Assembly: GCF_000190315.1 (NCBI RefSeq)
Contig: NC_015151.1
Coordinates: 62,001 to 126,000, forward strand
From: Vulcanisaeta moutnovskia 768-28
Lineage (GTDB): Archaea; Thermoproteota; Thermoprotei; Thermoproteales; Thermocladiaceae
Reading direction: 5' to 3'
Length of the DNA stretch: 64,000 bases
Shown here in pieces: positions 1-64,000 of the stretch. Under the pieces are notes generated by a model that was not told the origin of the DNA, did not search any database, and saw only the letters and a list, made by a program, of their open reading frames with translations. The stretch's first letter is position 1. Every line of letters starts with the position of its first letter. The position numbers and the translations under genes were made by a program.

Positions 1-1170
1 GAGAAATCCATAACCCAATTAATGACCAACGCCACGAGTTATATAGAGGATGACTCATTGACCATACCAGGTGGTTTATACCAAAGCGCCATTGAGGTAA
101 GCACCAATGAGTTAGCAATACCTCCCGGCATGTACGTGGTGACCACGGCAATAAGAGTAATACCCATAACGCCCTACGTGAACACATCAATACCCCAGGT
201 TATGTCAACACCATTAACAAGCACGGTACTACCGATAAGCGCAGACTCCGTAATGACCTTCGACCTAAGGCTTAACTTCACGGGAACTATTAATAAGGTA
301 GTTATCTATGGAGTATCGTACTCAGAACAACCAGCAACTCTTTCACTCACAATACTCAGGAATGGGCAGGTAATCGTAAGAACCTCCGATGAAGCCCCAT
401 CAATAACGCAGGGAATGAAGCCATACCCAATCAGCTTTAACATAAACGCAAACATCACGCCGGGGACTTACGAACTAAGTATATACACGGACCAGCCACT
501 CCTCATCTATGTTAGTACGGGCACGGGAATGAAAATAATAAGCAATAACTCAACACTTAATTATCCCGGTGAGATCCCCGCGTACTCCATAATATACACA
601 ATCACCAAAGCCGTACCTGTGAAATTCACGTGGTTAAGGGTTTCATTAAGCGCCATTAATCAAGTAACCATGATGAACATAACAAGTGGTGGTACCTATG
701 AGTTGAGGGACGTAATTACCGTAACTCATTGGGTCAACTCATCAATAAGTCTCTTAATAACCGTGAATGAGCCGGTACTACTCACGAACATAACCATAGG
801 CCCAATATCAATAAAGCCCCTAGAGCCAACGCACTGTCCAGCACCAATGATCATTAGGGCGCTCGAGGATCCAGGCAGATCATTACTGATAAGCCTAGCC
901 GCATTACCCATAGCAGCGGCGCTACCATTAATGCCAAGCCTAAGGCCTAGACGGAGGATGAGGAAGGCATTACTCATCCTTGGACTAGCCCTAATGCTCC
1001 TATTCTACGTAGTGTGGGCCCTGGGCTTCACAAACCTGGCACCACAACTATATAGCCCAGGCGTGTTGAGGATATTCGGTATACTTTTTATAATAGGACT
1101 AGTGATTGTGCTGGTGATGTCGTTTATGGTTAAGCGTTTCCCCGCTCACGATGCTTCTAGTGGATTTTAA
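1..1170 (+). pseudogene. DUF2079 membrane protein, C-terminal part fused to the head of a second copy
   Basis: The frame is open from the first base, so the 5' part lies outside the window. About 290 residues of Thr/Ser/Asn-rich beta-like extracytoplasmic sequence lead to a membrane segment and a basic stretch (RPRRRMR). This resembles the extracytoplasmic tail of the full-length DUF2079 protein at 6600-9194, which ends right after its last membrane helix. Here the frame continues into a segment (WALGFTNLAPQLY) that matches the N-terminus of that protein (WALGYLNIAPQLY). The reading is therefore the tail of one DUF2079 gene joined in frame to the head of another. The head is cut at the edge of the TnpB remnant, and the last dozen residues look like element-derived sequence. 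DUF2079 proteins are multi-spanning and GT-C-like with unknown substrate. The two genes may have been tandem before decay. Confidence 0.7.
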
Positions 1171-2050
1171 TTGCTTTTATCTCCGTGGGCGGGGTTGGTC
1201 CTTGGTTCGGCGTCATTAGCTTCAGCCGAACTTCATGGGGCCCTGTCGAGGCCAACGCCATTGGGCTCCCACCTGTGGATAGGTATTTCAGCCCGATGTT
1301 TATGGCTCCAATGACGTCCCTATCTAGGACTAACCCGTTGCCCAGTCTGGTAAGTCTAAGGGCGATTTTGACTACCCTTATTCTCCTGACCCCTCTCACC
1401 GCAGTGCGGATCACGGAGGGGTTGAAGGACTTGATGCGGTTGCCGGTGAATGGGTCTGTGCTTGAGGAGTAGGCCTCGGAAACCTCCACAACGTGGATGG
1501 GCTTCCCACCCAAGACCCTCACTAGCGTTGCAACGCTCCACTGGTGTATCCTATGCGTTAACCTCTTATTGCCACTCTCATTGATAAGCCTCCTCTTGCC
1601 CCTATGGACGTTCCCAACAACCACAACTGCGTTGTTCGCAAGAGCCAACTCCTCAATAATCCTCGCTGTCTTGTAGATAATATCCATCTTCCTCTCCCTC
1701 TCCCTCAACTTCCTGAGTGCCTTCCTCACTTCCCTATCCCTGGTCGACCTACCCTTCGTAATCCTCTTCCTCCTCTCAGAGTAGGCAATAACTATCCTAC
1801 CTAGGTTAGTTTCAATCCTGTAAACATCGCTGAGGCCGCCATCCTTGAATACCGCCAGCGTGACGTTGTTCTCATTAACATCAACAGCAATGACGTTGTT
1901 AGGGTTGTAGGTAACCTCGAAGTCCCTCTTGAAAGTAAGGTAGAGCAGCACCCTCTTCCCATCAAGCTTTATCTTGAGTTCATCAGTGAGCCTCCACCCA
2001 CCGTAGAGGTATCTGTGGAGTTGCCTGTTGCTTCTGTAGTGTATCTTCAC
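1157..2050 (-). pseudogene. tnpB: TnpB-like (IS200/IS605 OrfB) protein, N-truncated remnant
   Basis: The RuvC-like half of a TnpB family protein is visible. RuvC-I is in IAVDVNENN and RuvC-III in LDRDVIGAINIGL. The intervening TnpB helix reads HRIHQWSV and the conserved stretch EVSEAYSSS. The RuvC-II glutamate position reads VVVVGNVHRGK, so Glu is replaced by Gly. The CxxC...CxxC zinc ribbon is also absent (SSSTDPFTG). The frame stays open upstream of the GTG at 2050 to about 2089 (ELRTHRGW), then stops, so the usual N-terminal wedge/REC half is missing. No TnpA gene is nearby. The 3' end overlaps the DUF2079 remnant by 14 bp. It is most likely a dead insertion fragment. The Glu and zinc-ribbon losses may be subfamily traits rather than decay. 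Confidence 0.75.
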
Positions 2051-2067
2051 CCACCCCCTGTGCGTCC

Positions 2068-2331
2068 TCAGCTCGCTTGCATATACAGTTTATTAGGTAA
2101 TATACCTGGGTGGAAGTTCACGGCATATGCATCTATTTCCTTCGGCTTTATCCCATACTTGTTCTTTAGGAATTTAAAGGCTTGCTTTAATGCGTTTATT
2201 GGTGGTTCACCCGGCGAGTGCTTATGCCTTGTCCACCTCTCCTCCTCACTGGCAAAGACCAACTCACCATCAACAATAACAGCAACCGAGTGATCATGCT
2301 CCACAGGCCAATTAAAACCAACAACAGTCAT
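2068..2331 (-). pseudogene. NodU/CmcH-type carbamoyltransferase, N-terminal fragment
   Basis: The 87 residues begin like the N-terminal (TsaD/YrdC-clan ASKHA-like) domain of carbamoyltransferases. There is a DHSVAVIVDGELV strand-turn followed by the family hallmark ASEEERWTRHKH. Family members run to about 550 residues, so more than 80 percent is missing. The frame ends at 2068 exactly where TnpB-derived sequence begins, which suggests a deletion or insertion joined the two. Carbamoyltransferases of this family decorate sugars and antibiotics, which suits the glycan island. The fragment has an ordinary ATG start but is too short to be active. Confidence 0.65.
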
Positions 2332-2351
2332 TAATTTATGAAAAATGATAA

Positions 2352-2360
2352 ACTTAAAAA
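2352..2360 (+). promoter_or_regulatory. TATA box for the GT2 gene
   Basis: The sequence acttaaaaa lies 33-41 nt before the ATG at 2393. A start site about 26 nt downstream would give a leader of roughly ten nucleotides. The position supports ATG 2393 rather than the upstream TTG at 2378. Confidence 0.4.
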
Positions 2361-2392
2361 GAATTACCTATTACTAATTGATAATAAACGCT

Positions 2393-3409
2393 ATGAAGGT
2401 ACTTATTGGTGTTCCTACATATAATAATTCGAGGTTTGGTTATTCTATTAGGCGTACTCTCGAGTCTTTGGCTAGTCAGTCTTTTCGTGATTTTCGTGTT
2501 TTAGTTGTTTATAAGCCGAGCCCTGGTGATAGGACTTTAGATGTTGTTGACGAGTTTAGGGACAAACTCGACATAGAAGTCAAGATACAAAGCGACGGCT
2601 ACTTCGAGGAAGCCCTAAACATCATTTACGAAGTCGCAAGAGACTACGACATAACACTAACAACAGACGACGACGCAATACCATTAAAGACCTGGGTAGA
2701 GGAACACATAACAATGCACAAAAACCATGAAAAAATAGGAGTATTCACAGAACTAATAAATGATTTATTTATCGACAAGTGTAACACTAATTTTCCAACA
2801 ATTCGACACTTGCTTAAATATTATAAACCGTTGCTTAATGAGTTCAATGATTATCAATATTATATAAACGATGTGGGTTTATTGGCGTGTAATGATAACA
2901 TTTTTGATATAGTTTATAGAAAAAACATGCTGATGTACTATAAGGGACCCATTGGTGTTAATATGAGCTTTAAATCAAAATTCATTGATGATTTCAAATT
3001 ACCTGGGGCAACAATACGTGGCTTACATAACGAGCAATTATTAATGCTACATTATCTTACAAAATATAAAATGCACTCGGTCGTATTTAAAGGTGCAAAC
3101 GTAAATCATGCGGAGAGAGACTCATTAGCTAGACCTAAAGATCTTAATGCAATGATTATTCTTAACATAGAGAATGCATTATTGCCATATATGGTAACTC
3201 AGTATTCAATTAATATTAATGTAAGAAAATTAGAATATTATAGTAATTTAGTAAATATATATTCAATTATTAGAAAAGATATTATAATTAAAGCCTATAA
3301 TTTTGGTCTTAAATTAGCTATAGAAGCAATTAAGAAACAATTAAGGCCTAAAGATGTAAGAACAAGACTTATAGATAATTTTAGTATTAAAAATCTCCAT
3401 GGTAATTAG
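2393..3409 (+). CDS. Glycosyltransferase family 2 protein
   Basis: This is a predicted cytoplasmic or membrane-associated sugar transferase of about 338 residues. The N-terminus is a GT-A fold: MKVLIGVPTYN as the first strand, then a nucleotide-binding region with ITLTTDDDAIP as the DxD metal site near residue 100. The ATG at 2393 is preferred because the family begins at this strand and a TATA box fits it. The first 340 nt are moderately GC-rich, but from about 2745 onward the gene becomes strongly AT-rich with a different codon preference, hinting at a mosaic. It overlaps the next GT4 gene if that gene starts at 3399. Acceptor and donor are unknown; surface glycan assembly is inferred from neighbours. 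Confidence 0.75.
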   Translation: MKVLIGVPTYNNSRFGYSIRRTLESLASQSFRDFRVLVVYKPSPGDRTLDVVDEFRDKLDIEVKIQSDGYFEEALNIIYEVARDYDITLTTDDDAIPLKTWVEEHITMHKNHEKIGVFTELINDLFIDKCNTNFPTIRHLLKYYKPLLNEFNDYQYYINDVGLLACNDNIFDIVYRKNMLMYYKGPIGVNMSFKSKFIDDFKLPGATIRGLHNEQLLMLHYLTKYKMHSVVFKGANVNHAERDSLARPKDLNAMIILNIENALLPYMVTQYSININVRKLEYYSNLVNIYSIIRKDIIIKAYNFGLKLAIEAIKKQLRPKDVRTRLIDNFSIKNLHGN

Positions 3410-4706
3410 GAATCATGATGGTCTTATGAATATACTTGCCATTATTGACGGGTCACCTGGTGGTGCACGTAGACATGGTGTTGAGGTATTAAAAATATTG
3501 AGTAAGTACGGTCACAATATCCTCGTTTTTGAGGAGCCATTTCACTTTAATCTTGAGTCATTACATGAAATAAGGGGCCAGGGATTATTAATTCATGATA
3601 TTAATTATGAGTTCCAGGAAATATGTGTTAAGTATAATAGTAATAATATTTTAGGGATATTAAAAGGGCTTTATAATTTTTTAATTAATAATAATAATAT
3701 TTATTGTGAATCTTTAATTAATGAATTAATTAATGATTTAATATCACGTGGTATTAAATTCGACGTAATACTTGATATTCATGAAAGTGGTACGTCACTT
3801 ATATATGCGTTATATCTTGCTAAGAGATTAAAAGCGCCGATTGTAAAGGTTTTGCATAATGAGCCGTTTAGGGCTCTCAGGTGGTTTGGGAGAGGCTATA
3901 GGTACGTTGATGGTGTTTACGGTTTGCTTGAGGATTCATATGTATTTATAGAACATAGACTTACCAAGGCTGTTTATGAAATGGCGATGAAAAGTGGCTT
4001 ATTACGCGGCATAGCCTCCGTTTCGCAAGTACCTATTTATTATTCCAGCGTAGATAAGTTAGCTATTAAATATGGAGTTAGATTAAGAGTTTACCGCTAT
4101 GGTAATGCTTATGATAAGGATTTAATTTATAAATACCGTAATATTCATGATAAGGAGAATTACGTGATATTTTATGGGCGAATAACTCCGGCTAAGGGTA
4201 TATGGGATATAATTAAGGTAGCTAGGCATTTAAATGATATTGACATAGTGATTTTTGGCCCAGTATCTGATAGAATAAAAAATAAATTCTTACGGAATTT
4301 GCCTAATAATATTAAATATATGGGATATAGACCTAGTGATGAGCTATATAGCAGTGTTGCAAAGGCAAAGGTTCTCATATATCCTTCTCACATTGACTCA
4401 TTTCCACTGGTTGTTTTAGAGACATTAGCGTTAGGTACATCGGTTGTAGCCTATGATATACCAGCAATAAGGTTAATATACGGCAGGTTAAAGCCTGTGC
4501 ATATTGTTCCTGAACATAACATAAAGGGCTTAGTTAATGAAGCAAAGAAAATAATGAATATGAACCTAAATGAGTACGCTAAAGAACATGAGGATGCATA
4601 CACTAAAAGATTTCTTGAGGAGCATAGTTCGTGGGAAAATGTTGCCAAGGAAACTATGGACTTTATTTATGAGGTTTTAGGTGAAAGGTCTCAAGAACAT
4701 CCTTAA
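3399..4706 (+). CDS. Glycosyltransferase family 4 (GT-B) protein
   Basis: The protein is about 435 residues with two Rossmann domains. The N-terminal domain has ILAIIDGSPGGARRHG, a GT4 acceptor-side loop. The C-terminal domain has FYGRITPAKGIWDI and the donor-site segment IYPSHIDSFPLVVLE, where the first Glu of the usual EX7E motif is Asp. It likely moves a sugar from a nucleotide donor to a growing surface glycan. ATG 3399 overlaps the upstream GT2 gene by 11 bp. The ATG at 3426 (MNILAII) may be the true start because it begins exactly at the first beta strand. The gene is very AT-rich, especially 3600-3760, unlike the flanking chromosome, which suggests recent transfer. Its 3' end overlaps the opposing GT2 gene by 44 bp. 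Confidence 0.8.
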   Translation: MVIRNHDGLMNILAIIDGSPGGARRHGVEVLKILSKYGHNILVFEEPFHFNLESLHEIRGQGLLIHDINYEFQEICVKYNSNNILGILKGLYNFLINNNNIYCESLINELINDLISRGIKFDVILDIHESGTSLIYALYLAKRLKAPIVKVLHNEPFRALRWFGRGYRYVDGVYGLLEDSYVFIEHRLTKAVYEMAMKSGLLRGIASVSQVPIYYSSVDKLAIKYGVRLRVYRYGNAYDKDLIYKYRNIHDKENYVIFYGRITPAKGIWDIIKVARHLNDIDIVIFGPVSDRIKNKFLRNLPNNIKYMGYRPSDELYSSVAKAKVLIYPSHIDSFPLVVLETLALGTSVVAYDIPAIRLIYGRLKPVHIVPEHNIKGLVNEAKKIMNMNLNEYAKEHEDAYTKRFLEEHSSWENVAKETMDFIYEVLGERSQEHP

Positions 4707-5658
4707 AGTTCGTAGCACATTTTTTATACTTGTACCTATAAAGTATGAGGTACTGAAAGACTTTATGTCCAGGTAAATTCCACGTATACGTCTCGGTTAA
4801 TGACTCAACAATACTCGGATTATTTAGACATAAATAACTAATAATACCATCACTCTCATAGACCTCTCGGGAAATATCAATCAATACTTTCTGATATCTG
4901 TTGGGAATATTCATAAATACTTTAAATAGATTCATGAAATAAAGAAACCACATATCAGTATCTCTTAATTGGAATAAGCTTATTGCCTTATAATACGTAA
5001 GTATTAAGATGGCATTAAATATATTGATAATATTCGTATTCATATAATAGATCCTTCTTCGGAATGATCTGATTAATAAGTTATTAAGTAAATATGGATA
5101 TCTTGAAAATAACTCTATCACCATATACCTACTATAATTAGGCATTAATGCATTAAGTTTGCCCACCATATGTAGTATGTATTCATCATCCGGAAGCTTA
5201 GACCTTTGACCTAATACCTCTGGATTTTCATGAATTATTCCTCTAAACAATATTTTCTTTCGTTTAAATAATCGTAACTGCTTTGTCACAATTTTAAGCG
5301 CTACCTCATATCTATTAATTACGTACCCATCGTACTCATCATGATACCGTAATTTTTCAATAAGTTTCGTGTTGGGTATCTCATCAGTATCAAGGAGTAA
5401 TATATAGTCAGTATTTACCTTACTTAATCCATACATCCTAAGTGGATCCGCATAACCTAATGGTATGGCTCTAAATATTACTGCCCTCTTTAAATTACGC
5501 TTTGTCAATTTATCCATTAGTCTCTTATACTCAGGTGGGTCTGATGAATCTATAATTACGATTTCATCTACGGCATCATTAAGTAACTTAGTTAAGCGAA
5601 GTACGCCATTTACATCATTCCTATTAAATATTAGTAGTCCGTAAGTTAGCACAGTCAC
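4663..5658 (-). CDS. Glycosyltransferase family 2 protein
   Basis: The GT-A fold starts at LTYGLLIFNRND, followed by EIVIIDSSDPP and the metal-binding LLLDTDEIP near residue 95. The central region (FRGIIHENP, then HMVG) resembles the acceptor side of lipopolysaccharide core-type GT2 enzymes. The C-terminal 130 residues are hydrophobic and aromatic but lack clear transmembrane helices. The length (331 aa) is normal for the family. It is transcribed toward the GT4 gene with overlapping 3' ends and follows FkbM in the same direction (33 bp gap), so an FkbM-GT2 transcript is likely. The acceptor cannot be read from the sequence. Confidence 0.75.
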   Translation of the reverse strand: MTVLTYGLLIFNRNDVNGVLRLTKLLNDAVDEIVIIDSSDPPEYKRLMDKLTKRNLKRAVIFRAIPLGYADPLRMYGLSKVNTDYILLLDTDEIPNTKLIEKLRYHDEYDGYVINRYEVALKIVTKQLRLFKRKKILFRGIIHENPEVLGQRSKLPDDEYILHMVGKLNALMPNYSRYMVIELFSRYPYLLNNLLIRSFRRRIYYMNTNIINIFNAILILTYYKAISLFQLRDTDMWFLYFMNLFKVFMNIPNRYQKVLIDISREVYESDGIISYLCLNNPSIVESLTETYTWNLPGHKVFQYLILYRYKYKKCATNFKDVLETFHLKPHK

Positions 5659-5691
5659 TATGAATACTAATATATAAATAATGTTTTTAAC

Positions 5692-6555
5692 TTATAATCT
5701 CTGATTACTGAAGAATACGTTAATGAAGGTTCCGTAGTTTACACAATCAATTACTTTAAACCCTAGCTTATTTAACTCATTAATTACCCATAGTGTGCTT
5801 GACCTTAGCTCTATCATTAAGTACCTAGTTATTCTTAAGGTTTCGTTCATTCCATGTATTGCCTCAGCCTCGGCACCCTCAATATCGATCTTAAGGAAGT
5901 CGATATGGTCAATCCCTAATTCCTTCATCACATTATCAAGGGTATCGGATTCCACGATTATATTACCACTAGGGTCTATTGCCGACTCTTCCTCATTGAA
6001 CTTAACTACCTTCATTGAAACCCTACCCTTTTCTTTCCATATTGCCTTCTTTACTATTATTACATTATTACAACCATTAAGCTCTATGTTATTACGAAGC
6101 AGAAATGCGGCATCCTCCAAGGGCTCTATGGCAATTACACGCCTCGCCCTCCTGCACGCCCTTACTGTATAACCACCTATATATGCGCCAACATCAACGA
6201 TGACAGCATTTTTGGTAGTATTAAGTACTGAAGCTAACCAATTATTTAGTTCGTGATGTTCTCCTAATATATCGTAAAAATCCCCACTTCTTGGTCTAAT
6301 TATGAATATTACGTCATAGTTCTCATCGTGATATCGTACCCGTACTGGATTACTTCCTGGTATGTAATATGATAAATTATAAACGTTATCCTTAAGTTTT
6401 ATGAACCTAAATAATATGTTAAGCAAAAATATTAATGCTGCTATCAGAAGACGGAATTCATCCTGAAGTGTTACGCCTCTAACATTAATAAGGAACCTAA
6501 TTCCTCTTTTAAATAAACCTTCAGGATCGCCTATACAATCAATTGTAATATTCAT
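5692..6555 (-). CDS. FkbM family methyltransferase
   Basis: This is a SAM-dependent O-methyltransferase of the FkbM type, usually acting on sugar hydroxyls. The SAM-binding motif I is VIVDVGAYIGGYT (about residue 122), the acidic ribose contact is VIAIEP, and the FkbM signature DFLKIDIEGAEAEAI follows near residue 220. The roughly 110 residues before motif I include a hydrophobic stretch that could associate with the membrane. The gene is AT-rich like the neighbouring glycosyltransferases and is probably co-transcribed with the GT2 downstream. The likely role is methylation of a surface glycan sugar, inferred from context. Confidence 0.85.
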   Translation of the reverse strand: MNITIDCIGDPEGLFKRGIRFLINVRGVTLQDEFRLLIAALIFLLNILFRFIKLKDNVYNLSYYIPGSNPVRVRYHDENYDVIFIIRPRSGDFYDILGEHHELNNWLASVLNTTKNAVIVDVGAYIGGYTVRACRRARRVIAIEPLEDAAFLLRNNIELNGCNNVIIVKKAIWKEKGRVSMKVVKFNEEESAIDPSGNIIVESDTLDNVMKELGIDHIDFLKIDIEGAEAEAIHGMNETLRITRYLMIELRSSTLWVINELNKLGFKVIDCVNYGTFINVFFSNQRL

Positions 6556-6599
6556 TATATTTAGCCTGGATTAATAATATAATAAGCTTTATGATTTCA

Positions 6600-9194
6600 T
6601 CATGATTTTATCTTATGCAATAAAATAACGAGAATAAGAAGTAGGTACACCGGTATTAGTCCTATTGTTGGTATTGAATACCATAATGTCGGTGGTTCCT
6701 TAATGCCTTGTGTTGTAATTTTTAATTTTATGATTAATTGCGTGTTGGGTTCTACGCCGGATGAATTTATTGCAAGCACAAGATTTGCTATGTTCTTGGT
6801 CTCCACTTGCATCGTTATTTCCTGGTTCCCATGTACTTCAATGTTGTTGCCTAATATATTTATTGTGGCGTTTATTTGTGGTGTGGCTTCGATGATGTTT
6901 TGTGCGTTTAGTGTTATTATTGTTCCTAGGGTGCATGGTAGTTGCCTTATTACCTGCCCTGTTGTTGAGTTTATGAGTAGTGCCTTTGGTGCGTTTAGTA
7001 TTTGTTCGCATATTGTTTGCCCCTGTACTGGGAATGTGAGTATTATGTAGTATGTCCCTGGCTTTAGGGTTATGCCTGGGTTCGCTGTTATTGGTGTTGC
7101 CCAGGAATGCGGTGAGCACCACCATGGTGTTCCAAAGGTGTATGTGTAGATTGTGTTTTCTTGGTTGGGTATTGGTGATGATGTTATTGCCAGTTCTGCC
7201 GTGGCTAGGTTCGTTATGTAGGATGCGAATATCGTTATTGTGTTTATCCTCGTGACCTCACCTATAGTTATTGGTTGTGCTATGTAGGTGTTTCCCGGTA
7301 TCTCTATTTCCCCTGGCCCTATTCCGCACGCTATTCCCTGGGGTTGCTGTAATTGTGTTTTTAAGAGTGTTGTGTTTATTAGTGTTATTGCCTGTTGTGG
7401 TTTTACCTCGGTCTTTATTTGTATTGTTATGTTTGTTGGTGGTATTTGGGCTATTGGGTATTGCCAGGTCCCTGGTAGTATTGGGTTTATTACGTATGTA
7501 TTCTCATAGTAAAAACCATTGATTATCTTTATTGGTCCTGTGTAATTAGCCTTTAGTAGCCATGCACCGTCATCGAAAATGTACGGTCTATACTCAGTGC
7601 TTCCTATACTGAATGGGTATCCCGTTGGTATGAGCGGTGAGTAAACTACGTACTCGGTATCACCGCTTGGCCCAAGGAATGGTACTCCGTGTTCGTTCCA
7701 TCCATATCTTGTTATTGAGTACCAGGGTACTGCCGTGGCTGGTACGGCCACAGATGCGTTCCATGGTATGTAATTAGCCAGTTGTATCATGGCTAGGTCG
7801 TACTGATTCGTCACCGGCGCGTTCCAGTTCGGTATTGCGTTTCCGTAGTATAACCCGGAGAGTGGTGTTAGTGGTCCCATGAGTAGTCCGGCTATTGTGT
7901 TTATCACCAGTAATGCCGTTAGCGCCTTTTTCCTTGTTTCGACCCCTAGTTTTCTCAGTATCCATATTGTTGCTGGTAATGCGACTGCGCTGATTAGGAT
8001 TGTGTAGTATACGTTGGGTATGTAGTATGGTGTGAAGTTCGTTAGTAATGCCGCTAGCCAGGGCATTAGCAGTATTGTCTGTGGTTCTAGGAAGTTCATG
8101 AAGGCTAACGGTCCAAACACCTCTATTAAGTATTGAACTTTCACGTTGTACTGCGAAACGGCTTGTTGGACAATACCACTCAGTATACTGGCCATGTTTA
8201 CATCGCCATGCGACTGCGGGTCAATTACTATTGCCTTCGCCTTAAGGCTTAGTAGTTTATTCGTTATGCTTGTTAGTAATGAGCTTAGTGCTGCCCCATA
8301 TAGGTTTGAGAATATGTTGTGAGTCCAGCCGCTGAAATACATCACTAGGTAGTAGTCGGCGATTAACCATGCCATTGAATAGGCGAGTGTTAGTATGGCT
8401 AGTTTTCTAAATTCCCTCGTTAGTGCCTGGTATATACTTAGTCCAATGCCGAATAATGGTACGTACTCCACCGACGCCATTGCCAGGGTTAGTGATACCC
8501 AGTAGGCCCTCTTGTCGTTTAAGTACATTGCTATTAGTGCCATCGCCATGAACGAGCCCGCTAGAGTGACTACTTCGAACGGTGCATATGCCGTTGTTAT
8601 CCATGGGTATAGTATGTATAGGAGTGCTGTGGCTAATGCGTGTTTTTGGTTGTTGAATATTTTCATGCCTAATTTGTACATTAGTGGCATTGGTAGCATT
8701 AGTATTGCTACTTGTATTGTCATTAGTGTGAATATTGATGGGTATACCTCGTATATTGGGTATATCAGGAGTAGTATTGGTGATGCATGCACACCAAAGA
8801 ATGGTCCTACGAAGCTTTCCAGGAACTTCCTGTAGTATGTTAGTGATGCGAATGATTGTAGGTATGTTGCCGTGTCTAGGCTTGCGCCTAGGCTTAGTCC
8901 GTAGTATGGTGGTACTGTGGCTAGGTAGGTTAGTTCATAGGTTATTGCTAGGAATATTAGTAGTGTTGCTGCGTAGTACTTATCATTGATTGCCTGCCTT
9001 ATTTGGTTGAGTATTATTGGGGATAAGGGTAGGAGTAGCCCTATTGTGAATATTATTGCCAATGCGTGTATTACGGCATAGTTATATAGTTGTGGTGCTA
9101 TGTTTAGGTACCCCAGCGCCCAAATTATGTAGAATTGTATGATTAACGGTATGCCCAGTACTGCTAATGCTTTTTCATTCACCTTTATCCTCAT
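6600..9194 (-). CDS. DUF2079 family multi-spanning membrane protein
   Basis: The protein has 864 residues. About eleven hydrophobic helices span residues 1-430, with the DUF2079 signature FGVHASPILLLIYPIY near residue 135 and YPWITTAYAPFE after it. A large extracytoplasmic C-terminal domain (about 440-835) is rich in Thr, Asn and Pro, and a terminal helix (VYLLLILVILLH) closes it. The family is GT-C-like and is suspected to handle lipid-linked sugars, but no reaction is established. The start MRIKVNEK is supported by an AT-rich box at about 9210-9222. A rearranged relative lies at 1-1170. Its place in the glycan island suggests glycan transfer or export. Confidence 0.8.
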   Translation of the reverse strand: MRIKVNEKALAVLGIPLIIQFYIIWALGYLNIAPQLYNYAVIHALAIIFTIGLLLPLSPIILNQIRQAINDKYYAATLLIFLAITYELTYLATVPPYYGLSLGASLDTATYLQSFASLTYYRKFLESFVGPFFGVHASPILLLIYPIYEVYPSIFTLMTIQVAILMLPMPLMYKLGMKIFNNQKHALATALLYILYPWITTAYAPFEVVTLAGSFMAMALIAMYLNDKRAYWVSLTLAMASVEYVPLFGIGLSIYQALTREFRKLAILTLAYSMAWLIADYYLVMYFSGWTHNIFSNLYGAALSSLLTSITNKLLSLKAKAIVIDPQSHGDVNMASILSGIVQQAVSQYNVKVQYLIEVFGPLAFMNFLEPQTILLMPWLAALLTNFTPYYIPNVYYTILISAVALPATIWILRKLGVETRKKALTALLVINTIAGLLMGPLTPLSGLYYGNAIPNWNAPVTNQYDLAMIQLANYIPWNASVAVPATAVPWYSITRYGWNEHGVPFLGPSGDTEYVVYSPLIPTGYPFSIGSTEYRPYIFDDGAWLLKANYTGPIKIINGFYYENTYVINPILPGTWQYPIAQIPPTNITIQIKTEVKPQQAITLINTTLLKTQLQQPQGIACGIGPGEIEIPGNTYIAQPITIGEVTRINTITIFASYITNLATAELAITSSPIPNQENTIYTYTFGTPWWCSPHSWATPITANPGITLKPGTYYIILTFPVQGQTICEQILNAPKALLINSTTGQVIRQLPCTLGTIITLNAQNIIEATPQINATINILGNNIEVHGNQEITMQVETKNIANLVLAINSSGVEPNTQLIIKLKITTQGIKEPPTLWYSIPTIGLIPVYLLLILVILLHKIKS

Positions 9195-9244
9195 TTCACG
9201 TGATTCTTTAAGTAATATATTTAGATTTTAATGGTTTACCCTCG

Positions 9245-9656
9245 CTATATCCACTCCATGGGTTCCGCGTTGGTCCTTACCTTATCCTCATCAGCTAGCC
9301 TCCATAGGCCTTTCTTTACGTCTAGGAGCACTATGCCTAACAGGCTCGTGACGTAATCACTCATTGACACCTCGTATATGCTAGGGTTCACTATAACATT
9401 GACCCTTACGGGCTTCGTCTGTCTATCCTCTAGGGCTAATTCCAGGTCAGCGGTATCTCTATAGAAGTATGCCTCTACCTCACCACCACTTGTCTCCACA
9501 CTTATTAATTCGCCGAACCTCGGCGGCCATAGGTTGACTAATCTATAGTTTAATGGGTATTGCTATGTCTGGTGTGTCTGTTTCAAAGCCGCTATTTATT
9601 AACACCGCCGTTACAGACTCATTCGCGCCCCTCCTCAGCCTTACCCTCACCACCAT
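9245..9656 (-). pseudogene. Clan AA aspartyl-protease-like protein, frameshifted
   Basis: Starting from ATG 9656 (preceded by GGAGGGG), the frame reads MVVRVRLRRG and INSGFETDTPDIAIPIKL and then hits a stop near 9546. One frame over, the sequence continues NLWPPRFGELI and then ETSGGEVEAYF to LLGIVLLDVKKGLWR at 9245. Joined, this is a retropepsin-like fold of about 135 residues. The canonical DSG is NSG here. A second damaged copy lies at 17787-18156. It is either a pseudogene or a sequencing frameshift. It overlaps the small ORF at 9619-9771 by 38 bp in another frame. Confidence 0.6.
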
Positions 9657-9771
9657 GCCCCTCCACCGGGACTAACCTAGCCAGCACAGCCCTCTTCTTC
9701 ATGTAGCCAAGCTTCCTCATGGACCTCCTCCTAGCCTTAATCAACTCGCGGAAGTATTCCTCATCCATCAT
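9619..9771 (-). CDS. Small basic protein, 50 aa, function unknown
   Basis: From ATG ATG at 9771 the frame encodes MMDEEYFRELIKARRRSM, then RKLGYMKKRAVLARLVPV and a Gly/Glu tail, ending at TGA 9619. Residues 4-38 form a likely amphipathic Arg/Lys-rich helical region. The next gene's Shine-Dalgarno and start lie inside its 3' end (38 bp overlap), implying translational coupling to the aspartyl-protease-like gene. I do not recognise the family. A partner or antitoxin-like role would be pure inference. Confidence 0.4.
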   Translation of the reverse strand: MMDEEYFRELIKARRRSMRKLGYMKKRAVLARLVPVEGHGGEGKAEEGRE

Positions 9772-9803
9772 GTTTAATCTCTCTTAATGCATTAAAAACC
9801 CTC

Positions 9804-10874
9804 TTATTTGACATACTCCTTCTCAATCACGCTTATTAATGCGTTAAGCCTTGCCCTGAAGTTTGTTGGGCTGTATCTTTCCCTGTTTTTGTGTATCCTT
9901 TCTCTGCTTATTAGTTGTTCAGCTTTGTCTATTAATTCTGGTATTTCCTCGATCTTGCTGTAGCCCAGTCCGTATTTTCCCTCCTCCGCTATGTCTATCC
10001 AGGGTCCTCCTGTCCTTGGTACTATTGGTATTGTTGCTGTGGCTATTGCGTCTAGTACTGATATTCCGAAGTGCTCGTTTGGTTTTAGGTGTAGGTATAT
10101 CGATGCGTGTTTGTAGTATTCCTCCTTTGTTTTCTCGTCCGCGTCTGGCACCACATCTATATTGCTTATTGCCTTAAGCCTCCTGATCACTTCCTTGGAT
10201 TCCCTCGTGTCTGTTCTGCCTATGATTATTATCCTCCTCCTTATCCTCGGTGCTATGCTTATTAGTTCCCTGAATCCCTTGTTCCACTCTAGTCTGCCTA
10301 CGGTGAGTACGTAGTCCTCCTTCTGTGGTATCTCTTCCGTGCTTATTGTGTAGTGTGGGCTTAGTACGTATTCGTTATTTGGCTCTATCCCCATTCTTGG
10401 TAATAATTTCTTGGCTAGGTTCATTGTGTACCTAGAGTTGTAGATCATGAATGAACCATCGTACATCTTGTAAATCCGGGACAGTACCCAGAATAGTAGG
10501 TCATTCTTCACGTTGCCCCACTCGTCTATTATGAAGTCTATGAAGGATAGCCCATGGAGCACTATTGGCCCTTTACTATACGGTATGAAGTTTGGATGAT
10601 TATTTATCACTATGTCGCAGTCCTCAACGTACTTGCCAATTAACCTCCTTAACTTCCTGAAGTTGAGGTAGTCAATGAGTAGTGAGTGCGGGTCGTAGGA
10701 TGCCTTAAAGCTTGTTTCAACGTGTCTAATTGGGTACCCTGGGTCGACCTTAACGTCACTAGTAACTACGAACTCTACTGAGTGCCCAAGCTCGGTTAAC
10801 GCCTTGGCTAGTTGCATGGCGTAGACCTGACCACCGCCAAGCCTCGTGAATTCCTCGAGTATGCACACCCTCAT
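9804..10874 (-). CDS. Glycosyltransferase family 4 protein
   Basis: This GT-B enzyme has 356 residues. The N-terminal domain opens with CILEEFTRLGGGQVYA, the typical loop that binds acceptor and diphosphate. The C-terminal domain has LTVGRLEWNKGF and IIGRTDTRESKE. The donor site HLKPNEHFGISVLDA corresponds to the EX7E motif, with Asp at the second position. Overall layout resembles ALG2/ALG11-type mannosyl- or glucosyltransferases, but the donor cannot be assigned. It belongs to the minus-strand glycan block. GC content is more like the host than that of the 2.4-6.5 kb glycosyltransferases. Confidence 0.82.
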   Translation of the reverse strand: MRVCILEEFTRLGGGQVYAMQLAKALTELGHSVEFVVTSDVKVDPGYPIRHVETSFKASYDPHSLLIDYLNFRKLRRLIGKYVEDCDIVINNHPNFIPYSKGPIVLHGLSFIDFIIDEWGNVKNDLLFWVLSRIYKMYDGSFMIYNSRYTMNLAKKLLPRMGIEPNNEYVLSPHYTISTEEIPQKEDYVLTVGRLEWNKGFRELISIAPRIRRRIIIIGRTDTRESKEVIRRLKAISNIDVVPDADEKTKEEYYKHASIYLHLKPNEHFGISVLDAIATATIPIVPRTGGPWIDIAEEGKYGLGYSKIEEIPELIDKAEQLISRERIHKNRERYSPTNFRARLNALISVIEKEYVK

Positions 10875-10975
10875 TTTTGGCCCCTTAATCCCTCATGAGT
10901 TAATAAACATTGACTTAAATCGAAGCATTGATCGAGCTCAGAGAATGAGCATGAATCACCATTGGTTCGGTTTTC

Positions 10976-11536
10976 TCATTCCACTTTAGCACCGAGCTCC
11001 CTCTTTAAAGCCTTGAACGCGTTTTCAAGCTCCTCATCCCACTTGACCCTTTCCTTTATTGCTTCCACATATTTAACCACACCACTTATTAATTTAGTTA
11101 CATCATAGGCGGCCTCATCCCTACCTCTATACTTGCTCATTACCATGTCCGGGTCCGGCCCGTTGTACTGGTAATCATGCAAGTCTAATGCTTTATCTGT
11201 CCATAGTGATGCATCGACATAGCCCACGGACTCCAGTAATTGGGACAATGCCTTCATCCTACTCGTTGGTACCCTTGGTACTGCCCTTTCCCTGAGCCAT
11301 TTCCTCTCCTCGTCGGTCTTGGCTATCTGAAGTAGTTTATCTAACTCAAGCCTGAGTAGGGCAGCCAACAAGGCACGCCAAGCCTGGAATGCCTTACTCG
11401 CGGCATTCCTAACGAGGCCGTCCTTTAGGAACCTAATCGCCAGTGAAGCCTCAACCAAAGCCTCCAGTAACCTAGCACTGACATAATCCTCCGTGGTCGG
11501 CTTAGGCAAAGGTCTCTCAAGGGCTTCAGTATTCAC
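10976..11536 (-). CDS. PaREP1 family protein
   Basis: The 186-residue helical protein has the PaREP1 layout: an N-terminal ARLLEALVEASLAIRFLKDG helix with a downstream AFQAWRALLAAL helix, then the loop region LDLHDYQYNGPDPD. PaREP1/PaREP8 domains are multi-copy families typical of Pyrobaculum and other Thermoproteales, HEPN-like in appearance and of unsettled function. The start is GTG 11536. A perfect 7-bp inverted repeat (GGGATTG/CAATCCC, 11581-11607) lies just upstream. It stands alone in a region of decayed genes. Confidence 0.75.
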   Translation of the reverse strand: MNTEALERPLPKPTTEDYVSARLLEALVEASLAIRFLKDGLVRNAASKAFQAWRALLAALLRLELDKLLQIAKTDEERKWLRERAVPRVPTSRMKALSQLLESVGYVDASLWTDKALDLHDYQYNGPDPDMVMSKYRGRDEAAYDVTKLISGVVKYVEAIKERVKWDEELENAFKALKRELGAKVE

Positions 11537-11803
11537 ATCCTAAGATTAGTTTGGACCCTTAAATACCTACCTTGAATATTGGGATTGTTAAGGCAATTAG
11601 CAATCCCCTTTCTAGGCACATTTATTTATTAATTACTCTATGCATATGGGCATTTCGCCGAATAGGAAAGTACGGTAATTAGCATCATCATGAAGTTATG
11701 AGAGAATTAGCGCCAGACTTAGTGCATTGTCATTTCTGTTGCTGTCTCAGTTTTGGGTGGTATAAATACTCGTAACTATTGCGTAGTACCTCAACTTCCA
11801 TGA

Positions 11804-12345
11804 TTATTCAACCAAGTCCCTCATCTCTTCTTCGAAACCCTCCCTCTCTATTAAATCGGCAATTTCGTTCATTTGCTCAATATCAGCCATTGTGTAATTA
11901 TTCGGGTCCTTATCAAGTAACTGCCTAAGCCCCCATAAACCTCCCACGTATAGTACCTAGTCCCTGGAATAGACAACAAAACCCTAACCATACCCTTAAA
12001 CGCTGCTGCCTCCGTGGCCGTGAAAGCACCCTTAACCTCAAGCGTGGAAATAAGAACCTCGGAAAACTGCATAAACGCATTCTCAAGTCTCCCAATCCTA
12101 CCCTTTAATTCCACTACTTCAGACCCTAGGCTTGCTAACCTACCCTTAACCTGGCTAATCTTAGCCTCTATACTCGTTATCCTACCCTCCATGCTCGTAA
12201 CTCTAGCCTCAATGCTCCCAAACCTAGCATCGATTTCCGTAAACTTCCTCCCAAGCCAGTAGGCTAGTGACGCCGTCGAAGTGGCCACACTAACTATCAC
12301 AGTTATTATCGTCAAAAAATCAACCAAAACAAACAACCACCACAA
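11804..12345 (-). pseudogene. Membrane-anchored coiled-coil protein with a frameshift
   Basis: The N-terminal helix (VDFLTIITVIVSVATS) anchors a coiled coil over residues 35-95 (SIEARVTSMEGRITSIEAKI). After the segment around residue 128 the main frame drifts and stops at 11869. The other frame continues naturally from GLRQLLDKDPNNYTMADIEQ through EIADLIEREGFEEEMRDLVE to TAA 11804. The shift sits at a five-G run (positions 11931-11935 on the plus strand as C5), the usual place for a lost base or a sequencing error. The restored length is about 179 residues. Function unknown; similar short coiled-coil membrane proteins recur in Thermoproteales genomes. Confidence 0.6.
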
Positions 12346-12562
12346 AGATCACCAACCCAAATAAATACCTTACGCGATGGGATTGTTGAGGAAGTAATTT
12401 TATTTTCAATTATAGCACTCCGTTAAATCCACTGGGAATTAATGAGAAATTGGGGGACCTAAAAATAAAACGGAAGTAATGAAATCCAATCAATGCCCAG
12501 AACTTTGCCGGCCACCCTTTAGTAATTCAACAGACGATCAATGGAAATTAATTATGGCATGC

Positions 12563-13480
12563 CTATGTAACCTCTGTGTAAATCTCAATGCCAAGCTCCC
12601 TGGCAAGCTCCATAGCCCTATCATCAACATAAGGCGAAACAATGACAAGCCTAGGTTTAACACCATTAACCCTCTCGTAAAGTCTACCAATTCTCCAAAA
12701 TTCAGCAACATCATCCCTTGATACGCTAGACTTAACCTCAACCAATATGTGGCTGCCATCCTTCACCACAATATCTACATCGATCATGGCAGGGTGACCG
12801 TAGACCTCACCATTAACGTCATTATAACTCCACTTCTCAACCTTAGCAACCCCAAGAATTCTCTCAACAACACCTCTCATACCCTCCCTAAACGCCTCTT
12901 CAGAAATTAACCCCCACCTAGCACCCAACGCATCCAACCTCCTATTAACGGCCATTATAGACTTGTTAAAGTCCTCCCGTAAATTCCTCAACTCGGTCTC
13001 AATCGCCTCAAACCTTTTATACGTCTCCTCCCATCTTTTTTCGTTTTCTTGCCATCTTTTCTCCTGCTCCTCCCTGAAGGTTTTTAGTTCCTGCCATAGC
13101 TTCTCGATTTCCTTCCAGGTCTTGTCCTGATTCTCACGCAAAGCCTTGACCTCCTGCCACAGCCTCTCCTGATTTTCCCTCAATGCCTTCACCTCTTGCC
13201 ATATCTTGTTGTTTTCCTCCCATAACTTGTTCTGGCTCTCGCGTAGTGCCTTAACCTCCTCCCACAGTTTGTTTTGGTTTTCCCAAAGCTTCTCGATGTT
13301 CTCGAGGATCTTGCTCAAGACATCCATCACCACAGACTGACTCCTAACCAAACCACCCACAGCATCAACCAATCGCCCAAGAGCCGACTGAACGTCCGAG
13401 ATGCCCAGGTAAGCCATAACCAAAAGCCTAAACTCCTCATCCTCTCTCAACAAACGCAAAAACTCATCCTTAATACTCAC
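12563..13480 (-). CDS. DUF3782-type PD-(D/E)XK nuclease-like protein with Trp-periodic coiled coil
   Basis: The protein has 305 residues. Residues 1-58 are helical; residues 60-180 form one long coiled coil built from units like KLWEEVKALRENQ. Tryptophans at 66, 73, 87, 94, 108, 122, 129, 143 and 150 are all separated by multiples of seven. The C-terminal domain (190-305) is nuclease-like: D234/D236 in MIDVDIVVKD and E248-V-K250 in HILVEVKSS, which fits PD-(D/E)XK. DUF3782 proteins with this plan are common in Thermoproteales and some cyanobacteria; their substrate is unknown. A TATA-like tttatttaag at 13500-13509 fits a leaderless GTG start. The gene stands alone between hypothetical genes. 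Confidence 0.75.
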   Translation of the reverse strand: MSIKDEFLRLLREDEEFRLLVMAYLGISDVQSALGRLVDAVGGLVRSQSVVMDVLSKILENIEKLWENQNKLWEEVKALRESQNKLWEENNKIWQEVKALRENQERLWQEVKALRENQDKTWKEIEKLWQELKTFREEQEKRWQENEKRWEETYKRFEAIETELRNLREDFNKSIMAVNRRLDALGARWGLISEEAFREGMRGVVERILGVAKVEKWSYNDVNGEVYGHPAMIDVDIVVKDGSHILVEVKSSVSRDDVAEFWRIGRLYERVNGVKPRLVIVSPYVDDRAMELARELGIEIYTEVT

Positions 13481-13499
13481 ATTAAAACGATAACAATCT

Positions 13500-13509
13500 T
13501 AAATAAAAA
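13500..13509 (-). promoter_or_regulatory. TATA box for the DUF3782 gene
   Basis: On the minus strand the box reads tttatttaag and is centred about 25 nt before the GTG at 13480. This implies a leaderless transcript and supports that start. Confidence 0.4.
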
Positions 13510-13677
13510 CTTACTGCAGGAGGGATTTAATAGTATGCATTGATATTAATAAATAATAGTAATTGAATACAGCGTTTTTCAGGTGAGTCAAGGTTGTTAA
13601 GCAGTATTGTAGTAGCAATCATGGGCTTAGTACCATGTTTTATTAAGGCAGTATTTTTAGGGTGTTTTACTACGACT

Positions 13678-13941
13678 TTACTTTTGTTGCTGTCGTTGTG
13701 CTTGTTGTTTTGTCTCTTCCTCGAGCTTCTTTAGTTCCTCTATCTCCTTCTCGATTTCCTCGATTGGCTTTGGTGGTGTTGTGGCTAGTGCGTAGCCTAC
13801 CCAAGCTAGTATTCCGAATATTACGGCTATGGCTATTACACCCGTCAGCCTTAGTAGGAATAGGCTGTAGGGTGTTGCGAACATTATGTAGGCGTAAGCG
13901 AGTATGATAACTATCGATATTACAAGCAACGCTATACCCAC
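13678..13941 (-). CDS. Small two-helix membrane protein with charged tail
   Basis: The 87-residue protein has two membrane helices (about residues 2-22 and 30-52). A proline-containing turn (TPPKPIEEIE) and a charged, then glutamine-rich tail (EELKKLEEETKQQAQ) follow. The tail probably faces the cytoplasm as a short coiled coil. The GTG at 13941 is the only standard start after an in-frame stop just upstream. I do not recognise a family beyond small archaeal membrane proteins. It lies between the DUF3782 gene and rmlB with no operon partner. Confidence 0.5.
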   Translation of the reverse strand: MGIALLVISIVIILAYAYIMFATPYSLFLLRLTGVIAIAVIFGILAWVGYALATTPPKPIEEIEKEIEELKKLEEETKQQAQRQQQK

Positions 13942-14069
13942 TGCCTTATCCCCTATTCGTCGGGTTATGAAAATGAACTAGAGTTATTAAGTGTTCCTAT
14001 TATTTACTTTTAATGATGTTCATGTGCTGTATAGGTTAAGTTTTATTTATTGAGTGTTTAGTTAGGTTG

Positions 14070-15050
14070 ATGGGTCGATACAGGATTCTGGTTACTGGTG
14101 GTGCTGGATTTATCGGTAGTAATTTTGTTAGATTTTCACGGTATTTAGGTAATGATATCACGGTCTATGATGCTTTTACGTATGCTGGTCGTTATGAGAA
14201 TTTACCTAGGGATGTTGAGGTGATAAAGGGTGACATTACTGATTATGATAGGTTGAAGGATGTCGTACAGAGAATTCATCCTGAGATCATCGTTAATTTC
14301 GCCGCGGAGACACATGTCGATAGGAGTATAGTGAACCCTGAACCCTTTATTAGGACGAATGTATATGGGGTATATACAATACTAAAGATTGTGAAGGAAT
14401 TCGGGACTAGGCTTATCCATATATCTACGGATGAGGTTTACGGTGACATGGAGGGTAAGGAACCTGCTGATGAGAATACGGTATTGAGACCAAGTAATCC
14501 TTACGCAGCCACAAAGGCCGCCGGTGATGCCTTAATAATGGCATTTCACAGAACCTACGGTGTTGACGCTATTATAATACGTCCATCTAACAATTACGGT
14601 CCTTACCAATACCCTGAAAAGTTAATACCAAGAACCGTGATTAGAGCTCTTAACGATATCCCAGTCGTTGTCCATGGTGACGGGTCACAGAGGAGAGATT
14701 GGCTTTATGTTGAGGATACCTGCAGGGCAGTCCTAACGATTATCGAGAAGGGAGTATCCGGCGAAATCTATAATGTGCCGGGCTTTAATGAAAAAAGCAT
14801 TCTTCAGGTTGTTGAGGATGCACTACGGGTACTTAATAAGCCGAAGGCGTTGATACGTTTCGTTAGTGATAGACCTGGCCAAGATAGAAGATACATCATG
14901 AAGGGAGATAAGATTTTGTCCTTGGGCTGGAGACCATTGGTTATTTGGGAAGATGGATTGAAGAAGACAATTAAGTGGTACTTAGAAAATGAGTGGTGGT
15001 GGAGACCGCTCCTTAGTGATGAATTCTTTAGGAAAGACACACCGTGGTGA
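14070..15050 (+). CDS. rmlB: dTDP-glucose 4,6-dehydratase
   Basis: The enzyme converts dTDP-glucose to dTDP-4-keto-6-deoxyglucose using bound NAD+. The Rossmann motif is TGGAGFIGSNFV. ISTDEVYGD carries the Thr-Asp-Glu catalytic set, and NPYAATKAAGD carries the Tyr-x3-Lys pair. The RPSNNYGPYQYPEKLIP signature and GDGSQRRDWLYVED are typical of RmlB. The length (326 aa) is normal. ATG 14070 is preferred over the adjacent TTG. It converges on rmlA with a 6 bp gap. No RmlC or RmlD is present in the window, so the final deoxysugar is not determined here. Confidence 0.92.
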   Translation: MGRYRILVTGGAGFIGSNFVRFSRYLGNDITVYDAFTYAGRYENLPRDVEVIKGDITDYDRLKDVVQRIHPEIIVNFAAETHVDRSIVNPEPFIRTNVYGVYTILKIVKEFGTRLIHISTDEVYGDMEGKEPADENTVLRPSNPYAATKAAGDALIMAFHRTYGVDAIIIRPSNNYGPYQYPEKLIPRTVIRALNDIPVVVHGDGSQRRDWLYVEDTCRAVLTIIEKGVSGEIYNVPGFNEKSILQVVEDALRVLNKPKALIRFVSDRPGQDRRYIMKGDKILSLGWRPLVIWEDGLKKTIKWYLENEWWWRPLLSDEFFRKDTPW

Positions 15051-15056
15051 TGAACA

Positions 15057-16121
15057 TTACATACTTTCTATCACATTACCTTCACCAATTATTAACCTGC
15101 TAATACCATTAGTTAGCCTTATCCTCGAGTTCGGTCCAATTATGCTATCTATTATCCTAGCCCTACCAAGCTCCAGCCTTGCGTTGTCAAGTACAATACT
15201 CCTGCTCACACTACCACCATTTATGCTGGCATTCGTCTCAACATCGACATAGTGCTCGATCACGGTCTCCCTACCAATGACCGAACCCTTACCTATGTAG
15301 GCCGGTCCATGCACAAAGCCCTCAACCATGGCGCCCTTCTCAATAATAACCCTGCCATTCACCTCACCCCTAACCTCACCCTCAATCCTCGACTTAATCT
15401 CATCGAGCATTAGGTATAGTAGGTCGAGTATGTCCTGATGTGTCCCCATGTCCTTCCACCAACTATTGGTTATTGCATAACCAACCCTGTGTCCATTATT
15501 AATAAACCACTGGATTAGGTCCGTTATCTCGTACTCACCCCTAGCTGATGGCTTCAACGTACTGAAGGCTCTCTCCACATCCCTTGAATCCTTGAACATG
15601 TATATGCCAGTCACCACATAACTATTGGGCGGGACTTCCCTGGGCTTCTCTATGAGCTTCACGACCTTGCCATCACTAATAATGGCATTACCAAACCTGG
15701 TCGGGTCTTTATGCCTCGTTAATACTATAAATACGTCATAATCACCCTCCATAAACTCCCTAATGAAGCTGTTAATGCCCTCACCGAAGTAATTATCACC
15801 AAGATGAACAACTAGTTGCCCGTTGGCGCCTTCCTCAATAGCCCTATGTATCGCATGGGCAATACCAAGCCTCTCCCTCTGCTCAACATACTTAATGCTA
15901 ACATTAAGCTCAGAACCATCACCGAGCAACTGTCTAAAGAGGAAACCAAGGTGCCCAACAACCACATAGAAACTACTTAAACCTACATCCCGCAATCCCT
16001 CAATCAACCTAACGACGAGTGGTTTACCCATTATTGGTATTAACGGTTTCGGCAATGTATACGTTAATGGCCTAAGCCTAGTACCCTCGCCCGCCACTAA
16101 TATGATGCTTGTTAATGCCAT
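15057..16121 (-). CDS. rmlA: Glucose-1-phosphate thymidylyltransferase, long form
   Basis: The enzyme makes dTDP-glucose from dTTP and glucose-1-phosphate and so feeds RmlB. The nucleotidyltransferase motif is VAGEGTRLRPLTYTLPKPL, with the metal-site LGDNYF and LIEKPREVP of the sugar-binding half. About 110 C-terminal residues form a left-handed hexapeptide-like beta helix (VIIEKGAMVEG, AYIGKGSVIG), which marks the long RfbA/StrD-type archaeal form of about 350 residues. It is convergent with rmlB, so the pair is functionally linked though not co-transcribed. Confidence 0.9.
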   Translation of the reverse strand: MALTSIILVAGEGTRLRPLTYTLPKPLIPIMGKPLVVRLIEGLRDVGLSSFYVVVGHLGFLFRQLLGDGSELNVSIKYVEQRERLGIAHAIHRAIEEGANGQLVVHLGDNYFGEGINSFIREFMEGDYDVFIVLTRHKDPTRFGNAIISDGKVVKLIEKPREVPPNSYVVTGIYMFKDSRDVERAFSTLKPSARGEYEITDLIQWFINNGHRVGYAITNSWWKDMGTHQDILDLLYLMLDEIKSRIEGEVRGEVNGRVIIEKGAMVEGFVHGPAYIGKGSVIGRETVIEHYVDVETNASINGGSVSRSIVLDNARLELGRARIIDSIIGPNSRIRLTNGISRLIIGEGNVIESM

Positions 16122-16251
16122 TGGAAATAATCAAAAAATGCAGGCTTTAAAGCATTAAAGTTTCCATTAAGGCCATAAACCTCATTACTAGAGAAACCTC
16201 ATCGACCCTTGTCAGTAAATATTTAATAATATTAATTAACCATTGCGTTGA

Positions 16252-17715
16252 ATGAAGAGAGAAAGTGCCATTGCCGGTGTTGTATTGAATTATTTACCGA
16301 CAGCTACTAATTATGCATTGGCAATAGCTTATATAGTTGTTTTAACAAGGTACATACCATTGACGCAATATGGTTATTATAATGCGCTTTTTGCTATTGT
16401 CAATGCCATAGGTTCGTTGATACCAATACCAGGAATATCGGGTGCTATCGCTAGGGAAGGTGCTATTGAGTACATTAGGGGTGGTAATATTAGGCCTTAC
16501 TTTGCGGCCTTGGTATTTATGTCATTAATAATGGCTATCATATATGCCGCAGTACTCGTGATTGCCATACCGATTTATTTAATTAATGGCATTCCGCATT
16601 GGTTGCTAGGTACTGTCTACATATACCTGGGCACCGTGGTTGCTCAGTCGCTGGCTGGTGCCTTAGGCCTGTACCTGTGGCTTATGGGTAGGGTTGTAAC
16701 CCAGGGTGCTGGTTCTACGGTTAACATGCTTCTCATGAGGTTTCTCGAGGTTTTGCTTATTGTGGTTATGCGTAATGTTTATGCAATAGCCATCTCGACC
16801 CTTATTGGGTCGGTAGCGCAATTACTGTATTACTTAGGTAATATAAAGGACCTTGTTAGTCCTATCCTTGGTATTGGAATAATCACCTCTAGGGTCAAGT
16901 ACATCCTTGAGTTTGGTTTTCAGTCCTGGATCCTTGGTTACATGGGTATACTAAGCTTTAGTTTATTCACGTACTTGGTGTACAGGTATTTAGGTCCCGA
17001 CGCGACGGGTATTTACGGACTTGCCGCGGCAATGGTCAACGCAGTCATAGCCCTCGGGCCTGCGGTGTCCACAGTCCTCAATAGTAGGGTTTCTCACGGC
17101 CTTGGGCTTGGTATTGATGTCAGGAGCATTTTTAGGGATTTTGCAATCCCAACCTTCATAGCCTCAGCCATCATGGTACAATTAATAGTCCTTGCATTAC
17201 CCATATTGCCCAGGCTTGGTATTATAAATGGTGATTATGTACGCTCAATACCATACGCATCAGCCCTATTCGCCTCCGCACCCTTTGCCGTTGCCGTCAC
17301 CGTTTATACATCGTATTACTGGGTCATTGGTAAAGGCTGGTACGCGTTGGTGGCTAACTTGGTTGGGCTTGGCATTGGACTTGCAATGTATGTGCTTCTA
17401 CATATCCTGGGGCTTTATATGGCTGTTGTCAGTAATTATGTAATGTACATAGTCATATTAACCTTCTTCTGGGTCTTAGAGAAATGGAACATTATGAACA
17501 GTACCGTTAGCATCATTGGCTTATCCACATTCCTAACCCTGATATCCTCATGGACCCTACCACTTAATGACCCACCGATTACCTGGCCCGCCATGCAACT
17601 AATAACCATTACCATAACCATTATATCACTATACATTGTTAAACCCCTGCCTAAGTCATTGCTTGATCAATTACCTAGGTTCGCAAGACCATTATTAATA
17701 CCATTTACAAAGTAA
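16252..17715 (+). CDS. Wzx-type polysaccharide flippase (MOP superfamily)
   Basis: The membrane protein has 487 residues and about 12-14 helices. The N-terminus GVVLNYLPTATNYALAIAY and the helix-loop region LTRYIPLTQYGYYNALFAI are characteristic of O-antigen/polysaccharide flippases. It should move a lipid-linked glycan unit across the membrane. A TATA-like atatttaata sits about 30 nt before ATG 16252. As the last gene of the glycan island it supplies the export step for products of RmlA/B and the glycosyltransferases. MATE-type transport of something else is possible but less likely given the context. Confidence 0.8.
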   Translation: MKRESAIAGVVLNYLPTATNYALAIAYIVVLTRYIPLTQYGYYNALFAIVNAIGSLIPIPGISGAIAREGAIEYIRGGNIRPYFAALVFMSLIMAIIYAAVLVIAIPIYLINGIPHWLLGTVYIYLGTVVAQSLAGALGLYLWLMGRVVTQGAGSTVNMLLMRFLEVLLIVVMRNVYAIAISTLIGSVAQLLYYLGNIKDLVSPILGIGIITSRVKYILEFGFQSWILGYMGILSFSLFTYLVYRYLGPDATGIYGLAAAMVNAVIALGPAVSTVLNSRVSHGLGLGIDVRSIFRDFAIPTFIASAIMVQLIVLALPILPRLGIINGDYVRSIPYASALFASAPFAVAVTVYTSYYWVIGKGWYALVANLVGLGIGLAMYVLLHILGLYMAVVSNYVMYIVILTFFWVLEKWNIMNSTVSIIGLSTFLTLISSWTLPLNDPPITWPAMQLITITITIISLYIVKPLPKSLLDQLPRFARPLLIPFTK

Positions 17716-17786
17716 TAAAGATAATATTATCAATACTGAGGCTTATAACTCCTCCTAACCCTATTACCTAAGTCACTACGTAATCT

Positions 17787-18156
17787 CTATAAGCCCTCCC
17801 TAAAGTCTTCAACTATGAGTCCAAGAAGTCCTGCTAAATAATCACTGATCAGTACTTCGCGTTCCACATCTGAGATGATCACGTCCGATAATACGGGCTC
17901 TGTCGCCGTACATCCTCAAATACCGAGACATACACGGATGAAGGCAGGACATAAAGCCTAGTGGGGCCAGCGACAGTTCCAAAACTTGCGCACTACCCTC
18001 AACTATGACCCTATCCCATAGGTTAAGTCTTTTGGCTAGGTTTATCGGAAGTAGTATCTGTGGCGTCTCACTCTCAAATCCACTATTAAGGAGTGCTACC
18101 GTGACCTCCTCCCTCCCTTCTCTCGTCCTTAATTTCAATCTTATTCTCACCACCAA
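17787..18156 (-). pseudogene. Second clan AA aspartyl-protease-like gene, twice frameshifted
   Basis: From TTG 18156 the sequence reads MVVRIRLKLR, LLNSGFESETPQILLPINLA and KRLNLW, parallel to the 9245-9656 gene. The main frame then loses similarity near 17950 and stops at 17842. A second frame gives RLYVLPSSVYVSVFEDV. A third gives DVIISDVEREVLISDYLAG and LLGLIVEDFREGL, ending at TAG 17787. Two frameshifts are therefore needed to restore a protein of about 123 residues. The catalytic-position motif is again NSG instead of DSG. It is a pseudogene, probably ancient given the double damage. Confidence 0.6.
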
Positions 18157-18166
18157 GGTTCACCAA

Positions 18167-18259
18167 TCACGGATGCAACTTAGCGGGATACAGCCTATCA
18201 ATCCTACCTATGGTCTTAATCTCACCGTAAACCCTATACAGCCTGCCAATTCTACTCAT
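18167..18259 (-). CDS. Tiny basic ORF upstream of the protease-like pseudogene
   Basis: ATG 18259 opens a 30-residue frame (MSRIGRLYRVYGEIKTIGRI, then DRLYPAKLHP) that ends 10 nt before the TTG of the aspartyl-protease-like pseudogene. It mirrors the arrangement at 9619-9771, but the peptide sequence is different. It could be a remnant of a longer gene or a leader peptide. No function can be assigned. Confidence 0.25.
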   Translation of the reverse strand: MSRIGRLYRVYGEIKTIGRIDRLYPAKLHP

Positions 18260-18309
18260 CAAGTATTGTATCAACGTTAATTAATAAAAACCTAGCCAAG
18301 GCTAAACAA

Positions 18310-19098
18310 TCATTTCCCACCCATTAAGGCTCTTAATGTCTCCGGGATCTCAATCTGCCACCTCCTAAATGAGTCCTCAATGCTTACTAACCTACAGTCG
18401 TCGGTGCCGTACAAGTCCTTCAACTTATCAATGCCCCTGCAGTAGTCTGGGTGTAGCCTTGGTAGGTTTTCCCAAATCCACCTGGCAGTTATTGGGAATT
18501 TGTCAATCAGTGTAGTGAACATTAGCCATGTAATCAGCCTAATCTCATGAAAGGCCCCAAGCCCGGTTCTGAGCGGTATGAAGTTTAGGAAGAACTCCCT
18601 GGCATTCATCTGAACCCAAACCCTACTGGCCATTGCATTAGGTAGTAAATACCTGGCATCCTCGGGTGCGAAGCCCTCCCTAGCCTTTATGTAGGCCTGT
18701 GATACATTATCAAGATGACTAGTCCAATCACTGGCTAGGTTTGGCGGCAGTACGTAGCGTAGCTGCCCCTTTGTGTAGTCCACGTACCTCTGACTCTCCT
18801 GCCAGTAACTAGCCACCCTATGCCTAACAAGCTCATGTGTGAACGCCCTACTACCCTCGATGAGCCAGCTCGCACCCATGAACTCAAGCACACTGTGATG
18901 CCCATCCCAAAGGAAACTAATTATCCTCCTAGTCACGAGTTCGGGCTTCTCCTTAACTTTCCTCATGGCATCCTCGATTGTGTGTGCCCTATAGATAACA
19001 TCGGTCATTGCCGCTATTAGCTCCTCATTACCCCAAGTAAGCACAAGCTCAACCCTTGGTTTAATTATGTTAACCACATTTATTTTTACCTCCTGCAC
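18310..19098 (-). CDS. thyX: Flavin-dependent thymidylate synthase
   Basis: ThyX makes dTMP from dUMP using methylene-tetrahydrofolate-type cofactor, FAD and NADPH. The hallmark RHRVASYWQESQRYVDYT fits the RHRxxSxxxxSxRY motif. FLWDGHHSVLEF and the C-terminal RWIWENLPRLHPDYC region complete the fold. The longest frame starts at GTG 19098. However, a TATA box (ttataaat, 19099-19106) abuts it, so transcription probably begins near 19077-19084. The in-frame GTG at 19077 (MVNIIKPRVE, 255 aa) may be the real leaderless start. It stands next to the ABC transporter operon without clear linkage. Confidence 0.9.
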   Translation of the reverse strand: MQEVKINVVNIIKPRVELVLTWGNEELIAAMTDVIYRAHTIEDAMRKVKEKPELVTRRIISFLWDGHHSVLEFMGASWLIEGSRAFTHELVRHRVASYWQESQRYVDYTKGQLRYVLPPNLASDWTSHLDNVSQAYIKAREGFAPEDARYLLPNAMASRVWVQMNAREFFLNFIPLRTGLGAFHEIRLITWLMFTTLIDKFPITARWIWENLPRLHPDYCRGIDKLKDLYGTDDCRLVSIEDSFRRWQIEIPETLRALMGGK

Positions 19099-19153
19099 AT
19101 TTATAAGCTAGCATTGAATTAAAACTAAGTAGGGAATAAATTAAGAGGTATTA

Positions 19154-20125
19154 TTATTGCTGATATAGCCAGCAGGCGACCTGCCTATTATTAACATTAA
19201 TTAGCGGTGGCTCCTTTTCCTTACACACACTCATTATATATGGGCACCTCGGGTGGAATCTACAACCAGGTGGTGGATTTACTAGGCTTGGGACCTCACC
19301 AGTCGGCGGCTCAAGCTCTTTCCTACCTATTGTCGGTACTGACTTCATTAGTAACTGCGTATATGGATGCATTGGCTTCTTGAACACCTCATCGACATTA
19401 CCCATCTCCACGATCTTGCCTGCATACATTATGGCCACCCTGTCGGATATGTAGTAGGCTATGGCTATGTTATGTGTTATGAAGAGGTAGGTCAGTCCCA
19501 ACTGTTCCTTAAGATCCATTAATAGGTTAAGCACCTGGGCCTGTAATGACGCGTCCAGCGCAGACGTAGGTTCATCGAGTACTATAAACCTAGGCCTCTT
19601 AACAATGGCCCTCGCAACGGCAACCCTCTGAACCTGACCACCAGATAATTCCCTAGGTCTCTTATTACTATGCTCCCTATAGTTGAGCCCAACCATTTCC
19701 ATTGCCTCCCTAACCCTGTCCTCATCAAAATGCCCGAGTGGTTCTGAGATTATTTCCTTAACCGTGAGTCTCGGATTGAGTGAACTATATGGGTTTTGGA
19801 ATACCATGGCAACCTGCTGCCTAACCCAAGGTATCTTATCCTCAGTAACCTTTTCGCCCATGAAGTAGTACTCACCGCCGTCGGGTCTCTCGAGCGTGAC
19901 TAATAACTTACCTAGTGTTGTCTTTCCAGAACCGCTCTCACCAATTAGTCCCAGGGTCTCGCCCTCCTCAATCTCAATATTCACATTATCCACAGCCCTA
20001 ACCCAGGCAGGCTTCTTACCAAATAACCTATCCAATAACCCCATCTTATAGGCTAGGTAATACTTCCTGAGATTTACAGTCTTAACTATTGGGGGCATGC
20101 CCATCACCCACCATAAAGCCAACAC
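19154..20125 (-). CDS. oppF: Oligopeptide/dipeptide-type ABC transporter ATPase, second subunit
   Basis: This is the second ATPase of an Opp/Dpp-type importer. Walker A is GESGSGKTTLGK, the signature LSGGQVQRVAVARA, Walker B FIVLDEPTSALDAS, and the C-terminal Opp/Dpp extension has PPPGCRFHPRCPYIMSVC with the conserved cysteines. The length (323 aa) is standard. Its start overlaps the end of oppD by 22 bp, and it is the last gene of the five-gene minus-strand operon. An alternative start at the second Met (MGMPPIVKT) is possible. In crenarchaea such systems import peptides or oligosaccharides; the substrate cannot be told. Confidence 0.88.
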   Translation of the reverse strand: MLALWWVMGMPPIVKTVNLRKYYLAYKMGLLDRLFGKKPAWVRAVDNVNIEIEEGETLGLIGESGSGKTTLGKLLVTLERPDGGEYYFMGEKVTEDKIPWVRQQVAMVFQNPYSSLNPRLTVKEIISEPLGHFDEDRVREAMEMVGLNYREHSNKRPRELSGGQVQRVAVARAIVKRPRFIVLDEPTSALDASLQAQVLNLLMDLKEQLGLTYLFITHNIAIAYYISDRVAIMYAGKIVEMGNVDEVFKKPMHPYTQLLMKSVPTIGRKELEPPTGEVPSLVNPPPGCRFHPRCPYIMSVCKEKEPPLINVNNRQVACWLYQQ

Positions 20126-21084
20126 CTAACTATCCTATTATTAACCCTTGTTAATTTTGGCTCCTGAACCTTACATATATCCTTAACGTATGGACACCTT
20201 GGATGGAACTTACAGCCGCTTGGTAGGTCTAGGAATGATGGTGGGTTCCCAGGTATTGACTGTAGCTTAATCTTGCCACTAACGAATTTAGATAGATCGG
20301 GGACGCCGGCTATTAATCCCTGGGTGTATGGGTGCATTGGCTCCCTAATCACGGATTCTATGTCCCCATCCTCCATTATACGTCCTGCGTAGAGAACCAC
20401 AAGCCTCGTGGATATTACGTATGCTAGGCTTATATCGTGGGTTATGAATAGGATTGCTGTCTCCATCTCCTTACTCAACTGCTTGAATAGGTTTATTACC
20501 TGTGCCTGTATCGTGACGTCTAAAGCCGACGTTGGCTCATCGGCAATGAGTATCTTTGGCCTCAGTATTAATGACATTGCAAGCACAACCCTCTGGATCT
20601 GACCACCGGATAATTGATGCGGGTACCTAAGCATTATTATTTCTGGGTCTGGGAACCTAAGGTCCTTAAGGGCTTGTATCGCCATCTCATAAGCCCTATC
20701 CTCACTATACTTCTCACCACTCCTTTCCATCCTGATCCGGGCAGCCTCCATGAGTTGATAACCAACTGTCTTAACGGGATTAAGACTTGTGAATGGGTTC
20801 TGTAGAATCATGAATACCGTAGTGCCCCTATAATTCTCCATTTCCTTCTCACTAAGCTCCAACAGATTAACACCATCAACCATTATACTCCCAGAGGCAA
20901 TGGCATTGCCTGGTAATACCCTAGCAATTGCTTGACCAAGTGTTGACTTACCAGAGCCACTCTCACCAACAATACCCACTATCTCGCCCTTATTAATTTC
21001 GAGGTTTACATCATCAAGCACATGCAGTGTTCCCATGATAGTCCTATAACCAACAAATAGGTCTTTAATTGATAATAATGCCAT
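20104..21084 (-). CDS. oppD: Oligopeptide/dipeptide-type ABC transporter ATPase, first subunit
   Basis: Walker A is GESGSGKSTLGQ, the signature LSGGQIQRVVLAMS and Walker B ILIADEPTSALDVT. The C-terminal Opp/Dpp region reads LPSGCKFHPRCPYVKDIC. It pairs with OppF to energise the DppB/DppC channel. The 326-residue length is typical. The gap to dppC is 11 bp. The N-terminal ATPase core (1-235) and the C-terminal extension are both intact, so the transport machinery itself shows no decay even though the binding-protein gene does. Confidence 0.9.
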   Translation of the reverse strand: MALLSIKDLFVGYRTIMGTLHVLDDVNLEINKGEIVGIVGESGSGKSTLGQAIARVLPGNAIASGSIMVDGVNLLELSEKEMENYRGTTVFMILQNPFTSLNPVKTVGYQLMEAARIRMERSGEKYSEDRAYEMAIQALKDLRFPDPEIIMLRYPHQLSGGQIQRVVLAMSLILRPKILIADEPTSALDVTIQAQVINLFKQLSKEMETAILFITHDISLAYVISTRLVVLYAGRIMEDGDIESVIREPMHPYTQGLIAGVPDLSKFVSGKIKLQSIPGNPPSFLDLPSGCKFHPRCPYVKDICKVQEPKLTRVNNRIVRCWLYGG

Positions 21085-21095
21085 AACATATCACC

Positions 21096-22031
21096 TCAGT
21101 ACACTGCCCTACCGCCTATTATGTCCTGCAATCTATCACCAAGTAGTACGAAACCGAGCGCAATTATTAATATTACTATGCTTGGGAATATAGCCCACCA
21201 CCAGTACTTCGGGAATCCCCAACTAACACCGTCAGATGCCATCTCACCTAGTATTGGTAGTCCAGGCTGTAGACCAACACCTATGAAGTTCAGTATTGAC
21301 GCGGCTAATATCACATTACCAAAGTCTAGCATTGCATAAGCTATTATTGGATCAATTGCGTTAATGAATAGGTACTTAAAGAAGAGCTTAATTGGTGAAA
21401 CACCGTAGAGTTGCGCAGCCGCTATGTAATCCATGGCCTTAACCCTAAGTGTCTCAGCCCTGAAGAGCCTTGCGTATATTGGCCACCAAACAATTATGAA
21501 AGAGTAAATCATACCTATGAAACTTGCCTTGAGTAGTACTGAGACGACTATGGCAAGTATTATTGCTGGCACTGATAGGAAGGCATCGGTTATCCTCATG
21601 AGTATTTCATCCCACCAACCACCTAGGTAACCAGCACTAATGCCTAGGGCAGCACCAATTAGTATTGCCGAGAGCACAACGAGAAAAGCTGGGTAAGCCG
21701 CACTATAGGGTATTGAATATAGTATCCTGGCCAGTATGTCCTGGCCCATGTAATTAGTACCCATTAGATGCATCCATGATGGTGGTTGAAACGCAGCTGC
21801 TAAGTTCTGAGCAAATGGATTACCCGGGAGCAATACCCAACCAAGCCTTGGGTACCTGAGGTATGTAGCTAGTAATTCAAGTACGCCCTGTATTATTGAC
21901 CAAATGACGAAGGCAGCCACAATAATGAGACCAACAAGACCTGCCGGATCCCTAGATATTAATTTAATCCAAGACCAAATACCCGCTGCAAGTCCACCAG
22001 CCCTCCTTTTTTCAGTTACCTGCTCTGTCAT
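21096..22031 (-). CDS. dppC: ABC transporter permease, DppC type
   Basis: The permease has 311 residues and six helices. The N-terminal region includes the OppC-type extracytoplasmic segment with HLMGTNYMGQDILAR, the classical GTDxxGRD-like loop. The EAA-like cytoplasmic loop AAQLYGVSPIKLFFKYLF contacts the ATPases. The start ATG overlaps the dppB stop by 4 bp, giving tight translational coupling. Confidence 0.9.
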   Translation of the reverse strand: MTEQVTEKRRAGGLAAGIWSWIKLISRDPAGLVGLIIVAAFVIWSIIQGVLELLATYLRYPRLGWVLLPGNPFAQNLAAAFQPPSWMHLMGTNYMGQDILARILYSIPYSAAYPAFLVVLSAILIGAALGISAGYLGGWWDEILMRITDAFLSVPAIILAIVVSVLLKASFIGMIYSFIIVWWPIYARLFRAETLRVKAMDYIAAAQLYGVSPIKLFFKYLFINAIDPIIAYAMLDFGNVILAASILNFIGVGLQPGLPILGEMASDGVSWGFPKYWWWAIFPSIVILIIALGFVLLGDRLQDIIGGRAVY

Positions 22032-23068
22032 GCTATCCTCACCCTTGGATCAAGCATACCATAGAGTATATCTGCAATGAAGTTCGCAATTATAACCGAT
22101 ACACCAACGAAAAGTGTTATGTCATAAACCATTAATGGGTCGACACTCGTAATGGCTACCGTGGTTATGTACCCCATGCCGTGGTAATCAAACACGTCCT
22201 CAGCAACGTAAGCCCCAGTCCATGATAAGGCGAAGGTTAATACCATAAGCGTAACCAGTGGTATTAAGGCATTCCTAAGGCCAACACCATAAACCACAAC
22301 CCTCCTGGAAAGCCCCTTAACATAGGCTAGCCTCACATAGTCGCTCTCGAGGACATCAAGCATCGTGTTCCTAGCCATCCTCGTGTAAACGCCGAAACTA
22401 TAGAGAACAACTGCAAACATGGGAAGTAACATGTGGATTAGGTAACTCTCTGCGTAGGCCCAGTCATGCTCTATTAAGGCATCAATTAAGGGCCAACCAG
22501 TTACTGCCTTTGGCTTAAGTAGTAGTGGATTCACGTAACCACTGGTTGGTAGATGAGTCCACGGTCCAAGCCATATGGCGAATATTAATAGTAGGAGTAG
22601 GGCTATGAAGTATGGTGGTGAGGACCAGGTAAATATGTAAAAGGCCCTAATGATATAATCAGCCCACTTATTCCTATTAGCCGACGCAATAGCGCCTAGG
22701 TAGGTCCCGAGGAGCACCGTTATTATCACTGCCGGTATCATGAAAGTCAGTGTTATGGGTAGGTAATGCATTATTATATAGGCCTCGGGCTCCTTATATA
22801 TCGGGTCATAACCAAGATTACCAGTAAATACACCCACCAAGTAGTTAATAAATTGGACATAGAGAGGAGCATCGAGGTGATACTCCTTAACTATAGTCTC
22901 CAGCTGCGCCATTGTTGGGTGAGGGCCCGCGTAAAGCCTGGCCAGTGCCAATGGTGTTGTGTAAATTGCATGAACCAGAATGAACATGAGCAGGAGCAAT
23001 AGTAATAGTGTTATTATGGCATTAATAAATCTCCTTACTACGAATATTGCGAAGTCACGACCAGCCAT
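22028..23068 (-). CDS. dppB: ABC transporter permease, DppB type
   Basis: The permease has 346 residues with the DppB-type N-terminal helix (VVRRFINAIITLLLLLLLMF), an extracytoplasmic region (LDAPLYVQFINYLVGVFTGN) and five more helices. The EAA-like loop is VRLAYVKGLSRRVVVYGVG. It has its own TATA box at 23092-23099, about 27 nt upstream of the ATG, so the permease-ATPase block can be transcribed separately from the abundant binding protein. Confidence 0.9.
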   Translation of the reverse strand: MAGRDFAIFVVRRFINAIITLLLLLLLMFILVHAIYTTPLALARLYAGPHPTMAQLETIVKEYHLDAPLYVQFINYLVGVFTGNLGYDPIYKEPEAYIIMHYLPITLTFMIPAVIITVLLGTYLGAIASANRNKWADYIIRAFYIFTWSSPPYFIALLLLLIFAIWLGPWTHLPTSGYVNPLLLKPKAVTGWPLIDALIEHDWAYAESYLIHMLLPMFAVVLYSFGVYTRMARNTMLDVLESDYVRLAYVKGLSRRVVVYGVGLRNALIPLVTLMVLTFALSWTGAYVAEDVFDYHGMGYITTVAITSVDPLMVYDITLFVGVSVIIANFIADILYGMLDPRVRIA

Positions 23069-23091
23069 ACAAACATCAAAGTAATCGTTCC

Positions 23092-23099
23092 TTTAAAAA
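23092..23099 (-). promoter_or_regulatory. TATA box for dppB
   Basis: On the minus strand the sequence tttttaaa is centred about 27 nt before ATG 23068, so a leaderless mRNA is expected. The 147 bp gap after the binding-protein gene is AT-rich with T-runs on the minus strand (about 23155-23215), fitting T-rich archaeal termination followed by re-initiation. Confidence 0.5.
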
Positions 23100-23215
23100 G
23101 CTTACCCACAGGTACATAGTCCTAAAAATATCTAAGATTATAAATTGGTATGTATTGAATATAAAAATAATAATATAAATTTTTAATTAATTATAGAGAA
23201 TATTTATTTTAGTTA

Positions 23216-25316
23216 TTAGCTTACCTGAACAACCTTAGTGCCATTTGAGTACGTAACCACCGTTATTGTCACTGGCTTGTAGTACATAGTGTTGTAGTAG
23301 TACCCTGTCCATGTTACTATGACACCATGAACATATGGCTGCTGTAGGAAGTATGGTACCGGATCTGGTATCCACACGTACGGTGCTTGATTATAAACAA
23401 TACTATAGACCTGCTTGGCTATTTGTATTTGTTCGGTTAGGTTTGTTGTGAAGGCTGCCTCATAGAGTAGGTTTGTGACGTTCGGGTTGTTGTACCATGC
23501 ATAGTCACCAGTTGGTAATGAACCAGTTAGTATTGATATTGCTATTTGCATTATTGGGTCTGGCCAATCAGCACACCAACCAACACCATAGATCAACCTA
23601 CCACTGAACTGATGGTGATGTCCAACTATCGTACTCCGATGTCGTTACGTAACTCACGGCGGTTGGTATACCTATTTGATTCAAGTCCTGGGATACAATC
23701 TCAAGCTGCTCCTCTAACTGCGGAGTTACTGGCGGAATTACGTAAATCGGTATTGAAGGTAGTTTTTGCCCGTTGGGATTACCGATTACTGTGCCATTAG
23801 GCAATACTGTGTAGAAGTCGCCCTCCCAACCTGACTCGTTGAGGTATTCAATGGCTAGGTTCGGGTTATAGCTGTAGAATGGTAGGTTGTCCGGGTTATA
23901 TAGTGATGGGTTGATTGGTGTGAATGGACCTAGGTAGTATGTTGCAAGTGTTGTATTCAACAATGGTGAGTAATAGGTATATAGTAAAGCCGTGTAATTA
24001 ATTGCATACTCAATGGCCAGCCTAAAGTCCGTTATGTTGGTCGGCCACCTCTGCGTATTCATTGAAAACATCATTATACACTCAGGAGTTAATTCTGGGT
24101 TCTCATGAACAATGGCTGTTGGTGGTAAGTACTGGTTATATGGTGACCATGCACTATATACCTGACTTAGGAATGGTGAACTTACGTATGAGAACTGTGC
24201 CTGGTTCTCTGCGAATAACTCTACCCTGTTTGTATGTGACTCACTTATCTTCAGGTCGATTATTTGTATGTGGGCTGGTTGGTCAAGCACTGGTAATGAA
24301 CCAGACGGGTAATTATTACCCCAGTAGTTGGGATTGATCTTTAGGACTATTTCCGTGAACTCACCTGGTGTTCCCGTGACACTCTGGATCTCGTATGGAC
24401 CTGTGCCCGGCATTCCGTACTGGCATAGGTAGCTGTTTGGTGTGTTTGGTTGTACTCCGCCATGAGCATCTACGTAGGCTGGTGGAACCACAGCACCCCA
24501 CCATGAAGCTATATCAAGTAGGAAGTACATGTATGGATGTATCAGGTTAAACTCAACCTCATATGGGCTAAGAACAACAATGGCTTGGTTTGGATAGCTC
24601 ATCATTTTCTGTATCGTGGCATTGTTAACGTTGAAGTTGCTTAGTACGTTGGCTAGTGCGTAGGCGCACAGTGTGGCATTACTTATGTAGGCATTGTTAC
24701 CAGTTGCGTAGGCGAGTGCATGGCATGCACCCCATGGTATGGCATAACCAGTCTGACTATAAACACTCATGTGGAATAGTAATGAACCATAATTACTTAC
24801 TCCTGGTCCTTGTCCCATGATTATTGTCCTATAGAAGCTGAACCATACCACGGTTGCGTTGAATGGTTCACCATCAGTGAAGTAAACGCCCTGCCTCAAG
24901 GTAAAAATGTAATGCTTGTAGTCGGGGCTAACAGTCCAATTAGTGGCGAGCATGGGAACGGCATGGAAGTAATCACTGCCATTCCATGTTACTAATTCCT
25001 GGTAAACAACGTTGAATATCGGCTCATCCATGGTCCAAAAGCCCGTGGCTGGGTCTAGACAGTCTGGAGACGCTACGTCAGTTAAATCAATGAGTTCGTT
25101 TGGGTTTGGTGGTGCTAATGTGATTGTTTGGTTCGAGACCACGGTGACTGTTGGCTTCGTAACGTTAGTAGTTGTAGGTGGTGGAGAAGGCGCAGTGGGC
25201 TTAGGATGATAAGTAACAGCAAAATAAGCACCAACAGCAACTACCACAACCACAACAACGATTACACCTATTAACACGGCCTTTGATATACCCTTCCTAT
25301 TATGCGATGTCGGCAT
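23216..25316 (-). pseudogene. ABC transporter substrate-binding protein (SBP_bac_5), split by a frameshift
   Basis: Residues 1-572 (25316 to 23598) hold an N-terminal membrane anchor (VLIGVIVVVVVVVAVGAYF), a Pro/Thr-rich linker and most of a family 5 binding protein (TFTLRQGVYFTDGEPF-like core around residue 140, GTGPYEIQ). The frame stops after SWTSPSVQW. One frame over, HHHQFSGRLIYGVGWCADW continues directly into DPIMQIAISILTG and the C-terminal lobe to 23216. Together they give about 700 residues, the normal crenarchaeal size. A +1 shift near 23606-23620 is needed. It may be a real lesion, a sequencing error or (less likely) programmed. The downstream transporter genes are intact. Confidence 0.8.
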
Positions 25317-25339
25317 AAAAACAAAGGCAATTAATCACT

Positions 25340-25348
25340 CTTAAAAGT
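25340..25348 (-). promoter_or_regulatory. TATA box for the ABC operon
   Basis: On the minus strand the box acttttaag is centred about 28 nt before ATG 25316, giving a leaderless transcript. The remaining 170 bp up to the acs stop are AT-rich and show no other convincing signal. Confidence 0.5.
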
Positions 25349-25522
25349 TTTACTCACTCATATAATTTAATATATAATTTAAATGATTATTTAAGTTTTA
25401 GGAATTATGAATATAAGTATATAAAAATTGATTGAATAGCTAAATATATTATTACGGCATGACTATGTCACTCCAGTTAAATCATGGCATTACTTGCCAA
25501 TTGATTATTCATTATTAACAAC

Positions 25523-27529
25523 TTACTTACTGAGTCTCTCTAATTCCGTCTTAAACTCTTCATATGCCTTCTTAACCTCCTCAACACTTGCCTCGTCCTC
25601 AAGTGTCGTCACATCACCCAATGATTGGCCAGTAACCACGGCCCTAACAAGCCTCCTCATTATCTTACCACTCCTTGTCTTTGGGAGCTTCGTTACAAAG
25701 AAGACATTAGATAACGTGGCTATTGGACCCACAAACTCCCTAACCGTGTTATTTAACTCAGCCCTCAATTGCTCAGAGGGTTGGTAACCCTGCTTTAGGA
25801 CAACGTAGGCCACGGGAACCTCACCCCTAACAGGGTCTGGAACACCAACGACAGCTGCTTCAGCCACAGCTGGGTGCTGTATCAGCGCTGACTCGAGTTC
25901 ATACGTACCGAGCCTATGGCCAGCCACCTTAATAACCTCGTCAGCCCTACCAAGTATCCAGAAGTAGCCGTCCTCATCCTTAACTGCGTAATCACCGGCG
26001 TAAAACATCCCAGGGAACTTACTCCAGTATGTCCTGACATACCTATCGGGATCTTTCCAAATCGTCAATAGCATTCCTGGCCATGGCCTCCTAATCACTA
26101 GGTAACCTCTTTGCCCAGGTTGTATTGGATTACCATTATCATCAACAACATCAGCATCAATACCAAGCAATGGTGGTCCGTTAGTACCTGGCTTAAGCGG
26201 TACCAGGGCAAGGCCTGGCGCATGGGATATCAGTATGCCTCCTGTCTCTGTCATCCACCAAGTGGAGCCGAAGGGTACCTTCTTCCTACCAGCTAATTTC
26301 CAAAGCCACCTCCAGGCCTCTGGGTTTATTGGCTCGCCGACTGAGTGCATGAGCCTTATTGTGCTTAGGTCATGTTTTCTAACCCAATCATCGCCAAACC
26401 TCATCAGTGTTCTTATACCCGTTGGACTTGTATAGAATATGGTAACTCCGTACCTCTCCACAATTGCCCACCAACGGTCTGGGTTGGGATAATCAGGTGC
26501 ACCTTCATATAGTATTGTGGTCATGCCTTCAAGGAGCGGGCCAAAGACGATGTAACTATGCCCAGTGACCCAGCCAATGTCTGCTGTGCAGAAGTGAATA
26601 TCATCCTCCCTAGCATCGAATACCCACTTCATTGTTGCATGGAGTAACACCATGTAGCCGCCAGTATCGTGAACAATGCCCTTGGGCTTACCCGTAGTTC
26701 CTGATGTGTACAGTATATATAATGGGTGCTCACTCTCCACAGGTTCTGGCTCAACGTATGTATTCGCTGGTACGTCACTCATTAATTCATGCCACCAGTA
26801 ATCCCTGCCCTTAACCATGCTAACGTCATTAAGGCCGACCCTCCTATAGACAACTACGTTCTTAACAGTTGGTGATTGCTCAAGGGCCTTGTCAACAATT
26901 TCCTTAAGCCTAATTACCCTGCCGCGTCTATAACCACCATCGGTTGTTATCACGAGCTTTGTCTCCGCATCATTAAGCCTATCGGCTAGGGCCTGTGCCG
27001 TGAATCCGCTGAAGACCACGGTGAATATCACGCCGAGTCTAGCGGCCGCTAACATTGCTATTGGGAGCTCAGGTATCATGGGCATATAGATACCTATGGT
27101 ATCGCCCTTCCTAAGGCCAAGCTTATTCTTAAGCACGTAGGCGAATCTATTGACCTCGCGCCATAAGTCATAGTATGTGAGTTTACGAACCTCAACAGGA
27201 TTACCACTCTGATCAGCTGGTTCGCCCTCCCAAATAATGGCAACCTTATTCTTCCTACCGCCCTTAACATGCCTATCAAGGGTTAGGTACGATGCGTTTA
27301 ACCTACCGCCAACAAACCACTTATAAAATGGTGGCTGTGGATCGGCAACCAGGGCCTTATCCCAGGGCTTGAACCACTCGAGTTCCCTAGCAATATTAGA
27401 CCAGAAGGCCTCTATGTCCTTAAGGCTCTCCTCATGAATCCTCTTATACTCCTCAGGATCAATAGCTCTTTCTCTACCAATTTCAGGAATTATTTTCTCC
27501 TTAAAGGGTAGAGCCCATGTAACTGACAT
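25523..27529 (-). CDS. acs: Acetyl-CoA synthetase (AMP-forming)
   Basis: The enzyme activates acetate with ATP and CoA via acetyl-AMP. An ACS N-terminal cap (residues 25-85, SLKDIEAFWSNIA) is followed by the adenylate-forming core. P-loop is LYTSGTTGKPKGIVHDTGGY near 270. STWWMTETGG and FYAGDYAVKDEDGYFWILGR are motifs of the acyl-adenylate site. The terminal KTRSGKIMRRL carries the catalytic, acetylatable lysine. Length 668 aa matches the family. A TATA-like box lies about 30 nt upstream. The enzyme would serve acetate assimilation or fatty-acid-derived acetate and stands alone. Confidence 0.93.
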   Translation of the reverse strand: MSVTWALPFKEKIIPEIGRERAIDPEEYKRIHEESLKDIEAFWSNIARELEWFKPWDKALVADPQPPFYKWFVGGRLNASYLTLDRHVKGGRKNKVAIIWEGEPADQSGNPVEVRKLTYYDLWREVNRFAYVLKNKLGLRKGDTIGIYMPMIPELPIAMLAAARLGVIFTVVFSGFTAQALADRLNDAETKLVITTDGGYRRGRVIRLKEIVDKALEQSPTVKNVVVYRRVGLNDVSMVKGRDYWWHELMSDVPANTYVEPEPVESEHPLYILYTSGTTGKPKGIVHDTGGYMVLLHATMKWVFDAREDDIHFCTADIGWVTGHSYIVFGPLLEGMTTILYEGAPDYPNPDRWWAIVERYGVTIFYTSPTGIRTLMRFGDDWVRKHDLSTIRLMHSVGEPINPEAWRWLWKLAGRKKVPFGSTWWMTETGGILISHAPGLALVPLKPGTNGPPLLGIDADVVDDNGNPIQPGQRGYLVIRRPWPGMLLTIWKDPDRYVRTYWSKFPGMFYAGDYAVKDEDGYFWILGRADEVIKVAGHRLGTYELESALIQHPAVAEAAVVGVPDPVRGEVPVAYVVLKQGYQPSEQLRAELNNTVREFVGPIATLSNVFFVTKLPKTRSGKIMRRLVRAVVTGQSLGDVTTLEDEASVEEVKKAYEEFKTELERLSK

Positions 27530-27555
27530 ACAAATAAATTCATTAATATAGAAAT

Positions 27556-27566
27556 CTAAAAGTTTT
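27556..27566 (-). promoter_or_regulatory. TATA box for acs
   Basis: The minus-strand sequence aaaacttttag is centred about 31 nt before ATG 27529, consistent with a very short or absent leader. Confidence 0.35.
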
Positions 27567-27659
27567 ATCTACATTTTATTTATTAATGATAATAAATAAT
27601 GATTACATGATAATGCCAGTGGGCGCCGCTTTAAAGACGCAAAATGACTATGACTAATT

Positions 27660-28235
27660 TCAAATAGGCTTCTTATCGCTGAGTACATGCTCAACTTGCC
27701 TTTCTAGGTGATTCACAGTTAATCTAACTGCACTAAACTTCTCATCAATCTCTCTAATCCTAGGCTTAATTTCCTCATTATAAATCCTCCAAGCCCTAGG
27801 TTGGAGAATACGCACCAACTGTGTGGTTCTATACATGGCAATTATCTCGGTCGGTCTTAATTCCCAGGGAAGTCTCAACTCCTCAAGCCTCCTAACCCTA
27901 ACGTACTTAGCCTTACCCATCTCCACGGCATGCACATGATGAGCAAAGAGGTGAAGGAGCGTATTCATGTCAATCCTATAATTAATGAGTATTATTGACT
28001 CTTCCGCAAAGTACTTACCCATGACCATTTGGCATTGTTGATCCTTATCAACATGCTCAGTGCATTCGTTCGTGGGATTAATAGTGGCTACCACCTTGGG
28101 CTTCTCAATATTCATACCCTCAGCTAAACTCTCAAGAATTCCCTCAGCACTACTCTCAATGTCCTCAAGGGGTTTAAGAATTGAATTCTCAATCTCCATA
28201 ATTACTTGATTAACGAAATCTCTACCTGCGGACAT
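27660..28235 (-). CDS. Hypothetical protein with a His cluster
   Basis: The 191-residue protein is mostly helical and is not recognised. Residues 1-45 form a helical N-terminus. C58 and C68 flank a DKDQQ loop. H95, H99, H100 and H102 (HLFAHHVH) form a dense histidine cluster that could bind metal but is not a canonical HEXXH. A basic stretch (KAKYVRVRRLEE) follows, and the C-terminal 50 residues look like a coiled coil (IREIDEKFSAVRLTVNHLE). The upstream gap to the divergent TusA-like gene holds TGCAT repeats that might serve either gene. Confidence 0.5.
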   Translation of the reverse strand: MSAGRDFVNQVIMEIENSILKPLEDIESSAEGILESLAEGMNIEKPKVVATINPTNECTEHVDKDQQCQMVMGKYFAEESIILINYRIDMNTLLHLFAHHVHAVEMGKAKYVRVRRLEELRLPWELRPTEIIAMYRTTQLVRILQPRAWRIYNEEIKPRIREIDEKFSAVRLTVNHLERQVEHVLSDKKPI

Positions 28236-28322
28236 GAACCTAAAGTAATTATTAACCCTGTGGTTTATAAATTCTCCTTAAGGTTGTTACCCAATGTTTG
28301 TATTTATCCTCTAACAATAACT

Positions 28323-28345
28323 TATGCAAAAAATGCATAGTGCAT
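28323..28345. promoter_or_regulatory. TGCAT inverted repeat, candidate operator
   Basis: A TATGCA/TGCATA inverted repeat (arms 28323-28328 and 28334-28339, A5 spacer) is followed at once by another GTGCAT and, at 28372, by CTGCATA. The cluster sits between the divergent 27660-28235 and 28383-28622 genes. It may be a regulator binding site; no regulator is suggested nearby. Confidence 0.25.
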
Positions 28346-28382
28346 TATACCTAAAGTACCGCTGCATATTCATTAATAGCCC

Positions 28383-28622
28383 GTGAGGGCTAGTGAGTTA
28401 ACAGTTGATTTAAGAGGCATTGGTTGTCCATACGGTAGTACATTAGCTATACAGCACTTCCGTGATGCACCTGTTGGTACAATAATAACGTTTATACTCG
28501 ATGATGAGGAATGCTACTTAACGTTAAAGAGGTTATTTCCATTACTTGGACAGAGGATCACCAAGATAGAGGAACAGAATAGGGTGTATAAACTCTCGAT
28601 TCTTAAGGTAAGGTTCTTCTAA
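28383..28622 (+). CDS. TusA-like sulfur-carrier family protein
   Basis: The 79-residue protein has the TusA/SirA beta-alpha fold: LTVDLRGIGCPYGSTLAIQ near residue 6-24 with the conserved cysteine at the CP motif, then APVGTIITFILDDEE. The second proline of CPxP is glycine here (CPYG). In dissimilatory sulfur metabolism TusA passes sulfane sulfur between proteins. Here no Dsr, Hdr or rhodanese gene is adjacent, so the role is open. The GTG at 28383 is the only good start. It is followed after 29 nt by the aminopeptidase gene. Confidence 0.7.
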   Translation: MRASELTVDLRGIGCPYGSTLAIQHFRDAPVGTIITFILDDEECYLTLKRLFPLLGQRITKIEEQNRVYKLSILKVRFF

Positions 28623-28651
28623 TGCTGGGTAATGCATATTAATTTCGTTTA

Positions 28652-31186
28652 ATGCCATATTACGTGTCATTTGATAGGGCTGGTTACTTGATCGGTAGGA
28701 ATTTTGTATACCCTGATTATAGGCTTCAATTCCCCAAGTACTACGGCTATACCCTAAGGCACTTAAGGGCTCAAATACGGATTAAGGTAAATGAAAAAGC
28801 AATAGAGGGATTAAGTGAATACAATATCGATATACCACCTGGCAAGAACTTCATTGAACTTAATGCGGCTGAGATGAGGATAGTATCGGTCAAGGTTGAC
28901 GGTCAGGACACTAAGTTTGAGTATGATGGTAGGACGCTCAGGATATATGTTAATTCAGGAAGTCACGTTGCGCAAGTCAGCTATGAAGCTAAGCCTAGGA
29001 AGGGACTTTACTTTGTGCTTCCTGATGAGCATTATAGGGATAGGGTACCCATGGTCTGGACCCAAGGCGAGAGCGAGGATAATCACTACTGGCTACCAAT
29101 GCCCGATTACCCAAATGCTAAGTTCACGAGTGAATTATTAATAATAGTTCCAAAGCCCTGGACAGCAGTATCCAACGGTATCCTAGTGGAGACCAAGGAC
29201 TTAGGCAATGAATTACTGTGGCACTGGAGACTGGATAAGCCTCACTCGGCATACCTAGTGGCTCTCGCAGCAGGCGAGTTTGAGGTCGTTAAGGAAGATT
29301 GTGATGGGATTACGATTGAGCATTACGTACCCAGGGGACACAGTAATAGGGCTAGGTTCAGTTTCTACAGGACATGCGACATGATTAAATTCTATAGCGA
29401 ATACACGGGTGTTAAGTATCCATGGCCTAATTATAAGCATGTTGCCGTTAGTGAATTCATTTATGGCGGTATGGAGAATACCACAATAACCATAGTCACA
29501 GATACTACACTACACGATGAGCATGCCCACTGCCCAGGCTCTAAATTCCCATGCCCAGGAATGGAAGACTTCACATCAGATGGTTTGGTGGCTCATGAAC
29601 TTGCCCATCAATGGTTTGGTGACTACGTAACGACTAAGGACTGGGCGAACATCTGGCTTAATGAGGCATTCGCCACGTACTTCGAGGCACTATACATGGA
29701 GTATGCCAAAGGACGTGATGAATTTCTATATGAACTATACCAGAACCTTAGGAGTTACCTCAATGAATATGGCAATAGGTACGCGAGACCCATAGTCACT
29801 AGACTATATAAAGATCCCGAGGAGATGTTTGATAGGCATACGTACGAGAAGGGAAGCTTGGTCCTACATGCGCTCCGTAACTTACTTGGCGATGAAGCCT
29901 TTAGGAAGGGCATAAACCTATACTTAACCAGGCATGCACATAGTAATGCTGACACGGAGGACTTGAGAAAGGCCCTTGAGGAGGTTTCTGGACAACCGCT
30001 TGATTGGTTCTTCACTCAGTTTGTCTACTCATCTGGACATCCCGTTATTAAGTATTCCTGGAGCTATGACCCAGGTAATAAATTCATTAAATTAAGTGTT
30101 AGCCAGACCCAGGGAGATGACTCATACCCAATCTATAGACTGCCCCTTGAGTTTGAGATTAAGTACCCAAGCGGTAAGGTCGATATATTCAGGTTCGAGT
30201 TGAATGAAAGGGAGGTCGCAATATACATACCAACCAGCGAAAGACCTCAATACATATGCCTGGATCCACAGTTCAAGCTAGGTGTTAAATCCGTAAGTAG
30301 TGATAAGGGCTTTGAGGAAGCCATTGCGGAATTAAGCAGTGATAACTTAATGTGTAGACTTGAGGCCATTGACGCATTGGCTAAGGATGGTAGTGCCAGG
30401 TCCGTTGATGGACTAAGTAAGGCGTTAATGGGTGATACATTCTGGGGCGTCAGAGCTGAGGCTGCCAGGGCGCTCGGTAGGGTTGGTACGGAGGACGCAC
30501 TTAAGGCGCTACTTAATGTGTTAAGTAATGAGATACATCCAAGGGTTAGGCAGGCTATTGTGGAAGCCCTGGGTAACTTTAAGGGTAATGAAAACGTGGC
30601 TAAGGTTCTTGTATCGGTCCTGGAAAATACGTCTGAGAGTTACTACGTAAGGTCCAGGGTAGCGCAATCACTCGGTAAGTTGGGAATACCCGACTACAGC
30701 AGGTACCTCATTAAGGCCCTTGATTACCCAAGCCATAATTACGTAATAACCCAGGGCGCACTGCAGGGGTTATCAGAGCTGGGTACGGATGAGGCAATCG
30801 ATACGTTGATTAAGTATACAGAGCTTGGTAAGCCTACGCTAGTTAGGATGATTGCGACACAGTCTCTGGGTAAGTTCATAGGCATTAGGAGAGTATACGA
30901 TAGAGTTAGGGAGTTACTTAGGGACCAATATTACAGAGTCAGGTACGCGGCCGTGTCCGCTGCAGAGAGTTCCCTAGATCCTAGGTTCCTGGACATACTT
31001 GATGATCTAGCCAGTAAGGACTTAGATGGTAGGATTAGGCGTTATGCCAGGGATGTTGCCAGGAAGATTAGAGAGCATATGCAGAGGGGCGTTGAATACG
31101 CTAGGTTGAGGGAGGAGATTGAGAGGATCAGGGAGGAGCAGAGGAGGATTATGGATAGGATGGATAGGATGGAGGCGAAGGGCTAA
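28652..31186 (+). CDS. M1 family aminopeptidase with C-terminal HEAT repeats
   Basis: This zinc aminopeptidase has 844 residues. The substrate exopeptidase motif is FIYGGMENTT near residue 272, and the zinc site VAHELAHQWFGD begins at H315, with the third ligand E338 in WLNEAFATYFE. Residues 1-190 form the saddle beta domain. From about residue 555 the M1 ERAP-like domain is replaced by PBS-lyase-type HEAT repeats (units such as DTFWGVRAEAARALGRVG), ending in an Arg/Glu-rich coiled coil (IERIREEQRRIMDRMDRME). It should trim N-termini of peptides in the cytoplasm. The overlap with the opposing methylase gene is 4 bp. Confidence 0.9.
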   Translation: MPYYVSFDRAGYLIGRNFVYPDYRLQFPKYYGYTLRHLRAQIRIKVNEKAIEGLSEYNIDIPPGKNFIELNAAEMRIVSVKVDGQDTKFEYDGRTLRIYVNSGSHVAQVSYEAKPRKGLYFVLPDEHYRDRVPMVWTQGESEDNHYWLPMPDYPNAKFTSELLIIVPKPWTAVSNGILVETKDLGNELLWHWRLDKPHSAYLVALAAGEFEVVKEDCDGITIEHYVPRGHSNRARFSFYRTCDMIKFYSEYTGVKYPWPNYKHVAVSEFIYGGMENTTITIVTDTTLHDEHAHCPGSKFPCPGMEDFTSDGLVAHELAHQWFGDYVTTKDWANIWLNEAFATYFEALYMEYAKGRDEFLYELYQNLRSYLNEYGNRYARPIVTRLYKDPEEMFDRHTYEKGSLVLHALRNLLGDEAFRKGINLYLTRHAHSNADTEDLRKALEEVSGQPLDWFFTQFVYSSGHPVIKYSWSYDPGNKFIKLSVSQTQGDDSYPIYRLPLEFEIKYPSGKVDIFRFELNEREVAIYIPTSERPQYICLDPQFKLGVKSVSSDKGFEEAIAELSSDNLMCRLEAIDALAKDGSARSVDGLSKALMGDTFWGVRAEAARALGRVGTEDALKALLNVLSNEIHPRVRQAIVEALGNFKGNENVAKVLVSVLENTSESYYVRSRVAQSLGKLGIPDYSRYLIKALDYPSHNYVITQGALQGLSELGTDEAIDTLIKYTELGKPTLVRMIATQSLGKFIGIRRVYDRVRELLRDQYYRVRYAAVSAAESSLDPRFLDILDDLASKDLDGRIRRYARDVARKIREHMQRGVEYARLREEIERIREEQRRIMDRMDRMEAKG

Positions 31187-31779
31187 CTCATGATCTTGGC
31201 TACGTAAGCTAAGTAATTACCTGACTTAGCCAGTCTCTCCACAATGTCATAATTACTATATAGGATCTCCTCAAACCTTGATCTTAATTTCTTTGGCACA
31301 ACGATTTGCAGTAGGCCACCGGGCTTTAGGTGGTCCTTGGCCCCAATTATTAATCTTTTATTTACATCGAGACCTGCCGTTATTGGCGGATTTGAAATTA
31401 TCGTATTAAACATCTCACCCTGAACCGCACTATATAGGTCACTTAATCGAACCTCGGCATTACTTACCCTATTAATCTTAATGTTAATGGCCGTTAACTT
31501 AACTGCGAGCTTATTTATGTCGACCATGACCACCTTACCTCTTGGCGCTAACTTGGCAGCTACAATGCCGAGAACACCATAGCCACAGCCCATGTCGAGT
31601 ATGTCCCAGTCGTTCATTATTACCATGTTCTCAGCCAATAACCTAGTGCCGGCATCCACGTATTCGCTTGAAAAGACGCCAGGAGCTAACACGAAGGTTA
31701 GTGGAAATCCCCTAATCACGGTATTAATCCTCCTAATCTTCATCTCCTTAAAGGCAGGTTCTTTATCGTAGTAATGCAT
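31183..31779 (-). CDS. Class I SAM methyltransferase, RsmC-like (MTS domain)
   Basis: The 198-residue protein carries SAM motif I DILDMGCGYGVLGI (about residue 56) and the motif IV NTIISNPPITAGLD. NPP(I/F) is typical of enzymes that methylate exocyclic amino groups of bases. The layout matches the single-domain archaeal relatives of RsmC (16S rRNA m2G). The C-terminus LLQIVVPKKLRSRFEEIL closes the fold. The RNA target is inferred from family. The gene starts at ATG 31779 and is convergent with the aminopeptidase gene. Confidence 0.78.
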   Translation of the reverse strand: MHYYDKEPAFKEMKIRRINTVIRGFPLTFVLAPGVFSSEYVDAGTRLLAENMVIMNDWDILDMGCGYGVLGIVAAKLAPRGKVVMVDINKLAVKLTAINIKINRVSNAEVRLSDLYSAVQGEMFNTIISNPPITAGLDVNKRLIIGAKDHLKPGGLLQIVVPKKLRSRFEEILYSNYDIVERLAKSGNYLAYVAKIMS

Positions 31780-31841
31780 TAATACCTAACGTAATTTAAG
31801 GGTCTGCCTTTTATCCCTTTCATTAATCATTAAGTAGAACG

Positions 31842-31850
31842 GTTTTTAAG
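31842..31850 (+). promoter_or_regulatory. TATA box for the DMT transporter
   Basis: The sequence gtttttaag is centred about 27 nt before ATG 31873. A start site there would make the upstream GTG at 31855 untranscribed, so the leaderless ATG at 31873 is preferred. Confidence 0.45.
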
Positions 31851-31872
31851 ATAAGTGATATACCTGTCAACG

Positions 31873-32730
31873 ATGATGAGGAAGACAATATTCATTAGTT
31901 ATTTATTGATTTATGTGTTCTCAGCATCGTTTAATTACTTCTTTGTTAAATTCGGTCTTAGGTACTCACCGCCATTGGGTTATATGGCAATTAGATATGC
32001 GGTGGCTGGATTAATATTGGCGGTAATTGCTGTAATAATTAATAGAAAGTACCATTTCATACTAAATAAGGACCTAGCCCTACTGAGCCTTTTCTCCTCA
32101 TTAAGCACGGCATTGTGGGCCTACGGACTTCTTTACATTGATCCAGGTTCCTCAGCCATATTCGGCTACACGATGCCCCTCTTTGCAATACCATTATCAG
32201 TATTGATAATTCATGAAAAACCAAGGACCTTGAACGTGATTGGCGCTCTTACTGGATTTGTTGGTGTTATTATTTACGGCGTGTCCTCAATAATTAGGGG
32301 AGTATCGCTAATGGGTTCAGTACTCACAGTGATAAATGCCATATTTTGGGCCTTATATAGCATATACTTCAGGAAGTTGGGTAATAATGATGGCTTAATT
32401 GTCGTGTCTAACATGTTCATAATTGGTTCGTTAATGCTTGTAATCATGGGAATAATGATTGATGGATTAAACACATTTATGAGAATTGAGTGGGTGCCTG
32501 GGTTTATCGGTAATTTACTGGGTACATCAGTCATTGGTGGTGCCGTATTATTCCTAACCTGGTACTTGCTTGTTAATGCCATTGGTGTTGCTAATTCAAC
32601 ACCATACATATTCACAGTACCAGCACTAACATTAGCGCTTAATTACTTAATCATGGGCATTCAGCCCACCATACCTGAGATAATTGGTTCCGCAATAATG
32701 TTTTTGGGAATTTACCTAGCCTCGATTTAA
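31873..32730 (+). CDS. EamA/DMT superfamily transporter
   Basis: The 285-residue protein has ten transmembrane helices in two EamA repeats (first about residues 5-135, second about 145-280). The conserved pattern LRYSPPLGYMAIRYAVAGL at the first repeat and MPLFAIPLSVLIIHEKP at its end are typical. The second repeat has TVINAIFWALYSIYFRK. DMT carriers export or import small metabolites; the substrate is not predictable. The frame extends upstream to GTG 31855, but the TATA box favours ATG 31873. It lies just upstream of the uL24-eS4 pair on the same strand. Confidence 0.8.
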   Translation: MMRKTIFISYLLIYVFSASFNYFFVKFGLRYSPPLGYMAIRYAVAGLILAVIAVIINRKYHFILNKDLALLSLFSSLSTALWAYGLLYIDPGSSAIFGYTMPLFAIPLSVLIIHEKPRTLNVIGALTGFVGVIIYGVSSIIRGVSLMGSVLTVINAIFWALYSIYFRKLGNNDGLIVVSNMFIIGSLMLVIMGIMIDGLNTFMRIEWVPGFIGNLLGTSVIGGAVLFLTWYLLVNAIGVANSTPYIFTVPALTLALNYLIMGIQPTIPEIIGSAIMFLGIYLASI

Positions 32731-32753
32731 TTTCATGCCTTATAAGAATATTA

Positions 32754-32763
32754 AAATTTTTAA
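32754..32763 (+). promoter_or_regulatory. TATA box for rpl24
   Basis: The sequence aaatttttaa is centred about 30 nt before ATG 32790, implying a leaderless ribosomal protein mRNA. No Shine-Dalgarno precedes this ATG. Confidence 0.5.
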
Positions 32764-32789
32764 GTAATTAACTTAGCGGGTTTAATTGC

Positions 32790-33269
32790 ATGGTCGCATT
32801 AACAAAGTCGAAACAACCAAGGAAACAGAGGAGGGCGCTATATAATGCACCACTTCATGCTAGGCGTAGGTTATTGACGGCTAGATTAAGCGAGGATCTG
32901 CAGAGACAGTATGGCATTAAGAGGTTACCTGTTAGGAAGGGTGACACCGTGTTAATACTAAGGGGTGACTTCAAGGGCGTTAGGGGTAAGGTAATGGAGG
33001 TTGATCTAAGGAAGATGAGGATTCACGTGGAGAACGCAACACTGAAGAAGCCCGGTGGTGAGACTGTTTATTACCCAATACATCCGTCAAAGGTAATGAT
33101 TGTTGAGCTGGACACAAGTGATAAGAAGAGACTTGAAGCCATTGAGAGGGTCAGGAAACAGCGTGAAGAGTACCTTAGAAAGCTTGAGGAGGTTAAGGAG
33201 ACCAAGGCGCTGAGAAAACCTGAAGTCATTGTTGTTGGACAAGGCGGTAGTAATGAATCGAAACAATAG
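32790..33269 (+). CDS. rpl24: Large ribosomal subunit protein uL24
   Basis: The 159-residue archaeal L24 has a basic N-terminus ([19 protein letters not shown]). The KOW domain follows ([20 protein letters not shown], about residues 46-66), then a lysine/glutamate-rich C-terminal helix. It helps nucleate assembly of the 50S subunit near the exit tunnel. It is followed after 37 nt by rps4e as in most archaeal spc-type operons, but the usual neighbours uL14 and uL5 are not adjacent; a DMT transporter gene precedes it. Confidence 0.95.
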
Positions 33270-33295
33270 TAAGCCTTTAAATAGGGTTTACTCAC

Positions 33296-33301
33296 GGTGA
33301 T
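33296..33301 (+). promoter_or_regulatory. Shine-Dalgarno of rps4e
   Basis: GGTGAT lies 5 nt before ATG 33307 and complements the archaeal 16S 3' end. It serves internal initiation on the rpl24-rps4e transcript. A TATA-like cctttaaatag (33274-33284) in the same gap might add a second start. Confidence 0.6.
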
Positions 33302-33306
33302 AGGCA

Positions 33307-34053
33307 ATGCCTAGAAGACATCTTAGGCGTTATCAAGCACCTGAATGGTGGCCAGTATCAACTAAGGAAGCCACTTGGGTTGTTAGGCCAAGCCCTGGAC
33401 CTCACCCATTGGCTAAGTCATTACCATTAGCGATACTGGTAAGGGACGTGCTTAGATATACGAAAAACCTTAGGGAGGCTAGGTACGTAATTGGTAATGG
33501 ATTGATAAAGGTTGATGGAAAAATTAGGAGAGATTATAAATACCCAGTTGGATTGATGGATGTTATTGAGATTATACCAACGAACGAGACCTATAGGTTA
33601 GTTCCTCATCCAACTAAATTTCTATGGCCAGTACCAATAAGTCAGGAGGAGGCGAGGTATAAGCTTTGTAGAATTGAGAACAAGACGATGGTTAAGGGAG
33701 GACAAATACAACTTAATCTACATGATGGTAAAAACCTACAATTACCTTATGAAGAGGGGAGTAAGTACGAAACGCTTGACTCAGTATTAATAGACATAAG
33801 CGGGAATAAGATCCTAGACCACGTAAAACTGGAACTAGGCTCCCTGGGGCTCATAGTTGATGGTAAGAACGTGGGCTATTACGGCAAGATAATTGAAATA
33901 ATACAAACATACAGGAAGAGGGGGTCTACGGCGAAGATTATGACAAGTGATGGCAAGGAAGTTAGGACAATAATTGATTATTTGTTTGCAGTGGGTAAGG
34001 AAAAGCCCTTAGTAACAATAGCCCAGTTACAGGAGACACCAACAACGCAGTGA
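33307..34053 (+). CDS. rps4e: Small ribosomal subunit protein eS4
   Basis: The 248-residue protein has the eS4 N-terminus (HLRRYQAPEWWPVSTKEATW) and an S4-type RNA-binding region (about residues 40-100, with RYVIGNGLIKVDGKIRRDY). The central domain (RLVPHPTKFLWPVPISQEEA) and the C-terminal KOW-like part follow. It binds 16S rRNA in the 30S body. It ends directly against the mptE stop on the opposite strand with no gap. Confidence 0.95.
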   Translation: MPRRHLRRYQAPEWWPVSTKEATWVVRPSPGPHPLAKSLPLAILVRDVLRYTKNLREARYVIGNGLIKVDGKIRRDYKYPVGLMDVIEIIPTNETYRLVPHPTKFLWPVPISQEEARYKLCRIENKTMVKGGQIQLNLHDGKNLQLPYEEGSKYETLDSVLIDISGNKILDHVKLELGSLGLIVDGKNVGYYGKIIEIIQTYRKRGSTAKIMTSDGKEVRTIIDYLFAVGKEKPLVTIAQLQETPTTQ

Positions 34054-34701
34054 TTAAAGTAGTTTAATCACGGTATTACCCTTAGCCTTTTGTAAGACTC
34101 TATTAATTAACGCCTTAGCTATTTCTAGCTTCGCTCTTTTTATCTCATCATTCCTCTTCACAACTTTACTTGGATTGAACCCATAAATTCTAATTTCCCT
34201 AGCACCCATATAATATGCAAGGTAAATGGCCCTATCACCGTCAGTAAATCCAGGAATTAATAATGAGCAACCTCTCGGCCATACCTGAACTGTGGGTAGC
34301 AACTTCCTAACCCTGGATGCGTATTTAGGATAGTAATTAATATTATCACCATGCGCATGACCAAGCACTAGACAATCACAATTAATTACCTCCTCAGGAT
34401 TAAAGTCAAAGTCCGTAATAACAATACCAGGACTTAAACCCCAATCATGAAGTAACTTAACGGAGTAACCCTCAACAGCGATTAATAAGCCATCATCACT
34501 GGGCTTTATCTCGATTGGCGGCATCACAATATTAACAATATCCCACTTAAACTCCTTTAAATCACCATCATAATTACAGAAGCTAGGCGCCAATTCAGCC
34601 GCTAGGTAATCACCCTCAAAGTTTAATTGAGGAAGCAGTGCCGTATAATAACTCCTGACTATTAACCACTCCATTGGATCAAGCACAATACCACCGTGCA
34701 T
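34054..34701 (-). CDS. mptE: 6-hydroxymethylpterin diphosphokinase, MptE type
   Basis: The protein has 215 residues of the DUF115/MptE family. The signature segments are PGIVITDFDFNPEE, VLGHAHGDNINYY and LIPGFTDGDRAIYLAYYMGA. In archaea this enzyme diphosphorylates 6-hydroxymethyl-7,8-dihydropterin on the way to folate-like or methanopterin-like C1 carriers. The neighbour on the same strand is serine hydroxymethyltransferase, which uses that cofactor, and ThyX in this window also needs it. The gap to glyA is 50 bp, so co-transcription is likely. Confidence 0.85.
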   Translation of the reverse strand: MHGGIVLDPMEWLIVRSYYTALLPQLNFEGDYLAAELAPSFCNYDGDLKEFKWDIVNIVMPPIEIKPSDDGLLIAVEGYSVKLLHDWGLSPGIVITDFDFNPEEVINCDCLVLGHAHGDNINYYPKYASRVRKLLPTVQVWPRGCSLLIPGFTDGDRAIYLAYYMGAREIRIYGFNPSKVVKRNDEIKRAKLEIAKALINRVLQKAKGNTVIKLL

Positions 34702-34751
34702 AGGGACTCCCTTTAACTACATAAGGTCTTAGTTATTTGATGAACCATCAC

Positions 34752-36044
34752 TTACATTAACATACTTATATTGAAATCAATACCAACATCCCTTGGCGTT
34801 AAGCCATACTTAACCTGCGTAAACTCCCTTCTAAACTCCATCACTTCCTTCCTAACATTACTTGGATCCTCCCTCTTTATGAGAACACGAGCCATAAATT
34901 CCGCGATAATTCTCATTTCATCCTTACCCATGCCAAACCTAGTCATTTCTTGAACACCAAGCCTAAGCCCACTTGGGTCCCTAAATCCTCTATCCCAGGG
35001 AAGCGCATTCTTATTCACTATGATGTTAGCCTCCTCGAGCAAAACAGCGGATTTCGTGCCACCACCAACCCTCGAAACATCAACAAGAACCTGGTGAGTC
35101 CTCGTGAACCCCTTATTCTCAGCCACAATATTAAATCCAAGGGCATGTAATTCCTCAGCTAGTGCCCGTGCATTATTAACGACTTGTTCGGCATATGCCT
35201 TACCGAACTTCATCATTTCTATTGCAGTCACGGCAGTTGCGGCATACCTATGATGATGATAATTAGATGTTAGGCCGGGAAATACGGTCTTTTGAATGCT
35301 CTTAAATAAATCCTCCCTATTTGTGAAGATCACACCACCCTGAGGACCGGGAAATGTCTTATGCGTTGATGACGTCATGACATCGGCGCCTAGATCAAGT
35401 GGATTTGGAAATACTCCACCAGCTATTAATCCAAGTACATGAGCTGAGTCATGGAGTAATACGGCATTCACCTCATGAATAGCATCAAGAAGTTCCTTAA
35501 TAGGATGTGGGAATAAGTATACAGAACCTCCTAAAATCACGAGTTTTGGTTTAACCTCCTTAATCAACTTAATACTCTTGCCAACATCAACATTGAATTC
35601 GTCATTGTCCCACGGCAAATCCACAACCTTCAATCTAAAAATTCCTGGCGCGCCCGTTGTTTTATGGCTTATATGCCCACCTGAATTAAGCGGGACAGAC
35701 ATTATAGTGACATCAGGCTGTGTAAGTGCCGCATAAACCGCAGCATTGGCTATAGTGCCTGAAATAGGTCTAACCTCAACGAACCTTGCGTGGAATAACT
35801 GTCCCATTAAGCCCGCAAGAAGCCCCTCAAGCCTATCAATATACTTAGTCCCTTGATAGTACCTACTACCTAATGTGCCCTCCGCATACCTTCCCTCCAT
35901 ATCATTTAAATACACGTATTCCGCCAATGGTGACATTACGTTTTCACTGGGTATGAGGTTTATTGCCTCTAACCTACGCCATTTATTATGCGTCTTCACT
36001 ATATCTAATACCTCATTTAATACTGAATCTGGATCCATCGACAT
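34752..36044 (-). CDS. glyA: Serine hydroxymethyltransferase
   Basis: This PLP enzyme interconverts serine and glycine and transfers one carbon to a pterin cofactor. The PLP-lysine site is [18 protein letters not shown]. Upstream lie [20 protein letters not shown] and [15 protein letters not shown], and [16 protein letters not shown] holds the PLP-binding Asp and His. The length (430 aa) is typical. The start is ATG 36044 (a second Met two codons later is possible), with a TATA-like aaactttaata about 30 nt upstream. It is likely in one transcript with mptE. Confidence 0.95.
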
Positions 36045-36161
36045 TTACTGAGATCTAACGACTTATCTATTAAAGTTTTAATTCTCTGCCTATCTAGCCT
36101 ATTCTTTGGGTATTACGAAGCGGTGGATTAATTAACCTCCTAATAGAGTGTTGTAATCGCT

Positions 36162-37982
36162 ATGTCTAGCGGTAATGATATTAAATTCATCGATGTTGTG
36201 AGAGTTCTTGAGAGTATTGAGGCAACTACTCAAAGGACTGTCATGGCCAAGTTACTATCATCTCTCCTAAAGAAGACGCCACCGGATGTTATTGATAAGG
36301 TTATTTACTTCATACTTGGTCAGTTAAGGCCTGATTGGGAGGGTGTGGAGCTTGGTGTCGCTGAAAAGTTCACCTTTAGGGCTATTGCCAATGCCACTGG
36401 GGCCTCTGTTAAGCAAGTCGAAGATTTATATAAAAAGATTGGCGATATTGGCGAAACCGCGAAGAGGATAATGAGTAGTAAACCTCAGCAGGGTGGCGGT
36501 AAGTCAATACTTGAGTTCTTTGGTGGTGGGGGTATTGAGGAATTGACAATGGGTAAGGTCTACGATACGTTAATGTCAATAGCCAAGGCAAGCGGTGAGG
36601 GTGCCCAAGATACTAAGGTTAAGCTCCTAATATACCTATTCTCAAGGGCTAAGCCTGAGGAGGCTAAGTACATTGCTAGGTTCGTGATTGGTAGGTTAAG
36701 GCTTGGTGTTGCTGACATGACCATACTGGATGCCCTGTCTGATGCTTATAAGGTGTCTAGGGACGCCCTTGAGAGAGCCTACCACATTTACCCAGACCTT
36801 GGTTATATAGCAAAGATGGTTGCCCAGGAGGGTCAGAACGCCTTAAGTAAGATCCATGTGACGCCGGGTGTACCCATCCAGCCAATGCTTGCGGAAAGAT
36901 TGAGTACAGCAGCTGAGATACTGGCTAAGCTAGGTGGTACTGCAATGGTTGAGTATAAGTATGATGGCGAAAGGGCTCAGGTGCATAGGACTAGGGATGG
37001 CGAGGTTAGGATCTTCAGTAGGAGACTTGAGAACATCACGTATGCTTATCCAGACGTTGCTGAGTATGTTAAGGAGGCCATTGATGCCAAGGAGTACATA
37101 GTGGAGGGTGAGATAATAGCTATTGATCCGGACACGGGTGAGTTTAGGCCCTTCCAGGAGTTAATGCATAGGAAGAGGAAGCATGATGTCAAGGAGGCGA
37201 TGAAGGAGTACCCAGTCAACATATTCCTGTTTGATGTTATGTATGTCGATGGACAGGACCTAACGAATTTACCACTGATTGATAGGAAGAGAAGGCTGCT
37301 CGAAATTCTCAAACCAAGTGAGTATGTCCATCTAGCGACTTGGAGGGTAATTAATGATGCTGAGGAACTTGATAAGTTCTTCCATGAGGCCATAAGTGAT
37401 GGTTGTGAGGGAGTCATGTGTAAGTCCATTAAAGCTGACTCCATTTATGAAATGGGCGCCAGGGGCTGGCTCTGGATTAAGTATAAGCGTGACTATAGGA
37501 GTGAATTGACGGATACCCTGGACTTAGTCGTTGTTGGCGCCTTCTGGGGCCGTGGTAAGAGAGCTGGCACGTATGGTGCATTGCTTATTGCTGCCTATGA
37601 CCCTAAGACTGACCAATTCTACACAGTGAGTAAGGTGGGTAGTGGATTTACCGATGAGGACTTAGTAAAGCTTAAGCAGATGCTTGACCCGTATAGGATA
37701 CCGCATAGGCATCCAAGGGTTGTCTCTAAGATGGAGCCTGATGTTTGGTTTGTACCTGCCGTCGTCCTTGAAATAATCGGCGCTGAAATAACCTTAAGTC
37801 CACTCCACACTTGTTGCGTGGGTAGCGTAAGATCCGATGTTGGACTGGCCATTAGATTCCCAAGATTCACGGGACGCTATAGAACCGATAAATCACCAGA
37901 ACAAGCAACAACAGTGGATGAAATCCTCGAGATGTATAAGGAGCAGAAGAAGGTCAAGGTTGAGGAAGGCCCTAACCCATGA
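36162..37982 (+). CDS. lig: ATP-dependent DNA ligase
   Basis: This is the replicative archaeal ligase, 606 residues. The N-terminal DNA-binding domain (residues 1-230) includes [20 protein letters not shown]. The adenylation domain has the nucleophile K266 in [15 protein letters not shown], and [10 protein letters not shown] and [11 protein letters not shown] as motifs III-IV. The OB domain contains WIKYKRDY (motif V) and [19 protein letters not shown] near the end. It seals Okazaki fragments. A TATA-like gattaattaac about 29 nt before the ATG suggests leaderless expression. Confidence 0.96.
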
Positions 37983-37987
37983 TTATC

Positions 37988-38530
37988 TTATTCCCCACCC
38001 TCCTCCTTCAATATCCTTTCTAGTGTCCATCTCAGGGCCCTAATGATCTCCCTGAGCCTCTCATCGCTCCTATAATTCTTAATGATTACACTGACCACAT
38101 TATCCCCATCAAGCTTAATCTCATAGCTAAAGGCCTCCTCACGTCTTAATTGGCCGTCCTTGACCAACTTGTCATCCTCCTGCTTAAAGCCCTCGAGTAT
38201 CTTATCCCTAAAGAACCTCCTAAATGCCGTATTATCCTTATTGAATGGCTTTATCGGTTTAATATTCACACCGTTCTCGTAAACCTCAACGGTACCCAGT
38301 AATTCATTACCAATCCTAGATCTAATCTCCCTTGTCTCCACCAACTTGCCTAGGTCCTGAGGTCTACTCACGAGTTCAGTGGCTGGTACTATTGATTGAG
38401 ACTTTATTATGTCATCAAGGACGCTCTTAACTTCATTCAGTAAATTAAGCTCCTCCTGAAGCTCCTTAATCCTACTATCCAGCCTATCCCTAAGCTCAAG
38501 CAACCTCTTTACATCTATTGTATTATCCAC
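37988..38530 (-). CDS. Hypothetical protein with N-terminal coiled coil
   Basis: The 180-residue protein begins with a strongly predicted coiled coil (residues 8-45, LLELRDRLDSRIKELQEEL). A linker follows and then an alpha/beta C-terminal domain (about 75-178: GTVEVYENGVNIKPIKPF, SYEIKLDGDNVVSVIIKNY). I do not recognise the family. It is convergent with the DNA ligase gene with a 5 bp gap and divergent from the PfkB kinase (37 bp). A small archaeal chromatin- or RNA-binding role is possible but not supported directly. Confidence 0.55.
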   Translation of the reverse strand: MDNTIDVKRLLELRDRLDSRIKELQEELNLLNEVKSVLDDIIKSQSIVPATELVSRPQDLGKLVETREIRSRIGNELLGTVEVYENGVNIKPIKPFNKDNTAFRRFFRDKILEGFKQEDDKLVKDGQLRREEAFSYEIKLDGDNVVSVIIKNYRSDERLREIIRALRWTLERILKEEGGE

Positions 38531-38567
38531 GGTTAAGAATTAATAAGCCCAGTTAATAAAGCTACTC

Positions 38568-39533
38568 GTGAACAAAAGAACGATAGTACTCTCAATGGGT
38601 AACCTAAACCTAGATATTTACGTTAAGACCGATGCTATACCAAGACCCGATGAGTCGGTTGACGCATATGAGACCTATATGGGTGGTGGAGGTTCTGCTG
38701 CTAATTTCTCCGTTGCAGTGGCAAGGCTTGGGCTTGGCTCTAGGTTCCTTGGGTCCGTGGGTAATGACCAATTCGGCGACATGCTGATTAAGGAATTGGA
38801 ATCCGAGGGTGTTGATACAAAGTTCATAAAGCGCATTAGCCATGAAAAGACTGGAACAGTGATTGTGATTGTGGGTCTCGATGGCTCTAAACGAATGATT
38901 AGGTATTCAGGGGCTAACCTGGGATTAACACCCAACGATATTACTAATGATGTCATGAATGGTGTATCACACGTCCACGTGGCCCTCGGTAGAACCGAGA
39001 TTATCGAGGTAGCAAAGCGCATTGCCAAATCCATGGGGCTAACCGTCTCTGTTGATGGAGGTACACCATTGGCTAAAAAGGGGCTTGATGTGATTAAGGA
39101 TATAATGAACGATGTTGATATTTGGTTCATGAACAGCTTTGAGGCCAGAGAACTAGGTCATTCAGAAAATGTTGTTAAGGCCGCCGAGAATATAGTGAGT
39201 AGGGTTAGGGTTAGGGAGTTAATAGTTACGCTTGGCCCCCGCGGGGCATTGTTGCTTAGAGATGGTGAGGTTAAGTATTCAGATGCATTTAAGGTTCCTC
39301 CAATAGATACGACCGGTGCTGGTGACACATTTGCTGCGGCTTACACTGTTGCTTCCGTACTAGACCTGGACCCAATAGATAAACTTGTTTTTGCTAATGC
39401 AACCGCATCACTTAAGGTTACTAAGAGGGGGGCTAGGTCGTCACCTAAGTTAAATGAAGTACTTGATTTCCTGAATTCTCTTGGTTATGCTAAGTTGACC
39501 AATGAAATATTGACTCAACTCGGGCAGTTCTAA
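38568..39533 (+). CDS. PfkB family carbohydrate or nucleoside kinase
   Basis: The ribokinase-like protein has 321 residues. The N-terminal signature is ETYMGGGGSAANFSVAVARLG, the C-terminal one DTTGAGDTFAAAYTVA with the catalytic Asp of GAGD. ARLGLGSRFLGSVGNDQFGD is the substrate-lid region. It phosphorylates a sugar or nucleoside with ATP; family members in crenarchaea include ribokinase, KDG kinase and nucleoside kinases, and the substrate cannot be chosen from sequence. The start is GTG 38568. No pathway genes lie next to it. Confidence 0.85.
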   Translation: MNKRTIVLSMGNLNLDIYVKTDAIPRPDESVDAYETYMGGGGSAANFSVAVARLGLGSRFLGSVGNDQFGDMLIKELESEGVDTKFIKRISHEKTGTVIVIVGLDGSKRMIRYSGANLGLTPNDITNDVMNGVSHVHVALGRTEIIEVAKRIAKSMGLTVSVDGGTPLAKKGLDVIKDIMNDVDIWFMNSFEARELGHSENVVKAAENIVSRVRVRELIVTLGPRGALLLRDGEVKYSDAFKVPPIDTTGAGDTFAAAYTVASVLDLDPIDKLVFANATASLKVTKRGARSSPKLNEVLDFLNSLGYAKLTNEILTQLGQF

Positions 39534-39598
39534 TTTAGTAATGGAAAAAACTTATATATGTAAGGTGTGTATTGGGTATTAAGAGCTAGGGGATTACC

Positions 39599-39937
39599 GT
39601 GTCCAAGGCTAATGTCCAGGTTAAGGTTAAGTACTGTGATGGTACCTGGTGTAACTTCCAATACTTCAGGTGCGCCAAGAAGGCTTTGAAGATCGTTAGG
39701 CAGGGTAATAAGGTAGTAACTCAATGTACATTATTTGGAGGACCTTGCATTGGGTATAAGTGCCAGTACGCAGTCTGTGAGGCTCATGCAATGGCACCTG
39801 ATGGCAGGTGTTTGCTTGACCTTAGGAATATGGAGAGTAAGGAGAGGGATATTATTGAGGAGGCTAAGAAGCTCGATAAGCAAGCCTCGGTAATTAATAG
39901 GCATTTAAAGAAGCTTGGTCTTAAGGACTACATGTAG
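39599..39937 (+). CDS. Cysteine-rich hypothetical protein
   Basis: The 112-residue protein has eight cysteines in its first 71 residues (C13, C18, C25, C43, C50, C55, C60, C71). The patterns are YCDGTWC and FGGPCIGYKCQYAVC. They suggest one or two zinc or Fe-S sites rather than disulfides, since no signal peptide is present. The C-terminal 35 residues form a basic helix. It starts with GTG 39599 after a TATA-like acttatatatg. It is followed within 7 nt by a sugar nucleotidyltransferase, so the two are probably co-transcribed. I do not recognise the family. Confidence 0.55.
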   Translation: MSKANVQVKVKYCDGTWCNFQYFRCAKKALKIVRQGNKVVTQCTLFGGPCIGYKCQYAVCEAHAMAPDGRCLLDLRNMESKERDIIEEAKKLDKQASVINRHLKKLGLKDYM

Positions 39938-39944
39938 GTCTACA

Positions 39945-40625
39945 ATGTTAAAAATAATTATCTTAACTGCAGGTTTAGGGGAGAGATTAAGACCACTCAC
40001 TTACTTGGTTCCTAAGCCATACTTACCACTTCGTGATGGATTAATAATTGAGCATATACTGAGTTGGATTAAATCACAGGATTTGCATTATGATGACCTC
40101 ATCATAGTGACAGCATACATGACGGATAAGATACTTTCGTTATTGGGTAATGCCATGCGCAATATTAGATTTGTTACAGCAGACCAATTACTTGGTACTG
40201 CTGGGCAGTTATGGTACGTGAGAGAATTAGTTAATGATAATGATGATGTTATCATAATAAATGGCGATGTATTAACTGATGCATCTCTTATAAAAGCCCT
40301 TGAATACCATAAGTCAAATAATGCAGATATAACGATAATCTCAATAAATTATAAGCTAACTGCTAGGTATGGAGTACTTGATATTGGTCCTAATGGCGAG
40401 TTCAGAGGATGGCTTGAGAAACCCACCATTACATTACCAATAGTCACTGGCATATACATATTGAGAGGTTCATTGATTAAAAGATTGAATAAAGAAAGAC
40501 TCGACATGAATAAGTACATCGAGACCTTACGGCAGATGGGCTTGAAAATAATTGTTTATTTAATGGATGGTAATTATATAGACCTTGGAGTGCCTCAGGA
40601 TTATTTGAATTCATTAGTAACATGA
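39945..40625 (+). CDS. Sugar-1-phosphate nucleotidyltransferase
   Basis: The start at ATG 39945 gives 226 residues beginning LKIIILTAGLGERLRPLTYL, the nucleotide-binding loop, with PKPYLP for the sugar phosphate. IINGDVLTD is the metal-binding Asp, and WLEKPTI and VTGIYILRG complete the core. It makes an NDP-sugar (NDP-mannose or NDP-glucose type) and lacks the C-terminal beta-helix domain seen in RmlA, so it is a minimal form. The gap to the Cys-rich gene is 7 nt and to the coiled-coil pair 64 nt. Confidence 0.82.
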   Translation: MLKIIILTAGLGERLRPLTYLVPKPYLPLRDGLIIEHILSWIKSQDLHYDDLIIVTAYMTDKILSLLGNAMRNIRFVTADQLLGTAGQLWYVRELVNDNDDVIIINGDVLTDASLIKALEYHKSNNADITIISINYKLTARYGVLDIGPNGEFRGWLEKPTITLPIVTGIYILRGSLIKRLNKERLDMNKYIETLRQMGLKIIVYLMDGNYIDLGVPQDYLNSLVT

Positions 40626-40689
40626 CCATGGATCGTTAGATCATTGAACGCAACATATTTAAGCAATTAAAATACAGGGATTATTAATA

Positions 40690-41478
40690 ATGTCTAGGGC
40701 TGTTTGTCCAGGACTTGAAAGGACAGCGAGTGGGTACGTATGTACATATGCACAGAGACCAATTAACCCATTCCAGTGGTACTGCTTTGGTGATTATTTT
40801 GAGTGCCCAATATACGTACAATACACAAAGACCAAGGGCGCGCAGGTCAAAGCCGAGACCAAGCCTTCACAAACTGTTCAACCGCTACAACAGCAGACCC
40901 AGCAACAGTCACAGCAACAAGTAGTTACGGTCCCCGTCACCGCAACAACCACGCGTGTTGAGTCCATGGGAGATGCTGAGGATGAGTTAATTAAGAACAG
41001 TGAATCAATAATATCCAAGTTTGAAGGAAGTGCTAAGACTCTTAATGATAAGTGGAAGGATTATGAAGGCTCTGTACAATCAACTAGACAGAATTGGGAG
41101 ACTGAGAAGGCAAAGCTTAAGAGGTATATGGTTATTCTTGAGAGGATTCGTAATAAGTATAGCGAGGATCTTAAGGAGGTTGAGCTTAGGAGGGGTATGG
41201 GCTTGATAAACGATGAAACCTATAATAAACTTAAGGATAATATTCAGAAGAAGCTTGATAGGATTAGTGATAAGCTTAAGGAATTGAATGCTAGATATCA
41301 AGATGTTGAATCAACAATAAATCAGCATTATAAGAGGTTGTTAATGACTACAGTGACGCCTGAGATCAGTAAGCTTAAGCTCTCCCTAGCGAAGCTTGAG
41401 GAGATGTATAGGGATGGTAAGATCAGTAAGGAGATTTATGAGAAGCTGAAGGCTGAGATTGAGGGGGTGATATCATGA
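40690..41478 (+). CDS. Coiled-coil protein with N-terminal four-Cys motif
   Basis: The 262-residue protein starts with C6, C18, C32 and C39 (CPGLERTASGYVC, QWYCFGDYFECP), possibly a zinc knuckle. A Gln/Pro/Thr-rich linker (about 55-90) follows. The second half is a coiled coil paralogous to the downstream gene: W-x-DY followed by NWETEK. It also has two SHOCT-like helical hairpins (GLINDETYNKLKDN and GKISKEIYEKLKAE). Its stop overlaps the next start by 4 bp (ATGA), so the two products are probably made together. The family is unknown to me; a structural, membrane- or scaffold-linked role is possible. Confidence 0.6.
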   Translation: MSRAVCPGLERTASGYVCTYAQRPINPFQWYCFGDYFECPIYVQYTKTKGAQVKAETKPSQTVQPLQQQTQQQSQQQVVTVPVTATTTRVESMGDAEDELIKNSESIISKFEGSAKTLNDKWKDYEGSVQSTRQNWETEKAKLKRYMVILERIRNKYSEDLKEVELRRGMGLINDETYNKLKDNIQKKLDRISDKLKELNARYQDVESTINQHYKRLLMTTVTPEISKLKLSLAKLEEMYRDGKISKEIYEKLKAEIEGVIS

Positions 41479-42038
41479 GTGAGGATATGCTGAAAATATA
41501 CGAGGAGCTACTTAAGCAAATTAATAGGACCTATGACGGCTACACTGAGCAAATAAAGCGTTTAAACAGCATGTGGTCTGATTATAAAACCGCCGTTGGT
41601 AGCGTTAAGAGAAATTGGGACGTTGATAACATATTATTAGCACTTAGGATTAATGAGCTTAAGGCTAGTATTGACTCAATACGTGAGGAACTCGACATGC
41701 TTAAGGTTAAGAAGGAGCTTGGGCTCATTGATGATGAGGAGTACTCAAGATCATCTACGGAATTAACAGATACACTCACAAAGTTAACTAATATGTATGA
41801 TGATGCTAAGTCTAAGATTGACGAGATTGACAGGGGTATTAAGGAACATTGGTTTAGGTCAATGGATGTCACAACACTAACCACTGACCAAGTTGATAGC
41901 ATGATAAAGGAGCTTGAGGATAATAGGGCTAAGGGTGAAATACCTGATGATGTATACACTAGGGTTAAGGCCGACTTAGAACTTGTGAAAAGAGTCGTTC
42001 AGGCATTAGCGCTAATAAAGACTGAATCTAAGACCTAA
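41475..42038 (+). CDS. Coiled-coil protein, paralogue of the preceding gene
   Basis: The 187-residue protein aligns with residues about 95-262 of its neighbour: RLNSMWSDYKTAVGSVKRNW, then GLIDDEEYSRSSTEL, then IKEHWFRSMDVTT and GEIPDDVYTRVKADLE. It lacks the four-Cys head and the Gln-rich linker. The heptad-rich middle suggests homo- or hetero-oligomers with the upstream product, supported by the 4 bp gene overlap. Function unknown. Confidence 0.6.
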   Translation: MSEDMLKIYEELLKQINRTYDGYTEQIKRLNSMWSDYKTAVGSVKRNWDVDNILLALRINELKASIDSIREELDMLKVKKELGLIDDEEYSRSSTELTDTLTKLTNMYDDAKSKIDEIDRGIKEHWFRSMDVTTLTTDQVDSMIKELEDNRAKGEIPDDVYTRVKADLELVKRVVQALALIKTESKT

Positions 42039-42067
42039 TAAGTGTTATTACGAAAATAGATTTTAAA

Positions 42068-43078
42068 TCATGCATTATTGGTTGTTGATGAATTAATTCT
42101 GTGGATTTTAACGGCCTCCCTATATGACCTAATAATGCCGTATAATCCAATTATACCCACTACCGAGATAACAAGTAGAAAGCCTATATCTATTGCATCG
42201 AGGTTTGGTATTGGTATTCCAGTACTTATTGCCCACGCATCAATTTGTGGTAAGAAGATGATCAGTAGACCAACCAGGGCGAACACAATACCTCCATAAT
42301 AAAGCGTAATACCCGCCGTCTTCCTACCAACGTACTTAACCTCCTCTTCCGTGAACTTCTTAGCCCTCAATAATCCACCAAAGACCGCACCAAGTACTAT
42401 CTGCATTATCATAGTGCCTATTCCAAACATTAATCCGGGTAATGGTGCGTACCATATGCTTGGCATTTCTGGGGCGAGTACGAATGTTATTATTGAAGCG
42501 TAAGCACCAAAACCAAAACCTGCTATTAATCCATGGATAATTGTCATCTTTATCGGTACTTCCCTAGGATGCGCCTCATGAAGTGGTATTCTTCTGGCTT
42601 CATTTGTATGGTGCTGATGACCACCAAGTAACACATCAATTGGTATGTGTATGTACTTACCCCTCAATATGTATGAACCAGCTATTGCCATAACCAGGCC
42701 AACCACGAAGTAAACCGGCCCATCAAGGTTATACTTCATGTAGAAGTAGGCAAGCCCTATGTAACCCAATGTCGTTAACAAGGCCCTCTGTATCGTAAAA
42801 CCTAGCGAGAATAGGAAACCTGCCCTCATACCTCCCTTTGTACTGTACTCACCAACTGCGTAGCTGAAGGTTATTGGCCATGTATGCTCATCAGGCGTTA
42901 TTCCATGAAGCATTCCCAGAAATAGAGATACTATTAGTATTTCAGTCACAGTTAATTGCCTCGATGGATGAAGTAGGAAGTTTAGGTTAAATGCCCCAAG
43001 TCCAAGTAATACTGCCACAGTTGTTAGTAATGCCAGGTTGCTTATCATTGTTAGACCATTTCGTGAGACCATATTCAT
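42068..43078 (-). CDS. NicO/RcnA-like metal cation transporter
   Basis: The 336-residue protein has about eight helices. The motif LHGITPDEHTWPITFSYA (about residue 58) resembles the HGxxPDH metal-binding signature of nickel/cobalt exporters. A cytoplasmic histidine-rich loop (GGHQHHTNEARRIPLHEAH) and a second HGLIAGFGFGAYAS helix follow. It probably exports or imports Ni, Co or a similar cation. It is divergent from a CDF transporter. A 16-bp palindrome lies between its TATA box and start codon, a likely operator. Confidence 0.7.
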   Translation of the reverse strand: MNMVSRNGLTMISNLALLTTVAVLLGLGAFNLNFLLHPSRQLTVTEILIVSLFLGMLHGITPDEHTWPITFSYAVGEYSTKGGMRAGFLFSLGFTIQRALLTTLGYIGLAYFYMKYNLDGPVYFVVGLVMAIAGSYILRGKYIHIPIDVLLGGHQHHTNEARRIPLHEAHPREVPIKMTIIHGLIAGFGFGAYASIITFVLAPEMPSIWYAPLPGLMFGIGTMIMQIVLGAVFGGLLRAKKFTEEEVKYVGRKTAGITLYYGGIVFALVGLLIIFLPQIDAWAISTGIPIPNLDAIDIGFLLVISVVGIIGLYGIIRSYREAVKIHRINSSTTNNA

Positions 43079-43085
43079 TAGGGCT

Positions 43086-43101
43086 ACCCTAAAGTTAGGG
43101 T
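43086..43101. promoter_or_regulatory. Palindromic operator candidate before the NicO-like gene
   Basis: ACCCTAA-AG-TTAGGGT has perfect 7-bp arms (43086-43092, 43095-43101). It lies 8-23 bp before ATG 43078, downstream of a TATA-like gatttattaa, so a bound protein would block initiation. A further half-site CCCTAA overlaps the leader. Confidence 0.45.
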
Positions 43102-43140
43102 TAATAAATCTTTCTTGAGCAGTTAGTTTTATTAATTTGA

Positions 43141-43157
43141 TATCGGATTTGCTATCG
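43141..43157. promoter_or_regulatory. TATCG direct repeat before the CDF gene
   Basis: Two TATCG units start 12 bp apart (43141 and 43153), about one helical turn, between the TATA-like gttttattaatt (43128-43139) and ATG 43167. It is a weak operator candidate. Confidence 0.25.
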
Positions 43158-43166
43158 AATTAGAGC

Positions 43167-44603
43167 ATGACTGAAGATAGGTTAATTAATGAATCCCAGG
43201 ATAAAGAAGTAGGAATGAGAAGTTTATCTATGTATATGAAGAACGAGAAGACTAGGGTAGCCCTCCTTTCATTATTAGCTTCATTATCGATAACCATAAT
43301 GAATATTACTGCATGGCTCCTCACAAACTCCTTGGCCGTGCTTGCCGAGACAATGCATACATTCTTAGATATCTTAGTGACGACAATAACACTGGTCGCA
43401 GTTAGCGTTGGTTCTAAGCCACCTGATAGGGAACATCCCTTTGGCCATGGTAAGGCCGAGAGCATTGGTGGACTCTTTGGTTCCTTATTCATAATCATTG
43501 CTGGCATACTCATTGGCTATGAAAGTGCAGAACGTATAATAATGAGGATACCATTCAGCCCGGATATTATTGCAATCATTGTTATGTCCATGGCAATAAT
43601 AATCGATGTAAATAGGTCAAGGGCATTAAGAAGAGTGGCAATAAAATGGAACAGTAGAGCTCTCGAGGCTGATTCCTATCACTTCATGAGTGATATTGCA
43701 ATCTCTGCGTTGGTTGTGGTTCTCATGTCTGTTGGCCTAGTAATGGAAAGACTGAACGTTGGCTTGTTTGATAGGTGGGGTACCTTGCTTGATGCCATGG
43801 TTGCCTTTGGAATTGTCATTTACTTTTCAATAATTGGTATTCGCCTAATGAGGACATCAATAGATGAATTAATGGATAGGTCATCTGAGGAACTCATTGG
43901 GAGGATTACTAACATTACTAAGTCTGTACCTGGCGTTATATCCGTAAAGAATGTTAGGGCCAGGAGGGCAGGTTCCATGGCTCATATAGAGGTAACAATA
44001 GGCGTCTCTGATCACTTAAGTATTTCTAAGGCCCATGACATTGCTGATAATGTAGAATCCGCCATAAAACATGAAATCGGTTCATCAATTGTTATGGTTC
44101 ATGTAGAACCTGAACTTCGTGAAAAGGTGGAAAAGGTGCTTGCTGGTGTTAGGGATCCATTAATAATTAATATTCATGAACTAAATATAATAGATTCTCC
44201 AAATAATGATGCTATAGTTAGTATGCACGTAGTTATTAAAAGTAATGCTAAGTTAAGCGATATTAGTAAGGTTATAAGTGAAATAGAGAGTAAGGTAAGG
44301 CAGGTAATACCCAATGCCAAGGTTTGGATTCACTTAGAGCCTGATAAGAAAATCATTAACATCAATGAAATAAGGAAGGTGGCTGAAAATATTAGTTCTA
44401 AGTATGGTGGTCGTGTAGGTGATGTTCGCATTATCGATATTGAGGGCGTAAGCATTATGCAGATACTTGTATATTTACCGCAGAGCATGAGCATCGTTGA
44501 GGCGCATGATGTGGCCACTGAGATAGAGGAAGAAATAGCTAAGATCTATAGTATGCCTCACCACGTTACTGTTTCGGTGCTGCCCGATACCAAAGCCTTA
44601 TAA
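43167..44603 (+). CDS. Cation diffusion facilitator family transporter
   Basis: The protein has 478 residues. Six helices (about residues 22-210) carry the CDF metal sites: LAETMHTFLDI (H-x3-D) and ADSYHFMSDI (D-x2-H-x3-D). FGHGKAESIGGLFGS is the conserved loop. The C-terminal half holds two ZT-dimer (ferredoxin-like) domains in tandem (about 215-300 and 315-475) instead of the usual one, with ISKAHDIADNVES and IVEAHDVATEIEE as matching segments. It exports Zn, Fe, Ni or Co in exchange for protons. It is divergent from the NicO-like gene, giving a two-gene metal homeostasis locus. Confidence 0.88.
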   Translation: MTEDRLINESQDKEVGMRSLSMYMKNEKTRVALLSLLASLSITIMNITAWLLTNSLAVLAETMHTFLDILVTTITLVAVSVGSKPPDREHPFGHGKAESIGGLFGSLFIIIAGILIGYESAERIIMRIPFSPDIIAIIVMSMAIIIDVNRSRALRRVAIKWNSRALEADSYHFMSDIAISALVVVLMSVGLVMERLNVGLFDRWGTLLDAMVAFGIVIYFSIIGIRLMRTSIDELMDRSSEELIGRITNITKSVPGVISVKNVRARRAGSMAHIEVTIGVSDHLSISKAHDIADNVESAIKHEIGSSIVMVHVEPELREKVEKVLAGVRDPLIINIHELNIIDSPNNDAIVSMHVVIKSNAKLSDISKVISEIESKVRQVIPNAKVWIHLEPDKKIININEIRKVAENISSKYGGRVGDVRIIDIEGVSIMQILVYLPQSMSIVEAHDVATEIEEEIAKIYSMPHHVTVSVLPDTKAL

Positions 44604-44634
44604 CCCATTAGTTCCACAATGATTGTGATCAATA

Positions 44635-45276
44635 GTGCGCAGGGAATTAGTATTCACGTTTAATAATATAAATGAGGCATTAACATTCATGGAGATGATT
44701 ACAAATAAGATTAAGAGCAAAGAGGTGCTTATTCGCTATGATACTGGTAGTGGGATTAGGGTCTGGGTCTCAATACAGGGCGAGCCCCATGAAGTTGAGC
44801 TTTATATCATGGAGATCAAGAGACTATATAATGATATTAAGTTAATGAGGGGTAAATTTGGTGTTCGCACTTATGATATATCCTTCATACTCAGTAAGGC
44901 AAGGCTTAGTGCTGCCATACCCATTGACCTAATCATTGATTTACTCCATATTAAGGGTATAAATGCGGAAATTGAGGGTTCTAGGATAAAGGTTGTGGGT
45001 GATGTCAAGCTTGAGAATTTAATTAGTACTGCTGAGGGAATCTCTAGGATTTATGATGAAATGATTGATATGGAAATATCAGCACAGGCAAAGAGAGTGA
45101 TTGCACTTTACTCAATGCTATTGGGTAAGGATGTTAAGGACAGTATTAAGGAGTTACTTAATAATGGGTTATTATCTAAGTATGGAGACACAGAAATGCT
45201 TGTACTATCAATGGACTATAAACATGCCTTATCCAAACTCCAGGAAATGATAGAGAATGAGAGAAACACAAATTAA
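44635..45276 (+). CDS. Archaeal conserved protein, DUF2067-like
   Basis: The 213-residue cytoplasmic protein has an alternating alpha/beta N-terminal half (VLIRYDTGSGIRVWVSIQGE) and a helical C-terminal half (IALYSMLLGKDVKDSIKELL). The size and pattern fit the archaeal DUF2067 family, whose function is not known; the assignment is from memory and moderate. It starts with GTG 44635, 31 nt after the CDF gene, and is followed by the membrane GT2 after 28 nt. Confidence 0.5.
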   Translation: MRRELVFTFNNINEALTFMEMITNKIKSKEVLIRYDTGSGIRVWVSIQGEPHEVELYIMEIKRLYNDIKLMRGKFGVRTYDISFILSKARLSAAIPIDLIIDLLHIKGINAEIEGSRIKVVGDVKLENLISTAEGISRIYDEMIDMEISAQAKRVIALYSMLLGKDVKDSIKELLNNGLLSKYGDTEMLVLSMDYKHALSKLQEMIENERNTN

Positions 45277-45304
45277 GGGTCTTATTTAATACTGGCATTA
45301 CATA

Positions 45305-46849
45305 ATGAGCGGTAATGAGTATTTCGAGGTTAAGGAACTGACTAAGCAAATAATTCAGCAGTACGTGATGAATCAATATCCCTGGGGAATAATAACAAGG
45401 CCATTAACACCAGTAGCATTAATGATATTATCAATAACATACATAATAACAATAACGACACTTATACTAAGCTTCATACAAATAGTAGTATTAGTGAGAT
45501 ATAGCATGGCGAGTTTAAGGTATGTTAAGACCTATAGAAGGAACAATTTAAGTATCAAAAATATACCAGTGCACAAATTACCCTTTGTATCTATATTAAT
45601 ACCTATAAAGAACGAGAACGTATTAACAATAAAAAGAAACCTAGAGAACATAGCATCACTTAATTATCCCAGGGAATTACTTGAAGTGCTATACATAAGT
45701 GATGACCCTGAATATTACGTAAATGGGCTCACTAAGATAATAGGCTCTATGATGCATAAGTTGGGCGTAAACGCTAGGATAATACGTAGGGTAAATAATA
45801 CTGGTTATAAGGGCGGTGCCCTAAATTATGGGATTAAGCATGCTAAAGGTGATGTTATTGCTGTATTTGATGTTGATACAATAATGCCTAGTGATTACTT
45901 AATGAAGGCTGTGAATGCGTTATTGAACGGTTATGATGCGATCACTGCTGTGTGGAAGGGTTATTACACGGTTGATAATGTTATTTCAAGGCTTTTGAAG
46001 TTCATGTATGATGTCTATAATGAAGTTTTCATAAGAGGTAGGTTCCTTAGTGGTGGTTTCCCAGCCATAACCGGTAATAACTTAGTGATCTGGAGAAAGG
46101 TATTATATTCTGTTAACGGCTTTTGCGAATGCACTGGTGAGGATCTTGATCTTAGTATAAAGTTGAGGTCGAGAGGGTATAAAGTTGGGCTAATAGATTC
46201 TGATGTTTACTGTGAGGTACCATATACATACCCATCATTTAAGAAACAATTTAGCAGATGGTTATTTAATAGTATATGGAATATGAAACATAACCTGAGT
46301 TTACTAATTACGTCTAATAAGACCACATTTTGGGAGAAGATTGATGGCTTGCTTTGGATGCTACAGTTTCCAAGCATGTCCTTTGCTGCATTATCAATTT
46401 TAGTAACAGTAATACTCTCAATAATAGGCGTTTTGGTACCACCAATATCAATACTATTTCTCGAGGCCATAAACGCAATCATCGTAATACCGCTAACCAT
46501 AATCCTATTACTAATTAGTAGGCGTGTAGGTTATGGAATGTGGGACTTCATAACAAATGCCGTAAGGTCGGTACTACTTACGATACTTATGTCATTCCCA
46601 ATGCTTGCATACTCAATAGAGTCATTATTAATTGATGAGTGGGAGTGGGTACCAACACCTAAGGGACAGTTAACCCATAGTTATTCCTTCCTAAAGGATT
46701 TAATTCATGAGCTATCGATTATTCTAGTACTTATTGCAGTGATGATTATTCTGGTATTAAGTAACCAGGTATTAACAACACTATACATAGCAAGTATATT
46801 GGCTATTCTCCTATACGGGTTTAAGCTAATAATACCGCACAGGTACTAG
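45305..46849 (+). CDS. Membrane-bound GT2, cellulose-synthase-like glycosyltransferase
   Basis: The protein has 514 residues. One N-terminal helix pair (about 38-60) is followed by a GT-A domain with VSILIPIKNEN, AVFDVDTIMPSDYL (DxD) and TGEDLDLSIKL (the TED-type base). KQFSRWLFNSIWN (the Q/RxxRW acceptor motif) follows, and then five or so C-terminal helices. This layout is that of processive or hyaluronan/cellulose-synthase-like enzymes that link sugars and may extrude the product. No glycosyl hydrolase or PilZ partner is present. It may make an exopolysaccharide separate from the island at 1-18 kb. Confidence 0.85.
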   Translation: MSGNEYFEVKELTKQIIQQYVMNQYPWGIITRPLTPVALMILSITYIITITTLILSFIQIVVLVRYSMASLRYVKTYRRNNLSIKNIPVHKLPFVSILIPIKNENVLTIKRNLENIASLNYPRELLEVLYISDDPEYYVNGLTKIIGSMMHKLGVNARIIRRVNNTGYKGGALNYGIKHAKGDVIAVFDVDTIMPSDYLMKAVNALLNGYDAITAVWKGYYTVDNVISRLLKFMYDVYNEVFIRGRFLSGGFPAITGNNLVIWRKVLYSVNGFCECTGEDLDLSIKLRSRGYKVGLIDSDVYCEVPYTYPSFKKQFSRWLFNSIWNMKHNLSLLITSNKTTFWEKIDGLLWMLQFPSMSFAALSILVTVILSIIGVLVPPISILFLEAINAIIVIPLTIILLLISRRVGYGMWDFITNAVRSVLLTILMSFPMLAYSIESLLIDEWEWVPTPKGQLTHSYSFLKDLIHELSIILVLIAVMIILVLSNQVLTTLYIASILAILLYGFKLIIPHRY

Positions 46850-46904
46850 TGAAAATCACAATAAGGTATATGAAATAAAAGGGTTCTAGCATTATCTCAA
46901 TAGC

Positions 46905-48047
46905 ATGGGCAATACGTATGATGCTATTATAGTTGGTGCTGGTCCTGCCGGTTCTATGGCTGCTTACGTAGCAGCAAGACTTGGATTAAGGGTATTAGTT
47001 ATTGATAGATTTCGTTTTCCAAGAATGAAACCCTGTGGTGGCGGATTAACTCAGAAATCTGTAATTTTATTGAGGAGTTTCGGTATTGACTTAAACAATG
47101 TCATTAGGAATACATGTAATAGAGTGGTTATTATTAATAATGCAGGTTCCTTCATCATTACCGACAATGAACCAATAATAAGTGTAGTTTCCAGAGATGA
47201 ATTCGATAATTATCTATTATCCAATGCCCTAGAGAAGGGTGCTGATTACGTTAATGATAGAATAATTGGGATTAATAATGGTAATGATTACGTTAGTGTT
47301 ACGGGTATGAATAATTCATACATCGGCAAATACGTAATTGCAGCAGATGGTGTTAATTCCATAATTGCCAAGAGCCTTGGTAATAATATACGGAGAAATA
47401 ACGCAATGGCGTTCATGACAATAGCACGTGGGAGCTACCATAATGATTTATGTATTATAGATATGACAAGAATGAAATGGGGTTATTCATGGGTATTTCC
47501 AAGAGGTGATAATGAATATGATGTTGGTATTGGCTCAATACGTTGGGCTAATTATAAAACCCAACTCATTAAGTACGTACATGATATAGGACTAAGAGAA
47601 GGTGCAGTACTTGGCCATCCCATCCCAATTAAGCCTCGTGAGAATATAATCTCCAAACGCATAGCCTTAATTGGTGATGCAGGTGGATTTGCCGACCCAA
47701 CTACAGGCGAGGGCATTTTCTACGCCATGTATAGCGGTGCATTAGCAGCACTAGCACTAAGGTATTCAAGTAACCCTGCAGAATTTGCAAATAATTATTT
47801 GAGAAGTATCGAACCATTAATTAAGAACCTATCATTGGCTTATTACTTATCGTTAGGCGCTTATGGAGTTGATCATTTAGTAATGGGAAGACTAGGAATA
47901 AGTGCATTTTCCATGTCAAATACTAAGAAATTGATCAAGAGAATAATGAGGGGAAATATATGGTATTATCGAGTACCAGCATCCATTATTAAATTCTCCT
48001 TAATAAATGGCCCGAAAATAATACTTAGAAAGACATTACACGGATAA
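46905..48047 (+). CDS. Geranylgeranyl reductase family FAD protein
   Basis: The 380-residue flavoprotein has the FAD-binding AIIVGAGPAGSMAAYVAARL at the N-terminus, RMKPCGGGLTQKSV (active-site Cys), and GDAGGFADPTTGEGI near residue 257. The family saturates isoprenoid chains of archaeal ether lipids or of quinones. The 380-aa size and motif set are typical. A TATA-like gaaataaaag lies about 30 nt before ATG 46905. No lipid gene is adjacent, so either substrate is possible. Confidence 0.88.
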   Translation: MGNTYDAIIVGAGPAGSMAAYVAARLGLRVLVIDRFRFPRMKPCGGGLTQKSVILLRSFGIDLNNVIRNTCNRVVIINNAGSFIITDNEPIISVVSRDEFDNYLLSNALEKGADYVNDRIIGINNGNDYVSVTGMNNSYIGKYVIAADGVNSIIAKSLGNNIRRNNAMAFMTIARGSYHNDLCIIDMTRMKWGYSWVFPRGDNEYDVGIGSIRWANYKTQLIKYVHDIGLREGAVLGHPIPIKPRENIISKRIALIGDAGGFADPTTGEGIFYAMYSGALAALALRYSSNPAEFANNYLRSIEPLIKNLSLAYYLSLGAYGVDHLVMGRLGISAFSMSNTKKLIKRIMRGNIWYYRVPASIIKFSLINGPKIILRKTLHG

Positions 48048-48076
48048 TTTTAATAAAAACCCTTTATAGGGGGATT

Positions 48077-48400
48077 TCACTCCTCAGATTCTTCCTCAAA
48101 TTCCTCGGTTCCGGCCTCCTCAGCACTTTCCTGAGACGCCTCAGCTCCTTCCTGTGTTATCTCAGCTACAGCGTACGATCTACCTACCCTAGTTATCTTA
48201 ACCTTAACCTTATCCCCCGGTTTTGTATTAGGCACAAAGATCACGAAACCCTTCACCCTAGCTATACCATCGCCTCTCTTAGATGTCTCCACTATGCTTA
48301 CCTCTATTACATCACCAACATTTACTGGCTTAGGACCTCTTGGACCTCTACCCCTACCTCTTTGGAAACTTCTCCTTCTTGGTCTCTCGGACTCGGACGT
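48077..48400 (-). CDS. TRAM domain protein with an apparent non-standard start
   Basis: The TRAM domain (RGDGIARVKGFVIFVPNTKP, then KITRVGRSYAVAEI) binds RNA as a single-domain archaeal chaperone-like protein. The first standard start is a GTG at 48292, but that cuts the domain's first strand. The frame stays open upstream through VNVGDVIEVSIVE and an Arg/Gly-rich arm (SFQRGRGRGPRGP). It reaches SESERPRRRSF, where the initiator position is ACG at 48400; a stop lies 18 nt beyond. A TATA box at 48438-48447 gives a start site near 48417. The C-terminus is Glu/Ser/Ala-rich. I infer ACG initiation or an ATG-to-ACG change. Confidence 0.7.
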   Translation of the reverse strand, partial: TSESERPRRRSFQRGRGRGPRGPKPVNVGDVIEVSIVETSKRGDGIARVKGFVIFVPNTKPGDKVKVKITRVGRSYAVAEITQEGAEASQESAEEAGTEEFEEESEE

Positions 48401-48437
48401 AGTAACCGCCTTACAACACTAATGGGGGGGAAACCCC

Positions 48438-48447
48438 TTTATAAATC
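48438..48447 (-). promoter_or_regulatory. TATA box of the TRAM gene
   Basis: The minus-strand sequence gatttataaa is followed by a perfect GGGG-TTT-CCCC palindrome (48427-48437). Transcription should begin near 48417, upstream of the ACG at 48400 and well before the GTG at 48292. Confidence 0.45.
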
Positions 48448-48490
48448 ATTCTGATACAATAATATTTAAATCACTCCCAAGTATAAGAAC

Positions 48491-48548
48491 GCGTGTGATG
48501 ACCACCTCTGATTAGGACTCATGACTGAGCCAAGCCCCAGACTGAGTA
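48491..48548 (+). ncRNA. Candidate C/D-box sRNA
   Basis: A box C match GTGATGA (48495-48501) and a box D CTGA (48542-48545) are spaced as in archaeal methylation guides. Internal CTGA (48508-48511) and ATGACTGA (48521-48528) could serve as D' and C'. The likely guide is the 13 nt before box D (GCCAAGCCCCAGA). A TATA box atatttaaat (48462-48471) lies about 26 nt upstream, which fits an independent promoter. The spacing from C to D' is short (6 nt), and no terminal stem is evident, so the call is tentative. Confidence 0.4.
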
Positions 48549-48601
48549 ATTAATAATGAATAATTAAGGTAAGAAACAGTGTTAAACTGCGCGTATGGAT
48601 A

Positions 48602-49429
48602 CTACGAGGAAACATCAATAATACTGAGCGAGCCACCATCAATTAGCACCATGTGGGGCTTTGTACCATTATATGGACCGGCTCTCGAAGTGAATATTGT
48701 TAAGACCTTATTTCCATGGTTCCACTTGTAGCCTTGTGGTGTATATTCATGTCCTCGAATCACCATCTTTAATCCACTATTATTAAGGAAATTCTCTGTT
48801 AATACAGGCCCGAATACGTATGTTCCTGGGCCTCTAATAATGTTTTGTTCGTAATACTTAACATCATCAGATGGATCATTCCATAACAGTTGAAATGTTA
48901 TTTCATTACTAGGTATTTCATCAGGCTTTGGAAGCTTGGCGATACTATCAATACTCACGTTATTTATTGGTAAACCCCCATGAACTAGGAAGTACTTATC
49001 ATTGAGAACTGCTGAGATTGGCATTTGTGAGAATACGTCCTTTAGCCTATCATAAATGGAATCGCCATCCCTAGGACTAAACTTCCTTAGTAATTCCATG
49101 TAGAAGCCGTATTCATAATTAGTCAATGGCGATTCATGATTACCCCTTAATAGTATAGCCCTATGTTCAAGGAACAACTTTAATGCGAGGTATAGCGTCT
49201 CGATCTGGTGCTCGCCTCTATCTACATAATCTCCAAGCATTATGTATGTCCATTTATCTGGTGAGAACCTATCCATTACTCGTAATAATGTATCAAAATC
49301 GCCATGTAGATCACCAATAATTATGGCTTTACTCGTCGTAATCCTAAGTAACGACTCATGGGTACTGAATTCATCATATATTCTATTAAGATTTTCCTTA
49401 AGGAATTCCTTAATTACTAAAGGGTCCAC
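48602..49429 (-). CDS. PPP-family serine/threonine protein phosphatase
   Basis: The 275-residue metallophosphatase has the three PPP signatures: IIGDLHGDFDTL (GDxHG), YIMLGDYVDRGEHQIETL (GDxVDRG) and ILLRGNHESP (GNHE). LVHGGLP and VIRGHEYTPQGY supply further metal and phosphate ligands. The family is the archaeal PP1-arch type, dephosphorylating Ser/Thr (in some species Tyr). It starts at ATG 49429 and lies alone between intergenic RNA and a divergent hypothetical gene. Confidence 0.9.
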   Translation of the reverse strand: MDPLVIKEFLKENLNRIYDEFSTHESLLRITTSKAIIIGDLHGDFDTLLRVMDRFSPDKWTYIMLGDYVDRGEHQIETLYLALKLFLEHRAILLRGNHESPLTNYEYGFYMELLRKFSPRDGDSIYDRLKDVFSQMPISAVLNDKYFLVHGGLPINNVSIDSIAKLPKPDEIPSNEITFQLLWNDPSDDVKYYEQNIIRGPGTYVFGPVLTENFLNNSGLKMVIRGHEYTPQGYKWNHGNKVLTIFTSRAGPYNGTKPHMVLIDGGSLSIIDVSS

Positions 49430-49554
49430 GTATTAACATGAGTAATTATAAATTTAAATAAGTTATACCTGAATTCTAAGGATGCTTTCATTAACGTAAT
49501 TATGGCTAAAATCAGTTGATAAGTTTTTAAATTTTAATTTCAATCATTAATAAA

Positions 49555-50493
49555 ATGAATGCGCTTGAGATATTGGTGAGGATTAAGAAGATAGTTGGGG
49601 ATATGGTTAAGGAGGCCTTCATAGTTAAGGCCATTAGAGAGAGTTCAATAATGTCATTAAGCACTGAGGATGTAATTAGCCTATATCCATATAATGCCTA
49701 TGATTACCGAGTCGACGGGAAAAACCTGGATTATATAATTATGGAGGATTCAGTGGCACTCCTTGCTGACTTGGCAAAGATAAATAATTGGTCAATCGAT
49801 AATATTAAATACGCGGAATTCAATGACTGCATATCAATAAGTGTTAATGAGGGTATACTCTCAGTGACTTGTAAGGATAAATCGATACGAGATGGCGAGA
49901 GGATAGCATATATTGATAAAACGTTAATGAGGAAGTATGGCATTGATATTAAGGTTAAGAATATCAATGGTGAAATGTTAATACCATTAGAGAAGATGTT
50001 TGAGAACCCAACAAGCATAGTTGTGGAGAGCCTAATAGCACTTCCTGTATACTTCGTAATAAATCCAACGCACCTAGGACTCGACATTATTGCGGATAGC
50101 TATATATACCTATTAACCAAGGGCTTGAATAGGGTGCCTACGAATACCGACGCTGCTGAGTACCTTATAAGTAATAATAAATTGAATGATAACTATATCA
50201 AGGCTTATGTATTAAAGGAAGACATTGAAACCTTAAGGGAGTATTTCGATATCAAGACTGATGAGAAAGGTGGCATGATTGAGTATTCAATAAATGGTGA
50301 ACACGCACTCACATCATCAGTAATCCAGGGAAGCATTAATCCGGATCTCCTTAAAATATCCTGGATTGACCCAGAAATATTTAAGATTAATGGCATTGGT
50401 ATAAATCTAATTGACCTAGGAAGCACAAACATACTTGATTGCTCTGAAATTCTTATCGAGAGAATGAAGGAGGAATTTCGTGGGATACTATAA
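49555..50493 (+). CDS. Hypothetical protein
   Basis: The 312-residue, rather acidic cytoplasmic protein is not recognised. The N-terminal 40 residues are helical (NALEILVRIKKIVGDMVK). The middle has beta-rich segments (FNDCISISVNEGILSVTC), and a later helix-strand region contains IADSYIYLLTKGLNRVPTNT. There are no membrane segments. The last 6 bp overlap the opposing P-loop ATPase gene, so the two may be a conserved convergent pair. A TATA-like stretch (about 49525-49535) suits leaderless initiation at ATG 49555. Confidence 0.55.
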   Translation: MNALEILVRIKKIVGDMVKEAFIVKAIRESSIMSLSTEDVISLYPYNAYDYRVDGKNLDYIIMEDSVALLADLAKINNWSIDNIKYAEFNDCISISVNEGILSVTCKDKSIRDGERIAYIDKTLMRKYGIDIKVKNINGEMLIPLEKMFENPTSIVVESLIALPVYFVINPTHLGLDIIADSYIYLLTKGLNRVPTNTDAAEYLISNNKLNDNYIKAYVLKEDIETLREYFDIKTDEKGGMIEYSINGEHALTSSVIQGSINPDLLKISWIDPEIFKINGIGINLIDLGSTNILDCSEILIERMKEEFRGIL

Positions 50494-51129
50494 CACAACA
50501 CTATTACTATCATTAAGAACCTTATCAACCACTGAATTCTCATTATTATCCCACTTCCTGAAATTCCTCAGAACCATGCCTGGAGTCTTCACAATGGGTT
50601 TAACATAACTAATACCTATTTTTTGGGCGAACATCTTTATGTCGTCATCACGATACTCAATAGCTATCCTTGACGCATTACGTAGAAACCTTACTAATGG
50701 TTCAAGTAATTCTAACTCATTGCCAACAAGCAAGGGTATCGTTAATGTGACGACTACCGTACCGTTAAAATCCAGGATCTTGTTAATGAATCCCTGGGCA
50801 ATCCTAGGTACTGTGAATGCTGCATCAATATCATCAATAAGTAAGACCCTCGCATTTAGGTCATTATGGCAATCAACAAGTTTTATGGACCTAAGGCCAA
50901 GCTCATTATAGGCATTTACATAGGTTACAGGTATTCCTAACTTCCTTAACCTATTCATTATTGCTAATAATGCGGTGGTTTTACCACTGCCAGTCTCACC
51001 CATTATGATCAATGTCTTCTCATTACTCATTACCCTACCTACGGCCCAATTAATGACCTCCTTAATAGACGAACCAACGAGAGAATCTTCATCAACTTTC
51101 CCACAATTAATTACGTAATCATACATCAA
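50488..51129 (-). CDS. Small AAA-type P-loop ATPase
   Basis: The 213-residue ATPase has Walker A GETGSGKTTALL (G44-T52), Walker B ARVLLIDDIDAAF, and an IAQGFINKILDF helix. A DnaC/DnaA- or Cdc6-like single-domain form is suggested by the LIDDID signature. The usual C-terminal winged-helix domain is lacking. It could act as a DNA-linked motor or loader; the specific role is unknown. The gene overlaps the 3' end of the neighbouring hypothetical gene and is divergent from a flavoprotein gene. Confidence 0.7.
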   Translation of the reverse strand: MMYDYVINCGKVDEDSLVGSSIKEVINWAVGRVMSNEKTLIIMGETGSGKTTALLAIMNRLRKLGIPVTYVNAYNELGLRSIKLVDCHNDLNARVLLIDDIDAAFTVPRIAQGFINKILDFNGTVVVTLTIPLLVGNELELLEPLVRFLRNASRIAIEYRDDDIKMFAQKIGISYVKPIVKTPGMVLRNFRKWDNNENSVVDKVLNDSNSVVL

Positions 51130-51180
51130 TTATCATTAAATCTACGAAATAAAATTACCATATACTTACAATAATTGATA

Positions 51181-51819
51181 ATGCGTAGAAAATATGTAAG
51201 TAATATTGCTAGAGAACGAGGAACTAGGTTTTTAAGTACCGTGAACTCTCTATACGTGTCATTCATAGAATACAATGGCGTATTCTATAGGCTTCTACAT
51301 CCAAGACCCACAATCCTACTGATTACGTTATGCCCAGGTGATAGGGTGAATATAATGCCCGCCAGCTGGAATTTACCAATATCAGAGGAACCGCCAACAA
51401 TTGGGGTGGCTGTTTATAGGGAGACATTCACGTATCAATGCCTTAATTACCACCCTGAGGCCACGATTAATGTGCCAAGCATTAAGCATGTTGACTTAAT
51501 TTATCAACTTGGTTCCGTCTCAGGTAGGGACGTGGATAAGATAAGAGAATTTAAGGTACAGTTAATACCGAGTGATATCGTTAAGGCACCAACCTGGAGG
51601 GATGCGATTGCCGCGTATGAGGTGAGGGTTATGAATAGGCTAGATGTTGGTGAAAGTACGCTCTTTGTCTTTGAAGTATTGAAAGTTAAAGTGAAAACTG
51701 GAATTGCTGATGAGTGGAGCATAGACTTCAGTAAGACAAACATACCACTCCATGGGGCTGGCAGGGTATTCCATAGGGTTGATCCAAGGAAGGTGTTTGC
51801 CAAGAAATCCCTTAAATAA
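51181..51819 (+). CDS. Flavin reductase-like FMN-binding protein
   Basis: The 212-residue protein has a split-barrel FMN-binding fold of the DIM6/NTAB (flavin reductase-like) type. LLHPRPTILLITLCPGDRVN and NIMPASWNLPISEEPPTIGV are the FMN loop, and SVSGRDVDKIREFKV follows. It is likely a flavoprotein oxidoreductase or reductase component. ATG 51181 is chosen over TTG 51175. It lies 22 bp before a Gfo/Idh/MocA oxidoreductase gene in the same direction. Confidence 0.8.
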   Translation: MRRKYVSNIARERGTRFLSTVNSLYVSFIEYNGVFYRLLHPRPTILLITLCPGDRVNIMPASWNLPISEEPPTIGVAVYRETFTYQCLNYHPEATINVPSIKHVDLIYQLGSVSGRDVDKIREFKVQLIPSDIVKAPTWRDAIAAYEVRVMNRLDVGESTLFVFEVLKVKVKTGIADEWSIDFSKTNIPLHGAGRVFHRVDPRKVFAKKSLK

Positions 51820-51841
51820 AATGGCATTAACGTTATAGCGA

Positions 51842-52837
51842 ATGTCACTTAAAATTGCGGTTGTTGGGTGTAGAGGATTTGGCAAGATCCACTTAAATGC
51901 ACTATCAAAACTTCGTGATAAGTATGGGCTGGAGGTTTACGTGTTTAGTAGGACTGAGGAGTACGCGAGGGATTGCCATAGGGAGTATGACACCAGTGGC
52001 TACTTCATGAGGTATAGCGATGTATTGAGGTCTGACGTAGACGTAATAGACCTTGTGGTTAGTCATGACGCCCACATGCCCATGAGCATAGCGGCTCTCG
52101 AGGCTGGTAAGCACGTGATGCTTGAGAAGCCGATAACGAGGACGATCGAGGAGGCAGTAGGTATAATTAATGTTGCTAGGTCCAGTGGTAAGAAATTCAT
52201 GGTTCTTGAGAATCATTATTTCGATCCGTCAGTATGGAAGGCCAAGGAACTTATGGGTAAGTTAGGTAAGATCTCGATGATTATTGTTAGGAAGCTTCAG
52301 TTTAATTCACCGGGTGGTTGGAGGAGAATTAGGAGGTTGATGGGTGGTGGTGCGCTTATTGACGGTGGTATTCACTATATTGATACCTTACTCAACCTTG
52401 GTGGTGATTATACCGAGGTTAAGTCAATATGCACACGCGGCTTTGCCGGGCTTGAGGGTGAAGACACCAGCGTATCAATATTTAAGTTTAAAAATGGTGC
52501 TGTGGGGACCTTGCTTTATTCCTGGTCATCGTCGGGTGGTGATAGGGCACCCGCTTTCGAGGTTTATGGTGAACGTGGCTTCATAATGGAGGACCCGGAT
52601 AGTCGTGTTCCTGGTAAGCCATACGGTGGTTTAGTAATTAGTATTGATGAGAAGCGAGAGAAGGTCATTGTTGAGAAGGTAAATGCGATTGAGAGGGAGA
52701 TTGAGCTCTTCATACAGTCAGTCATTAATAATGCCGACGTCCCAATGCCCCCTGAAATTGCACTACGTGATTTGAGAGCAGTATTGGATGCGTATAAGGA
52801 CTGCGGAGAATTAGGTGTGAGCTCTCAGCCAGTTTAG
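51842..52837 (+). CDS. Gfo/Idh/MocA family oxidoreductase
   Basis: The 331-residue dehydrogenase has the NAD(P)-binding VVGCRGFGKIHLNAL, the EKP motif in VMLEKPITRTIEEA, and GGALIDGGIHYIDTLL in the C-terminal domain. FGSMALLV-type sugar dehydrogenases of this family oxidise or reduce sugars or inositol. It follows the flavin reductase-like gene. Its end overlaps the opposing hydrolase gene by 27 bp. The substrate is not predictable. Confidence 0.88.
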   Translation: MSLKIAVVGCRGFGKIHLNALSKLRDKYGLEVYVFSRTEEYARDCHREYDTSGYFMRYSDVLRSDVDVIDLVVSHDAHMPMSIAALEAGKHVMLEKPITRTIEEAVGIINVARSSGKKFMVLENHYFDPSVWKAKELMGKLGKISMIIVRKLQFNSPGGWRRIRRLMGGGALIDGGIHYIDTLLNLGGDYTEVKSICTRGFAGLEGEDTSVSIFKFKNGAVGTLLYSWSSSGGDRAPAFEVYGERGFIMEDPDSRVPGKPYGGLVISIDEKREKVIVEKVNAIEREIELFIQSVINNADVPMPPEIALRDLRAVLDAYKDCGELGVSSQPV

Positions 52838-53644
52838 TACGTCCTCATAAACCACATTCCTATTCAACTCATTTAGTATTTCGTGGTACATCCCATCATA
52901 GATCTTCATAGCCTTATCACTAACCCTCAATCTACTGAATACCTCCTGGGTGGCCCTTGGTGGTACTACCCTATCCTCACCTCCATGCATCATCATTATG
53001 GGTACCGATATGTTATCGATATACTTCCAAACGTTCCTTGATGCCCTGACAAGCTCATACAGGATCCTGGCGGTTGGCTTTTTAAAGACGAGGGGGTCAC
53101 TTACGTATTCCTCAACGACCTTCTTATCATGAGTCAGGAACTCAGGGTTTATCGGTAGGTTTAGTCTATACCTTGGTGATAACGCATTGAGTAGTGATAG
53201 CATGAACCAGGAACCAGCGCTAACATTGACTATTGCAGCGGCTCCGCTTGTCACCGCTGCGCGAATTCCCTTACCAATCCTACCTAAGTAGTGAAGCACT
53301 ATTAAGCCACCCATTGAATGCCCAAGTAGGAATGCCGAGTTGAAGCCCGTCCTCTTGAGCATTAACTCTATGAATTCCTCCAGGTCATTTAGAAATAGGT
53401 CGAAGCTATCCACGTAACCAAGGTCCTTGGGACTTGCCGTTAATCCATGACCCCTCAGGTCCTGCATGCACAGTGAGTACCCATTGCTTGATAGGTAATT
53501 ACCGAAGTCATTATACCTACTGCTGTGCTCTGCGAAGCCGTGAACCCCAATCACGAGACCCAGCGGTTTATCCGCTAACCAACACCTATAATACGCATTA
53601 ATGCCCGTGCTCAGTGAAATCCTATCCTCAATCCTCTGAGTCAT
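52811..53644 (-). CDS. Alpha/beta hydrolase, monoacylglycerol-lipase-like
   Basis: The 277-residue enzyme carries the lipase fingerprints VHGFAEHSSRYNDFGNYL, DLRGHGLTASPKDLGYV and the nucleophile elbow LLGHSMGGLI. The catalytic Asp and His fall in MMMHGGEDRVV and YDGMYHEIL. These are characteristic of monoacylglycerol lipase/lysophospholipase-like hydrolases, which release glycerol from monoacylglycerols. It lies directly downstream of the coxG-like gene on the same strand, so lipid-derived glycerol supply is plausible. Confidence 0.82.
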   Translation of the reverse strand: MTQRIEDRISLSTGINAYYRCWLADKPLGLVIGVHGFAEHSSRYNDFGNYLSSNGYSLCMQDLRGHGLTASPKDLGYVDSFDLFLNDLEEFIELMLKRTGFNSAFLLGHSMGGLIVLHYLGRIGKGIRAAVTSGAAAIVNVSAGSWFMLSLLNALSPRYRLNLPINPEFLTHDKKVVEEYVSDPLVFKKPTARILYELVRASRNVWKYIDNISVPIMMMHGGEDRVVPPRATQEVFSRLRVSDKAMKIYDGMYHEILNELNRNVVYEDVLNWLRAHT

Positions 53645-53694
53645 GAATATAGCCTATATTACCTGCTTTTAAGTTTACGAAATACATAAACTAC

Positions 53695-54174
53695 TTACCT
53701 CAATAGGCATTCTATAAATCCATGAATAGTATCCTCAGAAATCCTCTTAACCAATGAGTCGATGTTTACAAACCTGCTCATCATCTGAAGTAACCTGCCC
53801 AGGCTTGCAGTGGCGTCCCAATCGATTCGAGAATCATTACCTGACCCACTAATCCTTATAGTCAACAATATACTTATTGCGCTACCCGCGGCCCTACCAT
53901 CAACCCTATACCTAACCTCGTTACCTGACTGATTAATTAATTCAATGGTTGCGTCCGTGGTTATCCTCCTCAACTCGGCAATGGGGACCTCATTACCCAG
54001 GTCAACCCTAAACCTGGCCTTAACCCTATCCTTACTAAGCACCTCATAATTAATGATGTTAGGTATACAGGTTATTGCCCTAGGCAAATCAGTTATGAAG
54101 TTTAGGACTTCATTTGGTGACTTACTTACTGTAAATGAACCACTATAATGTAACTCGCTCGACATCAGGACCAC
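53695..54174 (-). CDS. CoxG-like SRPBCC protein
   Basis: The 159-residue START/SRPBCC fold protein resembles CoxG: YSGSFTVSKSPNEVLNFI, then CIPNIINYEVLSKDRVKA, and RYRVDGRAAGSAISILL. CoxG-like proteins bind quinone or lipid and help join molybdenum CO dehydrogenase to the membrane. In Sulfolobus acidocaldarius a CoxG-like protein is known to anchor G3P dehydrogenase. Here the gene overlaps the G3P dehydrogenase gene by 10 bp, and no CO dehydrogenase is present, which supports the same role. Confidence 0.8.
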   Translation of the reverse strand: MVLMSSELHYSGSFTVSKSPNEVLNFITDLPRAITCIPNIINYEVLSKDRVKARFRVDLGNEVPIAELRRITTDATIELINQSGNEVRYRVDGRAAGSAISILLTIRISGSGNDSRIDWDATASLGRLLQMMSRFVNIDSLVKRISEDTIHGFIECLLR

Positions 54175-55454
54175 CCAATCAATAACCTACTCCTATGGGC
54201 AATGTGTTGGAGTATTAACGATAATGACACTATTAAGCCCCTCTCCTCATCAACGCTTCCCCTAAATGACTTGATAATTGAAACCACCTCCTGATCCAAA
54301 TCCTTAATATCAATGCTTAAGTTGGATCCAAACAATGTGTAATCCCTAGTTCTTGATGCCTTATTAATACCCAGTACCCTGGAAACCTCGTCAGCAAGTT
54401 TCTCACCAACCAACCTACCCGTTGTGAACTTACCACCGATGACCGAGACAAGGTTCCCTGGCTTATCATGCCTCACAACCATGAAGTCCCTGGTGGCCTC
54501 CCTCCCAGTAGCCCCAGGTATACTTATTAACGGCCTAACAGATGCATAGGCCCTAACAATGGGTTCCCTCGTTAATGCAGGAACCATTTGAGAACCCTCT
54601 GACGTTAGAAAATCAATGTCATCCTTAGCTATTGTTAGGTTGTCTGGATCCTCTATGATTACTGCCGTGGTTCCCATAATCGATACCGAACCATACGGCA
54701 CTAGTATGTCACCATCTGATGGAGGTCTCATCCTATTAATGACCCTCCTCGTCAATCTATGCCTATAAACCACCATAACGCCCATCGTGGGCATTATATC
54801 AACGTTTATACCAGCCATACCAGCAACACGCCCAGCCCAGGGACCAGCCGCATTAACAAAAACCCTTGCATCAACATGCTTAACATCACCCTTAACATTA
54901 TCCTTAACCCTCACATTCGTTATCTCATTACCGTTAATATCGAAGCCCACGACCTCAGCACCCTGAATTATCAATGTACCTTCAATGTACGCCGATATAG
55001 CCGCACTCATTAGTAATTCCCTCGCATAGACTACCTTATCAGGAACCTCAATCACCGCCTTAACCTCAGGGTTCAGGTTAGGCTCCTCCCTAATCGCTTC
55101 CTTAACGTCAACAATCTTATAATCAATATTAGCCCTCCTCAAACCACTGATGAATTCGTCCTGGAAATCCAGGTCATCCTTAGTAATTGCCACGAAGTAA
55201 CCACCAGCATCATCAACCACGTGAGGCGCTATCCTGGCAATGACCCTATTCTCCTCCGCACACTCAACCGCAGCCTTAGGATCAGTAACCACGTACCTAG
55301 CACCACTATGTAGTAAACCATGCATCCTACCCGACGTCCCACCACCAATGATCCCCCTCTCAAGCAACACCACCTTAAGTCCCCTAAGGGCTAAGTCCAA
55401 TGCCGTGAATACACCATTAACTCCACCACCGATTACGGCTACGTCAAACTCCAT
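54165..55454 (-). CDS. glpA: FAD-dependent glycerol-3-phosphate dehydrogenase, GlpA type
   Basis: The 429-residue flavoenzyme oxidises sn-glycerol-3-phosphate to DHAP. The FAD motif is VAVIGGGVNGVFTALDLALR, and SGRMHGLLHSGARYVVTDP is the GlpA-type substrate segment. IGGKFTTGRLVGEKLADEV closes the FAD site. It lacks the roughly 110-residue C-terminal BFD [2Fe-2S] domain of E. coli GlpA, and no GlpB or GlpC is near. Electron transfer must therefore use another partner, most likely the CoxG-like protein encoded by the overlapping downstream gene. The GDPD gene precedes it by 2 bp. Confidence 0.92.
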   Translation of the reverse strand: MEFDVAVIGGGVNGVFTALDLALRGLKVVLLERGIIGGGTSGRMHGLLHSGARYVVTDPKAAVECAEENRVIARIAPHVVDDAGGYFVAITKDDLDFQDEFISGLRRANIDYKIVDVKEAIREEPNLNPEVKAVIEVPDKVVYARELLMSAAISAYIEGTLIIQGAEVVGFDINGNEITNVRVKDNVKGDVKHVDARVFVNAAGPWAGRVAGMAGINVDIMPTMGVMVVYRHRLTRRVINRMRPPSDGDILVPYGSVSIMGTTAVIIEDPDNLTIAKDDIDFLTSEGSQMVPALTREPIVRAYASVRPLISIPGATGREATRDFMVVRHDKPGNLVSVIGGKFTTGRLVGEKLADEVSRVLGINKASRTRDYTLFGSNLSIDIKDLDQEVVSIIKSFRGSVDEERGLIVSLSLILQHIAHRSRLLIGWS

Positions 55455-55456
55455 TG

Positions 55457-56182
55457 TTAAATCACCTTACCAACTCTAACAACGCGCAAAATCCTGTCCG
55501 GGTAATTACTCGTAATATCATCGACACCCATATTAACGAGACGCCTTGCCTCCTCCTCATCATTCACAGTCCAGGCGCCAACCTTTAGACCAAGCCTATG
55601 CGCTAACTCAATACCCTTCTCATCAATTAAGTCATGAGATGCATGTAGCCATTGTGCATTTAATTTCCTAGCAATGTCAATGAACCAAGTAATCCTACCA
55701 ATAAATATTATACCAATCTCTATGTCCTTATCAATAGACCTAACATTGTTTAAGGCATCAAAGTCAAAGGAAATAACCTGGGCATCCACACCATACTTCC
55801 TAATTAACTCAACGACCTTCCTCTCAATGCCAGGGTAATAATCGCTACCACGCTTAATCTCAACCTTATACTTAACCCTCCTACCAAACTCCCTAAATAC
55901 CTCCTCAAGTGTTGGAATAGTAACACCACGCCACTTACCACCAAACCTGGCACTGGCGTCGAGCTTCTTAATCTCAGCCAAGGTTAAGTCCTTAACATAA
56001 CCACTTCCATTTGTCGTCCTATCAACCGTGAAGTCATGAATGACAACAACCTCTCCATCCCTAGTCATGTGAATATCGAGCTCAACACCATCAACGCCCA
56101 TGTCAATGGCCATCCTAAACGAGGACAATGTATTCTCAGGTGCATAACCCATGGCGCCCCTATGTCCAAAGACTAAAACCAT
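55457..56182 (-). CDS. ugpQ: Glycerophosphodiester phosphodiesterase
   Basis: The 241-residue TIM-barrel enzyme hydrolyses glycerophosphodiesters to G3P plus alcohol. The motifs are VFGHRGAMGYAPENTLSSF (catalytic His, Arg), DGVELDIHMTRDGEVVVIHD (metal ligands, second His) and YKVEIKRGS (Glu ligand). The length is standard for the soluble UgpQ type. It feeds G3P straight to the dehydrogenase encoded 2 bp downstream. The MFS gene lies 43 bp upstream. Confidence 0.92.
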   Translation of the reverse strand: MVLVFGHRGAMGYAPENTLSSFRMAIDMGVDGVELDIHMTRDGEVVVIHDFTVDRTTNGSGYVKDLTLAEIKKLDASARFGGKWRGVTIPTLEEVFREFGRRVKYKVEIKRGSDYYPGIERKVVELIRKYGVDAQVISFDFDALNNVRSIDKDIEIGIIFIGRITWFIDIARKLNAQWLHASHDLIDEKGIELAHRLGLKVGAWTVNDEEEARRLVNMGVDDITSNYPDRILRVVRVGKVI

Positions 56183-56225
56183 AGTCTTTCGTTTTAACCT
56201 AAGTAATTATAGCAATTAAACATTA

Positions 56226-57641
56226 CTAGTGTCTCTCGATACTTGGAATTTCAAGCCTCGGATGTAAACTCGGCGCCCTAGTCCTAGCTATTGCTATTAA
56301 TTCAAGAGGAATACCCTTAGTTTCTGGCGTAAAAAATATCGTGAAAATAAACGCAATAAATGTAATAGCAAATAGGAATTCAAAGAATGTTAACTTACCA
56401 ATGGCTAATGCAATGTATGGAAATTCAAAGGCACTTAGGAATGATACGAACCTAGTTATTGCCGTGGCAGAACCCATAGATGTTGACCTTAATTTTGTTG
56501 GGAATAGCTCAATTGCATAAAGCCCCATCGTATTTCCTGGGCCTAGATTACCAATACCATACCACAGTATAAGCCCTGTGACACCAATAACTAATGCTAA
56601 TAATGCAAACGCGCTCTGCCAAATGGCAGCTAAGGCAACGAATAACATGCCAAGGGCTGAGCCACCGAACCCTATCAACTGTAACCTCCTTCTACCCCAA
56701 ACGTCATTTAGAAACGCTGCACCCAGGGCGCCTAAGAAGCCGGGTACGTATAACAATGACGAAAGAAGTATAGCTAGTGCCCCCTTAAATCCTAGCATTG
56801 CAAGTATTGCGGGTGAGTATAGCCCAAATCCGTAGGAACCAATATCATATAGTATCCATTGCGTCCACACAATGGCCGTTCTCTTAGCAAAATCACCCCT
56901 GAATAGCCAGCGCCAATCACCTGGTCTTACCTGGTCCATTAATTTCCTCTCAATTTCTATTAATTTACTCAATTCCTCCTCAGTTAAGCCGGTAACTACA
57001 GAAAGTCTCTTTGCCTCTGTAACAGCATCCTCAGTACCCTGTACAGCGACTCTCCATCTCGAAGACTCAGGCATGCTAGCCCTTAGCACTACAGTAATTA
57101 GTGCTGGTATGGCGCCAAGGCCAAGAGCCCAGCGCCACCCAATAATGGGGTTCCAAATATAGAGATAATACCCGATTAAGAAAGAAACCAGAGCTCCAAT
57201 ACTCCAGAAGGACCAAACCCAGCCATAGCCCATACCCCTCCTACCCGTTGGATACATCTCAGTAGCGTACACAGGACTCAGTGAATAATCAGCACCAACG
57301 CCCCAACCAACAAAGAATCTAAAAATAATTAATTGAATTATATCATTAGCAATCGCACTAAGTATGGCAAATATTACGAAAAACAACAAATCCCAGACAT
57401 ATAAGTACCTACGACCGAGTCTATCAGAATAATGACCGAAAATTATTGCACCAACCATAGCACCCAACAACGCCGCACCACTCACAAAACCCAGTTCCAG
57501 GCTCGTGTAATGCCAGAACTTAAACTGAAGAAGGGCATAAGTGAAGACGCTGATCACGCTAAGATCATAACCATCTAAAAAATAACCCATTGCCGATAAA
57601 ACCGTATATGTACTTCTTTTAGGTAACCCCTGACTATTCAT
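56226..57641 (-). CDS. MFS transporter, phosphate/metabolite:H+ symporter type
   Basis: The protein has about 471 residues and 12 helices. The N-terminal GYFLDGYDLSVISVFTYALL and FGHYSDRLGRRYLY (loop 2-3 motif) resemble the PHS/metabolite:H+ symporter group. A 70-residue central cytoplasmic loop (DAVTEAKRLSVVTGLTEEEL) follows. The frame opens at 57662, but the TATA box at 57664-57672 abuts that codon, so ATG 57641 (MNSQGLPKRS) is the likely leaderless start. As first gene of the glycerol operon it probably imports glycerol, G3P or a glycerophosphodiester. Confidence 0.82.
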   Translation of the reverse strand: MNSQGLPKRSTYTVLSAMGYFLDGYDLSVISVFTYALLQFKFWHYTSLELGFVSGAALLGAMVGAIIFGHYSDRLGRRYLYVWDLLFFVIFAILSAIANDIIQLIIFRFFVGWGVGADYSLSPVYATEMYPTGRRGMGYGWVWSFWSIGALVSFLIGYYLYIWNPIIGWRWALGLGAIPALITVVLRASMPESSRWRVAVQGTEDAVTEAKRLSVVTGLTEEELSKLIEIERKLMDQVRPGDWRWLFRGDFAKRTAIVWTQWILYDIGSYGFGLYSPAILAMLGFKGALAILLSSLLYVPGFLGALGAAFLNDVWGRRRLQLIGFGGSALGMLFVALAAIWQSAFALLALVIGVTGLILWYGIGNLGPGNTMGLYAIELFPTKLRSTSMGSATAITRFVSFLSAFEFPYIALAIGKLTFFEFLFAITFIAFIFTIFFTPETKGIPLELIAIARTRAPSLHPRLEIPSIERH

Positions 57642-57663
57642 ACGGAAAAAATTAATAAACATT

Positions 57664-57672
57664 ATTTTTAAA
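57664..57672 (-). promoter_or_regulatory. TATA box of the MFS-ugpQ-glpA-coxG operon
   Basis: On the minus strand the box tttaaaaat is centred 27 nt before ATG 57641. It decides that start over the ATG at 57662. The rest of the 115 bp gap to glpK is AT-rich without a clear second signal. Confidence 0.5.
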
Positions 57673-57778
57673 TGTTAACCTTTATTCATTTAATTTATTA
57701 TAACTTCTCCTTAGGATATCTTTACTATAAATAAAAATGATATAGCTATATAATTACCTTATATTTTATATTTTCTAT

Positions 57779-59353
57779 CTATAATCCATAAGCCCATGGA
57801 ACTTCCTTAGCCCAGCCCAGGGCTCTTTGTACGGCCGCCCTCCAGCCCCTGTATAACCGCTCTCTCGTTTCTATGTCCATCCTCGGCTTAAATACCCTGT
57901 CCAATTTCCAGTTCTTGGCAATTTCATCCAGGTTTTTCCAAAGACCAATCGCTAAACCCGCAAGGTAAGCTGCGCCCAGCGATGTTGTTTCGAAGATCAC
58001 TGGTCTCCAGACTTCAATACCCGTTATGTCAGCTTGGAACTGCATTAGGAAGTTATTCCTAGCGGCACCACCATCAACCTTAATCCTGGGTATTTTAATT
58101 CCCGTATCGCTCACCATGGCCTCAAGAACATCCCTGTTTAGGTACGCTATTGCCTCAAGGACAGCCCTGGCAATGTGCTTCCTCTCTGTACCACGTGTAA
58201 TGCCTATTATAAGCCCACGGGCATGTTGGTCCCAATACGGCGCACCAAGTCCCGTGAATGCTGGTACAAAGTAAACGCCACCGGTATCGGGGGCTGAGAC
58301 TGCCAATGGCTCTATCTCGTCAGAAACCTCTATTATCTTAAGACCATCCCTCAACCACTGTACGGCAGCTCCAGTGATGAATATACTACCCTCAAGTGCG
58401 TACTCTGCCTTGCCTTCTTCAATGGAGTAATAAACAGTGGTTAATAGATTTGCCCTAGATCTTACTGGTGTATCCCCAATATTCATTAGTATGAAGTTCC
58501 CAGTACCGTAAGTCGACTTAACCTCACCAACCTCAAAACCAACTTGGCCAAAGAGAGCTGCTTGTTGATCACCAGCATCGCCACAAACCGGAATATTCAC
58601 GCCACCAAGTAGTTGAGAAACCTCAGGGCCCGTGTAACCGTATATCCTACTATCGCTTGATGGTCTTGGCAAGGGTAGTATGTCTCGAGGAATCTTACCC
58701 TCAATCTCAAGCAATTCATCATCCCAGTCAAGCTTATGGATGTTAAATATCATGGTCCTGGACGCATTACTATAGTCAGTAACATGTGCACCGCCTCTCT
58801 CGGGTGTTAGCACGTCCTTATTACTCCTAGTTAGGTTCCAAATTAACCAAGTATCGATGGTACCAAAGACCACCTCGCCTTTCCTGGCCCTGTCCCTAAG
58901 TCCAGGTACATTATCAAGGAGCCACCAAATCTTTGACCCGGAGAAATAAGCATCTGGAACGAGACCTGTCCTCTCCTGAATCACGCCCAGGTAATTCTGC
59001 TTTAAATAGTCAATCATAGATGATGTCCTTCTGTCCTGCCAGACAATGGCGTTGTAGACCGGCTGACCATTCCTTGGATCCCAAATAACCGTGGTCTCAC
59101 GCTGATTAGTTACTCCAATAGCTGCTATTTCCCTCGGGTCAACCTTCGTGAACTCAAGGACCTCCTTAATCACTAACCTAGTCTTCTCCCAAATCTCCAT
59201 CGGATTATGCTCAACCCAGGCAGGTTTTGGGTAAACCTGGGAATGCTCGTGGTATGCATAGCCTATTATTGAGCCATTGTGAGAAGTCAAGGCAGCCCTC
59301 GTACCAGTGGTCCCTTGATCAATAACCAATATAAACCTCTTCTCCTGCGTCAT
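57779..59353 (-). CDS. glpK: Glycerol kinase
   Basis: The 524-residue FGGY kinase phosphorylates glycerol. [15 protein letters not shown] is the first phosphate loop, and [13 protein letters not shown] and [15 protein letters not shown] are glycerol-site segments. [15 protein letters not shown] and [12 protein letters not shown] are the nucleotide loops, and [16 protein letters not shown] the adenine site. The TATA-like cctaaata lies about 26 nt before ATG 59353. It sits directly upstream of the MFS-ugpQ-glpA-coxG operon on the same strand, completing the glycerol to DHAP route. Confidence 0.96.
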
Positions 59354-59431
59354 GACTTAATTAGTGATTCATGGTATTTAGGATTTACTGAATAGATACT
59401 ATTTATTAATATTGGAATAATTTTGTAAACC

Positions 59432-60457
59432 GTGGAGATTGGGCATTTCACGTGGTTACGGACACATAGGGCTAAGTACGATGTATCAAGTAGTGGTGTT
59501 AAGCCAATACAACTGGACGAGATAATAAAACTTGGTGAAGCGAGTAATTTCATTGAGGATTTAATGAGTATTTATGGTGTTGATAGGAGGAATTTAGCAA
59601 TTACCCATGGTACACAGGAGGGTAACTTCGCCGCTTTAACCGCATTGAGGGAATTAGGGTTAATTGAGAGAGTAATTACTGTAATACCTGAGTATGAACC
59701 AATAAGAGTACTACCGAAGTTCCTTCGTTTAAGGCAAACTGAATTGAACATTAATAAATCATTAACTGAATTATTTAATAATATTGAGAGAGGTTCAGCG
59801 CTCTTCTTCTCGAATCCGAACAATCCTCTCGGTACATTTCTGAATAAGAAATTACTTTGGGAGTTAAGTGATGAGTTAAGAAGGAGAAATGCCTATGCTG
59901 TAATCGATTCAATATTTCTAGAATTCGTTGAGAATAATCTTAAGGACCTGCCCATGGAGAATATAATCTTCACCTTCAGCACATCAAAGTTCTACACAAT
60001 GAATGAGATTAAGGTTGGTTGGGTCGTCGGTGATAATGAGATAGTGAAGGAGATTAATGGAATAATTGATCTAGTAAGTCCGCTCGTTATCGACTTAAAT
60101 CTAAAATACGTATCAATACTCCTACGGAATAGGAGTTGGGTTAGGGAAAGGAACCTAGGCATAATAATACCAAATGTAGATACTATGAGAAAGGTGATTA
60201 ATGAGATTAGTGACTACGTCAGTATTAGTTACGTGGAATACATGCCCATACTCTATATAAGGACCAAATGCCAGGAAATTACAGGAAGCACATTCGCAAA
60301 TAAGTTACTAAGTAGGGATATCCTGACAGTACCTGGGCAGTACTTCGGCAAAGATGATGGTATTAGGATTGGGTTAGGGTCGGTTAAGAGAGATATATTT
60401 GAGGAAGCAATGAGAATCATAATGAATGCAATCAATGAAGAATGCGGAAGAAGATGA
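59432..60457 (+). CDS. PLP-dependent aminotransferase, class I/II fold
   Basis: The 341-residue fold-type I enzyme has the substrate/PLP segment THGTQEGNFAALTAL, SNPNNPLGTFL (the NPxNPTG-like motif), and the PLP lysine K186 in FTFSTSKFYTMNEIKVGW. The C-terminal PGQYFGKDDGIRIGLGS holds the conserved Arg. Similar small class I/II enzymes include histidinol-phosphate-like and aspartate-like aminotransferases. The amino acid is not predictable. The gene is divergent from glpK and starts with GTG 59432. Confidence 0.8.
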   Translation: MEIGHFTWLRTHRAKYDVSSSGVKPIQLDEIIKLGEASNFIEDLMSIYGVDRRNLAITHGTQEGNFAALTALRELGLIERVITVIPEYEPIRVLPKFLRLRQTELNINKSLTELFNNIERGSALFFSNPNNPLGTFLNKKLLWELSDELRRRNAYAVIDSIFLEFVENNLKDLPMENIIFTFSTSKFYTMNEIKVGWVVGDNEIVKEINGIIDLVSPLVIDLNLKYVSILLRNRSWVRERNLGIIIPNVDTMRKVINEISDYVSISYVEYMPILYIRTKCQEITGSTFANKLLSRDILTVPGQYFGKDDGIRIGLGSVKRDIFEEAMRIIMNAINEECGRR

Positions 60458-60465
60458 AATGTGTT

Positions 60466-60529
60466 GGGCTCCATGCCCGACGGATGCCGGCTCACAGGCC
60501 CGCGCTCCCGCGGGACTCATCGGCACGGG
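60466..60529. ncRNA. GC-rich structured RNA candidate
   Basis: A 64-bp stretch of about 75 percent GC sits in AT-rich flanks. On the plus strand it folds as a hairpin CCCGCG-CTCC-CGCGGG (60499-60514). Below it are an internal loop and the stem TGCCG/CGGCA (60485-60489 with 60521-60525), and then CCCG/CGGG (60476-60479 with 60526-60529). A small GGGC/GCCC hairpin (60466-60478) competes for the 5' arm. The minus strand folds as well: its internal loop (ATGAG opposite TGTGAG) could be a k-turn, and an ACA follows its last hairpin, hinting at an H/ACA-type guide. Strand is undecided. Confidence 0.5.
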
Positions 60530-60610
60530 AATCAATAAGAACTAATAACTTCAGCAAATAAGTCTTACTCATGATTCAACATGAATCAATAAAACACCAT
60601 AGTGCAATGA

Positions 60611-60620
60611 ATATTTAAAT
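60611..60620 (+). promoter_or_regulatory. TATA box for the small membrane protein
   Basis: The sequence atatttaaat is centred about 28 nt before ATG 60644, implying a leaderless transcript and supporting that the short downstream frame is real. Confidence 0.4.
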
Positions 60621-60643
60621 TAGTACATGGCAAAGTAAGTATT

Positions 60644-60898
60644 ATGGGATTAAGAATAACGATAGTACCAGTGACTGTACTATTCTCAATAATAGCCATA
60701 ATAATTATCGCTCATCAATTATACACAATAAATACTCACAGTAATCCTCCACTTAATGAAACAAACCGTATTAATAATACAATGATTACGCAAGCGATGA
60801 AGGATTATAATGGTAGTGGGATTAATTATACAACAATTATGATCGAGAGGGAGACAATGGCTAGAAATAAGCATGTAATTAGGTTATGTAATGGTTAA
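60644..60898 (+). CDS. Small single-helix membrane or secreted protein
   Basis: The 84-residue protein has one N-terminal helix (residues 5-25, VPVTVLFSIIAIIIIAHQL) and a polar extracytoplasmic tail. The tail has four N-glycosylation sequons (NET, NNT, NGS, NYT). A TATA box fits its ATG. The tail is short and basic at its end (MARNKHVIRLC). No family is recognised. It may be a surface-exposed small glycoprotein. Confidence 0.45.
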   Translation: MGLRITIVPVTVLFSIIAIIIIAHQLYTINTHSNPPLNETNRINNTMITQAMKDYNGSGINYTTIMIERETMARNKHVIRLCNG

Positions 60899-60903
60899 TT
60901 AGC

Positions 60904-60959
60904 GACGGGATTTTAAGGCTCAGCCCGAAAAGAAATAACACCAGAGGAATAATCCCGTC
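60904..60959. other. Perfect 9-bp inverted repeat, possible RNA element
   Basis: GACGGGATT (60904-60912) pairs with AATCCCGTC (60951-60959) across 38 nt in the non-coding gap between the small membrane protein and tRNA-Leu. The interior holds GGCTCAGCCC and an A-rich stretch. It could be a short structured RNA on either strand or the 3' end of the upstream transcript. No promoter is clear. Confidence 0.3.
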
Positions 60960-61047
60960 AATGCCACTAAATCCGCAATACTTAAACCAAGAACTTTAAA
61001 GAAATACCTACAAAACATCAACATTAAAGGCCGAATAATTCAACCCC

Positions 61048-61156
61048 TGGTGCGGGGGGTGGGATTCGAACCCACGCAGGCCTTCGCCAACGGGACTCCC
61101 ACGCGCAAAAAGCACATCTGAGCCCGTCCCCTTTGACCTGGCTCGGGCACCCCCGC
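61048..61156 (-). tRNA. tRNA-Leu (CAG) with an intron
   Basis: The minus strand folds as a class II tRNA. The acceptor arms GCGGGGG/CCCCCGC span 61150-61156 and 61052-61058. The T arm is GTGGG-TTCGAAT-CCCAC and the long variable arm includes TGGCGAAGGCC. The anticodon stem is ACGGG/CCCGT with loop CTCAGA...T, reading CAG. The discriminator A and an encoded CCA (61048-61050) complete it. Removing a 21-nt intron at 37/38 gives the normal length. A TATA box (61178-61186) is 26 nt before G1. Confidence 0.92.
61096..61116 (-). other. tRNA-Leu intron (position 37/38)
   Basis: The 21-nt insert begins TGTGC and has a T5 loop followed by GCGCG, forming a 5-bp helix as expected for an archaeal bulge-helix-bulge splice site. 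The exact cut may shift by one nucleotide because the flanking T is repeated. Confidence 0.75.
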
Positions 61157-61177
61157 AGGACTAATCTTCACTACGGG

Positions 61178-61190
61178 ATTTTTAACTTTT
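61178..61190 (-). promoter_or_regulatory. Promoter of tRNA-Leu
   Basis: On the minus strand aaaagttaaaaat forms a BRE/TATA element centred about 26 nt before the first tRNA base, only 4 nt after the stop of the methylase gene. Confidence 0.5.
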
Positions 61191-61193
61191 TAG

Positions 61194-61838
61194 TTATTTC
61201 CTGGAGCATTCTATTCGTGCGAGGAATGCCTCGGTTTTGTATTTTCTTCTTTTGTGATGCTTGTACATGAGCGGTATTGTTATTGTTACTTTATCTAGCA
61301 CGCTCATCACGCATCCCAGTGAGTTAACCTTATCGCTTATGTAGTCCAGGGTACTTAGTTTGTGAATTGTGTATACTATGCCGCTGTGGTTTATTGCCGT
61401 GGCTAGGAACTTCATATCGAGACCTCTCTCCGACTGTATCCCGAAGGGTGGATTTTGGAATACTACGTCGAATCTGCCCATAATTGCCATGTTCCTGATG
61501 TCATTGGTGATGAAGTCAACATTACTTAAGCCGTACTTGCTGGCCGACTCCCTAGCTATGGCTAGGGCTTCTGGATCTATGTCTATGCATATTACCTGCC
61601 TAACGCCCATTAATGCCGCGGCTATTGCAAACCTACCCGTACCACAGCCCAAATCAAGGACCCTAGCGTTGATTAGGTAATTCCTCATATACGCATCCCA
61701 GATAGCTACGGCAACAATGTTCGCATCAGTTATATACTGCTCAAGGTTTAACTTCGGTGATTTATAACCCGGTATACTCTGTATGAGTAATTCGAGATCC
61801 CTAAGGCCATGGATATCAGCATCTCTGACCATCCTCAT
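61194..61838 (-). CDS. METTL5-like RNA adenine methylase
   Basis: The 214-residue class I methyltransferase has motif I ARVLDLGCGTGRFAIAAAL and the motif IV VVFQNPPFGIQSERGLD. NPPFG is the signature of the METTL5/COG2263 family that makes N6-methyladenosine in small-subunit rRNA in eukaryotes. The N-terminus LNLEQYITDANIVA also matches. The archaeal target is inferred. It lies 42 bp after the AbrB-PhoU gene and 37 bp before tRNA-Leu, all on one strand. Confidence 0.85.
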   Translation of the reverse strand: MRMVRDADIHGLRDLELLIQSIPGYKSPKLNLEQYITDANIVAVAIWDAYMRNYLINARVLDLGCGTGRFAIAAALMGVRQVICIDIDPEALAIARESASKYGLSNVDFITNDIRNMAIMGRFDVVFQNPPFGIQSERGLDMKFLATAINHSGIVYTIHKLSTLDYISDKVNSLGCVMSVLDKVTITIPLMYKHHKRRKYKTEAFLARIECSRK

Positions 61839-61880
61839 TAATCAGCTACCGACGTGCTCATCATAAAGCCTAAATTAAAC

Positions 61881-62870
61881 TCACTCCTCACTATTTAATT
61901 CCTCACCAGTGATTAATCTAGTGGGCTTCGCAATACTCCTAACATGCCTACTGAAGGCTGCCTCTGCTATGTCCGCTGCTAATGCAACTATTAATTGACC
62001 CTCATGTATCGAAGCCGTTAATAAACCACTTAGTCCAGTACATCCAGTGTTTGCAAGTTCCAGCATATTATTGAGCATGCGTTCCCTATCGAGTAGTACC
62101 TTTATGGCATTATTGATGTTGTTTTCCAGGTATGAATACACAGCCCTCATTATGTAAGTCCAAACATCCCTAAGCTTCTCACTGATTTCACGCCTGCACT
62201 GAGTTGCTTGTATCCTCATAAAGGCATTCGATAATCTATCCAACGCATCCGCTGCATGTTCTAGGTTCTTCACGACTATGGTATCGTCGATGGCTCTCTT
62301 CGGATCCCTAAAGGATAGCTTCTTTATCGTCCTTAATGCGAGGAAGTACAACTTATCCATCTGATCATCGAGTTCAAGAACCTCCCTTAACAAATCATCC
62401 TTATTCGACTCAAGGTAATCAATGAATTTACCAAACATGGAATTTAGAATATTGGCCATACTGCTAATTACCTCGTTGAGATCGACATTCGTTTCGCTAG
62501 TCGCCACCTTAATCAATACGCTACCATCACCCTCAAGCATTAATGAACCAGGCAACTTCTTCTCAACACTCGAGAAGGCCCTCCTAATCACGTCCTTCTG
62601 TCCAATAACCTCTACATTATCATAACCCTCGATATAACTCGCAATAATTACCCTAGTGGTCTCATCAATTGAACCACCAAGTGATATACTAACCTCATTA
62701 GTCTCACCGCCAACCTGTGTAACGGGCTTAACCACAATAACCTTACCAATAAGGCTTATCTCAACGACATCACCAACACCAACACTTAATACATCAAGCC
62801 ACCGCTTAGGTAATGTAATTCCAATACTCTTCTCGCCAATCCTAATAACCCTCCTATAGATAGATGACAC
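61881..62870 (-). CDS. AbrB-PhoU fusion regulator
   Basis: The 329-residue protein joins an N-terminal SpoVT-AbrB swapped-hairpin DNA-binding domain (residues 3-50, SIGITLPKRWLDVLSVGVGD) to a middle alpha/beta region. A PhoU-type helical bundle follows (about 140-310, with LELDDQMDKLYFLALRTIKK and VKNLEHAADALDRLSNAF). Archaeal fusions of this type are annotated as phosphate uptake regulators. No pst genes are in the window. A TATA box tttttatacc (62891-62900) supports the leaderless GTG start. Confidence 0.85.
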   Translation of the reverse strand: MSSIYRRVIRIGEKSIGITLPKRWLDVLSVGVGDVVEISLIGKVIVVKPVTQVGGETNEVSISLGGSIDETTRVIIASYIEGYDNVEVIGQKDVIRRAFSSVEKKLPGSLMLEGDGSVLIKVATSETNVDLNEVISSMANILNSMFGKFIDYLESNKDDLLREVLELDDQMDKLYFLALRTIKKLSFRDPKRAIDDTIVVKNLEHAADALDRLSNAFMRIQATQCRREISEKLRDVWTYIMRAVYSYLENNINNAIKVLLDRERMLNNMLELANTGCTGLSGLLTASIHEGQLIVALAADIAEAAFSRHVRSIAKPTRLITGEELNSEE

Positions 62871-62890
62871 GCATATAGGGTATAACTGGG

Positions 62891-62900
62891 TATAAAAATC
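62891..62900 (-). promoter_or_regulatory. TATA box of the AbrB-PhoU gene
   Basis: The minus-strand box tttttatacc is centred about 26 nt before GTG 62870. Downstream, GGGTATAA-type repeats (62878-62890) surround the start and might be an AbrB self-binding site. Confidence 0.45.
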
Positions 62901-62982
62901 TAAGTCTCAAGTATTATTTTTCTACCCCATATATATCAATAACCACTAAATATATAGCTAGTGACTAAACAAGTAGTAAGGC

Positions 62983-63039
62983 ATGGCATTAAAGAGAGAG
63001 CTTCAAGATTTATTAAGTACTAATGCATTCATTATTTAA
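62983..63039 (+). CDS. Possible 18-codon leader ORF before coaD
   Basis: ATG 62983 opens a frame encoding MALKRELQDLLSTNAFII and stops at 63039, 3 nt before the coaD ATG. A TATA-like ctaaatatata (62946-62956) lies about 32 nt upstream, so the mRNA may begin almost at this ATG. Such a leader could couple translation to coaD. It may also be chance. Confidence 0.25.
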   Translation: MALKRELQDLLSTNAFII

Positions 63040-63042
63040 TAT

Positions 63043-63513
63043 ATGCAGAGACTCAGGTTCAGGAAGGTTGCCGTCGGTGGAACATTCGATACACTCCATA
63101 CGGGACATACGGCATTGCTATTCACGGCACTTAATTATGGGCGCAAGGTGCTTGTTGGCGTTACGAGCGATGAATTTGCCCAGGCCTATAAGACGTACAA
63201 GGTGAAACCATTAAAGATCAGGTTCCTTAACCTAAGGAGTCTAATTAAGGAGTTGGGCAGTAATGACCGTGATGTGATAATTGACGTTATTAATGATCCA
63301 TACGGCCCAACAATTGTTGATCCAACGATTGATGCAATAGTGGTAAGCCTAGAGACCTTGTCCAGGGCTATTGAGATAAATAACCTTAGGAGAGAGAGGG
63401 GGTTACGACCTCTATACATTATTGCTGTTCCAATAATTAAGGATGGACTTGGGAATAAAGTATCAAGTACACTTATTAGGGATAGGACAGGTACTAAGGA
63501 GCTAGGTGACTAG
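63043..63513 (+). CDS. coaD: Archaeal phosphopantetheine adenylyltransferase
   Basis: The 156-residue nucleotidyltransferase forms dephospho-CoA from 4'-phosphopantetheine and ATP. The catalytic VAVGGTFDTLHTGHTALLF carries the HxGH motif (H-T-G-H), and STLIRDRTGTKEL near the C-terminus is the ISST(x)IR-like motif. The sequence matches the archaeal/eukaryal form rather than bacterial CoaD. The start is ATG 63043. It converges on the M28 peptidase gene with a 12 bp overlap. Confidence 0.9.
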   Translation: MQRLRFRKVAVGGTFDTLHTGHTALLFTALNYGRKVLVGVTSDEFAQAYKTYKVKPLKIRFLNLRSLIKELGSNDRDVIIDVINDPYGPTIVDPTIDAIVVSLETLSRAIEINNLRRERGLRPLYIIAVPIIKDGLGNKVSSTLIRDRTGTKELGD

Positions 63514-64000
63514 GTTTATATTCATGTCCTCAGCCAATGACTCTATCACTTGGGATATGTATTGGCTTAGTTGTCTCACGTTTCTTATGGTGCTTGTGTC
63601 CATTATGACCTTTCCGGTACCCATTTCCTCAACCCTGAGCGGTACCTGGCTTATGTCATTAATGTTTATGAACCTCCTCACGTAGGATAATATTGAGTTC
63701 GTGTATATAGTCTTCACTGAACCATCACGCCTATACTCAACCAGGTACTTAGAAAGTAAGTACTTAACAAGCCTGTATGTATCCCAATCCTCCTTAAGCT
63801 CAATACCCAAGCCCACACTTATTATATCCCTATTTAATACGGATATGTATGGGGATGGCGTTAAATCATTAGTTAATAAATAATTAAGTAATTGACCCGC
63901 AGTCTTAAAGGCCGAGTCAATATCCCGTTGACTAGCCTTGTCCTCAGTATCCCTGTCTGTATGATAAACATCCCAGTAATAATCAAGACTTGATAATGTC
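63502..64000 (-). CDS. M28 family metallopeptidase, C-terminal part
   Basis: The frame is open across the window edge, so only the last 165 or so residues are present. YHTDRDTEDKASQRDID and the following helix SAFKTAGQLLNYLLTN match the C-terminal M28 zinc-peptidase segment (HTxxD with the last metal ligand). The remaining 100 residues form a C-terminal extension (DWDTYRLVKYLLSKY, FININDISQVPLRVEEM). The catalytic core lies beyond 64000. The methionine-like GTG at 63816 is internal, not the start. Confidence 0.65.
   Translation of the reverse strand, partial: TLSSLDYYWDVYHTDRDTEDKASQRDIDSAFKTAGQLLNYLLTNDLTPSPYISVLNRDIISVGLGIELKEDWDTYRLVKYLLSKYLVEYRRDGSVKTIYTNSILSYVRRFININDISQVPLRVEEMGTGKVIMDTSTIRNVRQLSQYISQVIESLAEDMNINLVT

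Follow-up and report, generated by a model that had tools for sequence, protein, structure and literature searches.

A GC-rich island at positions 60466-60529 of a 64,000-nucleotide stretch of Vulcanisaeta moutnovskia 768-28 DNA (contig NC_015151.1; the whole stretch is referred to here as the window) is best explained as part of a gene for an H/ACA-like guide sRNA on the minus strand, with a kink-turn that would be bound by L7Ae and arms that would place U718 of the 16S rRNA for pseudouridylation. We give this reading a probability of about 0.72. The assignment to the RNA class is well supported and the assignment of the target moderately so, while transcription, protein binding and modification are predictions from sequence. 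Such an RNA would most likely add a new guide to a kind that is known in Pyrobaculum, and would be distinct from the guides of the two Rfam families with which we compared it.

The island has a GC content of 0.766 (77%), compared with 0.419 (42%) for the window. It is the GC maximum among all 64-base stretches of the window, no other of which reaches 0.766, and the GC island of the original prediction is therefore real. The second-richest region is that of a tRNA at 61037-61162 (0.72). The island begins 8 bases 3' of the stop codon of an aminotransferase ORF (59432-60457; Pfam Aminotran_1_2), and the next plus-strand ORF lies further on. Two minus-strand ORFs cross it (60253-60495 and 60374-60535), both of which are broken by one-base indels in relatives. 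A protein gene was ruled out, the minus-strand ORFs over the island lacking frame conservation. A transposon or repeat was also ruled out, as a 121-base element occurs as a single copy in the 2,298,983-bp genome, where the second match is 23 bases long with 96% identity. The second hairpin described below resembled an anticodon arm, which raised the possibility of a tRNA-like or split tRNA gene, but no Rfam tRNA match was found there at E ≤ 10.

Two neighboring features were noted in the same part of the window. An Rfam tRNA match on the minus strand at 61051-61156 (45.2 bits) was missed by ARAGORN; by eye it reads as tRNA-Leu(CAG), its variable arm being long and its intron lying at 37/38. 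On the plus strand, an 84-aa ORF at 60644-60898 has a hydrophobic start and no Pfam match, and a similar start is found in the same place in several relatives, preceded by a conserved AT-rich box.

Read on the minus strand, the element runs 5'-UUCCCGU GCCGAU GA G U CCCGCG GGAG CGCGGG C C UGU GA GCCGGC AU CCGUCGGGC-3'. The original prediction described a long hairpin with perfect stems. What the comparison supports is a kink-turn stem-loop (60524-60486) with two short arms beside it, followed by a second short hairpin, and in the stem-loop the kink-turn and a mismatch interrupt the 6-bp stem and the 6-bp GC stem. The whole sRNA gene is placed at 60453..60536 on the minus strand; its ends are approximate, and the 5' end near 60534 is predicted from a TATA-like box. 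The block is conserved in eight genomes and corresponds to a match at 60541-60453 of the model R1 introduced below.

The upper stem pairs GCCGAU (60519..60524) with GCCGGC (60486..60491) and includes one compensatory pair. The kink-turn follows from sequence and consists of the short-strand GA (60517..60518), which is AA in 5 of 8 relatives so that the second G-A pair becomes A-A, opposite a 3-base UGU bulge and the long-strand GA (60492..60496), of which UGA is invariant in 8 of 8. The 60492..60496 segment aligns with CUGUGA of Pyrobac-1 and CUAUGA of PyrR204. The plus strand has no such motif and reads UC-UC there. The apical part (60497..60516) comprises a G-C pair, a mismatch, a CCCGCG/CGCGGG stem and a GGAG loop; over the eight relatives 100% of its cells are paired, with one compensatory pair. 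The G-C pair and the mismatch past it are both found in all eight, the mismatch being U, C or A opposite C. Together, the six pairs and two G-A layers give a GA stem of eight layers, or of ten if stacking continues through the C-A mismatch and the G-U pair beneath them.

Two candidate guide arms flank this stem. The 5' arm, UUCCCGU (60525..60531), adjoins it, and the arms of five species can pair with 16S GGGG. The 3' arm, CCGUCGGGC (60475..60483), contains CCGUCGGG, which is invariant in 8 of 8. Overlapping the 3' arm is the second hairpin, GGGC-AUGGA-GCCC (60466..60478), with 85.7% of cells paired and no double changes. All that represents a lower stem is CCCG/CGGG between the arms, four pairs over a lopsided 1/6 loop that are present in 8 of 8. 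This arm-arm pairing and the second hairpin are mutually exclusive, and both exclude target pairing at the same bases. Further downstream, the sequence ACACA (60460..60464) may be an ACA box, although it comes late: by visual inspection of the alignment, its position holds ANA in five and NCA in three of the eight relatives, at a distance of about 20-27 nt from the stem, and a motif this short could arise by chance. No ANA box is present 14-15 nt from the stem in the alignment of the element.

The folding-energy z-score of the 121-nt element was -2.09 for the plus and -0.72 for the minus strand; when the 82-nt minus-strand RNA is folded, its minimum-energy structure differs from the kink-turn fold. 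Folding thermodynamics alone is weak evidence, and for that reason single-strand folding was dropped; the proposed structure draws its support from comparison between genomes. Over eight sequences, the 13-pair hairpin formed by the two stems is 97.1% paired, whereas slid controls reach 27-51%. A lack of compensatory changes in relatives had been named as evidence that would go against the original prediction; such changes do occur, as 2 of the 13 pairs change on both sides, from C-G to U-A, one in each stem.

In the family, 16 genomes were read at one locus each, in the region after the same aminotransferase gene. The block is present at eight of these loci, all from the window's genus, and the other eight are without it there. 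Within the genus the element is syntenic, lying beside the aminotransferase gene in 8 of 12 genomes; those without it are G020, G021 and G022 (54-84% complete) and G024 (99% complete). Mean pairwise identity is about 0.8 in the block and falls to 0.2-0.4 in much of the flanking spacer. Conservation in the spacer is poor except at the TATA-like box, at the element and in an AT-rich block near the start of the 60644-60898 ORF. A model, R1, was built from the eight carrier sequences and searched in 81 genomes of the class. It finds its eight members, by construction, at E-values of 5e-22 to 5e-27, and its next-best matches, at E about 0.001, are in G009 and G022. These distant matches have other arms and may be class relatives rather than orthologs.

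Two further kink-turn hairpins, L149 in G022 and L150 in G009, have the downstream letters CCCCTTTGCTCCCC in common and are probably another guide family of the archaeal family to which Vulcanisaeta belongs. A pattern scan of genome contigs returned 102 stretches, 5 from records named Vulcanisaeta and 97 under other names; there were three pattern matches in viral contigs.

The strand is indicated by a TATA-like promoter box, CTTATTT (60556..60562, minus strand), that is conserved upstream of the stem. All eight relatives have either CTTATTT or TTTATAT at a distance of 38-44 bases upstream of the stem, the pattern having been chosen after the alignment had been seen. Archaeal TATA boxes lie about 25 bases from the transcription start, so the predicted start would be about 10 bases before the stem, which fits a 5' arm. 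The conserved box points to transcription of the minus strand.

Scanning Rfam at a relaxed threshold gave matches to Pyrobac-1 (20.3 bits; cut-off 40) and PyrR204 (19.7 bits; cut-off 71). Both matches are confined to the minus strand, and their alignments run through the kink-turn. The original prediction, of an unknown small RNA, had offered a minus-strand guide of H/ACA type as one option, with an Rfam scan as a check. That option is the one favored, given a kink-turn signature confined to the minus strand and the matches to two H/ACA-like Pyrobaculum families, which fall below the gathering cut-offs. The RNA appears H/ACA-like and is not canonical H/ACA.

A whole-genome Pyrobac-1 search covered 45 genomes of the order. 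At E ≤ 1 Pyrobac-1 matched 4 of the 12 genus genomes, in each case at the element (G000, G015, G016 and G017; E 0.018-0.34). PyrR204 matched 7 of the 12 at the same threshold, four of them at the element: the element was its sole match in G000, G016, G017 and G019, and the match was something else in G022, G023 and G024. Because 3 of the 14 control genomes also give matches at E ≤ 1 with each Rfam model, single E-values prove nothing, and it is the repeated selection of the same locus that counts. By their arms, TGACGGTGTCTGG and GGCGGGGTGCC, Pyrobac-1 copies (loci L083-L090 and L104-L112 taken together) can be sorted into two sets; in the Pyrobaculum copies of both sets a short hairpin apparently comes directly after the 3' arm, as judged by eye.

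The PyrR204 match in G023 proved to be a PyrR204-like RNA, which a DNA search places at C1:553789-553847 on the minus strand of G000 (locus L292) and also finds in other genomes. L292 was not reported by the Rfam PyrR204 model in G000. Across eight aligned genus genomes, the shared letters of the PyrR204-like RNA are ACCACACAGAG.CCCG, with CGGGCC.ATGAAGGTC following the loop, and an upstream TTATTAAA resembles a TATA box. Its scaffold is nearly the same as that of the element and its arms are different (G000 and seven other genomes aligned). We considered the element as a PyrR204 ortholog and rejected this because G000 and G023 carry both RNAs.

The 3' arm is complementary over nine bases to GCCCGACGG of the 16S rRNA, with U718 directly after. 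U718 aligns to about E. coli position 757, in the context GCCCGACGGUGAGGGG, and the pairing uses the register that gives the stem ten layers. The best duplex of the 3' arm with the 16S rRNA has an energy of -22.7 kcal/mol, which 39 of 2000 shuffled arms reach; when 1000 pieces of 23S rRNA take the place of the arm, 40 reach it. We then scored both arms jointly over 579 conserved uridines in five species, using column shuffles that keep conservation. With a spacer of 2 or 3 bases, 0 of 3000 shuffles reach the score at U718 (0 of 400 in a first run); with the canonical 2-base spacer only, 152 of 3000 do. The 3-base spacer was allowed only after the 16S site had been seen. Pairing at U718 needs the 3-base spacer or an adjoining C-A mismatch in 4 of the 5 species scored, and is gap-free only in G017, which has UU in its 5' arm. 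The joint score at U718 is -31.5 and that of the next-best conserved rRNA site -20.8; a target at 16S U291 was set aside as weaker (-20.8). A scan of tRNA loci covering 30 of 44 tRNA matches, flanks included, returned nothing convincing. We grade U718 as a probable target, since the spacer is anomalous and was allowed post hoc, and since 152 of 3000 shuffles reach the score at the canonical spacer.

These features suggest how the RNA might act. Transcription of the minus strand would yield an sRNA of about 75-85 nt, whose kink-turn, with its UGU bulge and G-A pairs, would be bound by L7Ae; Cbf5-Nop10-Gar1 would join. The target would be held by the single-stranded arms on either side of the 6-bp stem, the 3' arm pairing with GCCCGACGG and the 5' arm, CCC(U/C), with 16S GGGG, and U718 would be placed in the active site and isomerised to pseudouridine. 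An extended version of this model, which we consider speculative and rather unlikely, is that of a guide subtype lacking a lower stem, whose 3' arm is sequestered by the second hairpin (or by the 5' arm) until rRNA displaces it, with an unusual 3-base gap at the 16S uridine (about E. coli 757). Guides of this subtype, built on one common scaffold but with arms that can be exchanged, would make up a whole set in Vulcanisaeta and in its family. The element offers a concrete and cheaply testable candidate target in the 16S rRNA, and an sRNA gene explains a GC island missed by the Rfam cut-offs.

One alternative reading concerns the target. A kink-turn sRNA of the same class could act on a tRNA, the 23S rRNA or an mRNA, or could serve an L7Ae-binding role without modification. 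The spacer of the 16S pairing is anomalous and with the canonical spacer the pairing is only moderately beyond chance; arm conservation may stem from arm-arm pairing, and extra-ribosomal targets have been proposed for H/ACA-like guides (PMC4652768). However, no other conserved rRNA site comes near the score of U718 (-20.8 versus -31.5), and an invariant target would fit the fact that CCGUCGGG does not vary among the eight genomes. On balance we regard a different target or role as rather unlikely.

Readings outside the class fare less well. The element could instead belong to the mRNA of the convergent aminotransferase gene, on the plus strand, as a structured 3' end or an element for processing. 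This would agree with its start a few bases past the stop codon in G000, and with its position at the 3' end of the gene in all eight carriers. We consider this reading very improbable, given that the kink-turn letters are on the minus strand only, with UC-UC on the plus strand, that the conserved TATA-like box points to minus-strand transcription, and that the aminotransferase gene is found without the element in other genomes such as G024 and G022. We find it hardly credible that the island is a chance GC-rich spacer, mutationally conserved and lacking any RNA function. The unexceptional minus-strand folding energy would agree with such a spacer, but the excess of block identity (about 0.8) over much of the flanking spacer (0.2-0.4), the compensatory pairs and the recurrence of the scaffold at a second locus all speak against it.

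The H/ACA-like guide sRNA that we favor has counterparts among known systems. With the canonical archaeal H/ACA sRNAs of Pyrococcus and Sulfolobus it would share the L7Ae/Cbf5 machinery, which is presumed, and two-arm target binding. Canonical H/ACA sRNAs have a lower stem of 7-9 bp and an ACA box 14-15 nt from the upper stem, whereas the element has at most four residual pairs and no ANA box at that distance. The titles and abstract openings that we found describe no H/ACA-like RNAs from Vulcanisaeta; the class was reportedly first described by Bernick in 2012 (RNA 18:402), a source outside that scope.

According to PMC4652768, H/ACA-like sRNAs are transcribed, L7Ae/Cbf5-bound guides of pseudouridylation, and those without a lower stem are described as Pyrobaculum-specific. 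The sR203-sR210 type is a single hairpin with an embedded kink-turn, and in sR204, 208, 209 and 210 the two G-A pairs are followed by a single base pair and then by a bulge or mismatch. The GA stem has 8 to 13 layers, ten being the length called productive, and the lower stem is truncated to single strands with residual pairs at most. An ANA or NCA box lies at 14-15 nt from the stem or as much as 10-12 residues beyond that, and the target is paired by two arms around a UN dinucleotide, a 3-base spacer being an anomaly (PMC4652768). The element shares with this type its one kink-turn hairpin, the mismatch beyond the G-C pair, a GA stem of eight layers and a truncated lower stem.

Pyrobac-1 (RF01722), reportedly described by Weinberg et al. 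in 2010, has the same GAG...CUGUGA kink-turn letters, the G-C pair plus mismatch and a GC-rich apical stem; below the kink-turn, the model has a 9-bp stem where that of the element has 6 bp, the arms differ, and the element's 20.3 of 40 bits is under the gathering cut-off. The name Pyrobac-1 also appears in PMC2864571. Like PyrR204 (RF02802, sR204), the element has two single-stranded arms, lacks a real lower stem and forms a kink-turn hairpin in which the G-A pairs are topped by one pair and then by a mismatch; unlike it, the element scores below the gathering cut-off (19.7 of 71 bits) and has CCGUCGGG where PyrR204 and its Vulcanisaeta relatives end in CCCCGGCC. Two Vulcanisaeta loci with one kink-turn scaffold and different arms suggest that this form of guide extends beyond Pyrobaculum.
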